From Litoreibacter albidus (lineage in GTDB: Bacteria > Pseudomonadota > Alphaproteobacteria > Rhodobacterales > Rhodobacteraceae): a stretch of DNA of 64,000 nucleotides. Of the stretch, positions 1 to 64,000 are shown in pieces. The notes below the pieces were generated by a model, which saw only the letters and a list, made by a program, of their open reading frames with translations, was not told where the DNA came from and ran no database searches. The position numbers and the translations under genes were made by a program. The DNA lies in the NCBI RefSeq assembly GCF_900107015.1, contig NZ_FNOI01000001.1, positions 2,501 through 66,500 of the forward strand. Direction: 5' to 3'. The first letter of the stretch is position 1, and each line of letters begins with the position of its first letter.

Positions 1-200
1 GAAGTACGAACACAATCCAAGTCAAGTAAACTAACCTACAAGATATATCGCAGCAGGCTTTGAACCAGACTGTTGCGATGGGAAAGATTTACTCTTTTGA
101 TTAAGAGGTTCCTGAAAAGGGCCTCACCCCGAGAGCTTACAAAAGGGCTTTTGGGGCGCGGAGGAAGCAGACCTGCACGGGTCCGTCTTCTTCTGGATCA
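1..200 (+). other. 3' end of the 16S-23S rRNA internal transcribed spacer
   Basis: This stretch precedes the 23S rRNA and contains no protein gene or complete tRNA that I can see. It is expected to be the last part of the 16S-23S spacer, with 16S and any spacer tRNAs lying outside the window. Its final bases (187-208) form one arm of the 23S processing stem: 16 perfect pairs (193-208 with 3025-3040), one T-T mismatch, then five more pairs (187-191 with 3042-3046). Such stems are normally cut by RNase III. Confidence 0.75.
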
Positions 201-330
201 AATCAAGCGCGAGAAGGGCGATTGGTGGATGCCTTGGCAGTAAGAGGCGATGAAGGACGTGATACTCTGCGATAAGTCGTGGTGAGCCGAGAATAGGCTT
301 TGACCCACGAATTTCCGAATGGGGCAACCC

Positions 331-387
331 ACCTGATACTTTGTTATTATTACCCTTCGGGGTAGCTAATAATGAGGTAAACCAGGT
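331..387 (+). other. Expanded helix-9 region of 23S rRNA (candidate intervening sequence)
   Basis: About 130 bases into the 23S rRNA there is an extra stem-loop. An outer helix (331-335 ACCTG with 383-387 CAGGT) encloses an inner hairpin with a TTCG tetraloop (344-355 with 360-372). E. coli has only a short helix here. In several alphaproteobacteria this location carries an intervening sequence excised by RNase III, leaving a 5.8S-like fragment. Whether it is excised here cannot be told from sequence. Confidence 0.5.
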
Positions 388-1275
388 ATTTTTAACCTGA
401 ATACATAGGGTTAAAAAGGCAAACCCGGGGAACTGAAACATCTAAGTACCCGGAGGAAAGGAAATCAATAGATACTCCCCTAGTAGCGGCGAGCGAACGG
501 GGACCAGCCGAGCTGTGATTGTGATTAGAATGGTCTGGAATGGCCAACCATAGTGGGTGACAGTCCCGTATAAGAAGCATGATCGGACGTATTAAGTAGG
601 GCGGGACACGTGAAATCCTGTCTGAACATGGGGGGACCACCCTCTAAGGCTAAGTACTCCTTACTGACCGATAGTGAACCAGTACCGTGAGGGAAAGGTG
701 AAAAGCACCCCGACAAGGGGAGTGAAACAGTTTCTGAAACCGGTCGCCTACAAACAGTTGGAGCCTCCTTGAGGGGTGACAGCGTACCTTTTGTATAATG
801 GGTCATCGACTTGGTCTATCTAGCAAGCTTAAGCCGTTAGGTGTAGGCGCAGCGAAAGCGAGTCTTAATAGGGCGAATGAGTTAGATGGATCAGACCCGA
901 AACCGAGTGATCTAGGCATGATCAGGATGAAGGTTAGGTAACACTAACTGGAGGTCCGAACCCACACCTGTTGAAAAAGGTCGGGATGAATTGTGCCTAG
1001 GGGTGAAAGGCCAATCAAACTCGGAGATAGCTGGTTCTCCGCGAAATCTATTTAGGTAGAGCGTCAGACGAATACCCCGGGGGGTAGAGCACTGGATGGG
1101 TAATGGGGACTCACCGTCTTACTGATCCTAACCAAACTCCGAATACCCGGGAGTAATATCTGGCAGACACACGGCGGGTGCTAACGTCCGTCGTGAAGAG
1201 GGAAACAACCCTGACCTACAGCTAAGGCCCCTAATTCATGGCTAAGTGGGAAAGCAGGTGGGACGACCAAAACAA

Positions 1276-1306
<31 letters not shown>

Positions 1307-1431
1307 TAAAGATAGCGTAACAGCTCACTGGTCTAATTTAAGTTGTCCTGCGGCGAAGATGTAACGGGGCTCAAGCCATGAGCCGAAGCTTAGGATGCCG
1401 TAAGGCATGGTAGCGGAGCGTAGTGTGACAT

Positions 1432-1481
1432 AACTCTACGCCTCTTTTGCACTACTTGTAGTGCATAGGAGGCATTGAGTT
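1432..1481 (+). other. Nested hairpin insertion in the helix-45 region of 23S rRNA
   Basis: Three nested complementary segments form one long hairpin: AACTC (1432-1436) with GAGTT (1477-1481), GCCTC (1440-1444) with GAGGC (1469-1473), and a tip GCACTACTTGTAGTGC (1449-1464). The flanking rRNA (AGCGTAG before, GTGAAGCC after) aligns with the E. coli helix-45 area, which has no such arm. It could be a lineage-specific expansion segment or an excised intervening sequence. Confidence 0.5.
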
Positions 1482-2043
1482 TTCTGTGAAGCCGGGGCGT
1501 GAGCCATCCGGTGGAGAGATCACTAGCGAGAATGATGACATGAGTAGCGACAAACAGGGTGAGAGACCCTGTCGCCGAAAGTCCAAGGGTTCCTGCTTAA
1601 AGCTAATCTGAGCAGGGTAAGCCGACCCCTAAGGCGAGGCCGAAAGGCGTAGTCGATGGGAACCAGGTTAATATTCCTGGGCCATGAGGTGGTGACGGAT
1701 CTCGAAGGTAGTTCATCCTTATCGGATTGAATGGGCTGCTTAGAGGTTCCTGGAAATAGCCCCTCTATAAGATCGTACCCTAAACCGACACAGGTGGACT
1801 GGTAGAGAATACCAAGGCGCTTGAGAGAACGATGTTGAAGGAACTCGGCAAAATACCTCCGTAAGTTCGCGAGAAGGAGGCCCAGTTTCTACGCAAGTAT
1901 TGACTGGGGGCACAAACCAGGGGGTGGCGACTGTTTACTAAAAACACAGGGCTCTGCGAAGTCGTAAGACGACGTATAGGGTCTGACGCCTGCCCGGTGC
2001 CTGAAGGTTAAAAGGAGGAGTGCAAGCTCCGAATTGAAGCCCA

Positions 2044-2126
<83 letters not shown>

Positions 2127-2381
2127 CGACTTCCCCGCTGTCTCCAACATCGACTCAGCGAAATTGAATTGCCTGTCAAGATGCAGGCTTCCCGCGGTTA
2201 GACGGAAAGACCCCGTGCACCTTTACTACAGCTTCACACTGGCATCAGGCACAACATGTGCAGAATAGGTGGTAGGCTTTGAACCAGAGACGCCAGTTTC
2301 TGGGGAGCCTCCTTTGAGATACCACCCCTGTTCTGCTTGATGTCTAACCGCGGTCCGTTATCCGGATCCGGGACCCTGTGT

Positions 2382-2416
<35 letters not shown>

Positions 2417-2554
2417 CAGTAACGGAGGCGCGCGAAGGTTGGCTCAGACCGGTCGGAAATCGGTCGTTGAGTGCAATGGCAGAAGCCAGCCTGACTGCGA
2501 GACTGACAAGTCGAGCAGAGACGAAAGTCGGTCATAGTGATCCGGTGGTCCCGA

Positions 2555-2608
<54 letters not shown>

Positions 2609-3102
2609 GGTGCCCAAGAGTCCATATCGACGGCACCGTTTGGCACCTCGATGTCGGCTCATCTCATCCTGGGGCTGGAGCAGGTCCCAAGGGTACGGCT
2701 GTTCGCCGTTTAAAGAGGTACGTGAGCTGGGTTTAGAACGTCGTGAGACAGTTCGGTCCCTATCTGCCGTGGGTGTAGGATACTTGAGAGGAGTTGCCCC
2801 TAGTACGAGAGGACCGGGGTGAACGAACCACTGGTGGACCAGTTGTCATGCCAATGGCAGTGCTGGGTAGCTATGTTCGGAAAGGATAACCGCTGAAGGC
2901 ATCTAAGCGGGAAGCCCCCCTCAAAACAAGGTATCCCTGAGAACCGAGGTAGACCACCTCGTCGATAGGCCAGAGATGTAAGCGCAGCAATGCGTTCAGT
3001 TGACTGGTACTAATTGTTCGATAGGCTTGATTTGATCCAGTAGAAGCTGGACTTCAAAAGCTACACATATGTGTAAGTGACTTGGATTAGAAATTTGTTT
3101 GG

Positions 3103-3191
3103 ACACTTAGATGTTTATAACTACTGGGTGGCTGTCACATTCTTACGAATATGACTTTGCCACACAGTTTAAACATCTGAGTGTTTAAACT
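3103..3191 (+). repeat. Two overlapping, mutually exclusive hairpins in the 23S-5S spacer
   Basis: A 15-bp stem pairs 3103-3117 with 3170-3184 (one G-U pair). A second, perfect 10-bp stem pairs 3166-3175 (AGTTTAAACA) with 3182-3191 (TGTTTAAACT). They share bases 3170-3184, so both cannot form at once. The location just upstream of 5S suggests a role in pre-5S processing. That role is inferred. Confidence 0.55.
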
Positions 3192-3206
3192 GATGTTGTT
3201 TGTTTG

Positions 3207-3322
3207 GTTTGGTGGTCATAGCGCGAGCAAAACACCCGATCCCATCCCGAACTCGGCCGTTAAGTGCCGTCGCGCCGATGGTACTGCGTCTTAAGACGTG
3301 GGAGAGTAGGTCACCGCCAAAC
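3207..3322 (+). rRNA. rrf: 5S ribosomal RNA
   Basis: The terminal helix GTTTGGTGG (3207) pairs with CCGCCAAAC (ending 3322). The interior carries the conserved CCCGATCCCATCCCGAACTC segment and the GGGAGAGTAGGTC 3' arm. At about 116 nt the length is usual for alphaproteobacteria. The end positions rest on the terminal helix. Confidence 0.95.
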
Positions 3323-3421
3323 CTAACAAGCAACATCAATCGTATCTCTCTAACCGATGCGCCTCTCCTAAATTTAGTTCTAGAGGCAAGCGCAGAACAG
3401 GCCTCTAATCAGGCCAAATGG

Positions 3422-3498
<77 letters not shown>

Positions 3499-3511
3499 AA
3501 CCTAGAAAACA

Positions 3512-3545
3512 GCCCACCCGTAAAACGGTGGGCGTTTGCGTTTTA
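3512..3545 (+). terminator. Terminator of the rRNA operon
   Basis: The stem GCCCACCCG / CGGTGGGC with an AAAA-containing loop (3512-3533) is followed by a T-rich run (GTTTGCGTTTT). It lies 13 bases after the tRNA-fMet CCA end, so it is the likely end of the rrn transcript. Confidence 0.85.
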
Positions 3546-3868
3546 AGGCCAGATCAAGCCCCCAAAATCCTGTAACCCCACAACACGCGCCACCAAATCG
3601 CAACCACAACCAAGCTGTTTGACTGGGTTTATAGCGCTATATCGGTAACAGACGAGCGGCAGGGGACTAGAGTTACGCGCGCGGTATCTTGTTCAAAGAT
3701 CTAGGCTGGGGTAGTTGGGTGTTTGCTGGCTGTTCGCTCCTATGTAGTGACTGAGGGCGACTTTCGGCCAGCAAGCACACACCACCGCCGTATGGCGGAG
3801 ACATACTTCTGCCGTATTGGTTGCCGATTTTGAGGCGTCACCGCTGTGTAGCAAAGGAAAATGGGTTA
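3546..3868 (+). promoter_or_regulatory. Intergenic region upstream of the LuxR-type gene, with a 12-bp palindrome
   Basis: No convincing gene is visible in this 320-bp gap. It contains a perfect 12-bp palindrome TATAGCGCTATA (3630-3641), a possible operator or promoter-associated site, and a small imperfect repeat (CCGTATGG and CCGTATTGG) around 3790-3822. The ribosome binding site AAGGAAA (about 3853-3859) lies about 9 bases before the ATG at 3869. No sigma-70 promoter could be placed with confidence. Confidence 0.35.
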
Positions 3869-4420
3869 ATGTCACGCATCTGGATTTCAGGGATTGGTTT
3901 GATCGCATTGGTCGCCGCGCTGAAAACGTTCATTGTTGTGTACTTCGCTATTCCCAGCGGTGCAGCCAGCCTGCCGATCATTCTAGGGTTCTACACGCTG
4001 TTCTTCGCGCTGACCTCGCTGGTGGCCTACGTGAGCTTTACTCAATTGCGCGCCTATATGGGGCGGCAACGCAAAGACAGACTCGCACCAGGGGTGAGTG
4101 AGCCCGTTGCCAAAGAGACTGTAATTTTGCGCTACGCGCCCGACTGGGGGCTGTCGCAGGCTGAAGCGGATGTGGCGATTTTCGTCGCGAAAGGCTTCTC
4201 CAACAGTGAGATCGCGGACATGCGCGGATGTGCGATTGCAACGGTGAAGTCCCAGCTTGGTAAAATTTACAACAAAACCGGTTTAGACTCTCGCTATCAA
4301 TTGATCGCATTTGTGACTGATGAGGTTCTGGCAATGGTAAACGAACCCGACGACGGGCGGTCGCAGCTCAATACGCGCAAGATGCTTCCCCTATCCGGAC
4401 GGGCCAAAAACGCGTCTTAA
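3869..4420 (+). CDS. LuxR-family transcriptional regulator with N-terminal membrane segments
   Basis: The 183-residue product has two hydrophobic helices in the first ~60 residues (WISGIGLIALVAAL and LGFYTLFFALTSLVAYVSF), a charged linker, and a C-terminal LuxR/GerE helix-turn-helix at about 95-155. The HTH shows the family pattern (AEADVAIFVAKGFSNSEIA, then ATVKSQLGKIYNKTGL). The ATG at 3869 was preferred over an in-frame upstream start at 3821 because an AAGGAAA site precedes it at good spacing. No receiver or autoinducer domain is present, so the signal probably comes from the membrane part. It is convergent with the Tad operon, and a link to it is possible but unproven. Confidence 0.8.
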   Translation: MSRIWISGIGLIALVAALKTFIVVYFAIPSGAASLPIILGFYTLFFALTSLVAYVSFTQLRAYMGRQRKDRLAPGVSEPVAKETVILRYAPDWGLSQAEADVAIFVAKGFSNSEIADMRGCAIATVKSQLGKIYNKTGLDSRYQLIAFVTDEVLAMVNEPDDGRSQLNTRKMLPLSGRAKNAS

Positions 4421-4437
4421 GATTTCGGTATTCGGGG

Positions 4438-6237
4438 TTAGTTGACCAGCCGGATTGGTTCACAGTGGTGCCCTGTCAATGTGAGTTCCCCGGCGCCTAA
4501 CTCCAAACCAACTCCTGCCAAGGTCGCGTCGAGAAGGCCATCGACGGGTGCGGCCAAGTTTGCCAAGCCGGACGGTAACGCTTGTAGCAAGGTGTTCAGG
4601 ATAGAGGTAGGCAGAAGGCCTTCTTGTCCCGGTTTGATGCGGATATCAGTATTTTCTGATGACAGAAGGCTAGACAACGCCGATGATAGTAGACTTCCGG
4701 AGCCAAAGGTTTTTGTTGTAGCACCCGCGTCCACTTCTGCATGTGTGAAGCTAACAGTTTCCGCCATCGACGTACCTACGGCGACATGCGATTTCGCCTG
4801 AACAGTCACGTCTGCCAGCTTTATTGATGGAAACAAGGAACCAAGGATAGGCACGCTGATCTCGACAGAAAGATCTATGACATCCGCGTAATCAAGATTG
4901 TTCGGATCGATCGCGCCTGTGCCTGCCGCAGCTAGCTCACCTAGATAAAGAGCGGCGACGGACGTGCCGTTGTTTGGGTGGAGCGGTGTGTGCGCGGTCG
5001 AAAACTCGGCGGCGATACCATTAGGGGATGTTACGTTGCATCCCAGTTCTGTTAGGGTTGCAGTCGATCCGGCCAACTCTGTGTAGATTGGAAGGTTCAC
5101 CTTTGCGATTTGCAGGTTAACGCCCAAGCCCCCAAGAACGTTGCTTACGAGTGACGGCTCAATCGTGACTTCTGTTGCCAATCTGGCGGCCGCGCGGTTT
5201 AGTTGTACGCCCTCTTCGCCAAGGGCGATCCAACCAGACTGCGCAGGAGGTTCTGCCATAGTCAGTGTATTTGTCGCGCTGATAACGCCAGTGACGGAGA
5301 TATCAGCCGCAAGGGTCAAGCCTTGGCCCGCGGACTCTGCTGCGACCAGTGCTTTCACGACGTCGAGTGCGGAGATGTCGATTTCCGACAGGAAGTCGGT
5401 GGCCGTCAGGCCCAAGTCTGTGTCTATCCCACCCACCAGATCTGAAACGGAAAATGCCGTAGACCCTGCGGCCCCTGCGAGGCCGTCCAAACGGCTTGCT
5501 GCGCCGGCCGGCAGAATGGACTGGAGCGCGGCAATCATGTCACCGGCCGTTGTAACTTGATTCAATATCTCAGCGGGGTTGCGCGAGGGGTCTTCAGATT
5601 GAGCGTTGAGAGCGTCTAAAAGCGCGCCCAAATCGATGTCAGATGTATCAAGTACGTTTATGTCACCAAGGGTGAGTGACGCATTGACGCCAAAACTTTG
5701 TGTCAGGGTTTGGTTCAAGCTTGCCAGATCAAGGTTCACGAGATGGCTGTCCAGTGAGAAGCTGCCAGCGCCCGTACGCGTCGCCATCGCCGTCCTGCTA
5801 AGCTCGACGTGAGTGTCGTCCGTGAAAATGCGTGCGAAGTGAAGCGCAGCGTCGTCCTGAAGGACCACGCGCAACGCATTTATACCCGGACTACCATCGG
5901 CGAGTGGGATGAAGCGGTCCTCGGGATCTATCTCTGGATTGCGCAGGAAACGCCCCATTTGCATATCATCCACGGCATCGGCATGCGTCGCGTTTCTGGA
6001 CAGTACGAGGTCGGCGCGCTGCGTCGCGTTGTCTGGCTGCGCCATTGCGCTTATTGCTGTCAGGTCGCTGACCGATTGTAGATGCGCGCGTTCACGGTAC
6101 AGGAACGCGACGTCGATGCCGAGAGCTACAAAGCCCAACAGCACCGTTAGCAACAACGATACGATGATCGCCACGGCGCCGTCTTCGGTGTGTAAGAAGC
6201 GTGGGAGGGGGTTAATAGGCAAGGTATGCACTCCCAT
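4438..6237 (-). CDS. TadG-like Flp pilus assembly protein
   Basis: The 599-residue protein begins with a short cytoplasmic stretch and a TadE/G-type N-terminal membrane helix (GAVAIIVSLLLTVLLGFVALG, written here only as a landmark at about residues 20-40), followed by a long extracytoplasmic part. The segment DVAFLYRERAHLQSVSDLTA is typical of Tad-like minor pseudopilins. The rest is low-complexity, rich in Ala, Leu, Ser and Thr, with few recognisable motifs. I took the ATG at 6237; a TTG lies one codon upstream at 6240. Its 5' end overlaps tadE by about 26 bases. It is the last gene of the Tad operon and the probable site of surface-exposed variation. Confidence 0.8.
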   Translation of the reverse strand: MGVHTLPINPLPRFLHTEDGAVAIIVSLLLTVLLGFVALGIDVAFLYRERAHLQSVSDLTAISAMAQPDNATQRADLVLSRNATHADAVDDMQMGRFLRNPEIDPEDRFIPLADGSPGINALRVVLQDDAALHFARIFTDDTHVELSRTAMATRTGAGSFSLDSHLVNLDLASLNQTLTQSFGVNASLTLGDINVLDTSDIDLGALLDALNAQSEDPSRNPAEILNQVTTAGDMIAALQSILPAGAASRLDGLAGAAGSTAFSVSDLVGGIDTDLGLTATDFLSEIDISALDVVKALVAAESAGQGLTLAADISVTGVISATNTLTMAEPPAQSGWIALGEEGVQLNRAAARLATEVTIEPSLVSNVLGGLGVNLQIAKVNLPIYTELAGSTATLTELGCNVTSPNGIAAEFSTAHTPLHPNNGTSVAALYLGELAAAGTGAIDPNNLDYADVIDLSVEISVPILGSLFPSIKLADVTVQAKSHVAVGTSMAETVSFTHAEVDAGATTKTFGSGSLLSSALSSLLSSENTDIRIKPGQEGLLPTSILNTLLQALPSGLANLAAPVDGLLDATLAGVGLELGAGELTLTGHHCEPIRLVN

Positions 6238-6652
6238 CAATAGTCTCCATATCGAGGCCTAAGAAGCCATTGGCGATGCCCAACAAGGAACCGTCGACTT
6301 CATAGTTGACCTGGATGGTGACGCCTTCTGGATCCGATCCTGAGAACGTAACCGTTGAGGCGACTGCATCTGCGGCCAAAAGCGGGTAGCGCGAGCCGAC
6401 TTCGCCAAGGTAAGCCTCTGCGATCTCGCGGCGTTCCGTTTGGTCCAAACCCGCGACAGACGCCCGCGCGGCACCAGCGGCGAGTTGGCTGACAGAATGG
6501 TTGATGCCGACGAAATAGCCCAGCGTAACGGTGCCAAACAGAAGCATGAATAGAATTGGCGCAATGAGCACAAACTCAATCGCGACCGCGCCAGAGGCAT
6601 CGCGCCGAAAGCGGGTGAGGATATGTTGCATAGAGTGGGGCATCGTGCTCAT
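6212..6652 (-). CDS. tadE: TadE-like pseudopilin
   Basis: This 146-residue protein has the TadE signature: a short basic leader (ILTRFRRDASG) then AVAIEFVLIAPILFMLLFG, the hydrophobic pseudopilin helix with its Glu five residues after the putative cleavage Gly. The remainder is a small periplasmic domain. TadE proteins are processed by the prepilin peptidase and form part of the Flp pilus base. The ATG overlaps the tadC stop by 4 bp (ATGA), so translation is probably coupled. Confidence 0.85.
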   Translation of the reverse strand: MSTMPHSMQHILTRFRRDASGAVAIEFVLIAPILFMLLFGTVTLGYFVGINHSVSQLAAGAARASVAGLDQTERREIAEAYLGEVGSRYPLLAADAVASTVTFSGSDPEGVTIQVNYEVDGSLLGIANGFLGLDMETIDGSAYLAY

Positions 6653-7620
6653 CCTCCGGAAATAATGTTATCGAAAACGCTAAGGACCGCGGGGCCGATC
6701 AGCACGACGAATACGGCGGGCATGATGCAAAAGATCAGCGGTATAGTCATGATGACGGGTAGGCGTGCGGCCTGCTCTTCAACGGCCATCATCCGATTGG
6801 CACGTTGCTCCGATATTAATGTCCGCATCGCGCGCGAGAACGGGGTGCCGTAGGTGTCGGATTGGTCTAGCGTTTGTGTGAATACGCCGATTTCCGGCAG
6901 CGGCACGCGGGTGTTCAGGCGCTCATACGCGTTGCGGCGATCATTGGTCATACGCATCTCGGACACCATCTGCAGAATTTCGCGGGCCAATTCGGGGCTG
7001 GTGCTGGCCAACTCCAGCGCGACACGATGTAAGGCCGGTTGTGGCCCCAGTCCTGCCTCGGATGAAATCACCAAAAGCTCCAACAGATCAGGGAAGCTGC
7101 GGCGGATGCTGCCAAGGCGCTTCTTCCGCTTGGCATCGACAACCATGTCCACGCCTTTTGATAGGGCGAGCGCTATGGCTATCACAGTTGCGGAGCGTTT
7201 CAGCATTGAGAGGTCGACCGCCGTCGTCGCAAAAACCCAAGCCATTCCGCCCACCACCGCGACAAGCGGTAGTACGGTTTTAAGGAAGGCGTAGATCAGC
7301 AAGGCATCGCGGCTTCTGTAGCCAGCGGAGGACAATAGCGCTGCCGTATCGTGGGCTTCTCCGCCAAGAACAACGGATACCCGTTCCCCCATCACGGCGA
7401 TTACTTTACGCGCGCTGGCCATTGCGTGCGCAAGGCTGCCACCGCGCACGCCCTTCGCCATCTCATGCCGCGACGGACCGGTGCCCGTTGCGCGCTTCAG
7501 CCGTGTTGCAAGCTGCGCGCGCTGCCGCTCGGTCTGGTAGAGCGCGGCGAATGCGAGCATTGCTAACACCAAGCCTGCGAAAGCCACCCAAAATACGTTT
7601 TGTGCAAATTGATCAGACAT
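6649..7620 (-). CDS. tadC: Tad pilus inner-membrane platform protein TadC
   Basis: The 323-residue protein belongs to the type II secretion F (GspF/TadC) family. It has an N-terminal membrane segment, paired helices around residues 100-145, the F-domain cytoplasmic helical region (FPDLLELLVISSEAGLGP ... EMRMTNDRRNAYERLNTRV) and C-terminal membrane helices (IMTIPLIFCIMPAVFVVLIG). With TadB it forms the platform on which the CpaF ATPase acts. Its start overlaps the tadB end by 8 bases and its stop overlaps tadE. Confidence 0.9.
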   Translation of the reverse strand: MSDQFAQNVFWVAFAGLVLAMLAFAALYQTERQRAQLATRLKRATGTGPSRHEMAKGVRGGSLAHAMASARKVIAVMGERVSVVLGGEAHDTAALLSSAGYRSRDALLIYAFLKTVLPLVAVVGGMAWVFATTAVDLSMLKRSATVIAIALALSKGVDMVVDAKRKKRLGSIRRSFPDLLELLVISSEAGLGPQPALHRVALELASTSPELAREILQMVSEMRMTNDRRNAYERLNTRVPLPEIGVFTQTLDQSDTYGTPFSRAMRTLISEQRANRMMAVEEQAARLPVIMTIPLIFCIMPAVFVVLIGPAVLSVFDNIISGG

Positions 7621-8554
7621 CGAGTTTCCCCATACGGGCCATAACGCCTACGCCGACCGCGATGCTGGTGATCGCTACCAGTGACATGATTTGTCCGCGC
7701 GTGTCCGTGTATAGCGGCTCCAGATAGGCGCCATTCAATAGGCCGATCGAAAGGGCGACGGCGAAGGGGAGGGCGGCGAGGATCATAGCGCTGGCGCGTG
7801 CTTCTGACGATAGCGCACGTGCTTTACGACGCAGCTTGCGACGTTCGCGAAGTTGGTTGGCCAAGCCCTCCATCGTCTCGATCAGATTGCCGCCTGTTTC
7901 AGACTGCAAGGACGTGGCGACGGAAAAGAAGCTGACTTCTGGTGTAGGAATTCGCGTCTCCAGACGGGACAGTGTTTCCGGCAGTGTTGTGCCCATGCGC
8001 ATTTCATCGCGGCATTTGGTGAACTCACGAAGGATCGGACCCTTCGCGTTATCGACAACAATAGCCAAGGAATCCGAGACGGGTCTGCCCGCCCGCAGTC
8101 CGCGGGCGAATATATCGAGGGCCTCCGGCAACTCCGCCGTGAATGCGGCGCGGTAACGGTTTTTGGCGATGTTGAGGAAAAGGTGCGCGCCGAGGGCTGG
8201 TACGGCAATGGCAATCGGCAACGCCAGTAAAGGGTGTAGACCCAAAACCAGCACCGAAACCGCGTACAGGCCCAGAACCGCGAAGGACATTTGGACGAGT
8301 AGTTCAACGACGCTCAGTCGGAGGTTGGTCTGTGCCAAGGCACGCTCGATTCTAGCAAAGAGGCTCTGCTCGTCCGGCTTACTGGATTTAGCTTTTTTGG
8401 ATGCTTTGACTGGCAGACGCGAAACCTCAGGCCGCACACGCTTCAGGCGGGCTTGATGACGACGGCGCAGGCGATCAGCATGCACGAGACCGGCCAAGGC
8501 TAGCCCAGCAAAAACGGCGAAGCTTGCGGCGAACAGCAAAATGACAAGCGACAT
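7613..8554 (-). CDS. tadB: Tad pilus inner-membrane platform protein TadB
   Basis: The 313-residue type II secretion F-family protein has an N-terminal membrane helix, a basic linker with many Lys/Arg, two central helices (residues about 95-130), the F domain (LPEALDIFARGLRAGRPV ... EMRMGTTLPETLSRLETRI) and C-terminal helices. The conserved GRPVSDSL and ETGGNLIETM segments are typical of TadB. It follows cpaF after a 3-base gap and overlaps tadC. It is the partner of TadC in the pilus assembly platform. Confidence 0.9.
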   Translation of the reverse strand: MSLVILLFAASFAVFAGLALAGLVHADRLRRRHQARLKRVRPEVSRLPVKASKKAKSSKPDEQSLFARIERALAQTNLRLSVVELLVQMSFAVLGLYAVSVLVLGLHPLLALPIAIAVPALGAHLFLNIAKNRYRAAFTAELPEALDIFARGLRAGRPVSDSLAIVVDNAKGPILREFTKCRDEMRMGTTLPETLSRLETRIPTPEVSFFSVATSLQSETGGNLIETMEGLANQLRERRKLRRKARALSSEARASAMILAALPFAVALSIGLLNGAYLEPLYTDTRGQIMSLVAITSIAVGVGVMARMGKLDV

Positions 8555-8557
8555 AGG

Positions 8558-10144
8558 CTATCCCCCCAGCAGGGCGTCAAGCTCGTCGCCCAAGCCGTAT
8601 TCAGCCGCACGTTTTGCAAATTTTGGCAGATAGCCGGAGTACCGGAATTCACCGCGCACTTCAGCCCGTGTGCTCGAAGGATCAGTGTGGAAGCTGAACA
8701 GTTCCTGCAATGTCACCGCGTCACCATCCAGACCCGCGATTTCCGAGATGGACGTAATTCGCCGTTTGCCGTCCCGCATACGCGAAACTTGTACGATAAG
8801 ATGCACCGCATCGGTCAATTGGCGGCGCACAACGCCGTTTCCAGGGGCAAAGCCTGCCAGTGCTGCCATACTCTCCACGCGGGTCAGCGCCTCGCGCGGG
8901 GTGTTGGCGTGCAAAGTGCTCATCGACCCGTCATGGCCGGTGTTCATAGCCTGTAGAAGGTCTAGAACCTCGTCACCACGAATTTCACCAATGATGATAC
9001 GGTCGGGACGCATGCGGAGCGCATTACGTACCAACGTACGCATAGTGACTTCGCCGGTGCCTTCAACATTCGGGGGGCGGGTCTCAAAGCGCACCACGTG
9101 CGGCTGCTGGAAGCGCAACTCGGCCGCGTCCTCGATGGTTACGATGCGTTCACCTGCCGGAATATACTGCGACATTGCGTTCATCAACGTCGTCTTGCCT
9201 GACCCCGTGCCACCAGAAATCAGGATGTTCAGACGCATCAACGCGGCGAGACCAAGGAAACCTGCCATCTGCGACGTCAGGCTTCCGCCTTCGACAAGGG
9301 CATCAAGCTTAACGGGGTTCGTGGGGAATTTCCGGATCGTGATCGTTGGCCCATCAATAGCAAGGGGCGGCACGGCGACGTTTACGCGGCTGCCATCCTT
9401 CAGGCGGGCGTCGACCATCGGCTGGGATTCGTCAATGCGGCGACCGACTGCCGACACGATGCGACTTGCCACCGCGAATACATGGGCGTTGTCGCGAAAC
9501 TTGATTGCGGTCAGCTCTAGCTTGCCGCCGCGCTCCACGTAGACTTGGTGCGGGCCGTTGACCATAATGTCGCTCACACGGTCGTCCGCAAGAAGCGCTT
9601 CTAGCGGACCAAGACCAAGCATATCTGCCAGAACCGCGTTGACCAGATCGGCCACTTCGCGACCATTCAGGTGCATCTTGCGGTCTTCGGATAGCTCTCT
9701 GATGGCGTCGCGGATCAGCTTTTCCTGCTCCGCGCGGGGTTGTCCCGCCAAGTCAGAGAAGTCCAAAATCTCTGAGAGGGCCTGAACGACCTCGTTGGAC
9801 ATGGCCATCAGGTCTGCGGAGATCTCCGCGACGGGGGCACGGGCTACAGGGGGGGCGGCGGGAGCGGGTGTAACGCTCGGCGCGGGCTTTGGTACGGGTG
9901 CGGGCTCCTGCTTCGCGGCGGCAGGTGGTGGGGGCATGTCCGCTTGCAACGCGTCGGTCGCGCTTGAGAGGATTTGCCGTTGCAGGGCAAGTGGCCACGG
10001 GGCCTTGGAATTCTCAACAACGTAGGAGACAGCAACGTTCGCACGTTCCGCCGCGGACAATCCTTCTGCGTCGATCTGTTTGGCGATGTTTAAAACTTGC
10101 GAAAGGGCTTCGCGCAGGGATGTTTGGGCGACGTGGAGGGTCAT
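8558..10144 (-). CDS. cpaF: Tad pilus assembly ATPase CpaF/TadA
   Basis: The 528-residue secretion ATPase (VirB11/GspE superfamily) powers Flp pilin polymerisation. An N-terminal helical part and a Pro/Ala-rich linker (about 70-110) precede the catalytic core. Motifs are Walker A ISGGTGSGKTTLMNAM, the Asp-box-like IVTIEDAAELRFQQPHV, Walker B RPDRIIIGEIRGDEV and the His box MSTLHANTPREALTR. The Pro/Ala linker makes it longer than many family members. Its ATG overlaps the cpaE stop by 4 bp (ATGA). Only one such ATPase is in the locus. Confidence 0.95.
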   Translation of the reverse strand: MTLHVAQTSLREALSQVLNIAKQIDAEGLSAAERANVAVSYVVENSKAPWPLALQRQILSSATDALQADMPPPPAAAKQEPAPVPKPAPSVTPAPAAPPVARAPVAEISADLMAMSNEVVQALSEILDFSDLAGQPRAEQEKLIRDAIRELSEDRKMHLNGREVADLVNAVLADMLGLGPLEALLADDRVSDIMVNGPHQVYVERGGKLELTAIKFRDNAHVFAVASRIVSAVGRRIDESQPMVDARLKDGSRVNVAVPPLAIDGPTITIRKFPTNPVKLDALVEGGSLTSQMAGFLGLAALMRLNILISGGTGSGKTTLMNAMSQYIPAGERIVTIEDAAELRFQQPHVVRFETRPPNVEGTGEVTMRTLVRNALRMRPDRIIIGEIRGDEVLDLLQAMNTGHDGSMSTLHANTPREALTRVESMAALAGFAPGNGVVRRQLTDAVHLIVQVSRMRDGKRRITSISEIAGLDGDAVTLQELFSFHTDPSSTRAEVRGEFRYSGYLPKFAKRAAEYGLGDELDALLGG

Positions 10145-11343
10145 CCGAAGATCCTTTTCACCAACGACGGACGAGCGGCAGGGCTGTCAGGCTTGGCTTT
10201 GGTGTTGGCGGCCTTCCAAATGGCGCGCACGGCGGTGGCGTAGGGGCTGCGCGGTTGGCTTTCGACGAACGGGCGCGCTGCGCGGTGAGCGCGCAGCAGG
10301 CCTGCATCGGAGCGGGGCAGCGTTGCGACAACGTCGTGCCCGACGGTCGTTGCGACGTCTTTGCGCGTCAATGCCGCATCACGGCGCAGCTCCGACAGTA
10401 CAGGCAGGATACGCAATGCCGGAGCCTGAACCTTCAAGCGTTCGACCAACCGGCTGGCGGCATTTACGCCCGAGAATCCGGCTGGCACAACCAAGACGAG
10501 CGCGTCGATGTGCTCCGCAAGGTCGGGGTTTTGCATCAGTGCGTTTCGCGGCAGGTCTGTAACCACCGCGTCGAATTCTGTGCGCAAGGCCGCAAACAGC
10601 CGCGGCATACCGGCCTCATAGGATCGGGCGTCTTGGCCGACGCGGATCTGGTGCGAGTAGATCGACAGGTGATCACTGAAGTGATCCATAGTCGCCCCCA
10701 TGAAGGTGTTGTCGACACGGTCGGGGGCTTTTAGGGCCTCGAACAGACCTGGGGTCTCGTCGCGGTCCAAGTCGATCGCTTGCGAGCCGAACATAAGATC
10801 GGCGTCTAGCAGCGCGGTGCGAGTGTTCGCACCTTTCGGGTCTGACGCATAAAAGGCGAGGTTTTGGGCAAGCAAGCTGGCACCGACCCCGCCATTACTT
10901 CCGACGATCGCTATGGATGGGCTTAGGGTCGGGGCGGCAGGTGCTGCCGCAACTTCGACCGGCTCATCGCGCTGCACGCTGAGGATGTCGTCAGCGCTGA
11001 CGGGGAATGTGAAATATTCTAGCGCGCCTGCTTTGCGCAGCGCACGGTACGTATTGATGTCGGTCTGTTCGCCCAGCACGATGACGTCCGCGCCAGTGCG
11101 GCGGATTTCTGTTACGCATTCGCAGGCCATGTCCACGGGAATGCTGCCAATCTCTGTGAGAAGGACTTGTGCTACGGGTGTATCGGCGCAAAGCCGCGCC
11201 GCGCCGCTCAGGCCGCCGCCATGTAGTGCCGCATTGTCTCCGCCCGTACGCTCAACCACAGTGCGTGCAACGGCAGCGCCTTGGTCGGTGCAGACATAGG
11301 CGACAAATTGCGCTGTCTTTTGAGAGGAAGCATCAAACGGCAT
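10141..11343 (-). CDS. cpaE: CpaE/TadZ-type pilus localisation ATPase
   Basis: The 400-residue protein pairs a receiver-like N-terminal domain (about 20-130, with VIVLGEQTDINTYRALRKAG) with a MinD/ParA-type ATPase domain (IAIVGSNGGVGASLLAQNLA, a deviant Walker A, then ALLDADLMFG). This is the CpaE/TadZ arrangement that places the Tad machine at the cell pole. The deviant P-loop (GGVGAS in place of GGVGKT/S) is usual for the family. I chose ATG 11343 over an upstream start at 11400 because the upstream region holds the attenuator hairpin and the CpaE homology starts near MPFDAS. Confidence 0.88.
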   Translation of the reverse strand: MPFDASSQKTAQFVAYVCTDQGAAVARTVVERTGGDNAALHGGGLSGAARLCADTPVAQVLLTEIGSIPVDMACECVTEIRRTGADVIVLGEQTDINTYRALRKAGALEYFTFPVSADDILSVQRDEPVEVAAAPAAPTLSPSIAIVGSNGGVGASLLAQNLAFYASDPKGANTRTALLDADLMFGSQAIDLDRDETPGLFEALKAPDRVDNTFMGATMDHFSDHLSIYSHQIRVGQDARSYEAGMPRLFAALRTEFDAVVTDLPRNALMQNPDLAEHIDALVLVVPAGFSGVNAASRLVERLKVQAPALRILPVLSELRRDAALTRKDVATTVGHDVVATLPRSDAGLLRAHRAARPFVESQPRSPYATAVRAIWKAANTKAKPDSPAARPSLVKRIFG

Positions 11344-11376
11344 TACTGGTAACCTTGAACGTGTGAAAAGTAGAGA

Positions 11377-11403
11377 GCGGTGCGCCGGAACAAGGCGCAC
11401 CGC
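11377..11403 (-). terminator. Attenuator hairpin between flp and cpaE
   Basis: A perfect 10-bp stem (GCGGTGCGCC / GGCGCACCGC; 11377-11386 with 11394-11403) with a 7-base loop lies 15 bases after the flp stop. On the minus strand it is followed by TCTCTACTTTTC, a weak T-run. A leaky terminator here would leave pilin mRNA in excess over the assembly genes, as is common behind major pilin genes. The regulatory effect is inferred. Confidence 0.65.
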
Positions 11404-11418
11404 ATTGAAGTATGGTGC

Positions 11419-11622
11419 TTAGCTGGAGCTGTTCTGCTCTTTCAGAGCGGTTTCCATTGCTTGGAAGCCCTTGTTAGTTTCCTGGCCCAACGACGCTACG
11501 GTCGCAACGATCACCGCGCCAACCAGGGCTGCGAAGAGGCCGTATTCGATTGCGGTGGCGCCGTCTTCGTCTTTCGAGAAGGCGCGGGCGATGGATTTGA
11601 TGGCGGTGCGTGTCAGGTTCAT
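11419..11622 (-). CDS. flp: Flp-type major pilin
   Basis: The 67-residue prepilin has a basic leader (MNLTRTAIKSIARAFSKDEDG) ending at Gly21. It continues with the Flp signature ATAIEYGLFAALVGAVIV: cleavage after Gly, Glu at +5, Tyr at +6, then a hydrophobic helix and a short polar tail. It is the first gene of the Tad operon and is separated from cpaE by a hairpin. The prepilin peptidase that would process it is not encoded nearby. Confidence 0.93.
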   Translation of the reverse strand: MNLTRTAIKSIARAFSKDEDGATAIEYGLFAALVGAVIVATVASLGQETNKGFQAMETALKEQNSSS

Positions 11623-12314
11623 TTCGTAGTCTCACTCTTGAAAAGTTGCATAGGTCGGAATTGACCGAGGATGAGGGCAAACTGACTGCAGCGGGATTTA
11701 TCCGATATAAACCAAAGGTAGCAAAGGGGCCCGTACAACCATAGGATGTAGCTGCGTCAGACCAAGGTCGTACGCGTTCAAGTCGGCAATGTGGCGCGCC
11801 ATGGAGCCGAATGTGGCGGAGGTGTGGTGATGTGATTTTTATGTCGGGTTTTGAGCAAAGGCCGACCAAGAATCGCGACGCTATTAACCCAAACTTCACG
11901 ACATTATGCCGCTTCGAGTCGCTAACGTTGCCTCGATAGAGACAGTTACCCTAACGTCACCTCGAAAGATTCGACTTGCTGGACTTGTAGCGGCCACAGC
12001 AGTGATCAGGCGTCAAATGTGGCGAGGCTAGCAGCACCAAAGTACTCCATGAACCTCTGCGTAGACCACTCGCCTTTCTTTAGGGCAGGGACATGCCCAT
12101 TCTGACGCTGGCTATACCTTAGTAAAATAATCAGGTTGACTAAACTTACTGAAACACTCAGGTATAGGGGGAATCTAGCCACCCTGAACGTCAACAGGGA
12201 AGCCCGAACGCGACATTTGAAAGGACGGGACATGTACCGGGCAATACTGACTTCGAGAAAGCGAACGTATCGTGGCCGCTTCCAAGGCCGGCTGCACGAC
12301 GGAGGGCGGGGGCA
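11623..12314. promoter_or_regulatory. Long divergent intergenic region between flp and hemP
   Basis: About 690 bases separate the minus-strand Tad operon from the plus-strand haem/iron operon. No convincing gene is present; the ORFs here lack ribosome binding sites and family features. The flp side (11640-11720) should hold the pilin promoter. The hemP side contains a long imperfect inverted repeat (see 12112-12167) and a possible sigma-70 -35 element TTGACT at 12136. The length would allow a small RNA, but none can be supported. Confidence 0.4.
12112..12167. repeat. Imperfect inverted repeat upstream of hemP
   Basis: CTATACCTTAG (12112-12122) and CTCAGGTATAG (12157-12167) are inverted repeats with one mismatch, separated by 34 bases. 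Inside, AGTAA (12121-12125) faces TTACT (12146-12150) and TTGACT (12136-12141) could be a -35 element. The right arm would overlap a -10 region. It lies about 150 bases upstream of hemP and may be an operator for iron-responsive control or an RNA structure. No match to a known iron box was clear. Confidence 0.4.
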
Positions 12315-12482
12315 ATGAGTTTCCATTCCATAAAGCAAACGATGGCACCATCTTCCAACACGCTCCCAACATATGCGGCGAAGGACCTGACAATGAACGG
12401 GGATCAGGCGCAGATTGTTCTTGGGGAGCAAGTTTACACCCTGCGGATAACCCGTGCGGGCAAGTTGATCCTAACAAAATGA
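12315..12482 (+). CDS. hemP: HemP-family hemin uptake small protein
   Basis: A 55-residue ORF runs ATG 12315 to TGA 12482. Its C-terminal half reads IVLGEQVYTLRITRAGKLIL followed by TK and stop, matching the HemP/HmuP pattern (short basic protein ending ...YRLRLTRQGKLILTK). A strong GGAGG site (12301-12305) lies 9 bases before the ATG; an internal ATG at 12393 is less well supported. HemP/HmuP proteins are iron-regulated and, where studied, promote expression of haem-uptake genes. It overlaps the next gene by ATGA and heads an iron-linked operon. Confidence 0.88.
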   Translation: MSFHSIKQTMAPSSNTLPTYAAKDLTMNGDQAQIVLGEQVYTLRITRAGKLILTK

Positions 12483-12970
12483 CCAGCGCGCAGGAATCAC
12501 GCGGTGGCGCGCCGGTCGGTTTCATCACCGACCTAGACAGTATCGAGGCCGCGGCTGTCATATATCTTCGGCTGTGGTCTGATGGTCCCGATAGCCGCCA
12601 AGCTGTGCTGAATGATTTCGCGGCGAGCCTTGGGCGCGTTCAGGGTGCAAAGGCCGTGCAGGGCTTCGAAGACCTTTGCCGTACGTGCGCGCAATATGGG
12701 CGCAGGCCGCTGATGCGTCATTCCGTCCACTGCAAATGTTTGGGCTCCGATGAGTCATGTTTCGCGAATTTCATAGCAACCGCGACGACGGGTGATCGCA
12801 ACGATGCCATGCTGATCGCGACCCTTCTTGTGCGCCCCGACGTCGCGCCGTTGATTACGTCACTTGCTGCGGACTTTGGGCTGGCGCTCAAGCGGATGAA
12901 GCTTCGCGCGCCTAAATTCTATGGAAGCGGCGCCAAAGCACCTCACGCCCAACCCACAACACTTCACTAA
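12479..12970 (+). CDS. Cys-rich hypothetical protein translationally coupled to hemP
   Basis: The 163-residue protein starts at ATG 12479, within the hemP stop (ATGA). It is helical, with a central cluster of Cys and His (CRTCAQYGRR ... MRHSVHCKCLGSDESCF, residues about 73-103) that could bind a metal or iron-sulphur cluster, followed by a hydrophobic helix region (MLIATLLVRPDVAPLITSLA). I do not recognise a named family. Coupling to hemP and the imelysin genes downstream suggest an iron-related role. An in-frame start at 12272 was rejected because it overlaps hemP. Confidence 0.75.
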   Translation: MTSAQESRGGAPVGFITDLDSIEAAAVIYLRLWSDGPDSRQAVLNDFAASLGRVQGAKAVQGFEDLCRTCAQYGRRPLMRHSVHCKCLGSDESCFANFIATATTGDRNDAMLIATLLVRPDVAPLITSLAADFGLALKRMKLRAPKFYGSGAKAPHAQPTTLH

Positions 12971-12983
12971 CAGGATGAATTTC

Positions 12984-14246
12984 ATGACAAGACCATTCCT
13001 TTCCACCACAGCTTTGCTGCTCGCGTTTTCTAGTCCTGCATTTGCCATTGATAAGTCGGCTGTCGTTGATAACTACGCGGACATTGCTGCCGCAGCTTAC
13101 GGTGATAGCTTGATTACAGCGAAGGCCCTACAAGCGGCGATCAAAACATTGACCGAGACACCTTCGGCAGAGAACTTGCAAGCTGCGAAGGCGGCGTGGA
13201 TCAGTGCGCGGGTTCCTTACCAGCAGACAGAGGTGTTCCGCTTCGGCAATGCCATCGTCGATGACTGGGAGGGCAAGGTGAATGCGTGGCCGCTGGACGA
13301 GGGGCTGATTGACTACGTCGACGCGTCTTACGGCGGTCCGTCGGATGAAAACGCGTTTGCAGGGCTCAATGTTATCGCGAACCCCAGTTTCACGCTGTCT
13401 GGTGCGCAAATCGATGCAAAGACCATCACGCCAGAGCTGTTGTCTGAGACGCTTCAAGAGGCTGACGGCGTTGAGGCCAATGTAGCCACGGGCTATCACG
13501 CGATCGAATTCCTTTTGTGGGGGCAAGACCTCAACGGGCATGGGGACGGCGCGGGCAATCGTCCTTGGACAGACTTTGCAAGCGGCGATAGCTGCACCAA
13601 TGATAACTGCGACCGACGCGCCGAGTATTTGACCGCTGCAACAGACTTGCTGGTTTCCGACTTGGAGTGGATGGCGCAACAATGGTCGGATGGCGGCGCG
13701 GCCCGCACCGACCTTTTGGCCGACGCAGATGCGGGCCTGTCCGCGATGCTCACCGGCATGGGGTCACTGTCCTACGGGGAACAAGCCGGAGAGCGGATGC
13801 GTCTTGGGCTAATGTTGAATGACCCAGAAGAAGAGCATGACTGCTTCTCCGACAACACCCACAACAGCCACTACTTTGACGGCCTAGGCGTGCAGAATGT
13901 TTATCTGGGGGAATACGTTCGCGTGGACGGAACGCTCGTAGCGGGGCCGTCTCTCTCCGACATGGTGGCGGCCAACGACGCGGACCTGGACGCGGAGATG
14001 AAAAGTAAGCTCAGTACCACCATGATGGCGCTGGGACGGATCAAGACGGCAGCGGAAGCGGGATTCGCCTATGATCAGATGTTGGAGCGTGGGAATAAGG
14101 CCGGTGAGGCTTTGGTCATGGGCGGTGTGAACGGCCTGATTGATCAGACCCGCTCTATTGAGCGTGTTGTCACGGCCCTGAACCTTGACGGTATCGACTT
14201 TGAAGGTTCCGACAGCCTTGATGATCCAAACGCCGTCTTCCAGTAA
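12984..14246 (+). CDS. Imelysin-family periplasmic protein (M75-like)
   Basis: The 420-residue protein has a signal peptide (TRPFLSTTALLLAFSSPAFA) and an imelysin domain with the family motif GxHxxE as GYHAIEFLLWG at about residue 170. Imelysin proteins are periplasmic or surface helical-bundle proteins tied to iron uptake, and peptidase activity is doubtful in most. I placed the start at 12984, where AGGATG lies 7 bases upstream; ATG 12975 is possible. Unlike the second imelysin of this operon it keeps the His of the motif. The 9-base gap to the next gene indicates cotranscription. Confidence 0.9.
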   Translation: MTRPFLSTTALLLAFSSPAFAIDKSAVVDNYADIAAAAYGDSLITAKALQAAIKTLTETPSAENLQAAKAAWISARVPYQQTEVFRFGNAIVDDWEGKVNAWPLDEGLIDYVDASYGGPSDENAFAGLNVIANPSFTLSGAQIDAKTITPELLSETLQEADGVEANVATGYHAIEFLLWGQDLNGHGDGAGNRPWTDFASGDSCTNDNCDRRAEYLTAATDLLVSDLEWMAQQWSDGGAARTDLLADADAGLSAMLTGMGSLSYGEQAGERMRLGLMLNDPEEEHDCFSDNTHNSHYFDGLGVQNVYLGEYVRVDGTLVAGPSLSDMVAANDADLDAEMKSKLSTTMMALGRIKTAAEAGFAYDQMLERGNKAGEALVMGGVNGLIDQTRSIERVVTALNLDGIDFEGSDSLDDPNAVFQ

Positions 14247-14254
14247 CGACATCG

Positions 14255-15796
14255 ATGTCTAAGCCATCTTGCTTGAATTGGATTTCCCCAAGCTGCCTTA
14301 TGGTTGTGCTTGGGGTTATGGGCCCCGCAGCAAACGCGGGGCCTCTTGATGAGCCGCATCTGAACGTTATCCCGCGTACCGCCGAAGAGGCGTCGCGCGT
14401 TTCTTCTGTGACGTCGCTCACCACGGATTTTTCCAAGGCAACACGCTTTGAGGAATTGTCCGCGGGGCGCGCCACGGTGCGGGCCCGTGAGAACACTGAT
14501 GCGTTCTCCCAGCCGTCTGCAAATCTGAGTTTTGAAGACGAGTTGAACTTCAAAGTCGGGAACGGCTTGTTTCGCAAGCTATGGGTGTCGTCACCGTCCT
14601 CTACTTTGGCGTCAGATGGTCTTGGGCCGCTGTTTAACGCGCGGTCGTGTCAGCGATGTCATATCAAAGACGGGCGCGGACACCCACCAAGCGCGGGTGA
14701 CGATAACGCGACTTCAATGTTCTTGCGGATATCTGTTCCTGGCACTGTTGCCGATACGGTGACAGAGATCGAAGACTACCTCGCCACCGCACCAGACCCG
14801 AACTACGGCAACCAGCTGCAGGATTTCGCCGTGCAGGGGCATGCTGCGGAATACAAGCTGGGTGTTACTTATACGGAAGAATCCGTCACCTTATCCGGTG
14901 GGGAGGTCGCGCACCTGCGGCACCCAACCTACGAAGCCCTGAACCTTGGCTACGGCCCTTTGCATCCTGATGCGATGCTAAGCCCGCGTGTCACGCCACA
15001 GATGATCGGGCTGGGGTTGCTGGAGGCAATCCCAGCCGCCGATATTTTATCGCGCCGCGATCCCGAAGACGCTGATGGCGATGGGATCTCAGGACGCGCG
15101 AATATTGTCATGTCTGCGGAGTTTGGCATTCCCATGTTGGGGCGCTTTGGCCTGAAAGCAGGGGCCCCCACAATTCGCGAGCAGTCTGCCGCTGCGTTCG
15201 CGGGTGACATCGGCATTTCTACACCACTCATGCCCAATGCGGCTGGCGAATGTACTCTAGCACAGACGGCGTGTCAGACTGCCATCCACGGAGATCAAGA
15301 TGATCGGGGGACGGAAATTGACGCAGAGGGGCTGGATCTTGTCACCTTCTACAGCCGCAATCTTGCAGTGCCCGCACGTCGCGACGTGAATGCGCGCGAA
15401 GTTTTGCGCGGTAAACAGGTGTTTTATGAGGTGGGGTGTACGTCGTGCCATCAGCCCAGTTTCGTCACGCACAGGTTAAATGACCACGCCGAGCAGAGCT
15501 TTCAACTCATCTGGCCCTACACCGACATGTTGCTGCACGACATGGGGCCAGAGTTGGCCGACAACAGGCCGGAGGCCCGCGCGACGGGACAGGAATGGCG
15601 CACACCGCCACTATGGGGCGTTGGCTTGACGGAACGCGTCAACGGCCACACAAACTTTCTACATGATGGGCGTGCACGGTCTTTGCTGGAAGCCGTGTTG
15701 TGGCATGGCGGCGAGGCCGCACCACATCGCGATGCGGTCGTCGAGATGGCGAAGACGGACCGTGATGCGCTTATCAAGTTTTTGGAGAGCCTATGA
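14255..15796 (+). CDS. Di-haem oxidoreductase-like cytochrome (DUF1111-type)
   Basis: The 513-residue exported protein has two haem c motifs, CQRCH (about 132-136) and CTSCH (about 395-399). This matches proteins annotated as thiol oxidoreductase-like or di-haem oxidoreductase/putative peroxidase. The segment DPEDADGDGISGRAN is typical of the family. An N-terminal hydrophobic stretch ending near NAG serves as signal peptide. It sits between two imelysin genes, an arrangement also known from Pseudomonas iron-regulated operons, where it may handle iron redox during uptake. Its stop overlaps the next start by ATGA. Confidence 0.88.
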   Translation: MSKPSCLNWISPSCLMVVLGVMGPAANAGPLDEPHLNVIPRTAEEASRVSSVTSLTTDFSKATRFEELSAGRATVRARENTDAFSQPSANLSFEDELNFKVGNGLFRKLWVSSPSSTLASDGLGPLFNARSCQRCHIKDGRGHPPSAGDDNATSMFLRISVPGTVADTVTEIEDYLATAPDPNYGNQLQDFAVQGHAAEYKLGVTYTEESVTLSGGEVAHLRHPTYEALNLGYGPLHPDAMLSPRVTPQMIGLGLLEAIPAADILSRRDPEDADGDGISGRANIVMSAEFGIPMLGRFGLKAGAPTIREQSAAAFAGDIGISTPLMPNAAGECTLAQTACQTAIHGDQDDRGTEIDAEGLDLVTFYSRNLAVPARRDVNAREVLRGKQVFYEVGCTSCHQPSFVTHRLNDHAEQSFQLIWPYTDMLLHDMGPELADNRPEARATGQEWRTPPLWGVGLTERVNGHTNFLHDGRARSLLEAVLWHGGEAAPHRDAVVEMAKTDRDALIKFLESL

Positions 15797-16806
15797 GACA
15801 TATGCTGTTTACCATATTGGCGACAGTCGCGCCCGTGACTGGCTTCGCCGAACAAGACCCGCGCGTAGCACATATCGTACAAGATCATATTCTTCCACGG
15901 TTCGAGACGCTGGCCGATGCATCAGACACCTTGGCCAACAGCGCGCGGGCGGAATGCACAGCCACATCAGATGCTTTGCGAGCGGCCTACTTTGATGCCT
16001 TCGATGCATGGGTGTCTGCCAGCCATCTGCGGTTTGGTCCGACAGAAATAGAAAACCGCGCTTTTGCGCTGGCATTTTGGCCCGACAGCCGCGGTGCGAC
16101 ACCAAAAGGACTTCGCCAAATCATATCGGCGCGCGATCCGGTTGCCATGAGTGCATCTGACTACCAAGAGGTTTCTATTGCCGCGCGCGGATTTTATGCG
16201 CTGGAGTACTTGCTGTTCGACGAGGGAATTCGCGCCCTAGGGGATGAAACCTACCGATGCACGCTTACGCAGACGATCACAGCTGACATCGCAGCGATGA
16301 GCCATGCGATCGAGGACGACTGGCGAACAGACTACGCGGCGCAATTGCTCTCCCCATCCGGTGACGGGCACTACCGATCTGATGATGAGGCCCTCCAGGA
16401 GTTGCTGAAAGCCTTGAGCGCTGGTCTGCAGTTCACCGGCGATACGCGTATAGGTCGCCCATTGGGGTCATTCACCAAGCCACGCCCCAAGCGGGCGGAG
16501 GCGTGGCGGTCGGGGCGCTCCGCGCGCCATGTGGCCCTGAGTTTGCAATCGCTAAACGAACTATCACGGATGCTCGCGGGGACAGATGAGGGTCTTTCGC
16601 GCAAGCTGGGTGAAGAATTCACTCGGGCAAGCACTCAGTTGACTGGTTTGAATGATCCTGTTTTTGCGAGCATCACGGAGCCGCGCGGGCGGCTCAGGCT
16701 TGAAGTCGTACAGCAGTCAGTCGGACGCATCCGCACCCTTGTCCGCGAAGCGTTGGGGCCAGCGCTCGGTGTTGCGGCGGGCTTTAACTCTATGGACGGC
16801 GACTAG
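15793..16806 (+). CDS. Second imelysin-family protein, with a changed GxHxxE motif
   Basis: The 337-residue protein has a signal peptide (RHMLFTILATVAPVTGFA) and imelysin-type helices. At the place of GxHxxE it reads GFYALEYLLFD (about residue 133), so the His is replaced by Tyr while Gly and Glu remain. Loss of the His suggests that, if the motif binds metal, this copy binds it differently or not at all. ATGA overlap with the preceding cytochrome gene and a 1-base gap to the DUF1513 gene place it firmly in the operon. Confidence 0.85.
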   Translation: MRHMLFTILATVAPVTGFAEQDPRVAHIVQDHILPRFETLADASDTLANSARAECTATSDALRAAYFDAFDAWVSASHLRFGPTEIENRAFALAFWPDSRGATPKGLRQIISARDPVAMSASDYQEVSIAARGFYALEYLLFDEGIRALGDETYRCTLTQTITADIAAMSHAIEDDWRTDYAAQLLSPSGDGHYRSDDEALQELLKALSAGLQFTGDTRIGRPLGSFTKPRPKRAEAWRSGRSARHVALSLQSLNELSRMLAGTDEGLSRKLGEEFTRASTQLTGLNDPVFASITEPRGRLRLEVVQQSVGRIRTLVREALGPALGVAAGFNSMDGD

Positions 16807-16807
16807 A

Positions 16808-17884
16808 ATGGTGATGCCCAACCGGCGCGGGTTCCTCGCAGGCTTCATGGCGGCTAGCCTGATCCCACGACCGACATGGGCTGACGTGGGCGCACCGGCG
16901 TATCTATCGGCGGGGGCGCTGGCCGATGGCAGCTACGTGCTTTGCGGTCTTACGGGGCGGTTAGAGGTCCTTTTTCAGATACCACTACCGGATCGTGGGC
17001 ACGCGGCGGCGGCACATCCGAAGCGACCTGAGGCCGTTGCCTTCGCGCGCAGGCCCGGGACGTTCGCTGTCGTCATTGACTGCGCAACAGGGGAGCCCAC
17101 GGCTTGGATGGAGGCGCCGCAGGGGCGTCACTTCTATGGGCACGGTACATTCTCGGCAGACGGTCGCTTGCTTTATACGACAGAGAACGATTTTGACGCT
17201 GGTGAAGGCCGCATTGGTGTGTGGGACGCCACCGCCGGATACCGGCGGGTTGGTGAGTTTGCCAGTGGCGGAATTGGGCCGCATGACATCAAACGTCTGC
17301 CAGAACGGGATACACTGGTCGTGGCGAACGGGGGAATAGACACCCACCCTGACACGGGGCGTTCGAAGTTGAACCTCGCCACCATGCGCCCGAACCTGAG
17401 CTATATCGAGGCGGGGACAATTATCAATGCGGTGGAACTGAACCCTGACGCGCACAAAAACTCTATTCGCCATCTCGCGGTTGGGCGCAAAGGCGAAGTC
17501 GCATTCGGAATGCAATGGCAAGGCGAGGCCGCCCCTTCATCATTGGTAGGCATTCACAGCATGGGGCAGACGCCGCAGCTGCTTGAGTGCCCGCCTGACG
17601 ACCTGCGCAATATGCAGGGGTATATCGGCAGCATTGCTGTCAGTGACGATGGCGCATCGATCGCGGTGACCTCCCCGCGCGGTGGGCTGGTCCATATATA
17701 CGGTGCAGCGTCCGGTACACTTGCGGCGGTTCACGCTGCAGCAGACGTTAGCGGTGTGGCGGCCCATCCGGACGGCTTCGCTGTGACAACGGGAATGGGT
17801 GATCTTCTGACGATCGGTGAGACAAGAATTAGCCGCCGTGCCAGTGGGCCCATCATCTGGGACAATCACCTCGTGGCGATCTGA
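16808..17884 (+). CDS. DUF1513 family protein, Tat-exported
   Basis: The 358-residue protein begins with a twin-arginine leader (NRRGFLAGFMAASLIPRPTWA). It continues as repeated beta-strand blocks of WD/propeller character (HFYGHGTFSADGRLLYTTEN, GIGPHDIKRLPERDTLVVAN, HPDTGRSKLNLATMRPNLSY), which fits DUF1513. The ATG at 16808, right after the stop of the imelysin gene, was chosen; upstream in-frame starts lie inside that gene. It is the last gene of the iron-linked operon. Tat export suggests a folded or cofactor-bound periplasmic protein. Confidence 0.88.
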   Translation: MVMPNRRGFLAGFMAASLIPRPTWADVGAPAYLSAGALADGSYVLCGLTGRLEVLFQIPLPDRGHAAAAHPKRPEAVAFARRPGTFAVVIDCATGEPTAWMEAPQGRHFYGHGTFSADGRLLYTTENDFDAGEGRIGVWDATAGYRRVGEFASGGIGPHDIKRLPERDTLVVANGGIDTHPDTGRSKLNLATMRPNLSYIEAGTIINAVELNPDAHKNSIRHLAVGRKGEVAFGMQWQGEAAPSSLVGIHSMGQTPQLLECPPDDLRNMQGYIGSIAVSDDGASIAVTSPRGGLVHIYGAASGTLAAVHAAADVSGVAAHPDGFAVTTGMGDLLTIGETRISRRASGPIIWDNHLVAI

Positions 17885-17900
17885 GGTCGCGGGCGTGGTT

Positions 17901-17920
17901 GATCTGGCCTAAGCCAGATC
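17901..17920 (+). terminator. Hairpin after the DUF1513 gene
   Basis: GATCTGGC-CTAA-GCCAGATC is a perfect 8-bp stem with a 4-base loop, 17 bases after the stop codon. Only a short T-run follows (GAGTCTTTG), so it may be a weak or factor-assisted terminator. Confidence 0.5.
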
Positions 17921-17999
17921 CGAGTCTTTGTTGCGTAGAGAAACGCGACACAGCGAAAGCCGTTGCCAGTGCCACGTTTTAGCTGGCTGTCATCAATCG

Positions 18000-18812
18000 C
18001 TAGAACGTGATTTCGACACCTGGTAGGCGAAGGGCCTTCATCAGCTCGCGCACTTCCTGCCGTGCGGCGATGTTTGAGATGTTCAGGTTCTTGATGCCGA
18101 TATCGCCAAGATCCAGCAGGGTCAGCCCGCTTGGGAACAGCTCGCGGAAAATCACCCGCTCCGAGAAACCGGGTGCGACCCTAAAGCCGATGCGCTTCGC
18201 AAGGGCTTCCACCGCGTCGGTGATCTTCTTCTTATTGTGCATGCGCTGGGTGCCGACGCGGTTGCGCACAACGACCCAGTCAATCGGGGAGAGACCCGCC
18301 TGCGCGCGAAGCTGTCGGGCTTGCCAGACCATTTCGGCGTAGACCGACGGCCCGATGATCTTTTGCGTTTCCGGCTCTACGCGGGCCAGCAAGTCGAAGT
18401 CGATAAAACTGTCGTTTAGCGGCGTCACCAGCGTATCGGCCAGCGAGTGTGCGACTTGGCTCAGCCGTGTGTGGGAGCCGGGGCAGTCGATGACGATGAA
18501 GTCGAAACGTCCCTCCATGCTGGCGACAGCCTCTGTCAGACGCCGGTCGTAGATGTTCTCACCTGCGGCGAGTTGTGACGGATCAATTTCAGGAAGTTCT
18601 ACAACTTCGGCGTTTGGCACGTCTAAACCGTTCTTCTTCGCAAACCGCAAACGGTTCTCGCAATACCGCGAAAAGCTGCGTTGCCGTAAGTCTAGATCCA
18701 GCGCCCCAACCGAGAATCCGGCGCGGATCAAGGCTGTCACGACGTGCATGCAGTTGGTGGATTTTCCGGATCCGCCTTTTTCGTTGCCAAAGACGATAAT
18801 ATGCGCGGCCAT
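18000..18812 (-). CDS. mipZ: Division-plane positioning ATPase MipZ
   Basis: The 270-residue ParA/MinD-type ATPase has the P-loop GNEKGGSGKSTNCMHVVTAL at the N-terminus, the second motif ALDLDLRQRSFSRYCENR and Walker B-like FDFIVIDCPGSHTRLSQVA. The DLDLRQRS and ENR segments are diagnostic of MipZ, which forms a gradient from the poles and keeps FtsZ at mid-cell in alphaproteobacteria. Length and motifs are intact. It stands alone between a hairpin and a lipoprotein gene. Confidence 0.93.
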   Translation of the reverse strand: MAAHIIVFGNEKGGSGKSTNCMHVVTALIRAGFSVGALDLDLRQRSFSRYCENRLRFAKKNGLDVPNAEVVELPEIDPSQLAAGENIYDRRLTEAVASMEGRFDFIVIDCPGSHTRLSQVAHSLADTLVTPLNDSFIDFDLLARVEPETQKIIGPSVYAEMVWQARQLRAQAGLSPIDWVVVRNRVGTQRMHNKKKITDAVEALAKRIGFRVAPGFSERVIFRELFPSGLTLLDLGDIGIKNLNISNIAARQEVRELMKALRLPGVEITF

Positions 18813-18982
18813 GTTCTGTCCCGTATTCTAGTGCGTGCCCCTTGCTGGGGTTTGCAGCGCTTATAATGGTGGGGCGAGGTGAGGGGAAGCAAAACCGCCG
18901 TCAACTTTGCAGTCTACAGGCTTAAGGGCCGCCTTAACCGGAGCGGCTCTACTTTCCTCCCCGAGCCTGCCAAGCTTAGCGG

Positions 18983-19393
18983 TTATCGACACGTCACGAC
19001 GTAGCTGCCCAGCTGGTTGCAGTAGTAATAGTTGGTGCCACTGCTCAGTTGAACCGGTTGTACCTGCGGTGTTGTATATGTCGGGTATTGCGGTGCCGGG
19101 CGTGCGGCCATTGCATTGAGGTTGGCCTGCGTGGCCGCTGCTTGCTGGTTTCGCAAGTTCTGTTGCTGGAGGCGGTAATGAGAGACGGCTTGGCAGGCTT
19201 GTAGGTTCTGGCTGGCGCAAGCGACTTCAAGGCGCGCCACCTCCACTGGATCGCCGTCCCTTTGATGGCAGGCAACAATATCGCCAGCGCGGCACTGGGT
19301 TTCGACTTGGGCAGCAAAGGCCTGTTGCTGTGGCGTAGGTCCGCACGCGGATAGGGACGATAGGCCAAGTAGACAAAGAAGTATTTGGCGCAT
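18983..19393 (-). CDS. Small hypothetical lipoprotein
   Basis: The 136-residue product has a lipoprotein signal (RQILLCLLGLSSLSAC, lipobox LSAC with Cys17), then a Gln/Ala-rich helical part with several Cys (CRAGDIVACHQ, CASQNLQACQA) and a Tyr-rich tail (TNYYYCNQLGSYVVTCR). The Cys residues come in pairs and could form disulphides in the periplasm. I recognise no family. It is monocistronic, between rpmE and mipZ on the same strand. Confidence 0.75.
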   Translation of the reverse strand: MRQILLCLLGLSSLSACGPTPQQQAFAAQVETQCRAGDIVACHQRDGDPVEVARLEVACASQNLQACQAVSHYRLQQQNLRNQQAAATQANLNAMAARPAPQYPTYTTPQVQPVQLSSGTNYYYCNQLGSYVVTCR

Positions 19394-19502
19394 TCAGGTG
19401 ATCTCCGCAGTGCCTATTATTACTGCTGAACGTCATGATACGTCAGTGTGTTTGTTCCGTGGCCGAATTGTGATTCATGCTGCCTCAAACCCACCTGGCC
19501 AC

Positions 19503-19534
19503 GAAAAAAGCCGCCCCAAACAGGAGCGGCTTTC
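19503..19534 (-). terminator. Terminator after rpmE
   Basis: On the minus strand AAAGCCGCTCC-TGTTT-GGGGCGGCTTTTTTCG forms a stable stem followed by T6. It lies about 25 bases past the rpmE stop and ends the rplS-rpmE transcript. Confidence 0.88.
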
Positions 19535-19559
19535 GATGTTTCGCAAATAGAAGTGGTGC

Positions 19560-19781
19560 TTAGAAGCCCAGGCCTTCGTATTTGTTTTTGAACTTGGAAA
19601 CGCGACCGCCAGTGTCCATCAGACGCTGGTTGCCGCCGGTCCATGCTGGGTGCACGGAAGGGTCGATGTCCAAAGCGATCTGATCGCCTTCGGCACCCCA
19701 AGTGGATTTCATTTCAAGTACTGTACCATCGGTCATTTTGACGTTGATGGTGTGGTATTCTGGGTGTGTATCTTTTTTCAT
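19560..19781 (-). CDS. rpmE: 50S ribosomal protein L31
   Basis: The 73-residue protein matches bacterial L31 ([37 protein letters not shown]). The Cys pairs of the zinc-binding form are absent, so it is a zinc-independent version. It follows rplS after 11 bases, so the two are cotranscribed, and a terminator follows. Confidence 0.95.
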
Positions 19782-19792
19782 GACAGTTCCCC

Positions 19793-20167
19793 TTACGCCT
19801 TAGGCGCTTTGTAGTTGGAATCCTCGGCGATACGAGCGGACTTACCGCGACGCGAACGCAGGTAGTACAGCTTGGCGCGACGAACGCGGCCACGACGAAC
19901 TACGGTGATGCTGTCGATGTTGGTGGAGTGCAGTGGGAACACACGTTCCACGCCTTCACCGAAGGAGATTTTGCGAACGCAGAACGAACCGGCAATACCT
20001 TTGCCGTTGTTACGCGCGATGCATACGCCTTCGTAATTCTGAACACGGCTACGCGTGCCTTCGGTCACTTTAAAACCAACGCGGATGGTGTCACCCGCTT
20101 TGAAGTCGGGGATGTCGTGCCCCAAAGCGGCGATTTGTTCCGCTTCCAGTTGTGCGATCAGGTTCAT
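19793..20167 (-). CDS. rplS: 50S ribosomal protein L19
   Basis: The 124-residue protein is L19 ([63 protein letters not shown]). It sits at the subunit interface of the ribosome. An AAGGAGC ribosome binding site lies just upstream. In relatives rplS usually follows trmD on the same strand; here a plus-strand reductase gene lies between them, so rplS needs its own promoter. Confidence 0.97.
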
Positions 20168-20532
20168 CTGAAACGCTCCTTATATGATCCCGGTTTACCC
20201 GGTGAATGTGTCTCGCGTCCCAAGAGCTCTTGGTCTTCTTCCGGGTCCGCCCCCGTTTCCGAGTTGGCGCCCGCCAGAGGTCAGGTCGACGTTGCTTAAA
20301 TGCCGTTATTTCCACACCTGCCGTGGCGCCGAAGAAAGCGCATCAGATGCTCAATGAAACAAAGGCTCCGGTCAGTATTCTGATTCCAGATTGGCGGGGT
20401 ATAGGAGGGATCCGAGGGCAGATCAAGCGGGCATCGCCGGAAACGCCTTTTTTCGTAAGTTTCTCTGCGCGGCGGTTGAAGTGGAAGGGGGCGCTGCCCA
20501 TTCTCGGTTGGTAAATAAACCGGAGCCTCCCA
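20168..20532. promoter_or_regulatory. Divergent region between rplS and the CurA-like gene, with a 14-bp palindrome
   Basis: This 365-base gap must hold the rplS promoter (minus) and the promoter of the reductase (plus). A perfect palindrome CCAAGAGCTCTTGG occupies 20220-20233, about 53 bases upstream of rplS. In the mRNA leader it would form a 5-7-bp hairpin and could be an autoregulatory L19 leader element or an operator. ORFs of about 100 codons here have no ribosome binding site or family character and were not accepted. Confidence 0.4.
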
Positions 20533-21561
20533 ATGACACAATCAGATAAAACCAACCGCCAAATCGTCCTCGCGGAACGGCCAGTTGGTCTGCCAGATGA
20601 AAACACCCTGCGTCTGGAGCAAACCGACATCCCAACCGCTGGCAAAGGGGAGATGCTGTTGCGGACGGTCTACCTGTCGCTGGATCCTTATATGCGCGGC
20701 CGAATGAGCGACGCGAAATCCTACGCCGAGCCCGTCAAAATTGGGGAGCACATGACAGGGCAAGTGGTTGCGCAGGTCGTGACCTCTGATCTGGAGGGTT
20801 TTGCCGTAGGTGATTACGTCTTGGCAGGCAACGGCTGGCAGGACTATGCGGTTTCTGACGGCGCGCAGGTGCTGAACTTGGGCGCAAACCCTGAAAACCC
20901 GTCATGGGCTTTGGGTATTATGGGCATGCCGGGCTACACCGCCTACGCGGGTCTGCTGAAAATCGGCGAACCCAAGCCGGGTGAAACTGTTGTTGTCGCG
21001 GCCGCATCTGGGCCTGTCGGCGCGACTGTCGGCCAAATTGCCAAGATTAAAGGATGCCGCGTCGTCGGGATCGCGGGTGGCGCGGACAAATGTGCGCATG
21101 TGGTCAACAACCTCGGTTTCGATGCTTGTATCGATCACAAGGCCGAAGACTTTGCTGAGCAGTTGAAGGACGCATGCCCAGACGGTATCGACGTGTACTT
21201 TGAAAACGTAGGCGGCAAGGTGCTCTACGGCGTGCTGCCATTGCTTAACCCGTTCGCACGTATGCCTGTGTGCGGCATGGTCGCTTGGTATAACATGACC
21301 GGCCTGCCCGAAGGGCCAGACATGGGGCCAGCGATTCTGGGCACGATTTTGCGGATGAAGGTCAAGGTCGAGGGCTTCATCATCTTCGACAGCTTCGGTC
21401 CGGACACCTACAAGGAGTTTGCTTCCGAGATGACCGGCTGGCTTGCTGAAGGTAAGATCAAGTACAAGGAGCAAGTCGTCGACGGGTTAGAGAACGCCCC
21501 CGCCGCGTTGAACGATCTGCTGCTTGGCAAAAGCTTTGGTAAAATGGTGGTGAAGGTCTAG
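20533..21561 (+). CDS. NADP-dependent MDR oxidoreductase, CurA-like
   Basis: The 342-residue medium-chain reductase resembles curcumin/leukotriene B4 12-hydroxydehydrogenase-type enzymes. Landmarks are RPVGLPDENTLRLEQTDIP, SLDPYMRGRM, the cofactor site VVAAASGPVGATVGQIAKI (AASGPVG nucleotide motif) and VYFENVGGKVL. It lacks the zinc ligands of alcohol dehydrogenases and would reduce activated double bonds with NADPH. A GGAGCC site precedes the ATG. It interrupts the trmD-rplS neighbourhood on the opposite strand and shares a CTAG stop overlap with trmD. Confidence 0.88.
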   Translation: MTQSDKTNRQIVLAERPVGLPDENTLRLEQTDIPTAGKGEMLLRTVYLSLDPYMRGRMSDAKSYAEPVKIGEHMTGQVVAQVVTSDLEGFAVGDYVLAGNGWQDYAVSDGAQVLNLGANPENPSWALGIMGMPGYTAYAGLLKIGEPKPGETVVVAAASGPVGATVGQIAKIKGCRVVGIAGGADKCAHVVNNLGFDACIDHKAEDFAEQLKDACPDGIDVYFENVGGKVLYGVLPLLNPFARMPVCGMVAWYNMTGLPEGPDMGPAILGTILRMKVKVEGFIIFDSFGPDTYKEFASEMTGWLAEGKIKYKEQVVDGLENAPAALNDLLLGKSFGKMVVKV

Positions 21562-22361
21562 CCATCACCCGCTTCGCGCTTGGCCCACAGATCGGGCCGG
21601 CGCGCTTTGGTCAATTCCTCTGACTGGGCGCGCCGCCAAGCGTCTACTTTCCCATGATCGCCGGAGGTCAAAACCTCCGGCACACTCATCCCGCGCCATT
21701 CTGCCGGGCGGGTATACTGCGGATGCTCTAGCGTGATCCCGTCAGAGAAACTTTCCTCCTCGGTCGATACAGAGTTCCCCAACACGTTCGGTAGCAACCG
21801 TACGGTCGCATCAATCATAGCCTGCGCGGCGATTTCGCCGCCCGTGAGGACGAAATCGCCCAGCGATACTTCCTCAATCTCGTAGTGGTCCAACACTCGC
21901 TGATCAACGCCCTCAAACCTGCCGCATAGCATGGTAATGCCGTCAGCCTGCGCCCATTCGGCGGCCTTGGCTTGGGTAAAGGGCTTGCCGCGGGGCGACA
22001 GGTAGACGACGGGCCATTTGGCTCGCTCCGATGTGCCGCGATTGGCGAAATCCAGCGCTTTGCCAACAATGTCGGCGCGTAACACCATGCCCGCGCCTCC
22101 GCCGTAAGGCGTGTCATCCACGTTGCGGTGCTTGCCTTCGCCAAAGATGCGCAGGTCAATCTTCTCCAGCGTCCACTTGCCCTCTTGCAGGGCTTTACCT
22201 GTCAAGGAAGCGCCCAACACGCCCGGGAAGGCGTCGGGAAACAAGGTGATGATCTTCGCGGCCCATGCGCCCTTGAGGCGCGTAGGTTCGGCCATCAAAT
22301 CGCGCGGGGTGAGCGATGCGGATATTGTCTTGCGACCATGGGATTTTGACGGGGCACTCAT
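21558..22361 (-). CDS. trmD: tRNA (guanine37-N1)-methyltransferase
   Basis: The 267-residue protein carries TrmD motifs: IITLFPDAFPGVLGASLTGKAL, DDTPYGGGAGMVLRADIV, the knot region (YLSPRGKPFTQAKA, LCGRFEGVDQRV) and VSLGDFVLTGGEIAAQ. It methylates G37 of tRNAs to prevent frameshifting, using AdoMet. The first ATG abuts the rimM stop; an internal ATG at 22295 is an alternative, since the first 22 residues are basic and not conserved. It is convergent with the reductase through a shared CTAG. Confidence 0.95.
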   Translation of the reverse strand: MSAPSKSHGRKTISASLTPRDLMAEPTRLKGAWAAKIITLFPDAFPGVLGASLTGKALQEGKWTLEKIDLRIFGEGKHRNVDDTPYGGGAGMVLRADIVGKALDFANRGTSERAKWPVVYLSPRGKPFTQAKAAEWAQADGITMLCGRFEGVDQRVLDHYEIEEVSLGDFVLTGGEIAAQAMIDATVRLLPNVLGNSVSTEEESFSDGITLEHPQYTRPAEWRGMSVPEVLTSGDHGKVDAWRRAQSEELTKARRPDLWAKREAGDG

Positions 22362-22868
22362 TTAATCAAGCAAGCCTTCCGGCGGGTCGATGATGATGCG
22401 CTTGGCAGCCAAATCAACGGTTGGAACGGCATCTACGGTAAACGGCAACAGGACGGAGCCTTTCAAGGTCGGGCCGCGTAACTCCAGAATGTCACCGGCG
22501 CCGTGATTCAAGACGGCCGCAACTTTACCTATAACTTCACCCCCTGTGTCGAGCACGTCCAAGCCCATGAGGTCCGTGTGATAATACTCGTCGTCGGGCA
22601 GGGAGGGGAGAAGGTCGCGGTCCGCCGACAGTTTTACGCCGCGCAGCGCGTCGGCCTCGTCTTTGAAGCGGATGCCGGACAAGCGCGCCGCGAAGCCGCT
22701 TTTAACCGTGCGGGTGATTTTGACGGTGTATTCCACCCCGTTATCGCCCATCAACGGGGAGTAGAGGGCGATGTCTTCGGGGTTCGCGCAAAAGCTTTTC
22801 AGGCGGACTTCGCCCTTCACGCCAAACGATCCGGCGATCGCCCCCACAACAATCTTATCTTTGCTCAT
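22362..22868 (-). CDS. rimM: 16S rRNA processing protein RimM
   Basis: The 168-residue RimM starts [20 protein letters not shown] and has the barrel residues [20 protein letters not shown] and [20 protein letters not shown] near the end. It aids maturation of the 30S head domain. ATG 22868 was chosen because it overlaps the upstream small ORF by ATGA and fits the family N-terminus; an ATG seven codons upstream (22889) lies inside that ORF. It directly precedes trmD. Confidence 0.94.
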
Positions 22869-23011
22869 CTTGCCTGTGCTCCAATACAAACGCCGTCAAC
22901 CATAGATCCACCCGCATGGGTGCAACGGCCTTGTGTTAACCCGCGCTCTACCTTGAGGCCGCCATAAAAGGCCAGCCCCATAAGTACCAGTGTGAACATG
23001 CGCCGGATCAT
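22865..23011 (-). CDS. Small membrane protein between bluB and rimM
   Basis: A 48-residue ORF runs ATG 23011 to TGA 22865. It starts [20 protein letters not shown], a basic N-terminus plus one hydrophobic helix, and continues with a Gly-rich tail containing two Cys ([16 protein letters not shown]). Its ATG overlaps the bluB stop (ATGA) and its stop overlaps the rimM start (ATGA), so it is coupled on both sides, strong support for translation. From memory, similar short proteins occur at this spot in related genomes. Function unknown. Confidence 0.78.
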
Positions 23012-23637
23012 GCTTGCCTAATATCCAATGCGGCCGCGCGGGCCTCCCAGCCTTCGCGTAGAAGCTCGGGGGTTTCGTGATCCCCTTCGGGGTAGCCTAT
23101 GCAGAAGTATCCAATCAACGCCCAATCCTGCGGGACATCCAAATCATGGCAAAGCTGTGCGGGGTCCAACACGGATACCCAGCCAAGCCCCAGACCTTCG
23201 GCGCGTGCCGCCAGCCAGAACAAAGTTACCGCAGACACGACGGAGTAGCGCCGCATTTCCGGCATAGTGCCAGCGCCAAGTCCATGACCCTTGGTCGTGG
23301 CATCATCGCAGAAGATAGCCAGTTGAACCGGCGCGCGGTCCATTCCGGCGAGTTTCAGCTTGGCGTAGGTGTCAGCTTGGTCGCCGTCATAGCGGGTGAG
23401 GGCTTCCGCATTGGCGATTTCAAAATTGGCGCGTGCGGCGGCGCGTGCTTTGGCGCTGTCCACGCGCACAATGCGCCAAGGTTCCGACAGGCCCACAGAT
23501 GGGGCATGTGAAAATGCGTCGAGGCACCGCATCAGCAGTGCCTCGTCCACGGGTGTGGTGCGGAAGCGGCGCACATCGCGCCGCCACCGCATCAACTCAT
23601 AAAGCTCGTCCCGGAAATCCGGTTCGAATTCACGCAT
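23008..23637 (-). CDS. bluB: 5,6-dimethylbenzimidazole synthase BluB
   Basis: The 209-residue flavin-dependent nitroreductase-fold protein shows BluB features: LMRWRRDVRRFRTTPVDEAL, the SHAPSVGLSEPWRIVRV segment and EGLGLGWVSVLDPAQL. BluB converts reduced FMN into 5,6-dimethylbenzimidazole, the lower ligand of vitamin B12. The RRDVRRF and PSVGLSEPWR motifs separate it from general nitroreductases. It sits within the rpsP-rimM-trmD block, far from visible cobalamin genes, and is coupled to the next small ORF. Confidence 0.88.
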   Translation of the reverse strand: MREFEPDFRDELYELMRWRRDVRRFRTTPVDEALLMRCLDAFSHAPSVGLSEPWRIVRVDSAKARAAARANFEIANAEALTRYDGDQADTYAKLKLAGMDRAPVQLAIFCDDATTKGHGLGAGTMPEMRRYSVVSAVTLFWLAARAEGLGLGWVSVLDPAQLCHDLDVPQDWALIGYFCIGYPEGDHETPELLREGWEARAAALDIRQA

Positions 23638-23645
23638 TGCGCAGA

Positions 23646-24059
23646 TTACTCTGCGGCAGCTTCGTCAGCTGGTGCTTCTTCTGCAGGAGCCTCAGCCGGA
23701 GCAGCAGCTGCTTCAGCAGCGGCGGCTGCTTTTGCGGCTTTCTCTTCAGCGCGGTCCTGAGCTTTTTTGCCAGGCTCGGCTTTCTTCATGTTGGCGCGCT
23801 CTTTCTTCTCCAGAACGCCAGCAGCTTCCAAGAAGCGGGACACACGGTCAGTTGGCTTTGCGCCTTTGTCGAGCCAGTGCTGAACACGTTCCATGTCCAG
23901 TTTCACGCGCTCTTCGCTGTCTTTTGGCAGCAGTGGGTTGTATGTGCCCAGCTTCTCAACGTAGCGGCCATCACGTGGCATACGGCTGTCGGACGCAACA
24001 ACGCGGTAAAATGGACGTTTTTTGGACCCACCACGGGCCAGACGGATTTTCATTGCCAT
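23646..24059 (-). CDS. rpsP: 30S ribosomal protein S16, with Ala/Glu-rich extension
   Basis: The first 80 residues are standard S16 ([46 protein letters not shown]). The remaining 50 or so residues form a low-complexity Ala/Glu/Lys tail that lengthens the protein to 137 residues, as in other alphaproteobacteria. An AAGGAGAAC site precedes the ATG. It is the first ribosomal gene of the block after ffh and the acetyltransferases. Confidence 0.96.
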
Positions 24060-24105
24060 TGTGTAGTTCTCCTTAGGGATGGCTGTATCGGACGAATGTC
24101 CGAAA

Positions 24106-24399
24106 TTATTGAAACTTTTTATGGTTTTGGATGACTTCCCGAATAATGAAATTCAGAAAGGACTTGGCGAATTCGGGGTCTAGATCGGCGCGTTCTGCCA
24201 AGTTCTCCAGACGGGTGATTTGTGTGGCCTCGCGCTCAAGGTCTGACGGCGGCAGATCGTGCTCCGCTTTCAGCTTGCCCACAGCCTGTGTGTGCTTGAA
24301 GCGCTCGCCCAGCGTATAGACAAGAATTGCGTCCAAGCGGTCGATGCTGGCGCGATGCTCTTTCAGGATCTCGGCGGCTTTGGTGACGGCATCAGTCAA
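24106..24399 (-). CDS. Chorismate mutase (AroQ-type)
   Basis: The 97-residue protein from a TTG start reads (M)[19 protein letters not shown] and then [33 protein letters not shown], with the AroQ pattern of an N-terminal Arg, RLD..LV..L and K..HDLP. It rearranges chorismate to prephenate for Phe/Tyr synthesis. The TTG at 24399 overlaps the end of the upstream acetyltransferase (stop 24392) and gives the expected family N-terminus; no ATG fits. The open frame extends to 24462 but only inside the upstream gene. Confidence 0.88.
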
Positions 24400-24994
24400 G
24401 TGCGAACCCTTTCGGTTTGAAGGCTGGGTCTTGGTAGTGGCTGATCTCCATAGCGATACCATGAGACAGCTGCGTGTCGTTCAACGCGCTTGGGGCAGGG
24501 TGGCGGTACACGGCGTCTTCGTCGCCGATGGATGCCGCCTCTTTGTCTTTCACGCAGCCCAAGCGTTCGGCCAAACGCACGGAATCCAGATTATACGGGT
24601 CAAGATAGCTCACAGCACCACCCCAGCCGTTTGCATAAAAGTAGCTGCGGGCCGCATCGACGGCTTCCAGCGCGTAACCCTTGCCAGCAACTTCCGGCCA
24701 TATGATCCAAGCCAGCTCGCGCTCCGGCCACATGGCGGGCTGCCAACCACCGGCCATGCCAAGCGTGGCGTCAGTGGCCTTGTCGTGGATCATCCACATG
24801 CCAAAGCCGCGGATTTCCCAGTGGCCGATTTCAGCGGCGTACAGCATCCACGCTTCGTAGGGGTTCAGCGGGCCACCCATGTAGCGCGCGCGGAAGCTGG
24901 TGAACGTGGCTTTGAAGTCGGGATAATCCTCGGGCTGTGGCCCGCGCAGGACCAAGCGATCGGTTTCCAAAACTGGGATGTCGCGGTGGCCCAT
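24392..24994 (-). CDS. GNAT acetyltransferase (RimJ/RimL type)
   Basis: The 200-residue protein starts TDRLVLRGPQPEDYPDF after a short lead, as in RimJ/RimL-type GNATs. It shows AWIIWPEVAGKGYALEA (acetyl-CoA loop with G-x-G-x-A) and NLDSVRLAERLGCVKD near the C-terminus. It follows another GNAT gene of the same type after one base, so the two are probable paralogues from duplication. Substrate unknown; ribosomal protein or small-molecule acetylation is possible. Confidence 0.86.
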   Translation of the reverse strand: MGHRDIPVLETDRLVLRGPQPEDYPDFKATFTSFRARYMGGPLNPYEAWMLYAAEIGHWEIRGFGMWMIHDKATDATLGMAGGWQPAMWPERELAWIIWPEVAGKGYALEAVDAARSYFYANGWGGAVSYLDPYNLDSVRLAERLGCVKDKEAASIGDEDAVYRHPAPSALNDTQLSHGIAMEISHYQDPAFKPKGFALD

Positions 24995-24995
24995 T

Positions 24996-25508
24996 TTACA
25001 CGGCCTCCGCGTTCAGGTGACGGTAAACGTTCATCATGCCAAACATCGGGTGATCGAGCTTGCGCTCCCACGTGGCACCCATACGCTCAGCCACTTTCGC
25101 CGAGCCCTCGTTGCCTTCGGCCACGAGGCTAATCGCCGTGTTCCAGCCAAGCGTTTTATAGGCGAAGTCGCGCGTGGCCAAACCGGCCTCTGTCGCGAAG
25201 CCGCGCCCTTCAAAGCCGTTCATCAAATCCCAGCCAAGTTCCTGCTCCGGCCACGCATGCGGAAACCACGGGCCGACCATGCCGACAAACTTGCCGGTGG
25301 CAGTCTCGTCAACGCCGAAGCGGCCATAGCCGCGCAGCGTCCAGTGGCCGATCTCGCTTGCGAGTGTGCGCCATGTCTCGTCCGGCCGCTTGGGGCCGCC
25401 AACATACCGAGAGCGGTCGCTCTCGTAGAACGCCGCCAACGTCTCGAAGTCGCTCAGCGCCAAGGGGCGCAACGTCAGGCGTTCTGTATGAAGGGTGGGG
25501 ATGTTCAT
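24996..25508 (-). CDS. GNAT acetyltransferase (RimJ/RimL type), upstream paralogue
   Basis: The 170-residue protein has the same layout as its neighbour: TERLTLRPLALSDFETLAAF, ELGWDLMNGFEGRGFATEA (acetyl-CoA binding G-R-G-F-A) and GNEGSAKVAERMGATWERK. It overlaps the ffh stop by ATGA. The pair of GNAT genes between ffh and chorismate mutase is, from memory, common in Rhodobacteraceae. Substrate unknown. Confidence 0.86.
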   Translation of the reverse strand: MNIPTLHTERLTLRPLALSDFETLAAFYESDRSRYVGGPKRPDETWRTLASEIGHWTLRGYGRFGVDETATGKFVGMVGPWFPHAWPEQELGWDLMNGFEGRGFATEAGLATRDFAYKTLGWNTAISLVAEGNEGSAKVAERMGATWERKLDHPMFGMMNVYRHLNAEAV

Positions 25509-27007
25509 TTCTTTTTGCCGAACCCTGACAGGCCGGGCGGCAATGCGCCCCCGCCCATTCCGGGCATGCCGCCCAAACCGCCGGGAAGCTTCGCGCCCAT
25601 CTTCTTGGCAGCAGCTTCCATCGCGGCGGGGTCGTTCATGTCTGGCATGCCGCCTTTGCCGAACATGCCGGACATAGCTTGCTTCAACATGCCGCCTTTT
25701 CCCATTTTGCCCATCTTTTTCATCACATCGCCCATTTGGCGCTGCATTTTCAAAAGTTTGTTCAGGTCGGAAACTTCCATGCCCGCACCCTTTGCAATCC
25801 GCTTCTTACGGCTCGCTTGCAAAAGCTGCGGGTTTGCGCGTTCGCGTTTGGTCATCGACTGGATCAGGGCAATCTGCTGCTTGAGCATCTTGTCGTCCAT
25901 GCCAGCCTCTTTGGCTTGACCAGCCATTTTCTTCATGCCGGGCATCATGCCCAAAAGGCCGTCCATGCCACCCATCTTGATCATTTGCTCAAGCTGGTTC
26001 TTCAGGTCGTTCATATTGAACTGACCCTTTTGGAACCGCTTCATCATCTTCTCGGCTTGCTCAGCCTCGATGGTTTCTTGGGCTTTTTCAACGAGGGCGA
26101 CGATATCACCCATACCAAGGATGCGGCCCGCAATGCGGTCCGGCTCGAACGTCTCAAGCGCATCCATCTTCTCGCCTAGGCCGACAAACTTGATCGGCTT
26201 GCCGGTCACGGCGCGCATGGACAATGCCGCACCACCGCGCCCATCGCCGTCCATACGGGTCAGGACAACGCCGGAGATGCCGATTTTGCCGTCAAATTCT
26301 TCTGCGACTTCAACAGCGACCTGACCCGTCAGGCCGTCAACAACCAGTAGTGTTTCGCGCGGTTTAACGATGTCACGAACGTCCTCGACTTCCTGCATCA
26401 ACACTTCGTCGATTTGCAGACGGCCAGCGGTATCAAGCATGAAGACGTCGTAGCCACCCAATGTGGCTTGTTGCTTGGCGCGTTTGGCGATTTGAACAGG
26501 TGTCTCGCCCTTGACGATTGGCAGCGTATCGACGCCGATCTGCTTGCCAAGGATCGCCAACTGCTCCATCGCGGCAGGACGGTTCACGTCAAGCGAGGCC
26601 ATAAGAACGCGCTTGTTGTTCTTCTCGGTCAGGCGCTTCGCCAGCTTGCCGGTTGTTGTGGTCTTACCAGAGCCTTGCAAACCGACCATCAAAATCGGGG
26701 CAGGGGCGTTGTCAATTTTTAGCTCACCAGGGTTCTCGTTGTCGCCAGCCAGAACGTGTTTCAGCTCGTCGTGGACGATCTTGATAACTTGTTGGCCCGG
26801 CGACACAGATTTGGTGACGTTTTGGCCGGTGGCTTTGTCCGCCACGGCTTTGACGAAATCGCGCGCCACGGATAGGGAAACGTCGGCTTCCAGAAGGGCG
26901 ACACGCACCTCGCGCAGGGCGGTTTTAACGTCGTCTTCGGACAGTGCGCCTTGTTTTGTAAGTTTATCAAAGACGCCAGAGAGGCGTTCGGACAGGTTCT
27001 CAAACAT
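25505..27007 (-). CDS. ffh: Signal recognition particle protein Ffh
   Basis: The 500-residue SRP GTPase has the N domain (1-85), the G domain with GLQGSGKTTTTGKLAKRL, DTAGRLQIDEVLM and TRMDGDGRGGAALS, and the Met-rich M domain at 300-430 (MIKMGGMDGLLGMMPGMKKM). A Gly/Met/Pro-rich tail ends in GFGKKK. With 4.5S RNA it targets nascent membrane proteins to FtsY. It is the first gene of the minus-strand translation block, and its promoter should lie in the 195-base gap to 27203. Confidence 0.97.
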   Translation of the reverse strand: MFENLSERLSGVFDKLTKQGALSEDDVKTALREVRVALLEADVSLSVARDFVKAVADKATGQNVTKSVSPGQQVIKIVHDELKHVLAGDNENPGELKIDNAPAPILMVGLQGSGKTTTTGKLAKRLTEKNNKRVLMASLDVNRPAAMEQLAILGKQIGVDTLPIVKGETPVQIAKRAKQQATLGGYDVFMLDTAGRLQIDEVLMQEVEDVRDIVKPRETLLVVDGLTGQVAVEVAEEFDGKIGISGVVLTRMDGDGRGGAALSMRAVTGKPIKFVGLGEKMDALETFEPDRIAGRILGMGDIVALVEKAQETIEAEQAEKMMKRFQKGQFNMNDLKNQLEQMIKMGGMDGLLGMMPGMKKMAGQAKEAGMDDKMLKQQIALIQSMTKRERANPQLLQASRKKRIAKGAGMEVSDLNKLLKMQRQMGDVMKKMGKMGKGGMLKQAMSGMFGKGGMPDMNDPAAMEAAAKKMGAKLPGGLGGMPGMGGGALPPGLSGFGKKK

Positions 27008-27202
27008 GGGCTCTCGGCTCCTTCATTCTTACATATGGTCTATACCTAAGCATGGACCGGCTCGTCGACAATCGTCCCGACCACCCTTAAAAGCGGGTTG
27101 GGACAAACAGTTTTGCCCCCATGGGCGCAACGCGCTGATGGAGGGCGATCCCAGCATAAAGCAGGGACCGGAAGGCTGATGCTTCCGGATGTTGTGCGCG
27201 AT

Positions 27203-27724
27203 TTACGCGGTGGGGCCTGTAGAGTCAAGCTTGCCTGTGTCGGGCCCCTGACCGCGCGCCTGCGCTAGCCAAGCGTTTATTTCGTGCGCGGTCTCGTGAT
27301 GATTGCCTAAGTTATCGTATGCCAAGGTAAGTGGATGCGTGCCGGCGCTTTGTCCTGAGTTGAACACAAGCGCCACACGGTGTGTCGGCCCGCCGTTGCT
27401 GCTGTGGCTGGTTTCAACGATGGCCTTGCTGACTTCATCCAACTGATGGGTGATCGAGGAACTCCCGATGAGGCTGCGCCGCCGGAAAACCAAGGTGCCG
27501 TCTGTCTTGAGGAATAACACCTGCGTGCGCCGCGCGAAGGCGAACAGCAATCCGAAAGGGATCAAACTGGCTGCCATAAAGAACAGACCCCACATCTCAC
27601 CGCTCAGGAATATAGAAAGACCGATGCCTAGAAACAGCAAGCCACCAGCGATGAGTGCAACCGATATGACCCACGGACGGTTCTCAATAATCAGTTGTTC
27701 AGGAATATTTCGTGTGACTTTCAT
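27203..27724 (-). CDS. Hypothetical membrane protein
   Basis: The 173-residue protein has two membrane helices (about 20-38 and 45-65: VISVALIAGGLLFLGIGLSI and WGLFFMAASLIPFGLLFAF). A soluble C-terminal part has beta-strand character (TQVLFLKTDGTLVFRRRSLI), reminiscent of bacterial PH-like membrane proteins. No named family is recognised. It is monocistronic, upstream of ffh on the same strand, and divergent from the LysR gene. Confidence 0.7.
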   Translation of the reverse strand: MKVTRNIPEQLIIENRPWVISVALIAGGLLFLGIGLSIFLSGEMWGLFFMAASLIPFGLLFAFARRTQVLFLKTDGTLVFRRRSLIGSSSITHQLDEVSKAIVETSHSSNGGPTHRVALVFNSGQSAGTHPLTLAYDNLGNHHETAHEINAWLAQARGQGPDTGKLDSTGPTA

Positions 27725-27883
27725 CTTGAAACGGTAGCAACAGGGGAGGCGATAAGTCGAGCCATTATAGTCGCTTCGTCACGTCCTTAAAGGATGCCCG
27801 ATAAAAGGGGTCTTGCAAGTTTGAACATAAGGCGAATTATACACGTAACATTGCGCGAAAATGCACGTAAGGGGTTTTGGACC

Positions 27884-28771
27884 ATGGATATCGACAATTG
27901 GGATGAGTACCGAACCGCCTATCAGGTCGCGCGCCTCAGGACGGTAAGCGCCGCTGCGGAAGTCTTGGGGGTGCACCACGCCACCGTGATCCGCCACATC
28001 GACAGTCTGGAAGGCAAGTTGGGCGCGAAGCTGTTCCAACGCCACGCGCGCGGCTACACGCCGACGGAGGCGGGCGAAGATTTGTTGACGGTGGCCGCCG
28101 CAACCGAGGATCAGCTGACGCAGTTGGCTGGGCGTATCCATGGCCGCGGGGCTTCCGTTTCGGGGGAGTTGATTATTACGTGCCTGCCGCAGATGTCGCC
28201 TTTGATGGCCCGCACGATCACCAAGTACCAAATTGCCCATCCCGAAATACGGGCGGAGCTGATTGTCGACACCCGCCCCTTGCGCCTTGAATACGGTGAG
28301 GCGCATGTCGCACTTCGTGCCGGTGCGCCGGGCGATGATCTGGATAACATCGTGCAGGAATTGGCGAAGCTGAAAATGGGGCTTTTTGCGCATAAGGATT
28401 ACATTTTCCGCCACGGGCCGCTGAACGGGATGGACGACATCCAAAATCACCGTTTCTGCCGCATGGCCACGCTGAACCCACGCGCGCCGTTCATGAAGTG
28501 GATGGGTGACAATGTTCCTGAGGAAAACGTGGTCTATAAGTGCTCGGACACCACAACCGTGCAAGATGCGGTGATCGCAGGGGCGGGGATTGGCTTCCTG
28601 CCGGGCTACATCGGCCACGAGCATCCAGACATGAAAGAAGTGATGCCGCCAGAGCCAAACTGGACGTCTACCTTCTGGTGCGTGACCCACGTGGACTTGC
28701 ACCGCACGGCCAAGGTCCACTCTTTCGTGACCTTCCTGAAGGAAGAGGCCAAGACGTGGAACGACATGTAG
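27884..28771 (+). CDS. LysR-family transcriptional regulator
   Basis: The 295-residue protein has an N-terminal winged HTH (YQVARLRTVSAAAEVLGVHH, ATVIRHIDSLEGKLGAKLF) and a periplasmic-binding-like effector domain from about residue 90. The ATG at 27884 was chosen because AAGGGG lies 9 bases upstream; an in-frame start at 27794 adds 30 residues without family features. It sits upstream of, and reads toward, the EamA transporter gene, which it might control. Its ligand is unknown. Confidence 0.88.
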   Translation: MDIDNWDEYRTAYQVARLRTVSAAAEVLGVHHATVIRHIDSLEGKLGAKLFQRHARGYTPTEAGEDLLTVAAATEDQLTQLAGRIHGRGASVSGELIITCLPQMSPLMARTITKYQIAHPEIRAELIVDTRPLRLEYGEAHVALRAGAPGDDLDNIVQELAKLKMGLFAHKDYIFRHGPLNGMDDIQNHRFCRMATLNPRAPFMKWMGDNVPEENVVYKCSDTTTVQDAVIAGAGIGFLPGYIGHEHPDMKEVMPPEPNWTSTFWCVTHVDLHRTAKVHSFVTFLKEEAKTWNDM

Positions 28772-28818
28772 GCCTCTGCTCGCGTAGCACTTCGATCTAG
28801 GTTGCGGAGCGGCGGCAC

Positions 28819-29694
28819 ATGACACCAGCACTACGTGGCCATGCGGCAATGGCTCTGTTCTCACTCTTGGTGGCAGGATCTTTTGCCTTGGGCTCCCTTG
28901 CTGCGAATGAAGTCTCCCCTGCCGCGTTAAACGCGGTGCGGTTTGCTATTGCTGCGGTGGTGATCGGCACAGCGGCATTTGTAACCACAGGCGTGCCACG
29001 GTCAGCGATTGCGGCGCCTTGGCGGTATTTGGTCCTTGGCGGCTTTCTGGCCACGTATTTTGTTTTGATGTTCGAGGGGCTGAAAACTGCGCCCCCCGTC
29101 AGCGCGGCTGCGGTGTTTACGCTCACGCCGTTGCTTACAGCGGGCGCGGGCTACCTGCTTTTGCGTCAAATCCTCACGGCCCGTATGGCGGTGGCGCTGG
29201 CACTTGGTGCTGTCGGCGCGCTGTGGGTGATATCGAAGGCAGATTTAGCGGCGCTTTTGCGGTTCGAATTTGGGCGCGGCGAAGTGATCTACTTTTTTGG
29301 CTGCGTGGCCCATGCGATTTACACGCCACTGATCCCCAAGCTGAACCGTGGGGAGCCGCCCGTGGTGTTTTCGTTCTTCACGATCTTGGGCAGCTTGAGC
29401 GTTTTGATTGTCTGGGGGTGGTCTGATTTGTGGGCGACCGACTGGATGTCCCTGCCAAGCATTGTGTGGATCACCATCATCTATGTCGCAGTCGCCGCAT
29501 CCTCAATGACTTTTGTACTGTTGCAATATGCGTCGCTGCGCCTGCCATCATCCAAGGTGATGGCTTACACGTATCTTGTGCCCAGCTGGGTGATCCTTTG
29601 GCAACTTGCGCTTGGCGGCATGGCCCCGCCGATGCTGGTCGTCGCAGGGATCGCGTTGACAGTTTTGGCCTTGGCCATGCTGCTGAAAGAGTAG
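28819..29694 (+). CDS. EamA-family (DMT) transporter
   Basis: The 291-residue integral membrane protein has about ten helices arranged as two EamA repeats (MALFSLLVAGSFALGSLAAN in the first, EVIYFFGCVAHAIYTPLIPK in the second). Such proteins export small metabolites or amino acids. It starts 47 bases after the LysR gene and may share its transcript. It ends 6 bases before the convergent ArsR gene. Confidence 0.88.
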   Translation: MTPALRGHAAMALFSLLVAGSFALGSLAANEVSPAALNAVRFAIAAVVIGTAAFVTTGVPRSAIAAPWRYLVLGGFLATYFVLMFEGLKTAPPVSAAAVFTLTPLLTAGAGYLLLRQILTARMAVALALGAVGALWVISKADLAALLRFEFGRGEVIYFFGCVAHAIYTPLIPKLNRGEPPVVFSFFTILGSLSVLIVWGWSDLWATDWMSLPSIVWITIIYVAVAASSMTFVLLQYASLRLPSSKVMAYTYLVPSWVILWQLALGGMAPPMLVVAGIALTVLALAMLLKE

Positions 29695-29700
29695 CGCAGC

Positions 29701-30036
29701 TTAACTGCCAAGCTCCTTATTCAAAAACTGCTCAAACGCGTCGAAGTTCATCGCTTCGAGTTGGCCGAAGCTCTCGATCCACACAATGCCTTCGCGCATG
29801 GCTTCTGGCTCCAGCTTGCACCACTTAACCCGTCCGCGCTTTTCTTGGGAAATCAGGCCCGCGCGGGTCAGTATCATCAGGTGTTTGGAGATTGCGGCCA
29901 ATGACATGTCAAATGGTTCAGCGACATCCGTTACGGCCATGTCGTCCTCAAGCAACATGGTCAGGATCGCGCGGCGCGTGCTGTCGGCTAAGGCCGCGAA
30001 AGTGATGTCGAGTGCGTTCGTCATAGATGTCGTCAT
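29701..30036 (-). CDS. ArsR-family transcriptional regulator
   Basis: The 111-residue protein has a winged HTH (FAALADSTRRAILTMLLEDD, SLAAISKHLMILTRAGLISQ) of the SmtB/ArsR type but lacks the metal-binding Cys/His clusters. It resembles the self-regulating ArsR subgroup often paired with SRPBCC genes. ATG 30036 was preferred; 30024 is possible and the open frame extends to 30129. A perfect palindrome TTCAACCA-AA-TGGTTGAA lies about 52 bases upstream and is the likely autoregulatory site. Confidence 0.85.
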   Translation of the reverse strand: MTTSMTNALDITFAALADSTRRAILTMLLEDDMAVTDVAEPFDMSLAAISKHLMILTRAGLISQEKRGRVKWCKLEPEAMREGIVWIESFGQLEAMNFDAFEQFLNKELGS

Positions 30037-30087
30037 AGCGGCGATGGGGACGGGGGAACAGGTGCTACAGTGTCGAGCTTTACAACT

Positions 30088-30105
30088 TTCAACCAAATGG
30101 TTGAA
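30088..30105. promoter_or_regulatory. Probable ArsR operator
   Basis: TTCAACCAAATGGTTGAA has two perfect 8-base arms around AA and lies in the ArsR promoter region. ArsR proteins of this subgroup often bind CAACCA-type palindromes. A related half site, CAGTTGGTTGA, occurs at about 30180-30190 on the atpI side, so the F0 operon could also be touched. Confidence 0.6.
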
Positions 30106-30276
30106 TAATGGTTGGGCGCCTAATTGCACTGCGACAGGATGCCTGTCTGTATCGGTCCCTCCTGATTATGTATTTAAATCAGTTGGTTGATAGAGATTTG
30201 GCGGGCGGTAACGAGCAATTGACTCTGTGCGGCGCGCGACCTATTCCTCCACCAAACCTCCCGAGGGGTATTTTTG

Positions 30277-30603
30277 ATGACCACCGACCCGAACAAAGCA
30301 CAGCTAGATGCGCTGAGTGACCGGATTGAAGGGCTCAAAAAGACATCGCAGGCTGAGAAGCCACGGGGGGATGAGCATTATTCGGGCGCCCAGCAGGGGT
30401 GGCGGATGGTGACGGAACTTGTTGCCGGTCTTGGGATCGGCCTGACCATCGGATACGGCCTGGACTGGCTGTTCGGCACCTTGCCGATTTTTCTGGTGAT
30501 CTTCACATTGCTGGGCTTCGCGGCCGGAGTGAACGTTATGCTTCGCACCGCCAAAGAGGTCCAAAACGAACAAATGGCTAAAGCGGCCAACGAGAAGGAC
30601 TGA
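30277..30603 (+). CDS. atpI: ATP synthase accessory protein AtpI
   Basis: The 108-residue protein has a charged N-terminal helix (residues 1-40) and two membrane helices ([20 protein letters not shown] and [20 protein letters not shown]), matching the AtpI/F0F1 subunit family that assists c-ring assembly. The ATG at 30277, with GAGGGG 8 bases upstream, was taken over a TTG one codon earlier. First gene of the F0 operon, 4 bases before atpB. Confidence 0.9.
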
Positions 30604-30607
30604 ACAG

Positions 30608-31366
30608 ATGGCGACAGAAGCTCAAGGCGCGGAAGAAGGCGGTCTGGTTTTTCACCCGATGGACCAATTCATCGTTAAGCCGTTGTTCGGTTACGGCGAA
30701 GTTGGCGCGTTCACGATCACCAATGTGACGCTCTGGATGGCTTTGACCGTCGTCGCGATCATCGCGCTTCTGGTTTTCGGGACATCGCGCCGCGCGATTG
30801 TTCCAACACGCAGCCAGTCGATTGCCGAAATGATGTATGGCTTCGTCTACAAGATGGTCGAAGACGTAACCGGCAAAGACGGTGTGAAATACTTCCCCTA
30901 CATTATGACACTGTTCATGTTCATTCTGGTGTCGAATTTCTTGGGTCTGATCCCTGGCGCATTCACCACAACGTCCCACATCGCCGTCACCGGCGTTCTG
31001 GCGATGTTCGTGTTCTTGGCTGTGACCATTTTGGGTTTCGTGAAAAACGGTCTTGGCTTCCTGGGTCTCTTCTGGGTGTCATCCGCACCACTGGCCCTGC
31101 GTCCAATTCTGGCCCTGATCGAAGTTATCAGCTACTTCGTGCGCCCTGTTAGCCACTCCATTCGTTTGGCGGGCAACATGATGGCCGGTCACGCTGTTAT
31201 CAAAGTATTCGCGGGCTTCGCAGCCATCGCGGCTATCTCACCTCTGTCCATCGTGGCGATCACCGCCATGTATGGTCTAGAAATTCTCGTAAGCGGCATC
31301 CAAGCTTACGTGTTCGCAATTCTGACCTGCGTGTACTTGAAAGATGCGTTGCATCCTTCCCACTAA
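30608..31366 (+). CDS. atpB: F0F1 ATP synthase subunit a
   Basis: The 252-residue membrane protein has the essential Arg in [14 protein letters not shown] and the helices [20 protein letters not shown] and [20 protein letters not shown] typical of subunit a. It forms the proton half-channels next to the c-ring. Length and motifs are standard. It lies between atpI and atpE in a plus-strand operon. Confidence 0.96.
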
Positions 31367-31412
31367 GGTTACGAAGACTAATCACCTCAATTCCATCGTA
31401 AGGAGAAAAGAC

Positions 31413-31649
31413 ATGGAAGGCGATATCGCACAAATGGGTCAGTTCATCGGCGCAGGCTTGGCATCGGTTGGCATGGGCGGCGCAGCCGTCGGTGTTGGCA
31501 ACGTTGCTGGCAGCTACCTGTCCGGCGCACTGCGCAACCCGTCCGCAGCTGCTTCGCAGACTGCAACACTGTTCATCGGCATCGCATTCGCGGAAGCTCT
31601 GGGGATCTTCTCGTTCCTCGTAGCGCTTCTGCTGATGTTCGCTGTTTAA
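31413..31649 (+). CDS. atpE: F0F1 ATP synthase subunit c
   Basis: The 78-residue two-helix hairpin has the polar loop ALRNPSA (residues 39-45) and the proton-binding Glu61 in [11 protein letters not shown] strong AAGGAG site precedes ATG 31413; an in-frame start at 31344 overlaps atpB and was rejected. It builds the rotating c-ring. Confidence 0.97.
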
Positions 31650-31741
31650 GAACGACGCTATACCATCCTTACGGTCGGACGGGTCCATTACGGGCTCGTC
31701 CGATGTAAGATACACCTATTCAGACACATCTGGGGGCCATC

Positions 31742-32272
31742 ATGGCAACTGAAACCCACGGGGCAGAGACGGAAAGCGCTGGCGGCATGCCGCAGTTGGA
31801 CTTCTCGACCTTTGACAACCAGATCGTCTGGTTGCTGATCACACTAGTGGTTATCTATTTTGTGCTGTCGCGCGTTGCGCTGCCGCGCATCGGTTCGGTT
31901 CTGGCAGAGCGTGCTGGCACCATCACCAATGACATTGCTGCCGCCGAAGACCTGAAACAACAGGCCATCGACGCGGAAGCTGCCTATGAAAAGGCGCTCA
32001 TCGACGCCCGTGCCGAAGCAGGCCGGATCGTTGGTGAAACCAAAGCCACCATTCAGGCGGATTTGGACAAAGCCATTGCCAAAGCGGACGCAGAGATTGC
32101 GGCACGTGCGGCTGAAGGCGAAAAAGCAATTGCGGCCATCCGTGACAGCGCATCTGAAAATGCGGCGATCGTGGCCAAGGACATTGCAAAAGATATCGTA
32201 GCTGCCGTGTCGCCGGGCAAGATTGACGCCAAGTCGGTCACTGCGGCTGTCACTGCAAAGATGAAGGGATAA
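31742..32272 (+). CDS. atpG: F0F1 ATP synthase subunit b'
   Basis: The 176-residue protein has a polar lead, one membrane helix ([20 protein letters not shown]) and a long Ala/Glu/Lys coiled coil. It precedes the second b-type gene, the arrangement of phototrophs and alphaproteobacteria in which b and b' form a heterodimeric stator. The b' identity rests on its position and the [13 protein letters not shown] lead. The gap to atpF is 3 bases. Confidence 0.92.
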
Positions 32273-32275
32273 GAG

Positions 32276-32830
32276 ATGAAGAAACTCCTCGCTCTTACGG
32301 CTCTGATGCCCGCGCCTGCGCTGGCGGCAAGCGGTCCATTCTTCTCGCTGCACAACACCAACTTCGTCGTGCTGCTCGCGTTCATCTTGTTCATCGCGGT
32401 CCTGTTCTACTTCAAGGTTCCAGCCATGCTGGGTGGCCTGCTTGATAAGCGCGCCGATACCATTCAGGCAGAACTGAACGAGGCGAAAGCCCTGCGTGAG
32501 GAGGCCCAGACACTTTTGGCGTCATACGAGCGCAAGCAAAAAGAAGTAGCGGAGCAAGCTGACCGCATTGTTGCAGAAGCAAAACGCGAAGCTGAAGCTG
32601 CTGCAACGCAAGCGAAGGAAGACCTTAAGGTCTCCATCGCGCGCCGTCTGCAATCTGCCGAAGACCAGATCGCAAGCGCTGAAGCGTCTGCTGTTCGTGA
32701 AGTCCGCGACCGTGCCATCTCTGTTGCCATTGCGGCTGCTGCTGATGTGGTTGCTGCGAAGACGACAGCGGCAGATCAAAACAGCCTGATCGACGATGCA
32801 ATCGCACAGGTCAAAGACAAGCTGCACTAA
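32276..32830 (+). CDS. atpF: F0F1 ATP synthase subunit b
   Basis: The 184-residue protein has an N-terminal hydrophobic lead (LLALTALMPAPALAASG), a membrane helix (NFVVLLAFILFIAVLFYF) and a long coiled coil (LLDKRADTIQAELNEAKALR onward). It is the second stator subunit with b'. The operon ends here; F1 genes are not in the window, as expected where F0 and F1 operons are separate. Confidence 0.94.
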   Translation: MKKLLALTALMPAPALAASGPFFSLHNTNFVVLLAFILFIAVLFYFKVPAMLGGLLDKRADTIQAELNEAKALREEAQTLLASYERKQKEVAEQADRIVAEAKREAEAAATQAKEDLKVSIARRLQSAEDQIASAEASAVREVRDRAISVAIAAAADVVAAKTTAADQNSLIDDAIAQVKDKLH

Positions 32831-32850
32831 GCACTGTCTGACAGTTTTAT

Positions 32851-32885
32851 AAAAGCCCCGAGGTCTGCATGCCTCGGGGCTTTTT
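32851..32885 (+). terminator. Terminator of the F0 ATP synthase operon
   Basis: AAAAGCCCCGAGG-TCTGCATG-CCTCGGGGCTTTTT forms a strong stem with flanking A and T runs, 20 bases after atpF. It can also serve the convergent VWA gene. Confidence 0.93.
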
Positions 32886-32897
32886 GCGTTAATGGGC

Positions 32898-34823
32898 TTA
32901 TCTTTGCGACAGGCTTTGTGCCAAGCGCATGAGCTGCACCGCCTCGGCGCGGTACCCGTAGTCGTCATCGCCTTTGTTAGCATTGGCCAAGGCAATCGCC
33001 TCTGCATAGCCCCAATCCCCCAAGGCCGTGTTGCCGCGCAAGAGTTGCCCGAAGCCTGCGATTGCGGCCCCGAATGCAGCCTCTTGACCTGCCTCAACGG
33101 TTGCCATTGGCACGATTTCCTCCAAGAGCTTACTCACATCCGCGCCTGGTTCCTTGTAGCGCAGGCGCAGGAAGGCAAGGTCGGACGTGTTCCCGCCCTC
33201 TGCTACTGTGCCAAAGCGCAACGGGTCTGTCAGGACCGCGTCTGACCCCACGGGCGTGACCTCATAAAGTGCGGTTACGCTGTGTCCCGCGCCAATCTCG
33301 CCAGCGTCAATTTTGTTGTTGTTGAAATCCTCGCGCTTCAGCGCTCGTGTCTCGTACCCTATCAAGCGGTATTCGGCGACGGTGGCGGGGTTGAACTCCA
33401 CCTGAATTTTGACGTCTTGGGCGATTGTGAACATCGCGCCGGACAGCTGGTCCACCAACGTTTTCTGGGCCTCGGCCAATGTGTCAATGTAGGCGGCTTG
33501 CCCGTTGCCGTTCTGCGCCAGCGTCTGCATCAACGCATCGTTTACATTCCCGCGCCCGAAGCCAAAGACCGACAGATAGGTTCCCGATTTACGCTTTTCC
33601 TCAACGAAGCTTTTCAGCGCGGCATCCGATTGCATGCCCACGTTGAAATCCCCGTCGGTGGCGAGCAGCACGCGCGATACCTCGCCGTCACGGCTCATTT
33701 GACCGGCCAGCGCATAAGCCGCGCGCAGCCCTTCGCCACCTGCCGTCGATCCACCTGCGGAAAGGCGGCGCAAAGCGTCCTCGATTTTGTCTCGGTCGGA
33801 TGCTTTTGTCGGCTCCAAAACGGTCCCGGCGGAGCCAGCATAAGTGACAATCGCCACCTCATCCTCTGGGCGCAATTGACCTAGCATCAGGCGGAAGCTC
33901 TGCACCAACAAAGGCAACTTATTCGCGTCCTGCATGGAGCCGGAAGTATCGAGCAGGAACACAAGGTTCAGGGGCGGACGTTCCGTCACCTGTGCGCCTT
34001 GGATAGCGATGTGCATCAGCTGCGTGTCGGGGTTCCACGGGGTGTCGCTTACCGTGACAGTTTGCTGGAACGGCACGTCGCCATTGGGGGCCACGTAGGC
34101 GTAGGGGAAGTAGTTCACCATCTCCTCAACCCGTACGGATTTCGAATCCGGCATTTGCCCACGCGTGAGGCTGGAACGGACCCAAGAGTAGCTGGCGGTG
34201 TCCACGTCAATTGAGAAGGTCGAGACAGGGTCTTCGGAGGTGACTTTCAAAGGGTTGGGCGACGCGTCAGGGAACTGGTCACGCGACTGAGCAATCTGCG
34301 GTTGGGGCAGGCGGTCGCGCATTTCTGCGGAAGGCACATTGGTCCCTCCTCGAAACACGGCGAGAGGATCTCTGGTGCGCTTGGCGCTCGTTGGCGCACT
34401 GCCGGTTGCGGCGACGTCTTCAGACATGCTGGCAGCATCCGCTGCTTGGGATGGCGCCTGTTCAGGTGCCACTAGCTCAACATCTGGCAGCATGTCCGGC
34501 GGGGCGGCCACTTCATTTGCCGCGGTTGGCACTGGTTCCGGCCGCATAAGCGGTGTCGTCAGCACAACGCCAACCCCCACAACCACCAGTGACGTGGTTG
34601 CCAACATGATGGGCTTCAAATTTGGTTTGTTAAACATCTGTCCAAGTCCTTTCAAAAATCCACCCCGTTCGGGGCTGATATCTGTAGGACGTGCGGCACT
34701 AGCCGATCCTTGGAAGTTTTTGAAATTTTCTTCGGCCATGCGCAAAGCGGCTTCTTTTGAAGCCTCATCCGGCGCGGGGGGGGCGTCACGCAGCGCGGCG
34801 CGGAGCTTGTCTAGTTCATCCAT
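32898..34823 (-). CDS. Membrane-anchored VWA-domain protein (VWFA_N / VWA / DUF3520)
   Basis: The 641-residue protein has a cytoplasmic N-terminus (1-70), one membrane helix (71-93), a Pro/Ala/Glu linker, a VWFA_N-type region (STFSIDVDTASYSWVRSSLT), a VWA domain with an intact MIDAS DTSGSM (about 291-296) and a C-terminal DUF3520-like part. The topology puts the VWA domain in the periplasm. It starts right after the ECF sigma gene stop, with no gap. The cytoplasmic part resembles an anti-sigma region in position and length (AEENFKNF helix) but has no Cys/His zinc motif; an anti-sigma role is inferred from context. Confidence 0.88.
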   Translation of the reverse strand: MDELDKLRAALRDAPPAPDEASKEAALRMAEENFKNFQGSASAARPTDISPERGGFLKGLGQMFNKPNLKPIMLATTSLVVVGVGVVLTTPLMRPEPVPTAANEVAAPPDMLPDVELVAPEQAPSQAADAASMSEDVAATGSAPTSAKRTRDPLAVFRGGTNVPSAEMRDRLPQPQIAQSRDQFPDASPNPLKVTSEDPVSTFSIDVDTASYSWVRSSLTRGQMPDSKSVRVEEMVNYFPYAYVAPNGDVPFQQTVTVSDTPWNPDTQLMHIAIQGAQVTERPPLNLVFLLDTSGSMQDANKLPLLVQSFRLMLGQLRPEDEVAIVTYAGSAGTVLEPTKASDRDKIEDALRRLSAGGSTAGGEGLRAAYALAGQMSRDGEVSRVLLATDGDFNVGMQSDAALKSFVEEKRKSGTYLSVFGFGRGNVNDALMQTLAQNGNGQAAYIDTLAEAQKTLVDQLSGAMFTIAQDVKIQVEFNPATVAEYRLIGYETRALKREDFNNNKIDAGEIGAGHSVTALYEVTPVGSDAVLTDPLRFGTVAEGGNTSDLAFLRLRYKEPGADVSKLLEEIVPMATVEAGQEAAFGAAIAGFGQLLRGNTALGDWGYAEAIALANANKGDDDYGYRAEAVQLMRLAQSLSQR

Positions 34824-35366
34824 CTATCTGGCCTCCTCTGTGGCCATTTCGCGCAAGTGACGCTTCACCTCTGACATGCGCCACGCGATTGTTCCTTCTG
34901 ATAACTCCATGACCTCTGCGGCTTGAGCTTGGGTCAAGTCCTCACCCAAAGTCAGCGCGACCGTCTCGCGCAACTCGGGCGGTAGCGCGCGCATCGCATT
35001 GGTCAGCCAGTCTTGGGCTTCTGCCGTTTCCGCGGCCTCTGCCGCACGGCGGGTGTAGTCTTGTCCCCAACCTTCGCGGGCGCGCGACCGCCGTTGCGCC
35101 TTTCGGGCGCGGTCCGTAGCGGCATTCAGTGTCACGCGGTAAAGCCACGTGGTAAATTTGGCGTCCGCGCGAAAGGCGCGCAATTTGGCGGGCAGCGCCG
35201 CCAGGATATCATGCGTTAGGTCCTCTGCATCAGCTTTATGCCCCGTTAACCGCCACGACAGGCGGAACAAGCGGTCGTAATGACGCCTGACCAGAAGGCC
35301 GAACGCCTCACTGTCCCCGTCACTGGCGGCTTGCGCCAAGGCCTCGTCGCTGGTTTTCATACGCAT
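34824..35366 (-). CDS. RNA polymerase sigma factor, sigma-70/ECF type
   Basis: The 180-residue protein has a sigma region 2 (FGLLVRRHYDRLFRLSWRLT, DAEDLTHDILAALP, TWLYRVTLNAATDRAR) and a region 4 HTH (MRALPPELRETVALTLGEDL, TQAQAAEVMELSEGTIAWRM). Start sites at 35366 or 35360 both fit; the longer frame to 35396 adds non-conserved residues. It is directly coupled to the membrane VWA protein, so that protein may control it. The hydrolase gene is divergent only about 55 bases away. Confidence 0.9.
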   Translation of the reverse strand: MRMKTSDEALAQAASDGDSEAFGLLVRRHYDRLFRLSWRLTGHKADAEDLTHDILAALPAKLRAFRADAKFTTWLYRVTLNAATDRARKAQRRSRAREGWGQDYTRRAAEAAETAEAQDWLTNAMRALPPELRETVALTLGEDLTQAQAAEVMELSEGTIAWRMSEVKRHLREMATEEAR

Positions 35367-35420
35367 AGTGATGGTAGGACGTATTGGCGGCGTCAATCCT
35401 TGGAAAAAAGTTTAAAAAAA

Positions 35421-36215
35421 ATGACAAGAACCCAACAAGAGCTTGATCTGCAATATGAAAACGGCAGCTTTATCCCGAACGCGCAAAGCTATGCAGATGC
35501 GTGGGAGGCCGCGTCGGCACAGTTTCGCGAAGCACATGCAGGCGAATACGATCTGGCTTATGGCGATCATCCGCGCGCCATATACGATTTGATCCAACCA
35601 GACTCAGGACCCAACGGGCTGTTTGTATTCGTTCACGGCGGATACTGGCTGTCGCGCCACAAGGACGATTGGACCTGCTTTGGCGAAGGCGCTTTGATGG
35701 CTGACTGGTCAATTGCGCACCTCGGCTATCCGCTGGCGCCAGACGCACGGATCAGTGAGATTACCGCTCATATCGCCAACGGCATCACCGAGGCGGCGCA
35801 GCGGGTCGATGGCCCGATTGTGTTGGCGGGGCATTCTGCGGGTGGGCATCTGGTGGCGCGCATGGCGATGCAGGGCGTGTTGCCGGCGCAGGTCACGGCA
35901 AGGCTTTCACACGTATTGTCAATCTCCCCCGTGTCGGACCTGCGGCCATTGTTGAATTTGACGATGAACGACACGTTGCGCTTGGACGCGGCGGAGGCCG
36001 CCGCCGAAAGCCCCGCGTTAGGGCGGCCCATGCCCGATGTTCCGGTGACCGTGGTTGTCGGCGCTCAGGAGCGTCCGGTATTTTTAGATCAGGCGACATG
36101 GTTGGCGCGGGCGTGGGACGCACGGCATGTGATCCTGCCCGGGCGGCACCATTTTGACGTGATTAATGACCTGCGTGACGCGCAAAGTCCTATGTTAAGA
36201 GTGGCGTTGTCGTAA
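35421..36215 (+). CDS. Alpha/beta hydrolase, kynurenine formamidase-like
   Basis: The 264-residue hydrolase has the oxyanion motif HGGYW (residues about 72-76), the nucleophile elbow GHSAGGHL and a late His in GRHHFDVINDL, matching the alpha/beta-hydrolase arylformamidase group (BNA7-like). It may release formate from N-formylkynurenine or act on another ester or amide. The ATG at 35421 follows an A-rich stretch without a clear ribosome binding site; the frame runs upstream to 35280 but overlaps the sigma gene. No tryptophan catabolic genes are nearby. Confidence 0.8.
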   Translation: MTRTQQELDLQYENGSFIPNAQSYADAWEAASAQFREAHAGEYDLAYGDHPRAIYDLIQPDSGPNGLFVFVHGGYWLSRHKDDWTCFGEGALMADWSIAHLGYPLAPDARISEITAHIANGITEAAQRVDGPIVLAGHSAGGHLVARMAMQGVLPAQVTARLSHVLSISPVSDLRPLLNLTMNDTLRLDAAEAAAESPALGRPMPDVPVTVVVGAQERPVFLDQATWLARAWDARHVILPGRHHFDVINDLRDAQSPMLRVALS

Positions 36216-36335
36216 AATGCGGCCTTCGCTCCCTTTTCCTGTAGCGTGGAGCGGGTTTGGCGTGGCAAACTCTTTAAAACAGCAATTCACGCCATTATGT
36301 AAATGGCAATAACATTTGGACGAGGGATATTAAGT

Positions 36336-37412
36336 ATGGCCAATTTCGACGCGCAGGTTCGCGAAAGCCAAGAGCAAGTGGCCCAAGCGCAGGCAAAAAT
36401 TTCCGAGATGACCAGCAAGATTGAAACCGCCCGCGCTAAGCTGCAAGCGGGTGACGTGCTGGAGTTGGATATCGAGAACGCGTCGTTGGAAGACGTCCAC
36501 GCGCATACGGCAGCCATGGACGCAAATATCGCGGAACTGATCATGGGGCTGGATGATGTGACATCCGGCTTTTCCGAGGATTTTTCCGCAATGCGCGAGA
36601 AGACCGGCTGGGAAAGCTTCGTTGGTATTTTCTCTAAAGGTAAATCCGAAAGCCTGCGCCAAGAACGCATGCGCACCGCGTCGATTGACGATAAACTGCA
36701 AGACCTGATCGGGAAGTCCGACACCATCGTCGCGCTGTTGCAGGGCCAGTTGGCGATGCTGAACGAGCAGAAAGAGAAGGTTGAAGGCAACCTGACCGTC
36801 ACGCTGGACGACCGCGAATTCACCGTGGGTGAGCTGGAAACCCTCCGTGCTGAGATCGTGGCGATGGACCCGAAGATCATTGAGTTGGAGAACAAAATCT
36901 CCGTCGAGCAAGACGCCGCCGCACGGACCAAGCTGGAGACGGAACTCGCGGGCCTGAACTCTCTCTACAATGAGAAGGTGCAAGCGGAGCAGGTGAAGCT
37001 CGCTAAATCGCAAACGCTGGAACGCTATATCGAGCAGGGCAAAACTTGGATCGACAGTCTGCAGAACCAAGCGGCAACGCAGATGGTGCTGATCAACAAG
37101 CTGGAGACCGACACCAAGCAACGCGTCGTCCTCTATGATGCGTTGACCAAATCCTTGAAGACGGCGCAACAGCAAGATGTGGCTCACAAGATCAACGAAA
37201 TCGGCGTAAAAACCGACCAAGAGGCGCAATCCGCCATGGCCGGTATCGGTGCCGCGACCAACGCGCGCATGACCGAGATGATGGAAGCCCACGAGGATCA
37301 AATGGTCTTCGCCCGCAAGGTGCTGGAGCAGAAGGCGAAAGCCGACGAACGGTTTGCACGACGCTTCGAGAAGATCGTCGAGAAGCACGACAAGAACCTG
37401 TATGGGGCTTGA
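36336..37412 (+). CDS. Coiled-coil protein, first gene of an eight-gene operon
   Basis: The 358-residue protein is almost entirely predicted coiled coil, rich in Gln, Glu, Lys and Ala, with no membrane segment and no enzymatic motif. Examples are QVRESQEQVAQAQAKISEMT at the start and AGLNSLYNEKVQAEQVKLAK near the middle. The overall look is somewhat like TelA-type proteins, but I cannot confirm that. ATG 36336 has GAGGGA 8 bases upstream; an in-frame ATG at 36303 lacks this. It likely scaffolds or bridges the ATPase and membrane components encoded downstream. Confidence 0.75.
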   Translation: MANFDAQVRESQEQVAQAQAKISEMTSKIETARAKLQAGDVLELDIENASLEDVHAHTAAMDANIAELIMGLDDVTSGFSEDFSAMREKTGWESFVGIFSKGKSESLRQERMRTASIDDKLQDLIGKSDTIVALLQGQLAMLNEQKEKVEGNLTVTLDDREFTVGELETLRAEIVAMDPKIIELENKISVEQDAAARTKLETELAGLNSLYNEKVQAEQVKLAKSQTLERYIEQGKTWIDSLQNQAATQMVLINKLETDTKQRVVLYDALTKSLKTAQQQDVAHKINEIGVKTDQEAQSAMAGIGAATNARMTEMMEAHEDQMVFARKVLEQKAKADERFARRFEKIVEKHDKNLYGA

Positions 37413-37463
37413 TGGAACCTGACTCCCGAAAACATGGACTGACAGAAATGAGGCGGGAGCAGG

Positions 37464-38594
37464 ATGACTAAAGACCTAAACCTCACCCAAGACCACTCCG
37501 GCCTAACCGACGACCTCGCGGCGCGCCGGTATTTCTCCAAGTTCGAGCGGATCACCGGCCATTTGGCCCGCGTAGCCGCCGAGATGGAGGTGGAGCGGAC
37601 GTTCTCCAAGACGGATGTCGGCATCATCTCGGAATATGTGGCCCGCATCGCGCGGACCTTCGGGGCGTTAAGCCACAAGTACCTGTTGACGGGGCGGGAC
37701 ACGGGCGTGTTCTTCGGCTCATTGTCGATTGACCGCCATGAAAGCGGCTTTCCGGTGTTCGCGGAACTGATGAAGATGGCCAATGACGCCCAGCAGGCCG
37801 AAGCCCATCTGGCAGGCATGCGCACGCGCGAGCAGCTGAAAGACGAGATGGTGCGCCAGATCGTGGGCGACTTGACCGTGCCGACAAAACTGCAATTCGC
37901 CATGTCCCAGCGGTCTTATTATGAGGCCTTGGCGGAGGGTGGATTGTTCTGGGCTACCAATGATCCACACGCGCTCTGGACCGGCAACAAAGAAGATCGC
38001 CGCACCTACATGCTGCACTGGGCCGTCTATGACAGCCAGCAAAACGTGCCGACCATCTACTTGATGGATGTCGAGGATACCGGTGATGTGGCCCTGCCCA
38101 AAGACGCACGTCGCTGGCCGTCCGCGCAGGCCCATCTAACGGCGCAAGGCTCGGCGGGGCTGAAACTGTTGACCATCGCCCAAGGCTTTGACCGCGACTT
38201 TGACGACCTGCACCCCAAACGGCTGCGGCGCATCCACGTGGGGCCGATGTATTCATCCGCTTTCACACTGCAAACGGGGCCGATCCGCGAAGTTCTGGAA
38301 GAAGCGCAAGGCGCCGTCGGCGACGACTGGACGTTGGCGTGGACCGTTGAGGATCTGCATTCCGAGCGCACGGAGATGGAGAAAAAAGGCTGGTTCAGCT
38401 CGGTCGAGCGGGAGATTTTCAAACTCGACCCATTCGCAGGGCGCGGAGCGGAGACGGGCACCACCAGCATAGAACGCGCAGTCATTTTGCCCCAACGCCC
38501 TTTCCAAGTGCTGGCTGAAAAGAACCCTGCTGGGTTCAAAGATGTGCGCAAATTTGTCGTCAGCCCCGCTGGGCGCGTCGTATCGTATAGATAG
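37464..38594 (+). CDS. Conserved protein of unknown function in the ATPase operon
   Basis: The 376-residue soluble protein has no membrane helix or motif I can name. The first ~150 residues are helical (FSKFERITGHLARVAAEMEV); the rest is mixed alpha/beta with notable segments YYEALAEGGLFWATNDPHAL and RRIHVGPMYSSAFT. A GGAGCAGG site precedes the ATG. It is separated by 51 bases from the coiled-coil gene and by 37 from the AAA+ ATPase gene, so it is probably in the same operon. It may be a substrate-recognition or adaptor subunit for the ATPase, which is a guess from context. Confidence 0.72.
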   Translation: MTKDLNLTQDHSGLTDDLAARRYFSKFERITGHLARVAAEMEVERTFSKTDVGIISEYVARIARTFGALSHKYLLTGRDTGVFFGSLSIDRHESGFPVFAELMKMANDAQQAEAHLAGMRTREQLKDEMVRQIVGDLTVPTKLQFAMSQRSYYEALAEGGLFWATNDPHALWTGNKEDRRTYMLHWAVYDSQQNVPTIYLMDVEDTGDVALPKDARRWPSAQAHLTAQGSAGLKLLTIAQGFDRDFDDLHPKRLRRIHVGPMYSSAFTLQTGPIREVLEEAQGAVGDDWTLAWTVEDLHSERTEMEKKGWFSSVEREIFKLDPFAGRGAETGTTSIERAVILPQRPFQVLAEKNPAGFKDVRKFVVSPAGRVVSYR

Positions 38595-38631
38595 TAGGTA
38601 GGGCGGGATTTAACCCGCCATCGGAGAAAAT

Positions 38632-40563
38632 ATGAGCCAATCAGCCGATTTTATGGAAATGACCGAAGAAGACATTCGCAAGCATTACGATGCGGCTGTC
38701 GCCATGCTGGAAGGGGTGGATCACACTCCAAGGATTGCCAAAGCCAAAGAGGCGGCACAAACCGAGAAATCCGCAGGACTTGGCACGCGTCGCCGCTTCC
38801 GCTCCACGACGCCCGGCCTTGTGACACGCTCCACCGCGCGCCCTGAAGGCGTGCGCCTGATTGAGCGCGTTGAAGGTGTTGGCGATGACGCGTTGCCGTC
38901 CGCCGTGCAGGCCAGCGTGCTCCACGGTATGCGCCGCGCTTTGGCGATTGCCTTGGCAGTGGGGGAGGCATTCTCCGAGGCCACCGGATTGGCGGAGCTG
39001 AAGAAGGACAACCTCGCTGGCCGCGTCGCGGAGGCGCGCCGCGCCGAGTTCGGCGAACTGCTGGCCGCAGAGGCTGTAGCCACGCTGTTCACCTTCGCAA
39101 ACGCCACGTCCTACCTGCTGGCATCACAGGCCAGCGAAACCACCATCGAGATTGGCACGGTCGAGGAAATCCTGACTGACAACGCGCAGCTGGCCCTGCA
39201 CGGCACCTTGTGGGAGTTGGATCAGGACCTGACCCTATTCGCCAAGGATGACGCGACGCTGGTCGCCACCGTGTTGGCATACGCCGAGCAGGTGATGGAG
39301 AAAGCCGCGTTGCGCGCGCAAAACACGCCACGTCTGGAGGCCTTTAACGGCGCGTCCTACCGCGTCGAGGCGGACGATCTGACGATCAACGGCTTCACGC
39401 CAGCCTCCGCCGCAAGGGGCAGTAAGCTCACGATGAGCTTCAAAAAGCCCAATGAGGTCGTCGGCAACCACATCGCCAAGTACCAGTCGATGAAGCTGGC
39501 CAAGATGCTGATGGCTTACGATTTCGACCGCAAGCTGAACCCTTTCGCGGAACTTGGCGGCTTCATCTTCACCTTCATGGGGGACGGTGCTCCCGGCACG
39601 GGGAAGACAACGCTGATCCAGATGATGGCGGGTTTGATGTCGGGCTATTGCGAGACCGCGGGCTACCCCTTCCGCTACCAGAACCTGAGCACCGACAACA
39701 TCGACAGCTATCAGGGCAAGTCGGGCCAGAACGCGAAGGCATTTATCAACAATGTAATCGACCCGAACGTGATCGGCTTTGGCACAATCGACGATATCGA
39801 CCAGCTTGCGGGGAAGCGCGGTGATCGGCAATCAAGCGCGGGGCAGTTGGAAATCACCGCCGTGCTGATGGAAAGCTTCGCGGGGGCCAACACCGTGGTG
39901 CGCGGCAACTGCACGTTCGGGATGTTCTCGAACTACCCCGAAAATGTGGACGACGCGCTGCGCCAACGCGCAGGTGCGCGCTTCTTGGTGGATGGGCCGC
40001 AGACGCGGGACGACTACATCGACATCCTTAACTTGTTGATGGGCAAGAACCACGACATCCCGCTGGGCGACTTCGAGCCTTTCGCCGCGCAGGAGATCAA
40101 AAAGGCCGTCGCGGCGTCTTTCGAAGGGCACGCGAAGCCTCACGAGGACGGGCTGCTACGGGTTTATGAGAGGGTATCAAAGGATATTGGTGCACTCGAT
40201 ACCATCGCCAAGCTGGGGACATATCTGAAGGGCATCCAAGAGGCCGACCACCGCTTCACCGGCCGCGCAATCAAGAACATCACCGACGCTGTAAAGGTGC
40301 GGGCGATGGACTTCGAGCTGCCGGACGAGTGGATGGAGGAGCCGGACCTGTTCCTGTTCAAATCCTACGACGAAAAGAAAGGAATGATCGAGGAGCTGCG
40401 CCAGCCGATCACGGTCGATATGGTGATCCAAGAAATCAACCGCTACGCCGATAGCGAGTTCCGCTATGCCGACAAGTCGGACGAGGTGGCGATTGCCAAT
40501 ATGGTGCGGGAGTTCGGGCTGAGCGAAGAGGCGAAGCGGCGGTATTTGGAGGGGAAGGGGTGA
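38632..40563 (+). CDS. AAA+ family ATPase
   Basis: The 643-residue protein has an N-terminal helical region (1-300) and an AAA+ core. Walker A is GDGAPGTGKTTLIQMM (about 317-331), Walker B is GFGTIDDIDQLAGKRGD with a DD pair, sensor-1 is FGMFSNYPENVDDAL, and an Arg-finger-like ALRQRAGARFLVDGP follows. The pattern indicates a hexameric remodelling ATPase; no protease domain is present. Its TGA stop overlaps the GTG start of the TIR gene (GTGA), implying coupled translation of ATPase and TIR protein. Confidence 0.85.
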   Translation: MSQSADFMEMTEEDIRKHYDAAVAMLEGVDHTPRIAKAKEAAQTEKSAGLGTRRRFRSTTPGLVTRSTARPEGVRLIERVEGVGDDALPSAVQASVLHGMRRALAIALAVGEAFSEATGLAELKKDNLAGRVAEARRAEFGELLAAEAVATLFTFANATSYLLASQASETTIEIGTVEEILTDNAQLALHGTLWELDQDLTLFAKDDATLVATVLAYAEQVMEKAALRAQNTPRLEAFNGASYRVEADDLTINGFTPASAARGSKLTMSFKKPNEVVGNHIAKYQSMKLAKMLMAYDFDRKLNPFAELGGFIFTFMGDGAPGTGKTTLIQMMAGLMSGYCETAGYPFRYQNLSTDNIDSYQGKSGQNAKAFINNVIDPNVIGFGTIDDIDQLAGKRGDRQSSAGQLEITAVLMESFAGANTVVRGNCTFGMFSNYPENVDDALRQRAGARFLVDGPQTRDDYIDILNLLMGKNHDIPLGDFEPFAAQEIKKAVAASFEGHAKPHEDGLLRVYERVSKDIGALDTIAKLGTYLKGIQEADHRFTGRAIKNITDAVKVRAMDFELPDEWMEEPDLFLFKSYDEKKGMIEELRQPITVDMVIQEINRYADSEFRYADKSDEVAIANMVREFGLSEEAKRRYLEGKG

Positions 40564-41195
40564 GTGAAATTTTTTTAAGCTATTCTCGTAAGGATAGGTT
40601 TTTCGCTGAATTGCTTGAGAGTAAACTTTTAGACGGCAATATAAAAGTTTGGCGAGATAGTAGTTCTTTGATTGCTGGGGACGAGTGGCGACAGTCGATT
40701 GATCTCGGCATAACCGCCGCAAGTGTTTTAATTGTAATCCTGTCGAAATCGGCTTGTGAGTCTCAATACGTCACATATGAGTGGGCTCGTGGTATTGCTC
40801 AACAAAAAACTATAATTCCCGTGATGATTGAAGGCTGTGATAGGCACCCTCGTATCGAGCCAATTCAGTATTTAGATTTTAGAAACCATACGGCTTCGAC
40901 TTGGGAGATGTTGCTTCAGAGAATCAAAAACGCACTAAAAGAAGGTGGGGAAATTTCAAATGATGGTCCTGCGACAGAGACGGTCGCAGACTTTTCTGCC
41001 GATGACCAAAAATCGATCAACTCCATTATTGCCTATATGAATTCCAAAGGCTTCTTTGCAATCACTTATGAACGGGCCATTCAAATAACGGGTGGTACAA
41101 AAGATCAAAAATATTTTGAAGATATCGTGAAGCGTTCGCCGAGATTTGTAGAGGCAAAAATTTCTGGCAAGGGGCAGGGGCTGGCATTGCTGTGA
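40560..41195 (+). CDS. TIR-domain protein (probable NAD-consuming or signalling effector)
   Basis: The 211-residue protein opens with a TIR_2-type domain: MSEIFLSYSRKDRFFAELLE, then VWRDSSSLIAGDEWRQSIDL, VLIVILSKSACESQYVTYEW and IIPVMIEGC. Glu74, in the TYEW segment, aligns with the catalytic Glu of NADase TIR domains. The C-terminal 70 residues (DQKSINSIIAYMNSKGFFAI onward) form a small separate domain, possibly winged-helix. The gene starts on GTG within the ATPase stop codon. Its base composition is far lower in GC than its neighbours (43 of the first 120 bases are G or C, against 39 of the 60 before), a sign of acquisition. Bacterial TIR proteins often act in phage defence. Confidence 0.85.
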   Translation: MSEIFLSYSRKDRFFAELLESKLLDGNIKVWRDSSSLIAGDEWRQSIDLGITAASVLIVILSKSACESQYVTYEWARGIAQQKTIIPVMIEGCDRHPRIEPIQYLDFRNHTASTWEMLLQRIKNALKEGGEISNDGPATETVADFSADDQKSINSIIAYMNSKGFFAITYERAIQITGGTKDQKYFEDIVKRSPRFVEAKISGKGQGLALL

Positions 41196-41219
41196 GAAAT
41201 ACATAAACGGAAACACCTG

Positions 41220-41279
41220 ATGAATGACACCAATTCCATTAATCACATTATGGTACTCAGTCTGAAGGCTGCTTGGTAA
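41220..41279 (+). CDS. Possible 19-codon micro-ORF between the TIR and membrane genes
   Basis: ATG 41220 to TAA 41279 encodes a 19-residue peptide (MNDTNSINHIMVLSLKAAW). Its stop overlaps the ATG of the next gene (TAATG), which is typical of coupled translation. It has no strong ribosome binding site and its AT-rich composition resembles the TIR gene. It may be a leader for the next gene or simply the tail of an inserted segment. Confidence 0.3.
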   Translation: MNDTNSINHIMVLSLKAAW

Positions 41280-41518
41280 TGAGGCTATTGCTCCTCCCAA
41301 TCCTCCTCGCCCCCATCCTGCTCGCATGGGCGGTGACGGCTTACCTGTGCGGCGCGCTTACGCCCACGGGGGCGAATTATGCGGGGCATACGGAGGGGTT
41401 CGGGGAGATGTTCCTGAGCTTGTCGATCATGTTCTGCATCGCCATCTGGGTGGGCGCGCTGTTTAGTTATTTGTTAATCTATCGCCGCGGCGACGGCGCG
41501 GAGGGCCCTGACCAATGA
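41279..41518 (+). CDS. Small two-helix membrane protein
   Basis: The 79-residue protein has two hydrophobic segments (LLLLPILLAPILLAWAVTAY and MFLSLSIMFCIAIWVGALFS) and a short acidic tail. No family is recognised. ATG 41279 overlaps the micro-ORF stop, and its own stop overlaps the next start (ATGA). It is a likely membrane anchor or partner of the proteins encoded downstream. Confidence 0.7.
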   Translation: MRLLLLPILLAPILLAWAVTAYLCGALTPTGANYAGHTEGFGEMFLSLSIMFCIAIWVGALFSYLLIYRRGDGAEGPDQ

Positions 41519-42879
41519 TGCGCTTAATCGAAAAGGGCTTGATGTATGGCAACCTGTTCCATGTGAGCGGGCAGGCTATGGCGGATCGCTACAACCGCGC
41601 TCTCAAGCATCTGACGGGCAAGGAGACCGCGCTGACGGATTTTCACGTCGATATCTCCGGCTACGCGCCGGAGGTTGGCGAGGAGTTGGGCGACCATCTG
41701 TATCTCAACCCCAAGGGCTGCAACCGGCAGTTTATCCTGCTCTCGACCGAGCAGAAAACCGCGCCGCTTCTAGAGGCCAAATTCTCCACCTCGCGCGGGA
41801 TTTTGCGGCAGTTTATCGATGCCAACGAGGCGCAACTGTTTGCCCTGACCGCACGCGACGCGGTGGCGGGGGAGCTGGTGAACTCGGTCTACAACGTGAC
41901 CAAGCCCGCGCATTTGTTCGACATTCGCAAGATACGGGTGGAGGCCGACACGACCTCCGGCGTCGTGGCTGAGGCGGGAAAGTTGGACGGCATGATCGCA
42001 GAATTCCGCACCCGCGACGATGCGTGGTGGGACGACGTGCTGATCGCCGAGATGATCACACTGGCCCATAAAACCGGTGACGTGACGCGGGTTCCGATTA
42101 AGTTGGGCCACACGGAATACGAGCAGGGCAATTTCTGGACCGCGCATTTTGGCGGGCTGTATGCCTTCCGTGACGTCGAGAAACCGGCAGTGATTGCGAC
42201 GTCTGAGGAGGATCTGGGAAAGCTGCCTGTTGGCAAGGGCGCGTCCGCGATTCCCCTGTCGGAGCGCACCAAGATCGCAAAATTTCTAGACGCCAACGAT
42301 CTGGTTGAGCCTATCGTGAAAGCGCGCGGCGTCGATGCCGTAGCGATTTTGCGCCAGAAGATGGACTTCATCGTGGTCGACGTGGCGGCCACAATGGATG
42401 CGGATTTGAGCAGCTACAGGCGCCAAGACCTGCGGGCTTTGGCCCGTCGCTACGCCGAAATTTTGCCGCCAGAGTTTCATACGTTGGGCAAGCTGCTGCG
42501 CTGGGCCGAGGGAGGCGGGGCGTGGCCACGTATCTCCTCCAACGACCCCGCCTACTTCTACACCCTGCGCGCGAAGCCGCACGCGGACCGCGACTTGGTC
42601 AACATGCTGCTGGCAGAACTGTCGGTCCTAGATGTGCGCCAGCTGTTCATTTGCCACAAGGAGTTGTTCTACGCGCGTTACAAGACATGGCCGGATCAGA
42701 AGAAAGCTTTTGTCGCGGATTTCCTTGCACGCGAGTATCAGGTGGACAAAGCTGGCGCTCGCGAGGCCTTGTTTGGCAGTGGGGACGCGCCTATGGAGGA
42801 GCCACCGCTGCGGGAGGCTGAGCCGCGCGACGTTGTGAAGATGGTTGGGCCTTGGGGCGCTATGAGGAGAAAACGATGA
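41515..42879 (+). CDS. Conserved protein of unknown function (possibly DUF6638)
   Basis: The 454-residue soluble protein begins MMRLIEKGLMYGNLFHVSGQ and includes YNRALKHLTGKETALTDFHV, LYLNPKGCNRQFILLSTEQK and a C-terminal RAKPHADRDLVNMLLAELSV. From memory it resembles a DUF6638-type protein that travels with AAA ATPases in Rhodobacteraceae; I could not verify this. It has no membrane helix and no catalytic motif I can name. ATGA overlaps on both sides tie it to the small membrane proteins. Confidence 0.75.
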   Translation: MMRLIEKGLMYGNLFHVSGQAMADRYNRALKHLTGKETALTDFHVDISGYAPEVGEELGDHLYLNPKGCNRQFILLSTEQKTAPLLEAKFSTSRGILRQFIDANEAQLFALTARDAVAGELVNSVYNVTKPAHLFDIRKIRVEADTTSGVVAEAGKLDGMIAEFRTRDDAWWDDVLIAEMITLAHKTGDVTRVPIKLGHTEYEQGNFWTAHFGGLYAFRDVEKPAVIATSEEDLGKLPVGKGASAIPLSERTKIAKFLDANDLVEPIVKARGVDAVAILRQKMDFIVVDVAATMDADLSSYRRQDLRALARRYAEILPPEFHTLGKLLRWAEGGGAWPRISSNDPAYFYTLRAKPHADRDLVNMLLAELSVLDVRQLFICHKELFYARYKTWPDQKKAFVADFLAREYQVDKAGAREALFGSGDAPMEEPPLREAEPRDVVKMVGPWGAMRRKR

Positions 42880-43145
42880 TATTCGCCGTCCTGCGCCTCT
42901 CGATCATCGCGTTCATTCTGATGCTGATCGTGTACTTCTTCCTATCCGCTTGGTCACGCTCCGTGCGGCGCGGCAAGCTGGCAGAGGAATGGGACGAGGA
43001 GGTGCAAACTGGCGACCGCGACCTGTTTATCGAGCAGGGGCTTGCGGAATACGACACGTCGCTGCGCCGCAAACTCATTCTTGGCGTCTTCGTGGTGCCC
43101 TATCTCGTGATCGGTGTTCTGGTCTACGTGGTTAATTTTCTATAA
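42876..43145 (+). CDS. Small membrane protein
   Basis: The 89-residue protein has a helix at each end (VLRLSIIAFILMLIVYFFLS and LILGVFVVPYLVIGVLVYVV) joined by a charged cytoplasmic or periplasmic stretch (EWDEEVQTGDRDLFIEQGLA). Its ATG overlaps the stop of the 454-residue protein gene. No family is recognised. It is followed by the DUF1523 gene after 13 bases. Confidence 0.75.
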   Translation: MIFAVLRLSIIAFILMLIVYFFLSAWSRSVRRGKLAEEWDEEVQTGDRDLFIEQGLAEYDTSLRRKLILGVFVVPYLVIGVLVYVVNFL

Positions 43146-43158
43146 GGAGCCTTCCGCT

Positions 43159-43815
43159 ATGCTGCGTTGGATCAAATATGCGATCGTTTTGGTGTTCTGG
43201 CTTCTGGTCATAGCGGTGTTTCATTACACCATGCCGCAACGTGACGTGGTGCGGGTGGTCGGCACGTTCGAGCAGCGGATCGACTATGGCGAAAACTCGT
43301 GGTTCTGGGCGTCAGGCGATTCCGGAAGCGACGTGACGGGGGCGAACAGGGATGTCTTGTTCATCCAAGCCATCCAGAAAAACGGCAAGCCCATGGTCTA
43401 CCGCAACGAGGATACCGGCTGGGGTTGGCCGCCCTATTTCAAGTTCGATACCAAGAATTTGCAGACCGAAGCCACCGATCTGCAGTCTACCAAAGCTGAC
43501 CCGCAGTGGGTGGTGTTGACGCATTATGGCTGGCGCAATGAATTCTACAGCATCTTCCCGAACGCCGTTGGCATCCGGCCGACGGATAACCCCGATGCGA
43601 CGCTTATCCCATGGCTGAACATTATCATCCTGATCATTCTAGCTGGCCTGTGCCTTGGGCTGTTCCGCATGATGCAATGGTTCAAGCGGTCCAAAATTGA
43701 CCCGATCACCGACAGTGTTGGCGAAACTTGGGACGCGGTGGATGACTACGCTGACGAGCAACGTTCCGGCTTTCGGGCATGGTTGGACACGTGGAAGGGC
43801 AAGCCACGTAAATAG
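43159..43815 (+). CDS. DUF1523 family membrane protein
   Basis: The 218-residue protein has an N-terminal helix (YAIVLVFWLLVIAVFHYT), an extracytoplasmic domain with SWFWASGDSGSDVTGANRDV, MVYRNEDTGWGWPPYFKFD and VVLTHYGWRNEFYSIFPNAV, a second helix (LNIIILIILAGLCLGLFRMM) and a charged cytoplasmic tail. These segments fit DUF1523, known from Rhodobacteraceae with unknown function. AAGGAG precedes ATG 43159. It is the last gene of the ATPase/TIR operon. Confidence 0.88.
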   Translation: MLRWIKYAIVLVFWLLVIAVFHYTMPQRDVVRVVGTFEQRIDYGENSWFWASGDSGSDVTGANRDVLFIQAIQKNGKPMVYRNEDTGWGWPPYFKFDTKNLQTEATDLQSTKADPQWVVLTHYGWRNEFYSIFPNAVGIRPTDNPDATLIPWLNIIILIILAGLCLGLFRMMQWFKRSKIDPITDSVGETWDAVDDYADEQRSGFRAWLDTWKGKPRK

Positions 43816-43946
43816 GCGTGGCGTGAAGGCGGAGAAGCTGTGAAGATTTCTCCCAGTAGATTGCCCTCTGGGATGACCATAAACATGGAGGCCTGCCGCA
43901 GTGCTGCGGTCGCAAAACCTCGCCTTGTCGTCTTAACGATTTAAAC

Positions 43947-43982
43947 AAAGCGCCCAAACACGGATGTGTCTGGGCGCTTTTT
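43947..43982. terminator. Bidirectional terminator
   Basis: AAAGCGCCCA and TGGGCGCTTT form a 10-bp stem around a 14-base loop, with A and T runs on either side. It ends the plus-strand ATPase/TIR operon and the convergent aldehyde dehydrogenase transcript. Confidence 0.9.
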
Positions 43983-43983
43983 G

Positions 43984-46284
43984 TTACTCGCCGTATGGTA
44001 CCCAGATGTTTTTCACTTCTGTCGCGGCTTCCAACATGCCCTTGGGCGCAGGCGGCACCGGCGCAATCAGGGTGCGCTTGATGTTACCGGCCGAAGCGGC
44101 CTCAATCGGCGCCGTATGTTGCTCGCCAGAGAAGCTCCAGACGGCGTCAATGTCCATGTGCGCGCCCATGTGGGATGCGACGTCATGGTGATCACCGGTT
44201 AGGATGTTGACCACACCAGCAGGCACGTCGGAGGTCTCAAGCACTTGGATGAAGTCCGTGGCGGCTAGCGGGGATGCCTCCGGCGCTGCAATGACGACGC
44301 GGTTGCCCATAGCGATTGCGGGCGCCAGAACGTCGATAAGGCCCAACAACGGCCGTGCGTCGCATAGCGCTGCTATGACGCCCACGGGTTCTTTCATCGC
44401 CAGAGCGACACCACGGATCGGGACACCGTGCACCTGACCATCGTATTTGTCCGCCCATGCGGCATAGGTGAACAGGGTCTGGATCGCGCTCTCAACCTCG
44501 TCCTTGCCCTGTTTTCCGGTCATCGCTTTGATGCGGTCGGCAAATTCTGCGCTGCGAGCGGCAAGGTTTTCGGCAAGGTAGTACAGAATTTGCGCGCGCA
44601 AGTGGCCAGTGGTTTTGCTCCAGCTTTTAGCCTTATGCGCGGCTTCGACCGCGTTGCGCAAATCCTTGCGGTTGGCCAGTGAGACCTCGCCCAAGGCGTC
44701 GCCTTTCGGGCCGTAAACCACGCGGGAATAGCCACCGTCAGGGCGGGCTTGTTTGCCGCCAATGTAGAGCTTTGCTGTGCGATCAATCGGGTCTGACAAC
44801 CCGCCGGCACCCTTAAATGCGACGACAGCTTTCGCGGGTTTCGGGGCGTCTTTCGCCTTGGTGTAGCTGGTCAGGCCTTCCCAACCGCCTTCGCGGCCAT
44901 AACCGCTTTCACGCACGCCGCCAAAGCCCGCTGCGGCATCCATCAGGTTCGTGGAGTTCACCCAAACAATCCCCGCAACCAATTGCGGCGCTATGTCCAG
45001 CGCAAGGTTCACGTTTTCGGTCCAGATCGTCGCCGCCAGCCCGTAACGGGTGTCGTTGGCCATCGCGACGGCCTCTACCGGCGTACGGAAAGTAGTGGAG
45101 ACCAGCACCGGCCCGAAGATTTCTTCCTGCATGAGCTTAGACGATGTGGTCAATCCGGTGATGAGCGTCGGCGGGTAGTAGCAGCCGTCCGGCGCGGCGG
45201 TCTGGTAGACCTCGCCCTCGTCATTGGCCGCGACCATGTCTGCGATCATGGCGCGCTGCACAGGGTCGACGATGGCGCCCACGTCTATGCATTTGTCCAA
45301 TGGGTCGCCAATTCGTAGCCCGTCCATGCGGGTTTTCAACTTGCGGTAGAAGGTGTCGGCGATGCCTTCTTGGACAAGCAGGCGCGAGCCCGCACAGCAG
45401 ACCTGGCCTTGGTTGAACCAAATGGCGTCAACCAGCCCCTCCACTGCGCTGTCGATATCGGCGTCGTCGAACACGATGTAGGGGGATTTCCCGCCCAGCT
45501 CCAAGCTCAACGCCTTGCCGGACCCAGCCGTGGCCTTACGGATGATGCGGCCCACTTCTGTGGAGCCGGTGAAGGCCAGCTTGTCCACGTCTGACGCGGT
45601 GATCATTTCACCCACGGCGCCGTCGCCCGTGACGATATTCACGACGCCTTTGGGCAGGCCGACTTGCTCACAAATGTCCGCAAAGAGCAGGGCCGTCAGG
45701 GAGGTGTATTCGGCAGGTTTCAGCACCACCGTATTGCCCATGGCCAAGGCGGGGGCAATTTTCCACGCCAGCATCAGCAGCGGAAAATTCCATGGGATGA
45801 TCTGTCCGCAAACGCCCAAGGCCTCGCGGTCGGGCAGCTCGGCATCCATCAACTGGGCAAAGCCCGCATGGTGGTAAAAGTGGCGTTGCGCCAACGGCAC
45901 ATCAATGTCACGGGACTCGCGGATCGGCTTGCCGTTATCAAGGGTCTCCAGGACAGCAAAAAGGCGGGCGTGTTTTTGCAGCGCGCGCGCCAGCGCGTAT
46001 AGGTATTTGGCGCGGGTGTGGCCCGATTTTGACCAAGACTTCTGCGCTTTGCGGGCGGCGGTCACGGCCGCATCAACGTCCGCTTGGCGGGCTTGGGACA
46101 GGCCCGCCAGAACTTCGCCCGTTGCAGGGTTTTTCGAGGTGAAGTCCTGCGTCGGGGCGGTGAACTTGCCGTCGATGAAGTGGCCGAACTGGCGGGATTT
46201 TCCGTCCAGCCAAGCGAATGCCTCAGCGGTGCTTTCGGGCGCGGGGCCATAATCCATAGTCTCTAGAATGTCTTTTACGGTCAT
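43984..46284 (-). CDS. Two-module aldehyde dehydrogenase family protein
   Basis: The 766-residue protein has a full N-terminal aldehyde dehydrogenase module (about 30-490) with LELGGKSPYIVFDDADIDSA and the catalytic Cys in FNQGQVCCAGSRL. A partial second module (about 495-766) keeps the cofactor-binding-type half (MKEPVGVIAALCDARPLLGL, PAIAMGNRVVIAAPEASPLA) but no catalytic Cys. It lies 4 bases after deoC, so it probably oxidises the acetaldehyde produced by deoxyribose-phosphate aldolase. The second module may serve assembly or regulation. Confidence 0.88.
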   Translation of the reverse strand: MTVKDILETMDYGPAPESTAEAFAWLDGKSRQFGHFIDGKFTAPTQDFTSKNPATGEVLAGLSQARQADVDAAVTAARKAQKSWSKSGHTRAKYLYALARALQKHARLFAVLETLDNGKPIRESRDIDVPLAQRHFYHHAGFAQLMDAELPDREALGVCGQIIPWNFPLLMLAWKIAPALAMGNTVVLKPAEYTSLTALLFADICEQVGLPKGVVNIVTGDGAVGEMITASDVDKLAFTGSTEVGRIIRKATAGSGKALSLELGGKSPYIVFDDADIDSAVEGLVDAIWFNQGQVCCAGSRLLVQEGIADTFYRKLKTRMDGLRIGDPLDKCIDVGAIVDPVQRAMIADMVAANDEGEVYQTAAPDGCYYPPTLITGLTTSSKLMQEEIFGPVLVSTTFRTPVEAVAMANDTRYGLAATIWTENVNLALDIAPQLVAGIVWVNSTNLMDAAAGFGGVRESGYGREGGWEGLTSYTKAKDAPKPAKAVVAFKGAGGLSDPIDRTAKLYIGGKQARPDGGYSRVVYGPKGDALGEVSLANRKDLRNAVEAAHKAKSWSKTTGHLRAQILYYLAENLAARSAEFADRIKAMTGKQGKDEVESAIQTLFTYAAWADKYDGQVHGVPIRGVALAMKEPVGVIAALCDARPLLGLIDVLAPAIAMGNRVVIAAPEASPLAATDFIQVLETSDVPAGVVNILTGDHHDVASHMGAHMDIDAVWSFSGEQHTAPIEAASAGNIKRTLIAPVPPAPKGMLEAATEVKNIWVPYGE

Positions 46285-46288
46285 GTGC

Positions 46289-47275
46289 TTAGCCCATTGG
46301 GTGACGGTAGGAGGCGGAGTAGGCGCCGGTGATGTGATGCTCTAACTGGCGTTCAATATCGTTTAGAAGGGACGACGCGCCAAAGCGGAACAAGTCAGGT
46401 TGCAGCCAGCGGTTGCCCAGCTCGTCTTTCATGAGTGCCAGATAGGTGATCGCATCCTTGGCCTTCGAGATCCCGCCCGCAGGTTTGTAGCCGACGTGGA
46501 AGCCGGTTGCGTCGAAATAGTCGCGGATGGCGCGGATCATCACAAGGCTCACAGGCAGCGTTGCGTTGACACTTTCCTTACCGGTGGAGGTTTTGATGAA
46601 ATCAGCGCCAGCCATCATGCACACCAGAGAGGCCCGCGCCACGTTGCGCAGACTGCCCAGCTCACCCGTGGCCAGAATAGCTTTTACGTGGGCGTCGCCG
46701 CAGGCCGCGCGAAAGGCTTTCATCTCGTCGTAAAGGGCCTGCCAGTTTTGGGTCAGGACGTGGCGGCGGGAAATAACGATGTCAATTTCTCGCGCCCCTG
46801 CTTTGACGCTCTCTTCGATCTCTGCCACGCGCAGGTGAAACGGGGACAGCCCCGCAGGAAAGCCGGTCGATACAGCGGCCACGGGAATGCCGGAGCCGTC
46901 CAATGCCGTTACGGCTGTCTCGATCATGTCGTGATAGACGCAAATCGCGCCGGTTTGCATGCCGCTGACGCCAAGCGCGTCTTGGATGTCGGCGCGGATG
47001 GGCTGGCGTGCCTTTGCACAAAGCCGTTTGACGCGCCCGACGGTGTCATCGCCGGATAGCGTTGTCAGGTCGATGCATGTCACCGCCTTGAGCAGCCAAG
47101 CCGCTTGGTAGTCTTTCTTCACGCTACGTCTGCCAGGAAGGCTGACGGCGCGGCGCTCAATCGCGGAGGTATTGGCTTGCACCCGCGCGACCCAATCAAG
47201 GTCAAGCGCCATGCCAGGATTGCGTGGCAGATGGACTTGCGGAAGTTGCGTCTTGGTCTGTGTTAAGGTGCTCAC
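46289..47275 (-). CDS. deoC: Deoxyribose-phosphate aldolase
   Basis: The 328-residue class I aldolase shows VTCIDLTTLSGDDTVGRVKR, FPAGLSPFHLRVAEIEESVK, the Schiff-base Lys region DFIKTSTGKESVNATL and GYKPAGGISKAKDAI. It splits 2-deoxyribose 5-phosphate into glyceraldehyde 3-phosphate and acetaldehyde. It starts on GTG 47275 with GAAGGAC about 8 bases upstream. It is cotranscribed with the aldehyde dehydrogenase that can take the acetaldehyde. Confidence 0.94.
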   Translation of the reverse strand: MSTLTQTKTQLPQVHLPRNPGMALDLDWVARVQANTSAIERRAVSLPGRRSVKKDYQAAWLLKAVTCIDLTTLSGDDTVGRVKRLCAKARQPIRADIQDALGVSGMQTGAICVYHDMIETAVTALDGSGIPVAAVSTGFPAGLSPFHLRVAEIEESVKAGAREIDIVISRRHVLTQNWQALYDEMKAFRAACGDAHVKAILATGELGSLRNVARASLVCMMAGADFIKTSTGKESVNATLPVSLVMIRAIRDYFDATGFHVGYKPAGGISKAKDAITYLALMKDELGNRWLQPDLFRFGASSLLNDIERQLEHHITGAYSASYRHPMG

Positions 47276-47406
47276 GTCGGGCGTCCTTCAGGTGTGGAAG
47301 CACGAAACGTGACAGAAGCGAGGGCCAGTTGCAAGACGCGGCCTGCCTTCCCAAGCGGTAGCGCGCGCGTTAGGAGAAGGGTGAAATTGCATCTGGGGAT
47401 TCTGTC

Positions 47407-48084
47407 ATGACCATCGACCGTTCTGTAAAAATCGCGCCGTCCATACTCGCTGCTGACTTTGCCAACTTTGGGGCCGAAATCGACGCCGTCGAGGCTCAAG
47501 GTGCCGACTGGATCCATGTGGACGTTATGGACGGGCATTTTGTGCCAAACATCAGCTTTGGCCCGACAACATGCGCGGCCATCCGCCCGCACATCAAAAC
47601 CGTGATGGACGTGCATTTGATGATCGCGCCGGTTGATCCCTACATCGAAGAATTCGCCAATGCAGGGGCCGACTTCATTACCGCCCACGTCGAAGCAGGG
47701 CCGCATATCCACCGCACCTTGCAGGCGATCCGCGGTGCCGGCGCCAAAGCCGGTGTTGCGTTGAACCCCGGCACGCCTGCGTCGGCTGTGGCGCATTTGC
47801 TTAATGTCGCGGATCTGGTCTGTGTGATGACGGTGAACCCCGGCTTCGGCGGGCAAAGCTTCATTCCGCTGGAAAGCAAAGTGGCTGAATTGCGTGCCAT
47901 GATCGGGGACCGCCCGATCCACTTAGAGATTGACGGCGGCGTGACACCCGCGACCGCGCCAGGGTTGGTGCAGGCTGGGGCCGACGTTCTGGTCGCAGGC
48001 TCCGCAGTGTTCAAGGGGGGCTCCGTCAGCGACCCTGCGCCATATGGCGACAACATCCGCGCCATCCGCGCGTCCTACAGCTAA
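47407..48084 (+). CDS. rpe: Ribulose-phosphate 3-epimerase
   Basis: The 225-residue TIM-barrel enzyme has PSILAADFANFGAEIDAVEA, WIHVDVMDGHFVPNISFGP, VMDVHLMI, VMTVNPGFGGQSFIP and HLEIDGGVTPATAP, the standard metal and phosphate sites. It interconverts ribulose 5-phosphate and xylulose 5-phosphate in the pentose phosphate pathway. It is divergent from deoC over 130 bases. Its TAA shares the tetranucleotide CTAA with the stop of the next, convergent gene. Confidence 0.96.
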   Translation: MTIDRSVKIAPSILAADFANFGAEIDAVEAQGADWIHVDVMDGHFVPNISFGPTTCAAIRPHIKTVMDVHLMIAPVDPYIEEFANAGADFITAHVEAGPHIHRTLQAIRGAGAKAGVALNPGTPASAVAHLLNVADLVCVMTVNPGFGGQSFIPLESKVAELRAMIGDRPIHLEIDGGVTPATAPGLVQAGADVLVAGSAVFKGGSVSDPAPYGDNIRAIRASYS

Positions 48085-48395
48085 AGGTTCAGGAAGAACG
48101 GGTCGTTTTCGCGCCAGTACGCCGTCAGATCACGGCCCACTGGCGTGACATATCCGCGATTTTGCAGGGCGAACAGGTCGCTGGCCAATAAGGCCGCCAC
48201 GCGAAATGTGTGTTGGGCGTCGGTGCGGGGCTCCGGCGGGGAGTCAAAGACTTGCTCTATCGCGTGCGCGGCGCTCACCAGCACGAACACCATCTGCGCG
48301 CCGGTCACGTCTGGCCATTTGTCGGCCAGATTGCGGACCACCGCGCGGTAGCCATCAGGTTTATCCGACACCTGCGCTATGGCAAAGTCTATCAT
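48081..48395 (-). CDS. Small conserved hypothetical protein
   Basis: The 104-residue protein is helical and acidic (DGYRAVVRNLADKWPDVTGA, AAHAIEQVFDSPPEPRTDAQ). I recognise no named family. ATG 48395 was taken as start; a TTG at 48434 would add 13 residues (LGKYPVSLQQIDT) and neither has a clear ribosome binding site. It is convergent with rpe through a CTAA overlap. It has a monocistronic look. Confidence 0.6.
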   Translation of the reverse strand: MIDFAIAQVSDKPDGYRAVVRNLADKWPDVTGAQMVFVLVSAAHAIEQVFDSPPEPRTDAQHTFRVAALLASDLFALQNRGYVTPVGRDLTAYWRENDPFFLNL

Positions 48396-48666
48396 AGTGT
48401 CGATCTGCTGTAGGCTCACAGGGTACTTGCCCAATCGTTAAACGCGGTGCCCTCAGTACGTGAAGGCAGTGCAACTAGTTTCAATGTGACGCGTTAACTT
48501 GGTACTGCATCACGGATGACGGATAGCGCAAATCTACTCAAAAGTTTAGAGAGTTCCAGAGAGGTTCCCTCGCGCGCACACTCGGTTGCATCTCGCGCAC
48601 ATAAGTCGGGGTTTTCCTCGACGGGCCCGCCGCTTACAACCGCATCAAGTTTTAAACGAGGTTTTA

Positions 48667-49593
48667 ATGTCTGCAATTGTATCGGCGAAAGACGTCACCA
48701 AGGTTTACGACAGCGGGTTCAAGGCGCTGAAAGGCGTGTCATTGGACATTGAACAGGGCGAAATTCTCGCGCTGCTGGGGCCGAACGGCGCTGGCAAAAC
48801 GACGCTGATTTCGGTCATCTGCGGTATGGTGAACGCGACGTCGGGCTCCATCACGGTCGGTGGCCATGATATTGTGGACGACTTTCGCGCGGCCCGCAGC
48901 CTGATCGGGTTGGTGCCCCAAGAATTGTCGCTAGAACCGTTCGAGAAGGTGATTAACTCCGTGACGTTTTCGCGTGGGTTGTTCGGCAAGCCGCGTGACG
49001 ACGCGCACATAGAACGCATTTTGCGCCAGCTCTCCTTGTGGGACAAAAAGGACGCCCGCGTTAAGGAGCTGTCCGGCGGCATGAAGCGCCGTGTTCTGAT
49101 TGCTAAGGCACTTAGCCATGAGCCCCGCGTGCTGTTTCTCGACGAACCGACCGCTGGTGTGGACGTGGAATTGCGCAAAGACATGTGGGATATCGTGCGC
49201 GGCCTGCGCGCCGACGGTGTGACGATCATCCTGACGACCCACTACATTGAGGAGGCCGAGGCCATCGCCGACAGGGTCGGTGTCATCAATGACGGGAACA
49301 TCTTGCTGGTCAAAGACAAGGCGGACCTGATGGCCCAAATGGGCCGCAAGGAGTTATGCATCGAATTGCAAGACCCGATCGGCGAGGTGCCAGCAGCGCT
49401 TGCCGCGTATGATCTAGTTCTGGGGGAGGACAGCTGTAGCTTGATCTATTCCTACGACACGCGAGGTGACCGCACGGGCATCACCTCGCTGCTCAGCGAT
49501 GTGGCGGCGCAGGGTCTGGTGCTGAAAGACGTATCGACCTCGCAGTCTTCGCTGGAGGATATTTTCGTTGGCTTGGTGGAGGACGCGACATGA
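48667..49593 (+). CDS. ABC transporter ATP-binding protein
   Basis: The 308-residue ATPase has Walker [19 protein letters not shown], signature [20 protein letters not shown], Walker [17 protein letters not shown] and a switch His in [20 protein letters not shown]. The C-terminal region (210-308) is typical of NodI/CcmA-type exporters. ATG 48667 was chosen over an upstream start at 48586. It is coupled to the permease gene by ATGA. Confidence 0.93.
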
Positions 49594-50351
49594 ATTTGAC
49601 AGCAATCAAGGCGATCTACGTGTTCGAGATGACACGCTTCTTCCGCACGCTTTTGCAAAGCTTCATCTCCCCTGTTTTGTCGACCTCCCTGTATTTCGTG
49701 GTCTTCGGCACGGCGATTGGGTCGCGTATCGAGACCATAGAAGGGGTCAGCTACGGCGCATTTATCGTACCGGGCTTAATCATGCTGTCGGTGATGACAC
49801 AGAGCACCGCCAACGCAAGCTTCGGGATATATTTCCCGAAGTTTATCGGCACAATCTACGAGCTGCTGTCTGCGCCGGTGTCCTACGTTGAAATCTTGAT
49901 CGGCTACGTCGGGGCTGCCGCGACAAAGGCGTTGCTGGTTGGCCTTATCATACTGGCCACGGCCTTTGCTTTCGTTGATTTGAACATAGCGCACCCATTA
50001 GCGATGGTCGCGTTCCTTGTGATGACCTGTTTCAGCTTCTCTCTATTGGGTTTCATCATCGGCATCTGGGCCAAAAATTTCGAGCAGTTACAGCTCATCC
50101 CGCTGCTCGTTATCACGCCCTTGGTGTTCCTTGGTGGCTCCTTCTATTCGATTTCCATGCTGCCACCGGCGTGGCAGACGATCACCATGTTCAATCCGGT
50201 GGTTTATCTGATCTCTGGGTTCCGCTGGGCATTCTTTGGCACGGCGGAGGTTTCAATCGGGTTAAGCCTGTTTGCGATTGCCATATTTACCGCAGTTTGC
50301 GTCGCGGTAATCGGCTGGATATTCAAGTCGGGATACCGGCTGAAAAGCTAG
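49590..50351 (+). CDS. ABC-2 type transporter permease
   Basis: The 253-residue permease has about six membrane helices ([60 protein letters not shown]) and the ABC-2/NodJ-like [20 protein letters not shown]. It forms an exporter with the preceding ATPase. The substrate (drug, polysaccharide or other) cannot be told. A hairpin follows at 50365. Confidence 0.91.
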
Positions 50352-50364
50352 CAACATCAGTCAC

Positions 50365-50396
50365 GTTTTCTGTCCGCATTTTCGTGGGCAGAAAAC
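50365..50396 (+). terminator. Inverted repeat after the ABC permease gene
   Basis: GTTTTCTGTCC (50365-50375) pairs with GGGCAGAAAAC (50386-50396), with one G-T pair. It lies 14 bases after the permease stop. A T-run is missing after the stem, so it could be a processing or weak termination site. Confidence 0.4.
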
Positions 50397-50541
50397 AGTG
50401 GGCAAACGTGATAAACGAAATTTACTTAAGAAAAGGTAAAGGTTTTGTTAATCATTTTGCCGCAAACTTTTAGGATATACTCCGCGTGAAGCATTGCGCG
50501 CTGTTTACCTTTTAGTTTCTGACGAATGATCGAGTTCCCCA

Positions 50542-51225
50542 ATGACGATGGCCTTGCCCTTCAGCTCTGAGACCGGCGACACCCTTGCGGTGGTGCTTTC
50601 TCACGATAGTGCAGGGGATTATGTGGTTCGCTCTGTCGTTATCGAGTCCGGCAGTATCCGAAACAGCTATGTGTTTCGCGCGGGGCGGCCCGTTGGCAGC
50701 ACGTTCATTCCCGATTTTGCGCGCTGTATCCACGCAATCCTCAGGCGCTGCGCACGAGCGTCGCAGCCCTTGGCCGAGCCGGAGTTCGAATTCTTTAGCC
50801 CAGGCATTGGTCTCTCGGAGCTGTACGGCACGCCAGTTGCCGACGATGATTGCCCTAACGCGGTGGAATTGCGGTTCGAGCGTTATGTCGGCGATGCCAC
50901 CCAGCTTCTGCTATTGGAGCGATCCCTGGAAGTTGCCCCAGCCACGATACGCGAGCGGATCGCTGTCGAAGTTCTCCGCGACATCGTCTCGCCGATTTTT
51001 GACATGATGTCCCTGTCGGAGCCTCACATGCACGACGTCGTGCAACAACATACCGGCGCCATTCAGGCGCGGCTGGATCGGTTGGCCGCGCAGCAAGAAG
51101 AGATCAAGCTCTACACGGGTCTGCTGAAACGTTACGTGGACGGGTGCAGGCAAGATGCGGCGGCGCTGGAAACCTCATCGCCCGTTACCACTGACGCGAC
51201 GCGCCACAAGGTCCATGACGTCTAG
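50542..51225 (+). CDS. Hypothetical protein
   Basis: The 227-residue soluble protein has a beta-rich N-terminal half ([40 protein letters not shown]) and a helical C-terminal half with a coiled-coil stretch ([20 protein letters not shown]). I recognise no family. It follows an AT-rich promoter-like region (50440-50500) and converges with truA through a CTAG overlap. The upstream gap of 190 bases holds no gene. Confidence 0.65.
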
Positions 51226-52034
51226 CGAGCCGACTTAGGCTTCGGTAAGATGTGCTGGGGGGCATGTCCGGTGAACGGGTCATCGTCGTAACCGACACCC
51301 GCCAGATACAGCCCACTGGCAGGGCAGACGGGGCCGCAAGCCGCACGGTCGCAAGCGTCCAACGCGTGTTTCATCTGAATGGGCTCCCAAGCGCCGCAGC
51401 CAACCCGTTCCAACGACCCCACGAAGCTGCGCACCTGATTGTGCAGGAAGCTGCGGGCGCGGATCGCAAAACGATACTCCGCCCCATATGGCACAGCAAC
51501 TTCCTCAATCTCCAGCGCGTCCAGTGTTTTCACCGGCGACAGCGCCTGACATGTGGAGGAGCGGAAAGTCGTAAAATCATGCAAGCCAATCAGATGCTGC
51601 GCGGCCTCGCGCATGGGCTCGACCTCCAGCGGGTAGTTCACCTGCCAGACAAGGCCTTTGTCATGTGTCGCGGGCGCGCGGCGGTACAGGAGGCGAAACC
51701 AGTAGCGGCGCTCTTTGGCGTCAAACCGTGCGTGCCATTCGTCGTGAACTTTAGCGATTTCCAAAATGGAAATCGGGTGCGGTTTCAGATGGTAGTTCAG
51801 CGCTTCATTGAGACGGAACACTTCCCAGTCGCGCGTCAGATCCGCATGGGCAACCTGCGCCAACCCGTGCACACCAGTGTCCGTGCGCCCTGCAGCGGCG
51901 ATCTTGTCAAAATCGGGCTGCAGTTTGCGCAAGGCATCCTCAATGGCCCCCTGCACGGTGGGTTGCCCATCTTGGCGTTGCCAGCCGTTGTAGGGCTGGC
52001 CGTTATATTCGATTTTAAGCGCGTAACGGGGCAT
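51222..52034 (-). CDS. truA: tRNA pseudouridine synthase A
   Basis: The 270-residue enzyme starts [20 protein letters not shown] and has the catalytic Asp in [20 protein letters not shown], plus [20 protein letters not shown] near the end. It makes pseudouridine at positions 38-40 of tRNA. Length and motifs are normal. Confidence 0.96.
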
Positions 52035-52128
52035 GGCTGACAGCTATCCTGACTAGCGCACGGTGCCAAGACCCTACACATGCGCCGGTCCCCGCCTTAT
52101 GTAAGGGGTAACAACCCGAGGGGCAGAC

Positions 52129-53532
52129 TTGATACTTTACGATATTGTCGACGGCATTGGCCGTACCGTGGAAGGTGCTACGCAATCGGTGACGGGTGTG
52201 TTCGAGCCTACGATCCGCTTGGGCGTGACTGGATTAAGCCGCGCGGGAAAAACCGTGTTCATCACATCGCTGATTGCCAACCTGATGAATCGCGCGCGCA
52301 TGGGGCAGCTTCAGGCGGCGGCGGATGGCGGCATTCAGACGGCCTATCTACATCCGCAACCCGATGACACCATCCCGCGCTTCGATTTTGAAACGCATTT
52401 GGCGGCGCTGACAGGGGCGGAGCCGCATTGGCCCGTGTCCACCCGCTCCATATCGGAGTTGCGCCTGTCGATGCGGGTGCAACCCACGGGGCTGATGGGA
52501 ATGGTGTCTGGCCCGCGCACGGTACATCTTGATATCGTGGACTACCCCGGCGAATGGCTGCTGGACTTGGGCTTGATGGATAAATCCTACGCCGACTGGT
52601 CCGAGGAGGCTTTGACCCGCGCTAATGTGCGGGACGCGGGCGCTGCATTTGTCGCGTTGGCGCGGTCAACGGACGGCGGCGTGGCGCTGGACGAGCCACA
52701 GGCGAAAAGGTTCGCGGAGGCCTACACGGCCTATCTGCAAGCGATCCGCGATGCGGGGTTTTCGGACTACACACCGGGGCGTTTCTTATTGCCGGGCGAC
52801 CTTGCAGGCTCGCCCGTATTGACCTTTGCGCCGATGCCTGCGCCCGAGAAGGCGCGCCGCGGGTCGCTCTACCGAGAGTTCGAGCGGCGGTTTGAGGCGT
52901 ATAAATCCAAGGTCGTAAAGCCGTTCTTCCGCGATCACTTCTCGCGGATTGACCGGCAGGTGGTGTTGGTAGACGCGCTGGGCGCGATCCATTCTGGCCC
53001 GCAAGCGGTGGACGATTTGCGCACCGCGATGGCCGATATTCTGGGCGCGTTCCGGCCAGGCGCGAATGCGTGGCTGTCGCAGCTCCTGTTCGGCAAACGG
53101 GTGGAGAAAATACTGTTCGCGGCCACGAAAGCGGACCATCTGCATCACACCCAGCACGGACGTTTGACGGCAATCATGGAAGCGCTTTTGCGCGATGCGC
53201 GTGACCGCGCCGACTTCGCTGGGGCCAAAACCCAAGCGATGTCCATCGCGGCCCTTCGCGCGACAACGGAGGACCACCTCCAAGGCCTGGACGTGGTGCG
53301 CGGGCGGTTGATGAGCACCGGAAAGCAAGCCGCATTTTACCCGGGCGAGTTGCCCGCAGACCCAGCCAAGATCATCGGCGCCGCACGTGACGGCGCGAAC
53401 GGCTGGCTGGACGCGGAGTACTCGGTGATGAATTTTGCCCCCGCCACACTGAACTTGGCACCGGGGGAGGGGCCGCCGCATATCCGGCTGGACCGCGCCG
53501 CTGAGTTCCTGATTGGAGACCGTTTGAGATGA
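52129..53532 (+). CDS. ycjX: YcjX-family GTPase-like stress protein
   Basis: The 467-residue protein has the YcjX P-loop GLSRAGKT at residues 35-42 and HLDIVDYPGEWLLDLGLMDK (Walker B-like DxxG). FFRDHFSRIDRQVVLVDALG and FAATKADHLHHTQHGRLTAI, which also contains the TKAD guanine-recognition segment, follow. It starts on TTG 52129, with GAGGGG close upstream; no ATG fits the family N-terminus. It is coupled to ycjF by ATGA. The pair is linked to envelope or heat stress in enterobacteria. Confidence 0.9.
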   Translation: MILYDIVDGIGRTVEGATQSVTGVFEPTIRLGVTGLSRAGKTVFITSLIANLMNRARMGQLQAAADGGIQTAYLHPQPDDTIPRFDFETHLAALTGAEPHWPVSTRSISELRLSMRVQPTGLMGMVSGPRTVHLDIVDYPGEWLLDLGLMDKSYADWSEEALTRANVRDAGAAFVALARSTDGGVALDEPQAKRFAEAYTAYLQAIRDAGFSDYTPGRFLLPGDLAGSPVLTFAPMPAPEKARRGSLYREFERRFEAYKSKVVKPFFRDHFSRIDRQVVLVDALGAIHSGPQAVDDLRTAMADILGAFRPGANAWLSQLLFGKRVEKILFAATKADHLHHTQHGRLTAIMEALLRDARDRADFAGAKTQAMSIAALRATTEDHLQGLDVVRGRLMSTGKQAAFYPGELPADPAKIIGAARDGANGWLDAEYSVMNFAPATLNLAPGEGPPHIRLDRAAEFLIGDRLR

Positions 53533-54512
53533 GCAAACGCCCCGTATTGATTGAATTGGACGCGCCCGCTGACGTCACCCCCGCAACAGCCCCCGTCATC
53601 GCGGATGAGGTGCCTCAAGGCCGCGCGATGCAATCTGTGGCGGCCATAGCTGCGCATCGCCCGTCTCGGTTGGCCAAGTTCTTCTGGTCGGCGCTGCTGG
53701 CCTTGGTCAGCTTTGTAGCCAGTGTCGCGGCATGGGACTTCGTGAACGGTTTGCTTGAACGCAGCCCCGTGTTGGGCGCCGTCGCCGTGGGGCTGACTGG
53801 GCTTTTTGTCCTCTCCTTGCTGCTGATTGCGGGTAAGGAATGGCTGGCCATCGGCCGGTTGAAAAAGATCGACGGTTTGCGAAAAGACGCAGATGCGGCG
53901 CTGGCGGGGGGGGATCTGACTGCATCACGCGCGGTATCCACGCGGCTGATGACGCTTTATGCGCACCGCCCTGAACTGGAGGCGGGTCGCGCAGCGGTCA
54001 CCGCGCGCAGTGCCGACGGCTTTGATGCGGACGCGGTGCTGGGCGTGGCAGAGATGCAATTGCTTGCCCCGCTCGATGCCTTAGCGCGTCAAGAGGTGGA
54101 GGCGGCGGCGCGACGGGTCGCCACGGTCACGGCGATCGTACCCTTGGCGCTGGCTGATCTTGTGACCGCGTTGACCTCAAACCTGCGCATGATCCGGCGC
54201 ATTGCCGAAATCTATGGCGGGCGTTCAGGCACCTTGGGCAGTTGGCGCCTTACGCGGGCTGTGCTTACGCATCTGGTGGCAACTGGCGCCGTCGCGGTGG
54301 GCGACGATCTGATCGGCTCCATCGCGGGGGGCGGGGTGCTCTCAAAACTGTCGCGTCGCTTCGGGGAAGGCGTAATCAACGGCGCATTAACTGCCCGCGT
54401 CGGGGTTGCGGCGATGGATGTGTGCCGCCCGTTGCCCTATGTGACGCAAGACCGCCCGTCAGTCACGGGGCTGGTGCGCCGCGCGCTAACGGGGCTGTTC
54501 CCCGCTGGCTAA
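53529..54512 (+). CDS. ycjF: YcjF-family membrane protein (TIGR01620/UPF0283)
   Basis: The 327-residue protein has an acidic N-terminus, two membrane helices (about 48-68 and 78-100) and a C-terminal region (ATVTAIVPLALADLVTALTS, RFGEGVINGALTARVGVAAM) with the PLALADL segment known from this family. It partners YcjX and overlaps its stop by ATGA. It converges with the FAD monooxygenase gene at a shared CTAA. Confidence 0.9.
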   Translation: MSKRPVLIELDAPADVTPATAPVIADEVPQGRAMQSVAAIAAHRPSRLAKFFWSALLALVSFVASVAAWDFVNGLLERSPVLGAVAVGLTGLFVLSLLLIAGKEWLAIGRLKKIDGLRKDADAALAGGDLTASRAVSTRLMTLYAHRPELEAGRAAVTARSADGFDADAVLGVAEMQLLAPLDALARQEVEAAARRVATVTAIVPLALADLVTALTSNLRMIRRIAEIYGGRSGTLGSWRLTRAVLTHLVATGAVAVGDDLIGSIAGGGVLSKLSRRFGEGVINGALTARVGVAAMDVCRPLPYVTQDRPSVTGLVRRALTGLFPAG

Positions 54513-55690
54513 TCGCGAGGTGTCAGGGACGCCATCGGCGGGATCATATTCCCGCGCACAAGACGTGTCAGCAGGTGCGGGATGGGTGGGATCTGGCTTG
54601 CCGGAAACAGGATGTGGTCACGGACAGCTGGCAAAATGCGGCTGTCCGATTGGTATTGCGGCGTGAAGGCCCACGACATCGCTTGATAAATGCGCACATG
54701 CCAGCGCCGCGCCATCGCATAGGCGGGCAGGGCGTCTTGCAGCGGATATTGGGCAATCGCACGGGCCAAGGCGGCGGCATCCAGCATCGCCATATTCGCC
54801 CCTTGTCCCAGTTGCGGAGACGCCTTGTGCGCCGCATCCCCGATAATCGCGAGGTTCTCGCCGTAAGGTTTGCGCAGCGTGCCGTGCGCATAACGCGCCA
54901 TCGTCATTTGGTCGTGGTCGGTGATTTGCTCGAAAATCGGGGCTGCGTCAGGCCAAAGTTGCGCGACCTCGGCCTGCCAATCCGAAATGGGGGCCGCGTA
55001 CCACGCGGCGTGCGCTCCCCGCGGCATGGACCAAAAAATAGACGCTTGTGCGACGTCCGATCCTGGTAAGGTGCCAGATGGCATGATGCCGATCATCCGG
55101 TCGGCGCGGCGATACACTTGGGTCAGTTGGTCTTTCGGGAGGCCGCAGTCCCGCCACGGAACGGTGGCCCAAATCGCACCATATGGCAGCGGTTTCGCAC
55201 GCATCTGGGACAGCGGCGACGACACGCCGGAGCTGTCGATGACCAAATCGAACGGCCCCTGAGGTGCGTGGTCAGAAAAGTGCAAGTGCCGATCCCTGAA
55301 GCCAATCAGCCGATGGGATGCGGTTATGGTAACACCCGCGCCAAGCGCCGCCTGAAATATGGCGTCAAATAGCGATGCACGGTGAATGGCCAGCCCCACG
55401 TGTGTGCCCGCAGGGTCGTGGTCATAGGTCACGTCCAATACGCGGCGGCCAGAGTTGGCCTCGTGCCCCAGCATACGCCGGATCGCGTTGCCCTTCGCGC
55501 GCGCGGCGTCACCCGCGCCGATCTCATCTAGCACGGCTTGCCCGACGGGCTGGATCACCAGACCGGAGCCAACAGGACGCGGTCGGTCGAACTGGTCAAA
55601 GATGGTGACGGAATGCCCTTGCTGGGCCAAAAGGGTCGCGGCGGTCAGGCCGCCAATGCCTGCACCGGCAATCGCAATCGTATAACTCAT
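54509..55690 (-). CDS. FAD-dependent monooxygenase/oxidoreductase
   Basis: The 393-residue flavoprotein has the FAD-binding IAGAGIGGLTAATLLAQQGH at the N-terminus (GxGxxG), the DxS/G-type segment FDLVIDSSGVSSPL and the third FAD motif NLAIIGDAAHKASPQLGQGA. This is the aromatic-ring hydroxylase (PHBH-like) fold. Substrate unknown. It lies just upstream on the DNA of, but downstream in transcription from, the trHb gene, 55 bases away on the same strand, and may share its transcript. Confidence 0.9.
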   Translation of the reverse strand: MSYTIAIAGAGIGGLTAATLLAQQGHSVTIFDQFDRPRPVGSGLVIQPVGQAVLDEIGAGDAARAKGNAIRRMLGHEANSGRRVLDVTYDHDPAGTHVGLAIHRASLFDAIFQAALGAGVTITASHRLIGFRDRHLHFSDHAPQGPFDLVIDSSGVSSPLSQMRAKPLPYGAIWATVPWRDCGLPKDQLTQVYRRADRMIGIMPSGTLPGSDVAQASIFWSMPRGAHAAWYAAPISDWQAEVAQLWPDAAPIFEQITDHDQMTMARYAHGTLRKPYGENLAIIGDAAHKASPQLGQGANMAMLDAAALARAIAQYPLQDALPAYAMARRWHVRIYQAMSWAFTPQYQSDSRILPAVRDHILFPASQIPPIPHLLTRLVRGNMIPPMASLTPRD

Positions 55691-55744
55691 AAGGCCCTGC
55701 TTACGCGGTTAAACGGCTAGCGTCATGGCCTAAAAGTGTCGCGG

Positions 55745-56155
55745 CTAAAGCGTTGGCGGCGCGTGTTCGGGCGTGCGCAGGTCTTCGACGCCCATCCGCA
55801 AGCCGCGCGCAATACGGTGCGCAAGGGCGGAGAACGCACGCGCGGTGTCTGGCGGCAGCTCCGCCATCAGCGTCTTGTCGAACAGCCCCAGCCAATGCGG
55901 GAAGTGTTCCGCTTGCACGTTGCGCGCGGCCATGTGCTTTTGCATGGGGTTCCCGTCATAAATCCGCTCGTACAAAATGGCGTTGCGCCAAAAACTAGCG
56001 ATCTTCGCTTCATGGGCGGGCCAGACGTCGCGCGGCACATGGGCAGCAAACACTGGCGCCAGAACCGGATCACGGCGAACGGCGGCATAGAATTTATTGA
56101 CCACCCGTTCAATTTGTGCGGCGGTGATGTCAAACCTTGGTGGCATGGCCGTCAT
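55745..56155 (-). CDS. Group III truncated haemoglobin
   Basis: The 136-residue protein has the truncated globin pattern: QIERVVNKFYAAVRRDPVLA, FAAHVPRDVWPAHEAKIASF, FWRNAIL, the probable proximal His in HFPHWLGLFDKTLMAELPPD (H of the HFPHW segment) and a later ALAHRIARGLRMG helix. Group III trHbs bind oxygen or nitric oxide. The ATG at 56155 overlaps the stop of the small membrane gene upstream (ATGA), so the two are coupled. Opposite lies an NsrR-like gene, which supports a nitric oxide link. Confidence 0.87.
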   Translation of the reverse strand: MTAMPPRFDITAAQIERVVNKFYAAVRRDPVLAPVFAAHVPRDVWPAHEAKIASFWRNAILYERIYDGNPMQKHMAARNVQAEHFPHWLGLFDKTLMAELPPDTARAFSALAHRIARGLRMGVEDLRTPEHAPPTL

Positions 56156-56325
56156 AGAATAATCCACAAGACGGGCAATAAGACACACAGATAGACCAAC
56201 ATGTTAAACATGGAACGGATGAGCCCCATGTCATCCGCAGGCGGGATGCCCAACAGGTTGCAGATCTTGGTGCCGGGCCAAAGCAGGAATTCAGTGACTT
56301 TTTCTGCGGTGGTTGCGGTGGTCAT
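56152..56325 (-). CDS. Small membrane protein coupled to truncated haemoglobin
   Basis: The 57-residue protein starts MTTATTAEKVTEFLLWPGTK and ends in one hydrophobic helix (MFNMLVYLCVLLPVLWIIL). The start at 56325 excludes an upstream extension to 56391 that would run through the operator region. Its stop overlaps the trHb start (ATGA). Function unknown; it may anchor the haemoglobin to the membrane. Confidence 0.72.
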   Translation of the reverse strand: MTTATTAEKVTEFLLWPGTKICNLLGIPPADDMGLIRSMFNMLVYLCVLLPVLWIIL

Positions 56326-56377
56326 CGGGATGCCTCTTATAATGGGTATTTCGGATGCGGAATATCTAGCGCTTTTA

Positions 56378-56400
56378 ATTGCGCATTTCAAATGCTAATA
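56378..56400. promoter_or_regulatory. Candidate NsrR-type operator between trHb operon and nsrR
   Basis: The core GCATTT-C-AAATGC (56383-56395) is a perfect inverted repeat around one central base, within an 11-1-11 arrangement like the NsrR site of enterobacteria (arms ending ...GCATTT). It lies between the divergent small membrane gene (start 56325) and nsrR (start 56407) and so could control both. The match outside the core is partial. Confidence 0.6.
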
Positions 56401-56406
56401 TTTGGT

Positions 56407-56865
56407 ATGCAACTGGATAAATTCACGGACTACGGGCTGCGGGCCTTGATTTACCTTCGGCTGTGCGGCGCTCGTCGGGCGTCCGTCGCAGAAATCGCGG
56501 CTAAATTCCACCTTTCCGAACATCATCTGTCGAAGGTCGCCACGGCATTGGCAGCGGACGGATTTGTGGTGTCCTCGCGCGGACGGGCGGGCGGCTTGAG
56601 CTTGGCCAAACCCGCAAGAGACATCAGCATAGGTGCGGTCGTGCGCCGCTTAACGCGCAACGTTGCGGTGGCGGAATGCTTCGCGCAGAACGGGGCCTGC
56701 GCAATATCGCCCGCCTGCGGGTTGCGCGGCCCGTTGGCCGAGGCGCAGGAGGCGTTCTTCAAGGTGCTGGATGGCTACAATCTGGCTGATGTCAGCGGGC
56801 AGGGTGCGGCACTGTCGAAACTGCTGGGCGTTGATGATCCAAGTGCACTGGACGAAACCGTCTAG
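56407..56865 (+). CDS. nsrR: Rrf2-family, NsrR-like regulator
   Basis: The 152-residue protein has an Rrf2 winged HTH (MQLDKFTDYGLRALIYLRLC, AEIAAKFHLSEHHLSKVATA, SRGRAGGLSLAKPA) and three Cys, Cys91, Cys98 and Cys104, that can hold an iron-sulphur cluster. Spacing is C-x6-C-x5-C, close to the C-x4-C-x5-C of E. coli NsrR. With the divergent haemoglobin operon and a palindrome before its start, it is probably a nitric oxide sensor. ATG 56407 fits the family start; ATG 56392 is less likely. Confidence 0.85.
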   Translation: MQLDKFTDYGLRALIYLRLCGARRASVAEIAAKFHLSEHHLSKVATALAADGFVVSSRGRAGGLSLAKPARDISIGAVVRRLTRNVAVAECFAQNGACAISPACGLRGPLAEAQEAFFKVLDGYNLADVSGQGAALSKLLGVDDPSALDETV

Positions 56866-57019
56866 CCAAGGCTATAAGCCCCACATGACATACAACATCG
56901 TCATTATTCGAATTATATCCCCGGCGCTCTGATCAAGATGAGACGCCGGGCAAAGGTGTTTGAGCTGCTCGCACCGACCCCACTCCGATTTTCAAATCCG
57001 AAGACAAAGGACGCCAGAC

Positions 57020-59998
57020 ATGTGCGCCGACACCCCTGAGACTGTTTCCTACAAAGACACGCTGAACCTACCTAAAACCGACTTCCCGATGCGCGCAGGC
57101 CTGCCCAAGCGCGAGCCCGGCTGGCTGGAGCGTTGGGCCAAGATCGGCGTCTACGACCAGCTGCGCGAAAAGGCGAAAAGCCAGCCGCGCAAACCCTTCA
57201 CGTTGCACGACGGTCCGCCCTACGCCAACGGCCACCTGCACATCGGCCACGCCTTGAACAAGACGATCAAGGACATGATCGTGCGCTCGCACCAGATGAT
57301 GGGGTTTGACGCACGCTACATCCCCGGTTGGGATTGCCACGGTCTGCCGATCGAATGGAAGATCGAGGAAAAGTACCGCTCCAAAGGCAAAGACAAAGAC
57401 GCCGTCGATGTTGTCGAATTCCGTCAGGAATGCCGCGAGTTTGCCGCAGGGTGGGTCGACATCCAGCGCGAGGAGTTCAAACGTCTTGGCATCACCGGCA
57501 ACTGGGATGACCCGTACCTCACGATGAACTTCCATGCCGAGCGCGTAATCGCGGAGGAATTTCAAAAGTTCCTGATGAACGGCACCCTCTATCAAGGCTC
57601 CAAGCCTGTGATGTGGTCGCCGGTAGAAAAGACCGCTTTGGCAGAAGCGGAGGTGGAGTACCACGACCACAAGTCTGATATGATCTGGGTGAAGTTCCCC
57701 GTGGTCGGCGTTGCTGGCACGGAAGCCTTGGTCGCTGAAATCACTGGCGGTGATGACAACAAAACCTCCGCCGCTGCGCAGGAAATCGGCGCAGATTTTG
57801 CCAACACCAATGTGGTGATCTGGACCACGACGCCGTGGACCATCCCGCAAAACCGCGCGGTCTGTTTCGGCCCGAAGATCAGCTACGGCCTGTATAAGGT
57901 CACCGACGCCGCAGAGGACAACTGGGCGAAAGTCGGTGAGAAGTATCTGGTCGCGGACGCATTGGCCGAGGGCATATTTGCACAGGCCCGCGTTGAGGGC
58001 TTTGAGCGCTTGCGCGATGCATCCCCCGCCGTGCTGGAGGCCCTGACCCTGAAGCACCCGCTGCGCGGTGTGCCGAACGGACAAGGCGAATGGGACTACG
58101 ACGTCCCAATGCTCCCCGGCGATCACGTGACGGAAGAGGCCGGTACAGGTTTCGTTCACACAGCACCTAGCCACGGCGACGACGACTACCAGATCGGCGT
58201 AAAGTTCGGCCTTCCAATGACATATAACGTCATGGAAGACGGCTCTTACCGCGCCGACTTGCCGCTGTTTGGTGGTAAACGCATCCTGAAGCCGAACGGC
58301 AAAGAAGGCGACGCGAATAAGGCCGTGATAGAGGTGTTGGCATCGGGCAATCTGCTGATGGCGCGCGGGCGCCTGACGCACAGCTACCCGCACTCTTGGC
58401 GCTCCAAGGCGCCAGTGATCTACCGCAACACGCCGCAATGGTTCGCGGCCATCGACAAAGAGGTCGGCGACGGTCAGGACACGCACGGCAAAACCATCCG
58501 TGAACGCGCGTTGACCGAGATCGATAACGTGAAATGGACCCCGCGATCAGGCCGCAACCGCCTGCACTCCATGATGGAGGCACGCCCCGACTGGGTGTTG
58601 TCGCGTCAACGTGCATGGGGCGTGCCGCTAACCTGCTTTACCAAGGTGGGCGCGTTGCCGGACGCAGATGATTTCTTGTTGCGAAACGAAGAGGTCAACG
58701 CCCGCGTGCTGGAGGCCTTCGAGGCCGAAGGCGCGGATGCATGGTACAAAGAGGGCGCGAAGGAACGCTTCTTGTCCGGCATCGTGAACCCAGACGATTA
58801 CACCCAAGTGATGGACATTCTCGATGTGTGGTTCGACTCCGGTTGTACACACGCCTTCACCCTGCGCGACCGCGAAGATGGCTCCGAAGACGGCATCGCG
58901 GACGTCTACATGGAAGGCACCGACCAACACCGCGGCTGGTTCCACTCCTCGTTGCTGCAATCCGTCGGTACCACAGGCCACGCGCCTTACCGCAACGTGG
59001 TCACACACGGGTTCACGCTGGATGAGAAGGGCATGAAGATGTCCAAATCCATCGGCAACACCATCGTGCCGGAAAAAATCGTGCAACAATACGGCGCAGA
59101 CATCTTGCGTCTTTGGGTGGCTCAAACCGACTTCACGCAAGACCAGCGTATCGGCGATGAAATCCTCAAAGGTGTGGCTGACAGCTACCGTCGCCTGCGC
59201 AACACCATGCGTTTCATGTTAGGCTCTTTGAACGACTTCTCTGAGGCTGACCGCATGGATCCGGCGGATATGCCGGAGCTGGAGCGTTGGGTTCTGCACC
59301 GCCTGTCCGAGTTGGACGAGGTTGTGCGCGACGGCTACGCAAAGTTCGACTTCCAAGGCGTGTTCCAAGCGATCTTCACCTTCGCGACGGTGGATTTGTC
59401 CGCGTTCTACTTTGATATCCGCAAGGATGCGCTGTACTGCGACGGCGATACCGCGCGACGCCGCGCGGCACGCACGGTTCTGGACATTCTGTTCCACCGC
59501 CTGACATCGTGGCTGGCCCCGATCCTGGTGTTCACCTGCGAGGAAATCTGGCTGGAACGCTTCCCGGGCGATGCATCTTCGATCCACCTGACAGACATCC
59601 CCGAGACGCCGGCCGACTGGCGCGACGCCGAACTGGCTGCCAAATGGGCTACCGTGCGCAAGGTGCGCCGCGTGGTCACTGGCGCGCTGGAGGTCGAGCG
59701 CACGGCGAAGGTCATCGGCTCCTCTCTGGAGGCAGCACCAGCGGTCTACGTCGGGGCAGATGTCGCGGATGTGTTGAAGACGGTGAACTTTGACGACATG
59801 TGCATCACGTCCGGCATCAACGTATCGACAGACGCCGCCCCCGAAGGCGCGTTCACGCTGGATGACGCCGAAGGCGTCGCTGTCGTGTTCGGCAAGGCGG
59901 ACGGCGACAAATGTCAGCGCTGTTGGAAAATCCTGCCTGACGTCGGCACGCACACCCATGAGGGTGTCTGCCAGCGTTGCGACACGGCGCTGGATTAA
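57020..59998 (+). CDS. ileS: Isoleucyl-tRNA synthetase
   Basis: The 992-residue class I synthetase has the HIGH signature in YANGHLHIGHALNKTIKDMI, an editing domain (about 200-400, with VVIWTTTPWTIPQNRAVCFG), the KMSKS loop GMKMSKSIGNTIVP and a C-terminal zinc-type Cys set (CQRCWKILPDV ... CQRCD). ATG 57020 has AAAGGA about 8 bases upstream; the frame runs up to 56960. Length is normal for the bacterial enzyme. Confidence 0.96.
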   Translation: MCADTPETVSYKDTLNLPKTDFPMRAGLPKREPGWLERWAKIGVYDQLREKAKSQPRKPFTLHDGPPYANGHLHIGHALNKTIKDMIVRSHQMMGFDARYIPGWDCHGLPIEWKIEEKYRSKGKDKDAVDVVEFRQECREFAAGWVDIQREEFKRLGITGNWDDPYLTMNFHAERVIAEEFQKFLMNGTLYQGSKPVMWSPVEKTALAEAEVEYHDHKSDMIWVKFPVVGVAGTEALVAEITGGDDNKTSAAAQEIGADFANTNVVIWTTTPWTIPQNRAVCFGPKISYGLYKVTDAAEDNWAKVGEKYLVADALAEGIFAQARVEGFERLRDASPAVLEALTLKHPLRGVPNGQGEWDYDVPMLPGDHVTEEAGTGFVHTAPSHGDDDYQIGVKFGLPMTYNVMEDGSYRADLPLFGGKRILKPNGKEGDANKAVIEVLASGNLLMARGRLTHSYPHSWRSKAPVIYRNTPQWFAAIDKEVGDGQDTHGKTIRERALTEIDNVKWTPRSGRNRLHSMMEARPDWVLSRQRAWGVPLTCFTKVGALPDADDFLLRNEEVNARVLEAFEAEGADAWYKEGAKERFLSGIVNPDDYTQVMDILDVWFDSGCTHAFTLRDREDGSEDGIADVYMEGTDQHRGWFHSSLLQSVGTTGHAPYRNVVTHGFTLDEKGMKMSKSIGNTIVPEKIVQQYGADILRLWVAQTDFTQDQRIGDEILKGVADSYRRLRNTMRFMLGSLNDFSEADRMDPADMPELERWVLHRLSELDEVVRDGYAKFDFQGVFQAIFTFATVDLSAFYFDIRKDALYCDGDTARRRAARTVLDILFHRLTSWLAPILVFTCEEIWLERFPGDASSIHLTDIPETPADWRDAELAAKWATVRKVRRVVTGALEVERTAKVIGSSLEAAPAVYVGADVADVLKTVNFDDMCITSGINVSTDAAPEGAFTLDDAEGVAVVFGKADGDKCQRCWKILPDVGTHTHEGVCQRCDTALD

Positions 59999-60001
59999 AC
60001 A

Positions 60002-60466
60002 ATGACCGACGGGGCGCGAGCACGGCTTGATAGCCCCGTCGGACCGCTCACTTTGGTAGAGCAAGACGGCGCGGTCGTGGCGCTGGAGTGGAATGCCACC
60101 GGTGATGTCGTGCGCACGGGCATGTTGGGCGATGCGGTGGCGCAAATGAGCGACTATTTCGCCGGCAATAGACAAGCGTTTGACGTGCCGCTTCAGCCGC
60201 GGGGCTCAGCTTTTCAGCAAAAATTCTACGCGGCTCTTCGCGCCATACCCTACGGCGAAACCCGCACCTACGGCGATTTGGCGACCGAGTTAGGCGTCTC
60301 TGCGCAAGCGATCGGGCAGGCCTGTGGCGCGAACCCCATCGCGATCCTGATCCCATGCCACCGTGTCTTGGGCGCGGCGGGCCTTGGTGGGTTCTCCGGC
60401 GCGGGCGGGGTGGAGGCCAAGGTTGAACTGCTTAAGTTGGAAGGCGCGGCGTCACTGCTGATCTAG
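60002..60466 (+). CDS. ogt: Methylated-DNA-[protein]-cysteine S-methyltransferase
   Basis: The 154-residue protein has the active-site motif ILIPCHRVLGAAGLGGFSG with the alkyl-acceptor Cys, and PYGETRTYGDLATELGVSAQ. It repairs O6-alkylguanine by irreversible transfer. It begins 3 bases after ileS and ends in a CTAG shared with the convergent pcs gene. Confidence 0.92.
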   Translation: MTDGARARLDSPVGPLTLVEQDGAVVALEWNATGDVVRTGMLGDAVAQMSDYFAGNRQAFDVPLQPRGSAFQQKFYAALRAIPYGETRTYGDLATELGVSAQAIGQACGANPIAILIPCHRVLGAAGLGGFSGAGGVEAKVELLKLEGAASLLI

Positions 60467-61158
60467 CCGTCCTTGCCGTAAACGGCCTGTTGCGCGACGC
60501 CTGCAAACAACAGGTAAATCGACGTCACGATCAAGCCCCAGTGCGCCCAGCTTTGCGGGTCAAAGTTGACCCACGCCGCCCAGCCAGCAAAGAACGTCCA
60601 CGCCAGCGCCATCGGCAAAGTCACCGTCCGCCAGCGCTCTGTGCGCACAGGGTGGACGAATTTGAAGGGCACGAACATGGCAATCGCCAAGACCGTAACC
60701 AGCACCAGAATGATCCAGAAATTCGGCTGAAGGGCAAACACCACGACGGCCACCATGTTCCAGCAACCGGGAAAGCCCGAAAACGAATTGTCCTTGGTTT
60801 TCATCCGCGTATCCGCGAAATAAAGCGCCGAGGCAAAGGTGATGACGATAATCACGAACCAACCCGTCCACCCCTCGAACAGGCCCGACTGGAACAGGGC
60901 AAAGGCGGGAATGAACACATAGGTCAGGTAGTCGATGATCAGGTCCAGCAGCACCCCGTCGAATTGCGGGGCGTGTTGCTTCACGTCATATTTGCGCGCC
61001 AAGGGGCCATCAATGCCGTCCACGCCAAAGGCGACGACAAGCCACACGAACATCAGCGCCCATTCGCCGTCGACCGCCGCGAGCATGGCCAACATGGCAA
61101 AAACGGCGCCGGTGGCGGTTAAAAGATGAACGGCGAGGGCTTTGATCTGAGATGTCAT
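60463..61158 (-). CDS. pcs: Phosphatidylcholine synthase
   Basis: The 231-residue membrane enzyme has the CDP-alcohol phosphotransferase motif VDGIDGPLARKYDVKQHAPQ then FDGVLLDLIIDY (DGxxDGxxAR...GxxxD). Eight or so helices follow. It condenses CDP-diacylglycerol with choline to form phosphatidylcholine, a pathway typical of alphaproteobacteria. No PmtA methylation gene is visible nearby. It stands alone on the minus strand. Confidence 0.92.
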   Translation of the reverse strand: MTSQIKALAVHLLTATGAVFAMLAMLAAVDGEWALMFVWLVVAFGVDGIDGPLARKYDVKQHAPQFDGVLLDLIIDYLTYVFIPAFALFQSGLFEGWTGWFVIIVITFASALYFADTRMKTKDNSFSGFPGCWNMVAVVVFALQPNFWIILVLVTVLAIAMFVPFKFVHPVRTERWRTVTLPMALAWTFFAGWAAWVNFDPQSWAHWGLIVTSIYLLFAGVAQQAVYGKDG

Positions 61159-61216
61159 AGCCCCTCATGGCCCGAATGGACTTAAGTTGTAAAGTCCAAC
61201 GGACAAACTCCTCCGA

Positions 61217-61250
61217 TAAGAAAAGGCGCGCCGGATTGCGGCGCGCCTTG
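61217..61250 (-). terminator. Terminator after the cytochrome P460 gene
   Basis: On the minus strand AAGGCGCGCC-GCAATCC-GGCGCGCCTT is a 10-bp stem followed by TTCTTATC. It lies about 20 bases past the stop codon of the P460 gene. Confidence 0.85.
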
Positions 61251-61272
61251 GAGAGTTGCTGTCAGGTTGCGC

Positions 61273-61860
61273 CTAGTTGCCGATGCGCACCTCCTCCAGC
61301 GGGTAGGCCAGCATGTCTTGGTCGGGGTAATTCACGTGGCAATCGTGGCAGAAGCTTTGTTTGATTTTCATCACCTTGCCATTGGGCTGAAGGCCCGCAT
61401 AAAGCCAGTCGTCTGTCTCAGGGATCGCGCCGTCCTCCATCTTGGTCATGATGAACAGCGGCCCAACACGCGCCTGCTTTTTCTTCTTCGAGATGGTGAT
61501 CGACTCTTTCGCAAGCACCGATCTGGCAGGCATTTTCACGCCTTCTTCCGCAAACTTCAGGTACTGCTCCGCCGCGACGTCGTTGGCGAAGGTTTGCAGC
61601 AGGCGGTTGCCGTGCGGCCCCGCGACGGCAGGGCGGGTGGAGGTGACGGTCCAAGACCGGTAGTTCGCGCCAATCTCGTCGCCTTCCTTGGCGTAGCCCT
61701 CGGCCATGGCATCCTTCAGGCAGTTGTAGATGTCCTCAATCTGCGCGGCCTCCAGATCAAACGGGTCGTCTACGTCAACGGGGCAGTCAGCGGCGTTTGC
61801 CGCACCCGCCATGAGTGCGGTGGCGGCTGTCGCTGCGGCGATGAAGGCGCGAATGGTCAT
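61273..61860 (-). CDS. Cytochrome P460 family protein
   Basis: The 195-residue protein has a signal peptide (TIRAFIAAATAATALMAGAANA), a mixed alpha/beta body (YRSWTVTSTRPAVAGPHGNR, RVGPLFIMTKMEDGAIPE) and a C-terminal haem c site CHDCH (SFCHDCHVNYPDQDMLAYP). P460 haem proteins are periplasmic and can act on hydroxylamine or nitric oxide species. Whether the Lys cross-link of true P460 exists is not visible; several Lys precede the site. The start is ATG 61860. Confidence 0.85.
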   Translation of the reverse strand: MTIRAFIAAATAATALMAGAANAADCPVDVDDPFDLEAAQIEDIYNCLKDAMAEGYAKEGDEIGANYRSWTVTSTRPAVAGPHGNRLLQTFANDVAAEQYLKFAEEGVKMPARSVLAKESITISKKKKQARVGPLFIMTKMEDGAIPETDDWLYAGLQPNGKVMKIKQSFCHDCHVNYPDQDMLAYPLEEVRIGN

Positions 61861-62017
61861 ATGTGTCTCTCTCCCTATAAATATCCCTGACAAGTTGTCG
61901 CAGGCAAGACGCCGCCGCGCCAATACAAGTTTGCACACGTTGACGTGAGAAAGGCGACAATATCGGGTTTACGAGACAAAGATTAACGATCACCCACCAA
62001 AGGCACGCACAAGACTA

Positions 62018-62947
62018 CTAGCCGTGCTTCAGACCCTTGGGGTGGGCGTTGTTATACACCTCCATCAACCGCACGGTGTCGACTGCGGTGTAGGCTTGGG
62101 TGGTCGAGAGGGAAGCGTGCCCCAAAAGCTCTTGAATTGCGCGTAGGTCGCCGCCCGCTTCCAGTAGGTGGGTGGCGAAAGAGTGGCGCATCGCATGCGG
62201 GGTTGCGGTCGCGGGCAGGCCAAGCTGCATGCGGGCATTTTCCATCGCCTTGGCAATCAGGCGCGGGCTTAACGCGCCGCCACGCGCACCGCGAAACAGC
62301 GGATCGTCCGGCAACATAGGGAAGGGTTGGGCTGCAAGGTAGCGGTCCACGGCCACGCGCGCAGGGCCGATCACCGGCACGATGCGCTCCTTGCCGCCCT
62401 TACCGGTGATGCGGATCACATCCGGCAGGGGCGCGTCAGAGAATTTCAAACCCAAAGCCTCGGAGATGCGCAAACCGCAGCCATAGAGCAATGTCAGGAC
62501 GGCGGCGTCCCGCACCGCAACCCAGTCCTTGCTGGCTTGCAACTCCACGGTGTCGATCATGGCGCGCGCGGCGTCCTCGGCCAAGGGGCGCGGCAGTTTC
62601 TTTTGAAACTTAGGGGAGCGTGTTGCCAGAACGGCCGTCGGCTCAAAGCCCTCGCGTTCGGCCAGCCAGCGGTAGAAGCTTTTGACCGACGACAACTCCC
62701 GCGCGAGGGAGCGTGCGGCCACGCCGCGTTTACGCTCATGCGCCATCCACGCCCGCATGTCGGTGGGCTTCACCCGCGCCAACGGCGCAAGGCCGGTGCT
62801 GTCGCCGAAATGCACTGTGATGAAATTCAGAAACCCCAACACGTCGCTGCGGTAGGCTTCGATGGTGTTTTCCGCCACCCCGTCAAGCGATTTGCGGTGG
62901 GTCAGCCATCCCTCCAGCGCGTCGCGGCAGGCGGGGGAGATCAGCAT
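62018..62947 (-). CDS. xerC: Tyrosine recombinase XerC
   Basis: The 309-residue recombinase has an N-terminal SAM-like core-binding domain and the catalytic set with Arg in TLLYGCGLRISEALGLKF, HxxR in HAMRHSFATHLLEAGGDL, the later His in LLGHASLSTTQAYTAVDTVR and Tyr in TQAYTAV. With XerD it resolves chromosome dimers at dif. Its ATG overlaps the end of the DUF484 gene, the usual XerC neighbour. Confidence 0.93.
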   Translation of the reverse strand: MLISPACRDALEGWLTHRKSLDGVAENTIEAYRSDVLGFLNFITVHFGDSTGLAPLARVKPTDMRAWMAHERKRGVAARSLARELSSVKSFYRWLAEREGFEPTAVLATRSPKFQKKLPRPLAEDAARAMIDTVELQASKDWVAVRDAAVLTLLYGCGLRISEALGLKFSDAPLPDVIRITGKGGKERIVPVIGPARVAVDRYLAAQPFPMLPDDPLFRGARGGALSPRLIAKAMENARMQLGLPATATPHAMRHSFATHLLEAGGDLRAIQELLGHASLSTTQAYTAVDTVRLMEVYNNAHPKGLKHG

Positions 62948-63648
62948 CAGGCCAGCCAGCGCTTGATTGCCCGCTCGAACGTCGCGCCAAAGAACGCCAA
63001 CAGATCGGTGCCTTGGCTCGGCCGGAACTGGTGCGGGTCTTCCGATCCCATAACCAGCAACGCTGGCAAGCGGCCTTCGCCCAGATCAAGGCGCAGCAGT
63101 GCTTCAGATTTGATGTAGGACGCGTTGTCGCCGTAAACGTCGGAGGACGCGGGCGACACTTGGCGCAAGCTGACAGGGCGCACGGGGATATCGCGACCGG
63201 CGGTGATGTAGTGGTCAACAACGCCTGGTTCCACGATGGACAATACGTCCTCGAACCCGATGGACGGGCTGGCGTGTTCCTTGGATTCCAAGATCAGCCG
63301 CAGTCGTGACACCCGCAGGGATTCCAGCAAATCCCCCGATAGCGTGGCAAGAAAGCCAGGGAAATCGGTTGGCTCCAGCACTTTCAGAACGGCGTTGTGA
63401 ATAAGGTTGGTGCCCGCAAGGTTTTCATAGGCCGCCGCAATGACGGAGCGGTGTGTGTCCTCAAGCCGGTCAAGGCGGCTTTCCAGACGGTCCATCGCGA
63501 TTCCGCGCAAATCAACGATATTGCCCCCAAGGGAGCGCTCGTTCGCGTCGATCAAAGCCCGCATAAGGTCTTGATCCTCAAGAATAACTTCTGGGTCTGT
63601 CAGAATCTTGTCGCGCAGCGCGTCCAGCACTTTGGCCTGCTCAATCAT
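62947..63648 (-). CDS. DUF484 family protein
   Basis: The 233-residue protein begins MIEQAKVLDALRDKILTDPE with the DUF484 lead (VILEDQDLMRALIDANERSL), a short coiled coil (DRLESRLDRLEDTHRSVIAA) and a GAF-like domain (LLESLRVSRLRLILESKEHA). DUF484 genes are regularly linked to xerC. Function unknown. It overlaps xerC by one base. Confidence 0.9.
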   Translation of the reverse strand: MIEQAKVLDALRDKILTDPEVILEDQDLMRALIDANERSLGGNIVDLRGIAMDRLESRLDRLEDTHRSVIAAAYENLAGTNLIHNAVLKVLEPTDFPGFLATLSGDLLESLRVSRLRLILESKEHASPSIGFEDVLSIVEPGVVDHYITAGRDIPVRPVSLRQVSPASSDVYGDNASYIKSEALLRLDLGEGRLPALLVMGSEDPHQFRPSQGTDLLAFFGATFERAIKRWLA

Positions 63649-63747
63649 GCTCGTTGCCTTTGTTTAGGGCGTTGTTTTGCAAGACTATAGCCCAAGGCTT
63701 TTCCTTTTTCCACGTAGAGATTGCCCCTTGGGGCCTGTGTCACAAAT

Positions 63748-63776
63748 CTGAATCACCCCTGTCATCTTGCCGATAT
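63748..63776 (+). promoter_or_regulatory. Candidate PHO box upstream of phoX
   Basis: CTGTCAT (63759-63765) matches a PHO-box repeat exactly. CTGAATC 11 bases before (63748) and CCGATAT 11 bases after (63770) follow the 11-base period of PhoB sites but match poorly. The site lies 55-83 bases before the phoX ATG, where PhoB control would be expected. Confidence 0.45.
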
Positions 63777-63830
63777 GCCCGCCGCCTAGGGTCTGCGCAG
63801 AATCAACGAGCCACTTTGAGGGAAGCCGCC

Positions 63831-64000
63831 ATGAACGATATTGATACATCCGACCTGTCTTGGGATGACTGGGACGAGTTGCAGCGCCCCGCTGCTGAAG
63901 AAACCGATTTTGACGCGGTCGTCGAAGGCGCCTTGTCACGCCGTGGCTTTCTGGCGGGTGTGCTGGCCTTCGGATCTGGCGCAGCCGTCATGGGCACCGC
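63831..64000 (+). CDS. phoX: PhoX-family alkaline phosphatase, 5' part only
   Basis: The frame starts MNDIDTSDLSWDDWDELQRP, runs through TDFDAVVEGALSRRGFLAGV and stays open to the window edge, so only the first 56 or so residues are seen. The twin-arginine motif SRRGFLAGV and the acidic N-terminus match PhoX, a Tat-exported calcium-dependent phosphatase. GAGGGAAG lies shortly before the ATG. The rest of the gene lies beyond 64000. Confidence 0.82.
   Translation, partial: MNDIDTSDLSWDDWDELQRPAAEETDFDAVVEGALSRRGFLAGVLAFGSGAAVMGT

Follow-up and report, generated by a model that had tools for sequence, protein, structure and literature searches.

A small membrane protein without a known family in a probable NsrR-like unit of Litoreibacter albidus

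In Litoreibacter albidus, an NsrR-like regulator of the Rrf2 family diverges from a two-gene operon encoding a small membrane protein, here called sm, and a truncated globin (Table 1). A single NsrR-type switch at this one locus probably controls sm and the globin; we put the probability of this reading at about 0.75. The switch is ordinary in kind, and the interesting part of the finding is sm, a predicted membrane protein without a known family that stands in an NsrR-like unit. The window, that is, the whole 64,000-nucleotide stretch of DNA that was analysed, contains the complete unit and its neighbours.

The preliminary description had coupled a 57-residue membrane protein to the globin, and this stands: sm has that length, and the two reading frames share four bases, the globin start lying in the sm stop (ATGA). 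The interval given there took in sm, the spacer, and the regulator and left out the globin. The first in-frame ATG of the regulator is at 56392, and the start was placed at the ATG of Table 1. Operator 1 stops 5 bases short of this codon, and the -35-like element of sm lies within it; operator 2, recognisable only through comparison with relatives, takes in the final two bases of the -10-like TAGATA together with the sequence that follows. The promoter-like stretch was identified by eye and from the conserved columns of the aligned spacers, and an automatic sigma-70 promoter scan gave no match at the predicted sm promoter. Beyond the globin, the gene for a FAD-dependent monooxygenase-like protein is a possible member of the operon. 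Its homologue also adjoins the globin in L118, L129, and L130, all three without the switch. In several relatives this gene is kept next to the globin or facing ileS, and its product could be a redox partner.

Table 1. Features of the sm-globin locus, in positions of the window
Feature	Position	Strand	Remarks
FAD-dependent monooxygenase-like gene	54509-55690	-	54 bases after globin
Group III truncated globin, 136 aa	56155-55745	-	Start overlaps sm stop (ATGA)
sm, predicted membrane protein, 57 aa	56325-56152	-	
Operator 2	56340-56364	+	Inverted relative to operator 1; model match 20.5 bits
Promoter-like stretch of sm-globin operon	56363-56391	-	TTGAAA, 17 bases, TAGATA
Operator 1	56377-56401	-	Holds the reported palindrome; model match 56377-56399 (positions 3-25 of 25), 21.9 bits
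Rrf2-family regulator, 152 aa	56407-56865	+	Start ATG 56407 chosen
ileS	57020-59998		Downstream of regulator; TIGR00392 812.9 bits, cut-off 621.4

A perfect palindrome had been reported between the divergent genes, and it is indeed present, GCATTTCAAATGC at 56383-56395 being the sole perfect match in the window. What had been described as one palindrome is, however, part of a pair of operators, namely two inverted 25-bp dyads with centres 37 bp apart; in the aligned spacers, TTAGCATTTGnAATGCG lies close to the regulator and CGCATctnAAATaCc 37 bases further. The genome search suggested earlier returned one exact copy of the palindrome in 3,576,820 bases, and with one mismatch allowed it returned five other places, compared with four for a reversed-pattern control. 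With a single exact site and one-mismatch sites at the level of the control, the exact palindrome was discarded as uninformative for finding a regulon. Absence of the palindrome from relatives with the same gene pair had been named as a refutation. The exact 13-mer is usually missing there: of 32 regions upstream of sm, three have it (L007, the region of the window itself, L017, and L041). These relatives nevertheless conserve a degenerate operator, so that the absence of the exact palindrome does not refute the unit. A chance match, in favour of which the scarcity of the 13-mer may be cited, is exceedingly improbable given that the degenerate operator is both conserved and doubled.

When 46 sites from 23 regions are set to one orientation, the dyad reads TAWTnnGYATTTnnrATGCGnAWTA. 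Its core matches that of the published NsrR consensus, gATGyAT-N5-ATrCATc in the accessible part of the source (PMC1274295), and the outer ATG...CAT is replaced by TAWT...AWTA, which counts against an NsrR-type switch. Of the 32 upstream regions (near-copies included), 27 contain the core GyAT-N5-ATrC, and 21 contain it at least twice. The five regions without it are L015 and L022, which have another Rrf2 type, L020, which has HTHP just upstream, and L043 and L053, where sm is alone; five further loci (L050, L051, L052, L054, and L055) gave no upstream region because the extraction required WPG. In 23 non-redundant regions, related by descent, the core was found 42 times, compared with a mean of 0.59 and a maximum of 4 in 1000 dinucleotide shuffles. 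These regions derive from the 26 of 32 that were chosen for holding TAGCATT or TGGTATT, with near-copies then removed, so the presence of at least one core in all 23 is not an unbiased count; two cores occur in 19, and doubling played no part in the choice. At L015 and L022 the different Rrf2 type, about 40% identical, precedes sm and the globin in the same direction, and ATACATGTA repeats are seen by eye in place of the 25-bp dyad.

A sequence-only model of the operator gave three matches at E ≤ 10 in the L. albidus genome, all at the sm locus (150 of 951 first-look candidates scored). Among 21 genomes of the same genus, best E values range from 1.3e-4 to 8.6e-4 in the seven that possess the unit, all of which carry both sites at E ≤ 0.5; five of these seven (L007-L010 and L013) supplied training sites to the model. 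The other 14 have no match below 0.04. Weak sites (E 0.02-0.5), read as noise, turned up in nine of these 14 and, away from the unit, in four of the seven that possess it.

The model was also applied to the family sample of 394 genomes, one per genus. At E ≤ 0.1, 16 of its 23 sm loci have both sites, 14 of these being the same places as the training regions; one locus (L051) has a single weak site, and none was found at L035, L043, L049, L053, L054, or L055. An Rrf2 gene adjoins sm at 15 loci, and 14 of these have both sites; L037 and L046 make up the rest of the 16. The one Rrf2-bearing locus without twin sites, L035, carries the other Rrf2 type. Twin sites also occur at two loci outside the training set, L160 (the place of L052) and L158 (the place of L050). 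At the 16 globin loci without sm that are discussed below, no match was found at E ≤ 1. Three loci, L049, L051, and L054, speak against the switch: there, sm and the globin occur with at most one weak operator, and Rrf2 is missing from the surrounding 1.5 kb. A third, near-perfect operator lies at L158:7632-7654, before a second globin gene (globin profile E 4.5e-19, no Pfam match at 1e-4), and the unit is present in the same genome; a HTHP gene (L158, about 7173-7385, minus strand) stands across this operator and points away from it.

The regulator matches Pfam Rrf2 (PF02082) at 107.6 bits (cut-off 30). On the NCBIfam NsrR model it reaches 110.9 bits, below the equivalog cut-off of 182, and on the RirA model 103.7 bits, below the cut-off of 193; on the NsrR model, E. 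coli NsrR scores 292.8 and a Sphingopyxis homologue beside hmpA 141.1. Because the NsrR cut-off is missed, the regulator is called NsrR-like rather than NsrR. This shortfall and the nearly equal RirA score weigh against an NsrR-type switch, as does a tree of 24 Rrf2 proteins, in which 3 of 21 inner branches are well supported and NsrR is not separated from RirA. The best PDB match is NsrR 5n07 (E 5.1e-18), and the identity is 41% to E. coli NsrR, 35% to S. meliloti RirA, and 22% to E. coli IscR. Three cysteines for a cluster had been proposed, and they can be named among the four present (20, 91, 98, and 104): the spacing is C91-x6-C98-x5-C104, compared with C-x4-C-x5-C in E. coli NsrR. Furthermore, the recognition-helix stretch LSEHHLSK is closer to VSRNHMVK of E. 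coli NsrR and VPYTHAAK of Streptomyces NsrR than to VSELFLFK of RirA or ISLSYLEQ of IscR, and it shares with the two NsrR proteins the HxxK pattern, which is absent from RirA and IscR. The protein is thus classed as NsrR-like. A PF02082 search of the genome gave five matches, four above the cut-off; two other full-domain Rrf2 proteins were read as IscR-like and as lacking the Cys cluster, respectively.

Another explanation is that the signal is iron, Fe-S status, or redox instead of NO, which would make the regulator similar to RirA or to RsrR (the name reportedly given to a putative NsrR homologue of Streptomyces venezuelae). The closeness of the two NCBIfam scores is in its favour, as is the report, in the accessible part of PMC5015018, that the S. 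venezuelae protein is a new member of the Rrf2 superfamily. We regard this explanation as unlikely, because the operator core and the recognition helix are NsrR-like and genes of NO metabolism neighbour the unit in relatives.

The genomic surroundings support the NsrR-like nitric oxide response unit proposed earlier: apart from the NsrR-type operator core, hmpA, nirK, nnrS, and hemerythrin genes occur near relatives of the unit, and the genome itself has nirK, a nor-type cluster, and nnrS. Next to relatives of the unit, L022 has hmpA and DUF6522, L023 has hemerythrin and nirK, with cbb3 oxidase genes 3-6 kb off, L024 has hemerythrin and cbb3 genes, and L020 has HTHP near sm. None of hmpA, DUF6522, hemerythrin, nirK, cbb3, or HTHP is among the neighbours in L021, and L019 carries no annotation. 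More distant Rrf2 homologues adjoin a group III globin and hmpA (L065), a globin (L067), hmpA (L070), or ccoNOQP (L064), and no annotated globin is found near those of L066, L068, L069, and L071. L065 has a canonical NsrR site and L064 has the core; the exact core was not found in L066, L067, L069, L070, or L022.

On another contig of the L. albidus genome, nirK (above the curated cut-off) is accompanied by nnrS, nnrU, and a Crp/Fnr regulator. The same contig encodes a NorQ-family ATPase, a COX1-family protein, a cytochrome c, and a VWA-domain protein, with their genes arranged as would be expected for norCBQD. NCBIfam assigns no nor name to the COX1-family protein, the cytochrome c, or the VWA-domain protein, and the names norC, norB, and norD therefore rest on order and reading. 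With nirK, a nor-type cluster, and nnrS in its own genome, NO is a plausible signal. No operator was found in the nirK-nor stretch at E ≤ 2, so the sm unit is not the main NO regulon of the cell.

The globin scores 22.4 on Pfam Bac_globin (cut-off 21), and a PDB search at E ≤ 0.01 gave a single match, 2ig3, the group III globin Ctb of Campylobacter jejuni (E 2.9e-13). Tyr23, His48, and His74, invariant in 13 rows, correspond in the alignment to Tyr19, His46, and His72 of Ctb, which we take to be positions B10, E7, and F8. On five annotated plasmids, the neighbours of sm are named as group III truncated globins, and the protein of the window is likewise assigned to group III.

These elements can be combined into the following mechanism. 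A dimer of the regulator, with an Fe-S cluster on Cys91, Cys98, and Cys104, would bind both operators as long as NO is absent. Operator 1 would cover the -35 region of sm and directly precede the regulator start, and operator 2 would cover the start region of the sm promoter; from this placement, we propose that both directions are repressed. NO, arising from the cell's own NirK or from outside, would nitrosylate or destroy the cluster, the repressor would leave, and sm and the globin would be made together. The globin may then remove NO or handle NO/O2 chemistry, and sm, placed in the inner membrane by the same response, may act on a membrane partner or dock to it, whether or not the globin takes part. 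The role of sm is inferred from the company of its gene.

The sm protein has the motif LWPGTKxC..hG..P..D.GLIR.M.N..Y, followed by a C-terminal hydrophobic helix, residues 39-57 being its most hydrophobic 19-residue stretch. P17, G18, C22, G26, P29, R37, N41, and Y45 are kept in 26 aligned sequences, and in five Litoreibacter, the nearest named relatives, the protein is 71-75% identical to that of the window. The predicted structure consists of helices 6-14, 16-24, and 34-56 (mean pLDDT 73, pTM 0.41). The spacing of R37, N41, and Y45 would put them on one face of the helix, which suggests a contact within the membrane.

No significant family was found for sm in Pfam or NCBIfam, nor a significant PDB sequence or fold. 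The best matches are at chance level: DltX at E 0.062 (1 of 17 members), cyanobacterial PGR5 at E 0.029 (best of 4 of 26 members), a PDB sequence at E 0.92, and a PDB fold at E 3.9. No relative was found on viral contigs. A class-wide search returned sm in 5 of 385 genomes, three inside the family; outside it, the match in L184 is convincing by eye, and that in L185 was rejected as part of a longer reading frame that seems to encode an unrelated enzyme. Distant sm-like proteins with the pattern PG...G...D.G..R.F.N are encoded in L184 (about 1455, minus strand) and in L053/L018 (near 1500); one is outside the family, and no NO genes were recognised near them. A wider family may thus exist. One member of the family count, L055 (E 0.004), lacks the conserved Cys and is probably false, and it is still included in the count of 23.

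In the family sample, sm is encoded in 23 of 394 genomes (L055 included), and the globin profile matches 174, the weaker of which may represent other groups of globins. A globin lies within 1.5 kb at 19 of the 23 sm loci and an Rrf2 gene at 15, which makes the globin the commoner neighbour of sm. All 15 Rrf2-bearing loci also have the globin, and L046, L049, L051, and L054 have sm and globin without Rrf2 within 1.5 kb. In 29 of 30 sm-globin pairs judged by eye, near-copies included, the globin could start at a codon that overlaps the sm stop (ATGA, GTGA, TTGA, or TGATG), L036 being the exception; some pairs also allow an ATG a few bases later.

When globin loci were ranked by a profile built from sm-associated globins, 14 of the best 30 had sm (13 with Rrf2 and 13 with the operator core). 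The other 16 had no sm, no Rrf2 in their 1.5-kb flanks, and no operator core in 250 bases; at 13 of them a divergent ileS start lies within about 0.8 kb, like in the window. On the globin tree, the sm label needs about four changes, a result compatible with gain of the switch or with its loss in other lineages. In the 21 genomes of the same genus, 20 ileS loci were found, of which 7 carry the unit and 13 lack all three genes, so that the three are present or absent as a block; the flanks of L135-L137 show the regulator only, with the remainder of the unit in L010-L012. At 8 of these 13 loci, the monooxygenase gene faces ileS directly.

How do these distributions bear on the function of sm? One possibility is that sm is a dedicated membrane partner or anchor of the globin, the two being made together from overlapping frames and the globin working at the membrane, near the respiratory chain. 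The widely available overlapping start and the preference of sm for the globin over Rrf2 as a neighbour argue for it, as do L049, L051, and L054, where sm stays with the globin though Rrf2 is missing. For three of the sampled sm loci that lack an adjoining globin, a match to the globin profile is found elsewhere in the genome (G259 for L037/L159, E 2.2e-24; G282 for L043, E 6.6e-55; G037 for L053, E 1.1e-27). On the other side, the globin occurs in many more genomes than sm and does not need it, sm is missing at 16 of the 30 best globin loci, and sm stands without an adjoining globin at L037/L159 (with HTHP and NnrS), L043, L053, and the plasmid L019. The membrane anchor put forward in the preliminary description is not supported as an obligatory role, because the globin is common without sm; an optional partnership, favoured by the adjacency and the frame overlap, is plausible. 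We put the dedicated partner or anchor somewhat short of an even chance.

Alternatively, sm may be an independent membrane protein of the NO stress response that, for instance, modulates a terminal oxidase, an NO reductase, or another respiratory complex or serves it as a small accessory subunit, with the globin as a merely co-regulated neighbour; we would place this tentatively just short of an even chance. The joint absence of sm, regulator, and operators at the 16 globin loci fits with it, and so do cbb3 oxidase genes 3-6 kb from two plasmid copies of sm. At L159:4525-7200, sm heads a HTHP-DUF6522-NnrS-NnrU operon that has both operators and no globin. Moreover, the invariant R37, N41, and Y45, at i, i+4, and i+8 of the predicted transmembrane helix, exceed what a plain anchor needs, but this helix face is read from spacing, and the sm model is of moderate confidence. 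The more frequent adjacency of sm to the globin than to Rrf2 and the widely kept frame overlap also count against an independent role. The two explanations may overlap. HTHP was considered as a regular partner of sm and rejected: it occurs in 49 of the 394 genomes, and sm is within 1.5 kb at only 1 of the 30 HTHP loci examined.

A bolder and rather improbable proposal would make sm an undescribed family of NO-induced small membrane proteins that dock soluble heme proteins, the group III globin in most lineages and HTHP in others, onto a membrane respiratory complex and supply or control the electrons of these heme proteins, so that a globin without a reductase can turn over NO. Single-domain bacterial globins have no reductase, and what reduces them in the cell is, to our knowledge, still to be established. 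With a gene that overlaps the globin gene and shares its NsrR-like operators, sm is a concrete candidate for a globin partner; the sm loci without a neighbouring globin and the globin loci without sm are natural controls, and with the operator model an NsrR-like switch in Rhodobacteraceae can be tested precisely.

A separate observation concerns the region between the regulator and ileS. An isoleucine-rich short ORF, MTYNIVIIRIISPAL, precedes ileS at 56885-56932 (+), and its stop lies inside the left arm of a GC-rich hairpin at about 56920-56950. Counted without a shuffled control, 31 of 35 loci have a short ORF with at least three Ile before ileS, and 27 of these ORFs end in PAL; for the window, the automated count took a longer frame with a non-ATG start. 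The leader region folds with z -2.2 and has no Rfam match at E ≤ 1. By its sequence, the ORF with the hairpin looks like an isoleucine attenuator of ileS, on which the literature matches listed contained nothing specific.

In the literature, of which few subscription papers were covered, no title or abstract start among the matches listed names this unit, and no paper was found that joins NsrR, truncated hemoglobin, and Rrf2. PMC4319818, in its accessible part, deals with a group II globin. In Campylobacter, Ctb is also governed by NssR. This Crp/Fnr-type regulator controls the nitrosative-stress globin Cgb, according to the part of the source available, whereas the regulator here belongs to Rrf2. 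The L159 operon resembles the unit in having sm as first gene and both operators, and differs in that no globin or Rrf2 gene was found within 1.5 kb of sm. The closest parallel is NsrR-hmp as described by Rodionov et al. in 2005 (PMC1274295), whose accessible text reports no NsrR orthologue in alphaproteobacteria except that of R. capsulatus E1F1. As far as that text goes, the two systems share an Rrf2 regulator beside a globin gene, the GyAT-N5-ATrC core, and neighbours from NO metabolism, and they differ in the target, which is the flavohaemoglobin hmp there and a single-domain group III globin with sm here. The unit described here further differs in its two inverted 25-bp operators with TAWT ends and in a regulator that scores below the NCBI NsrR cut-off.
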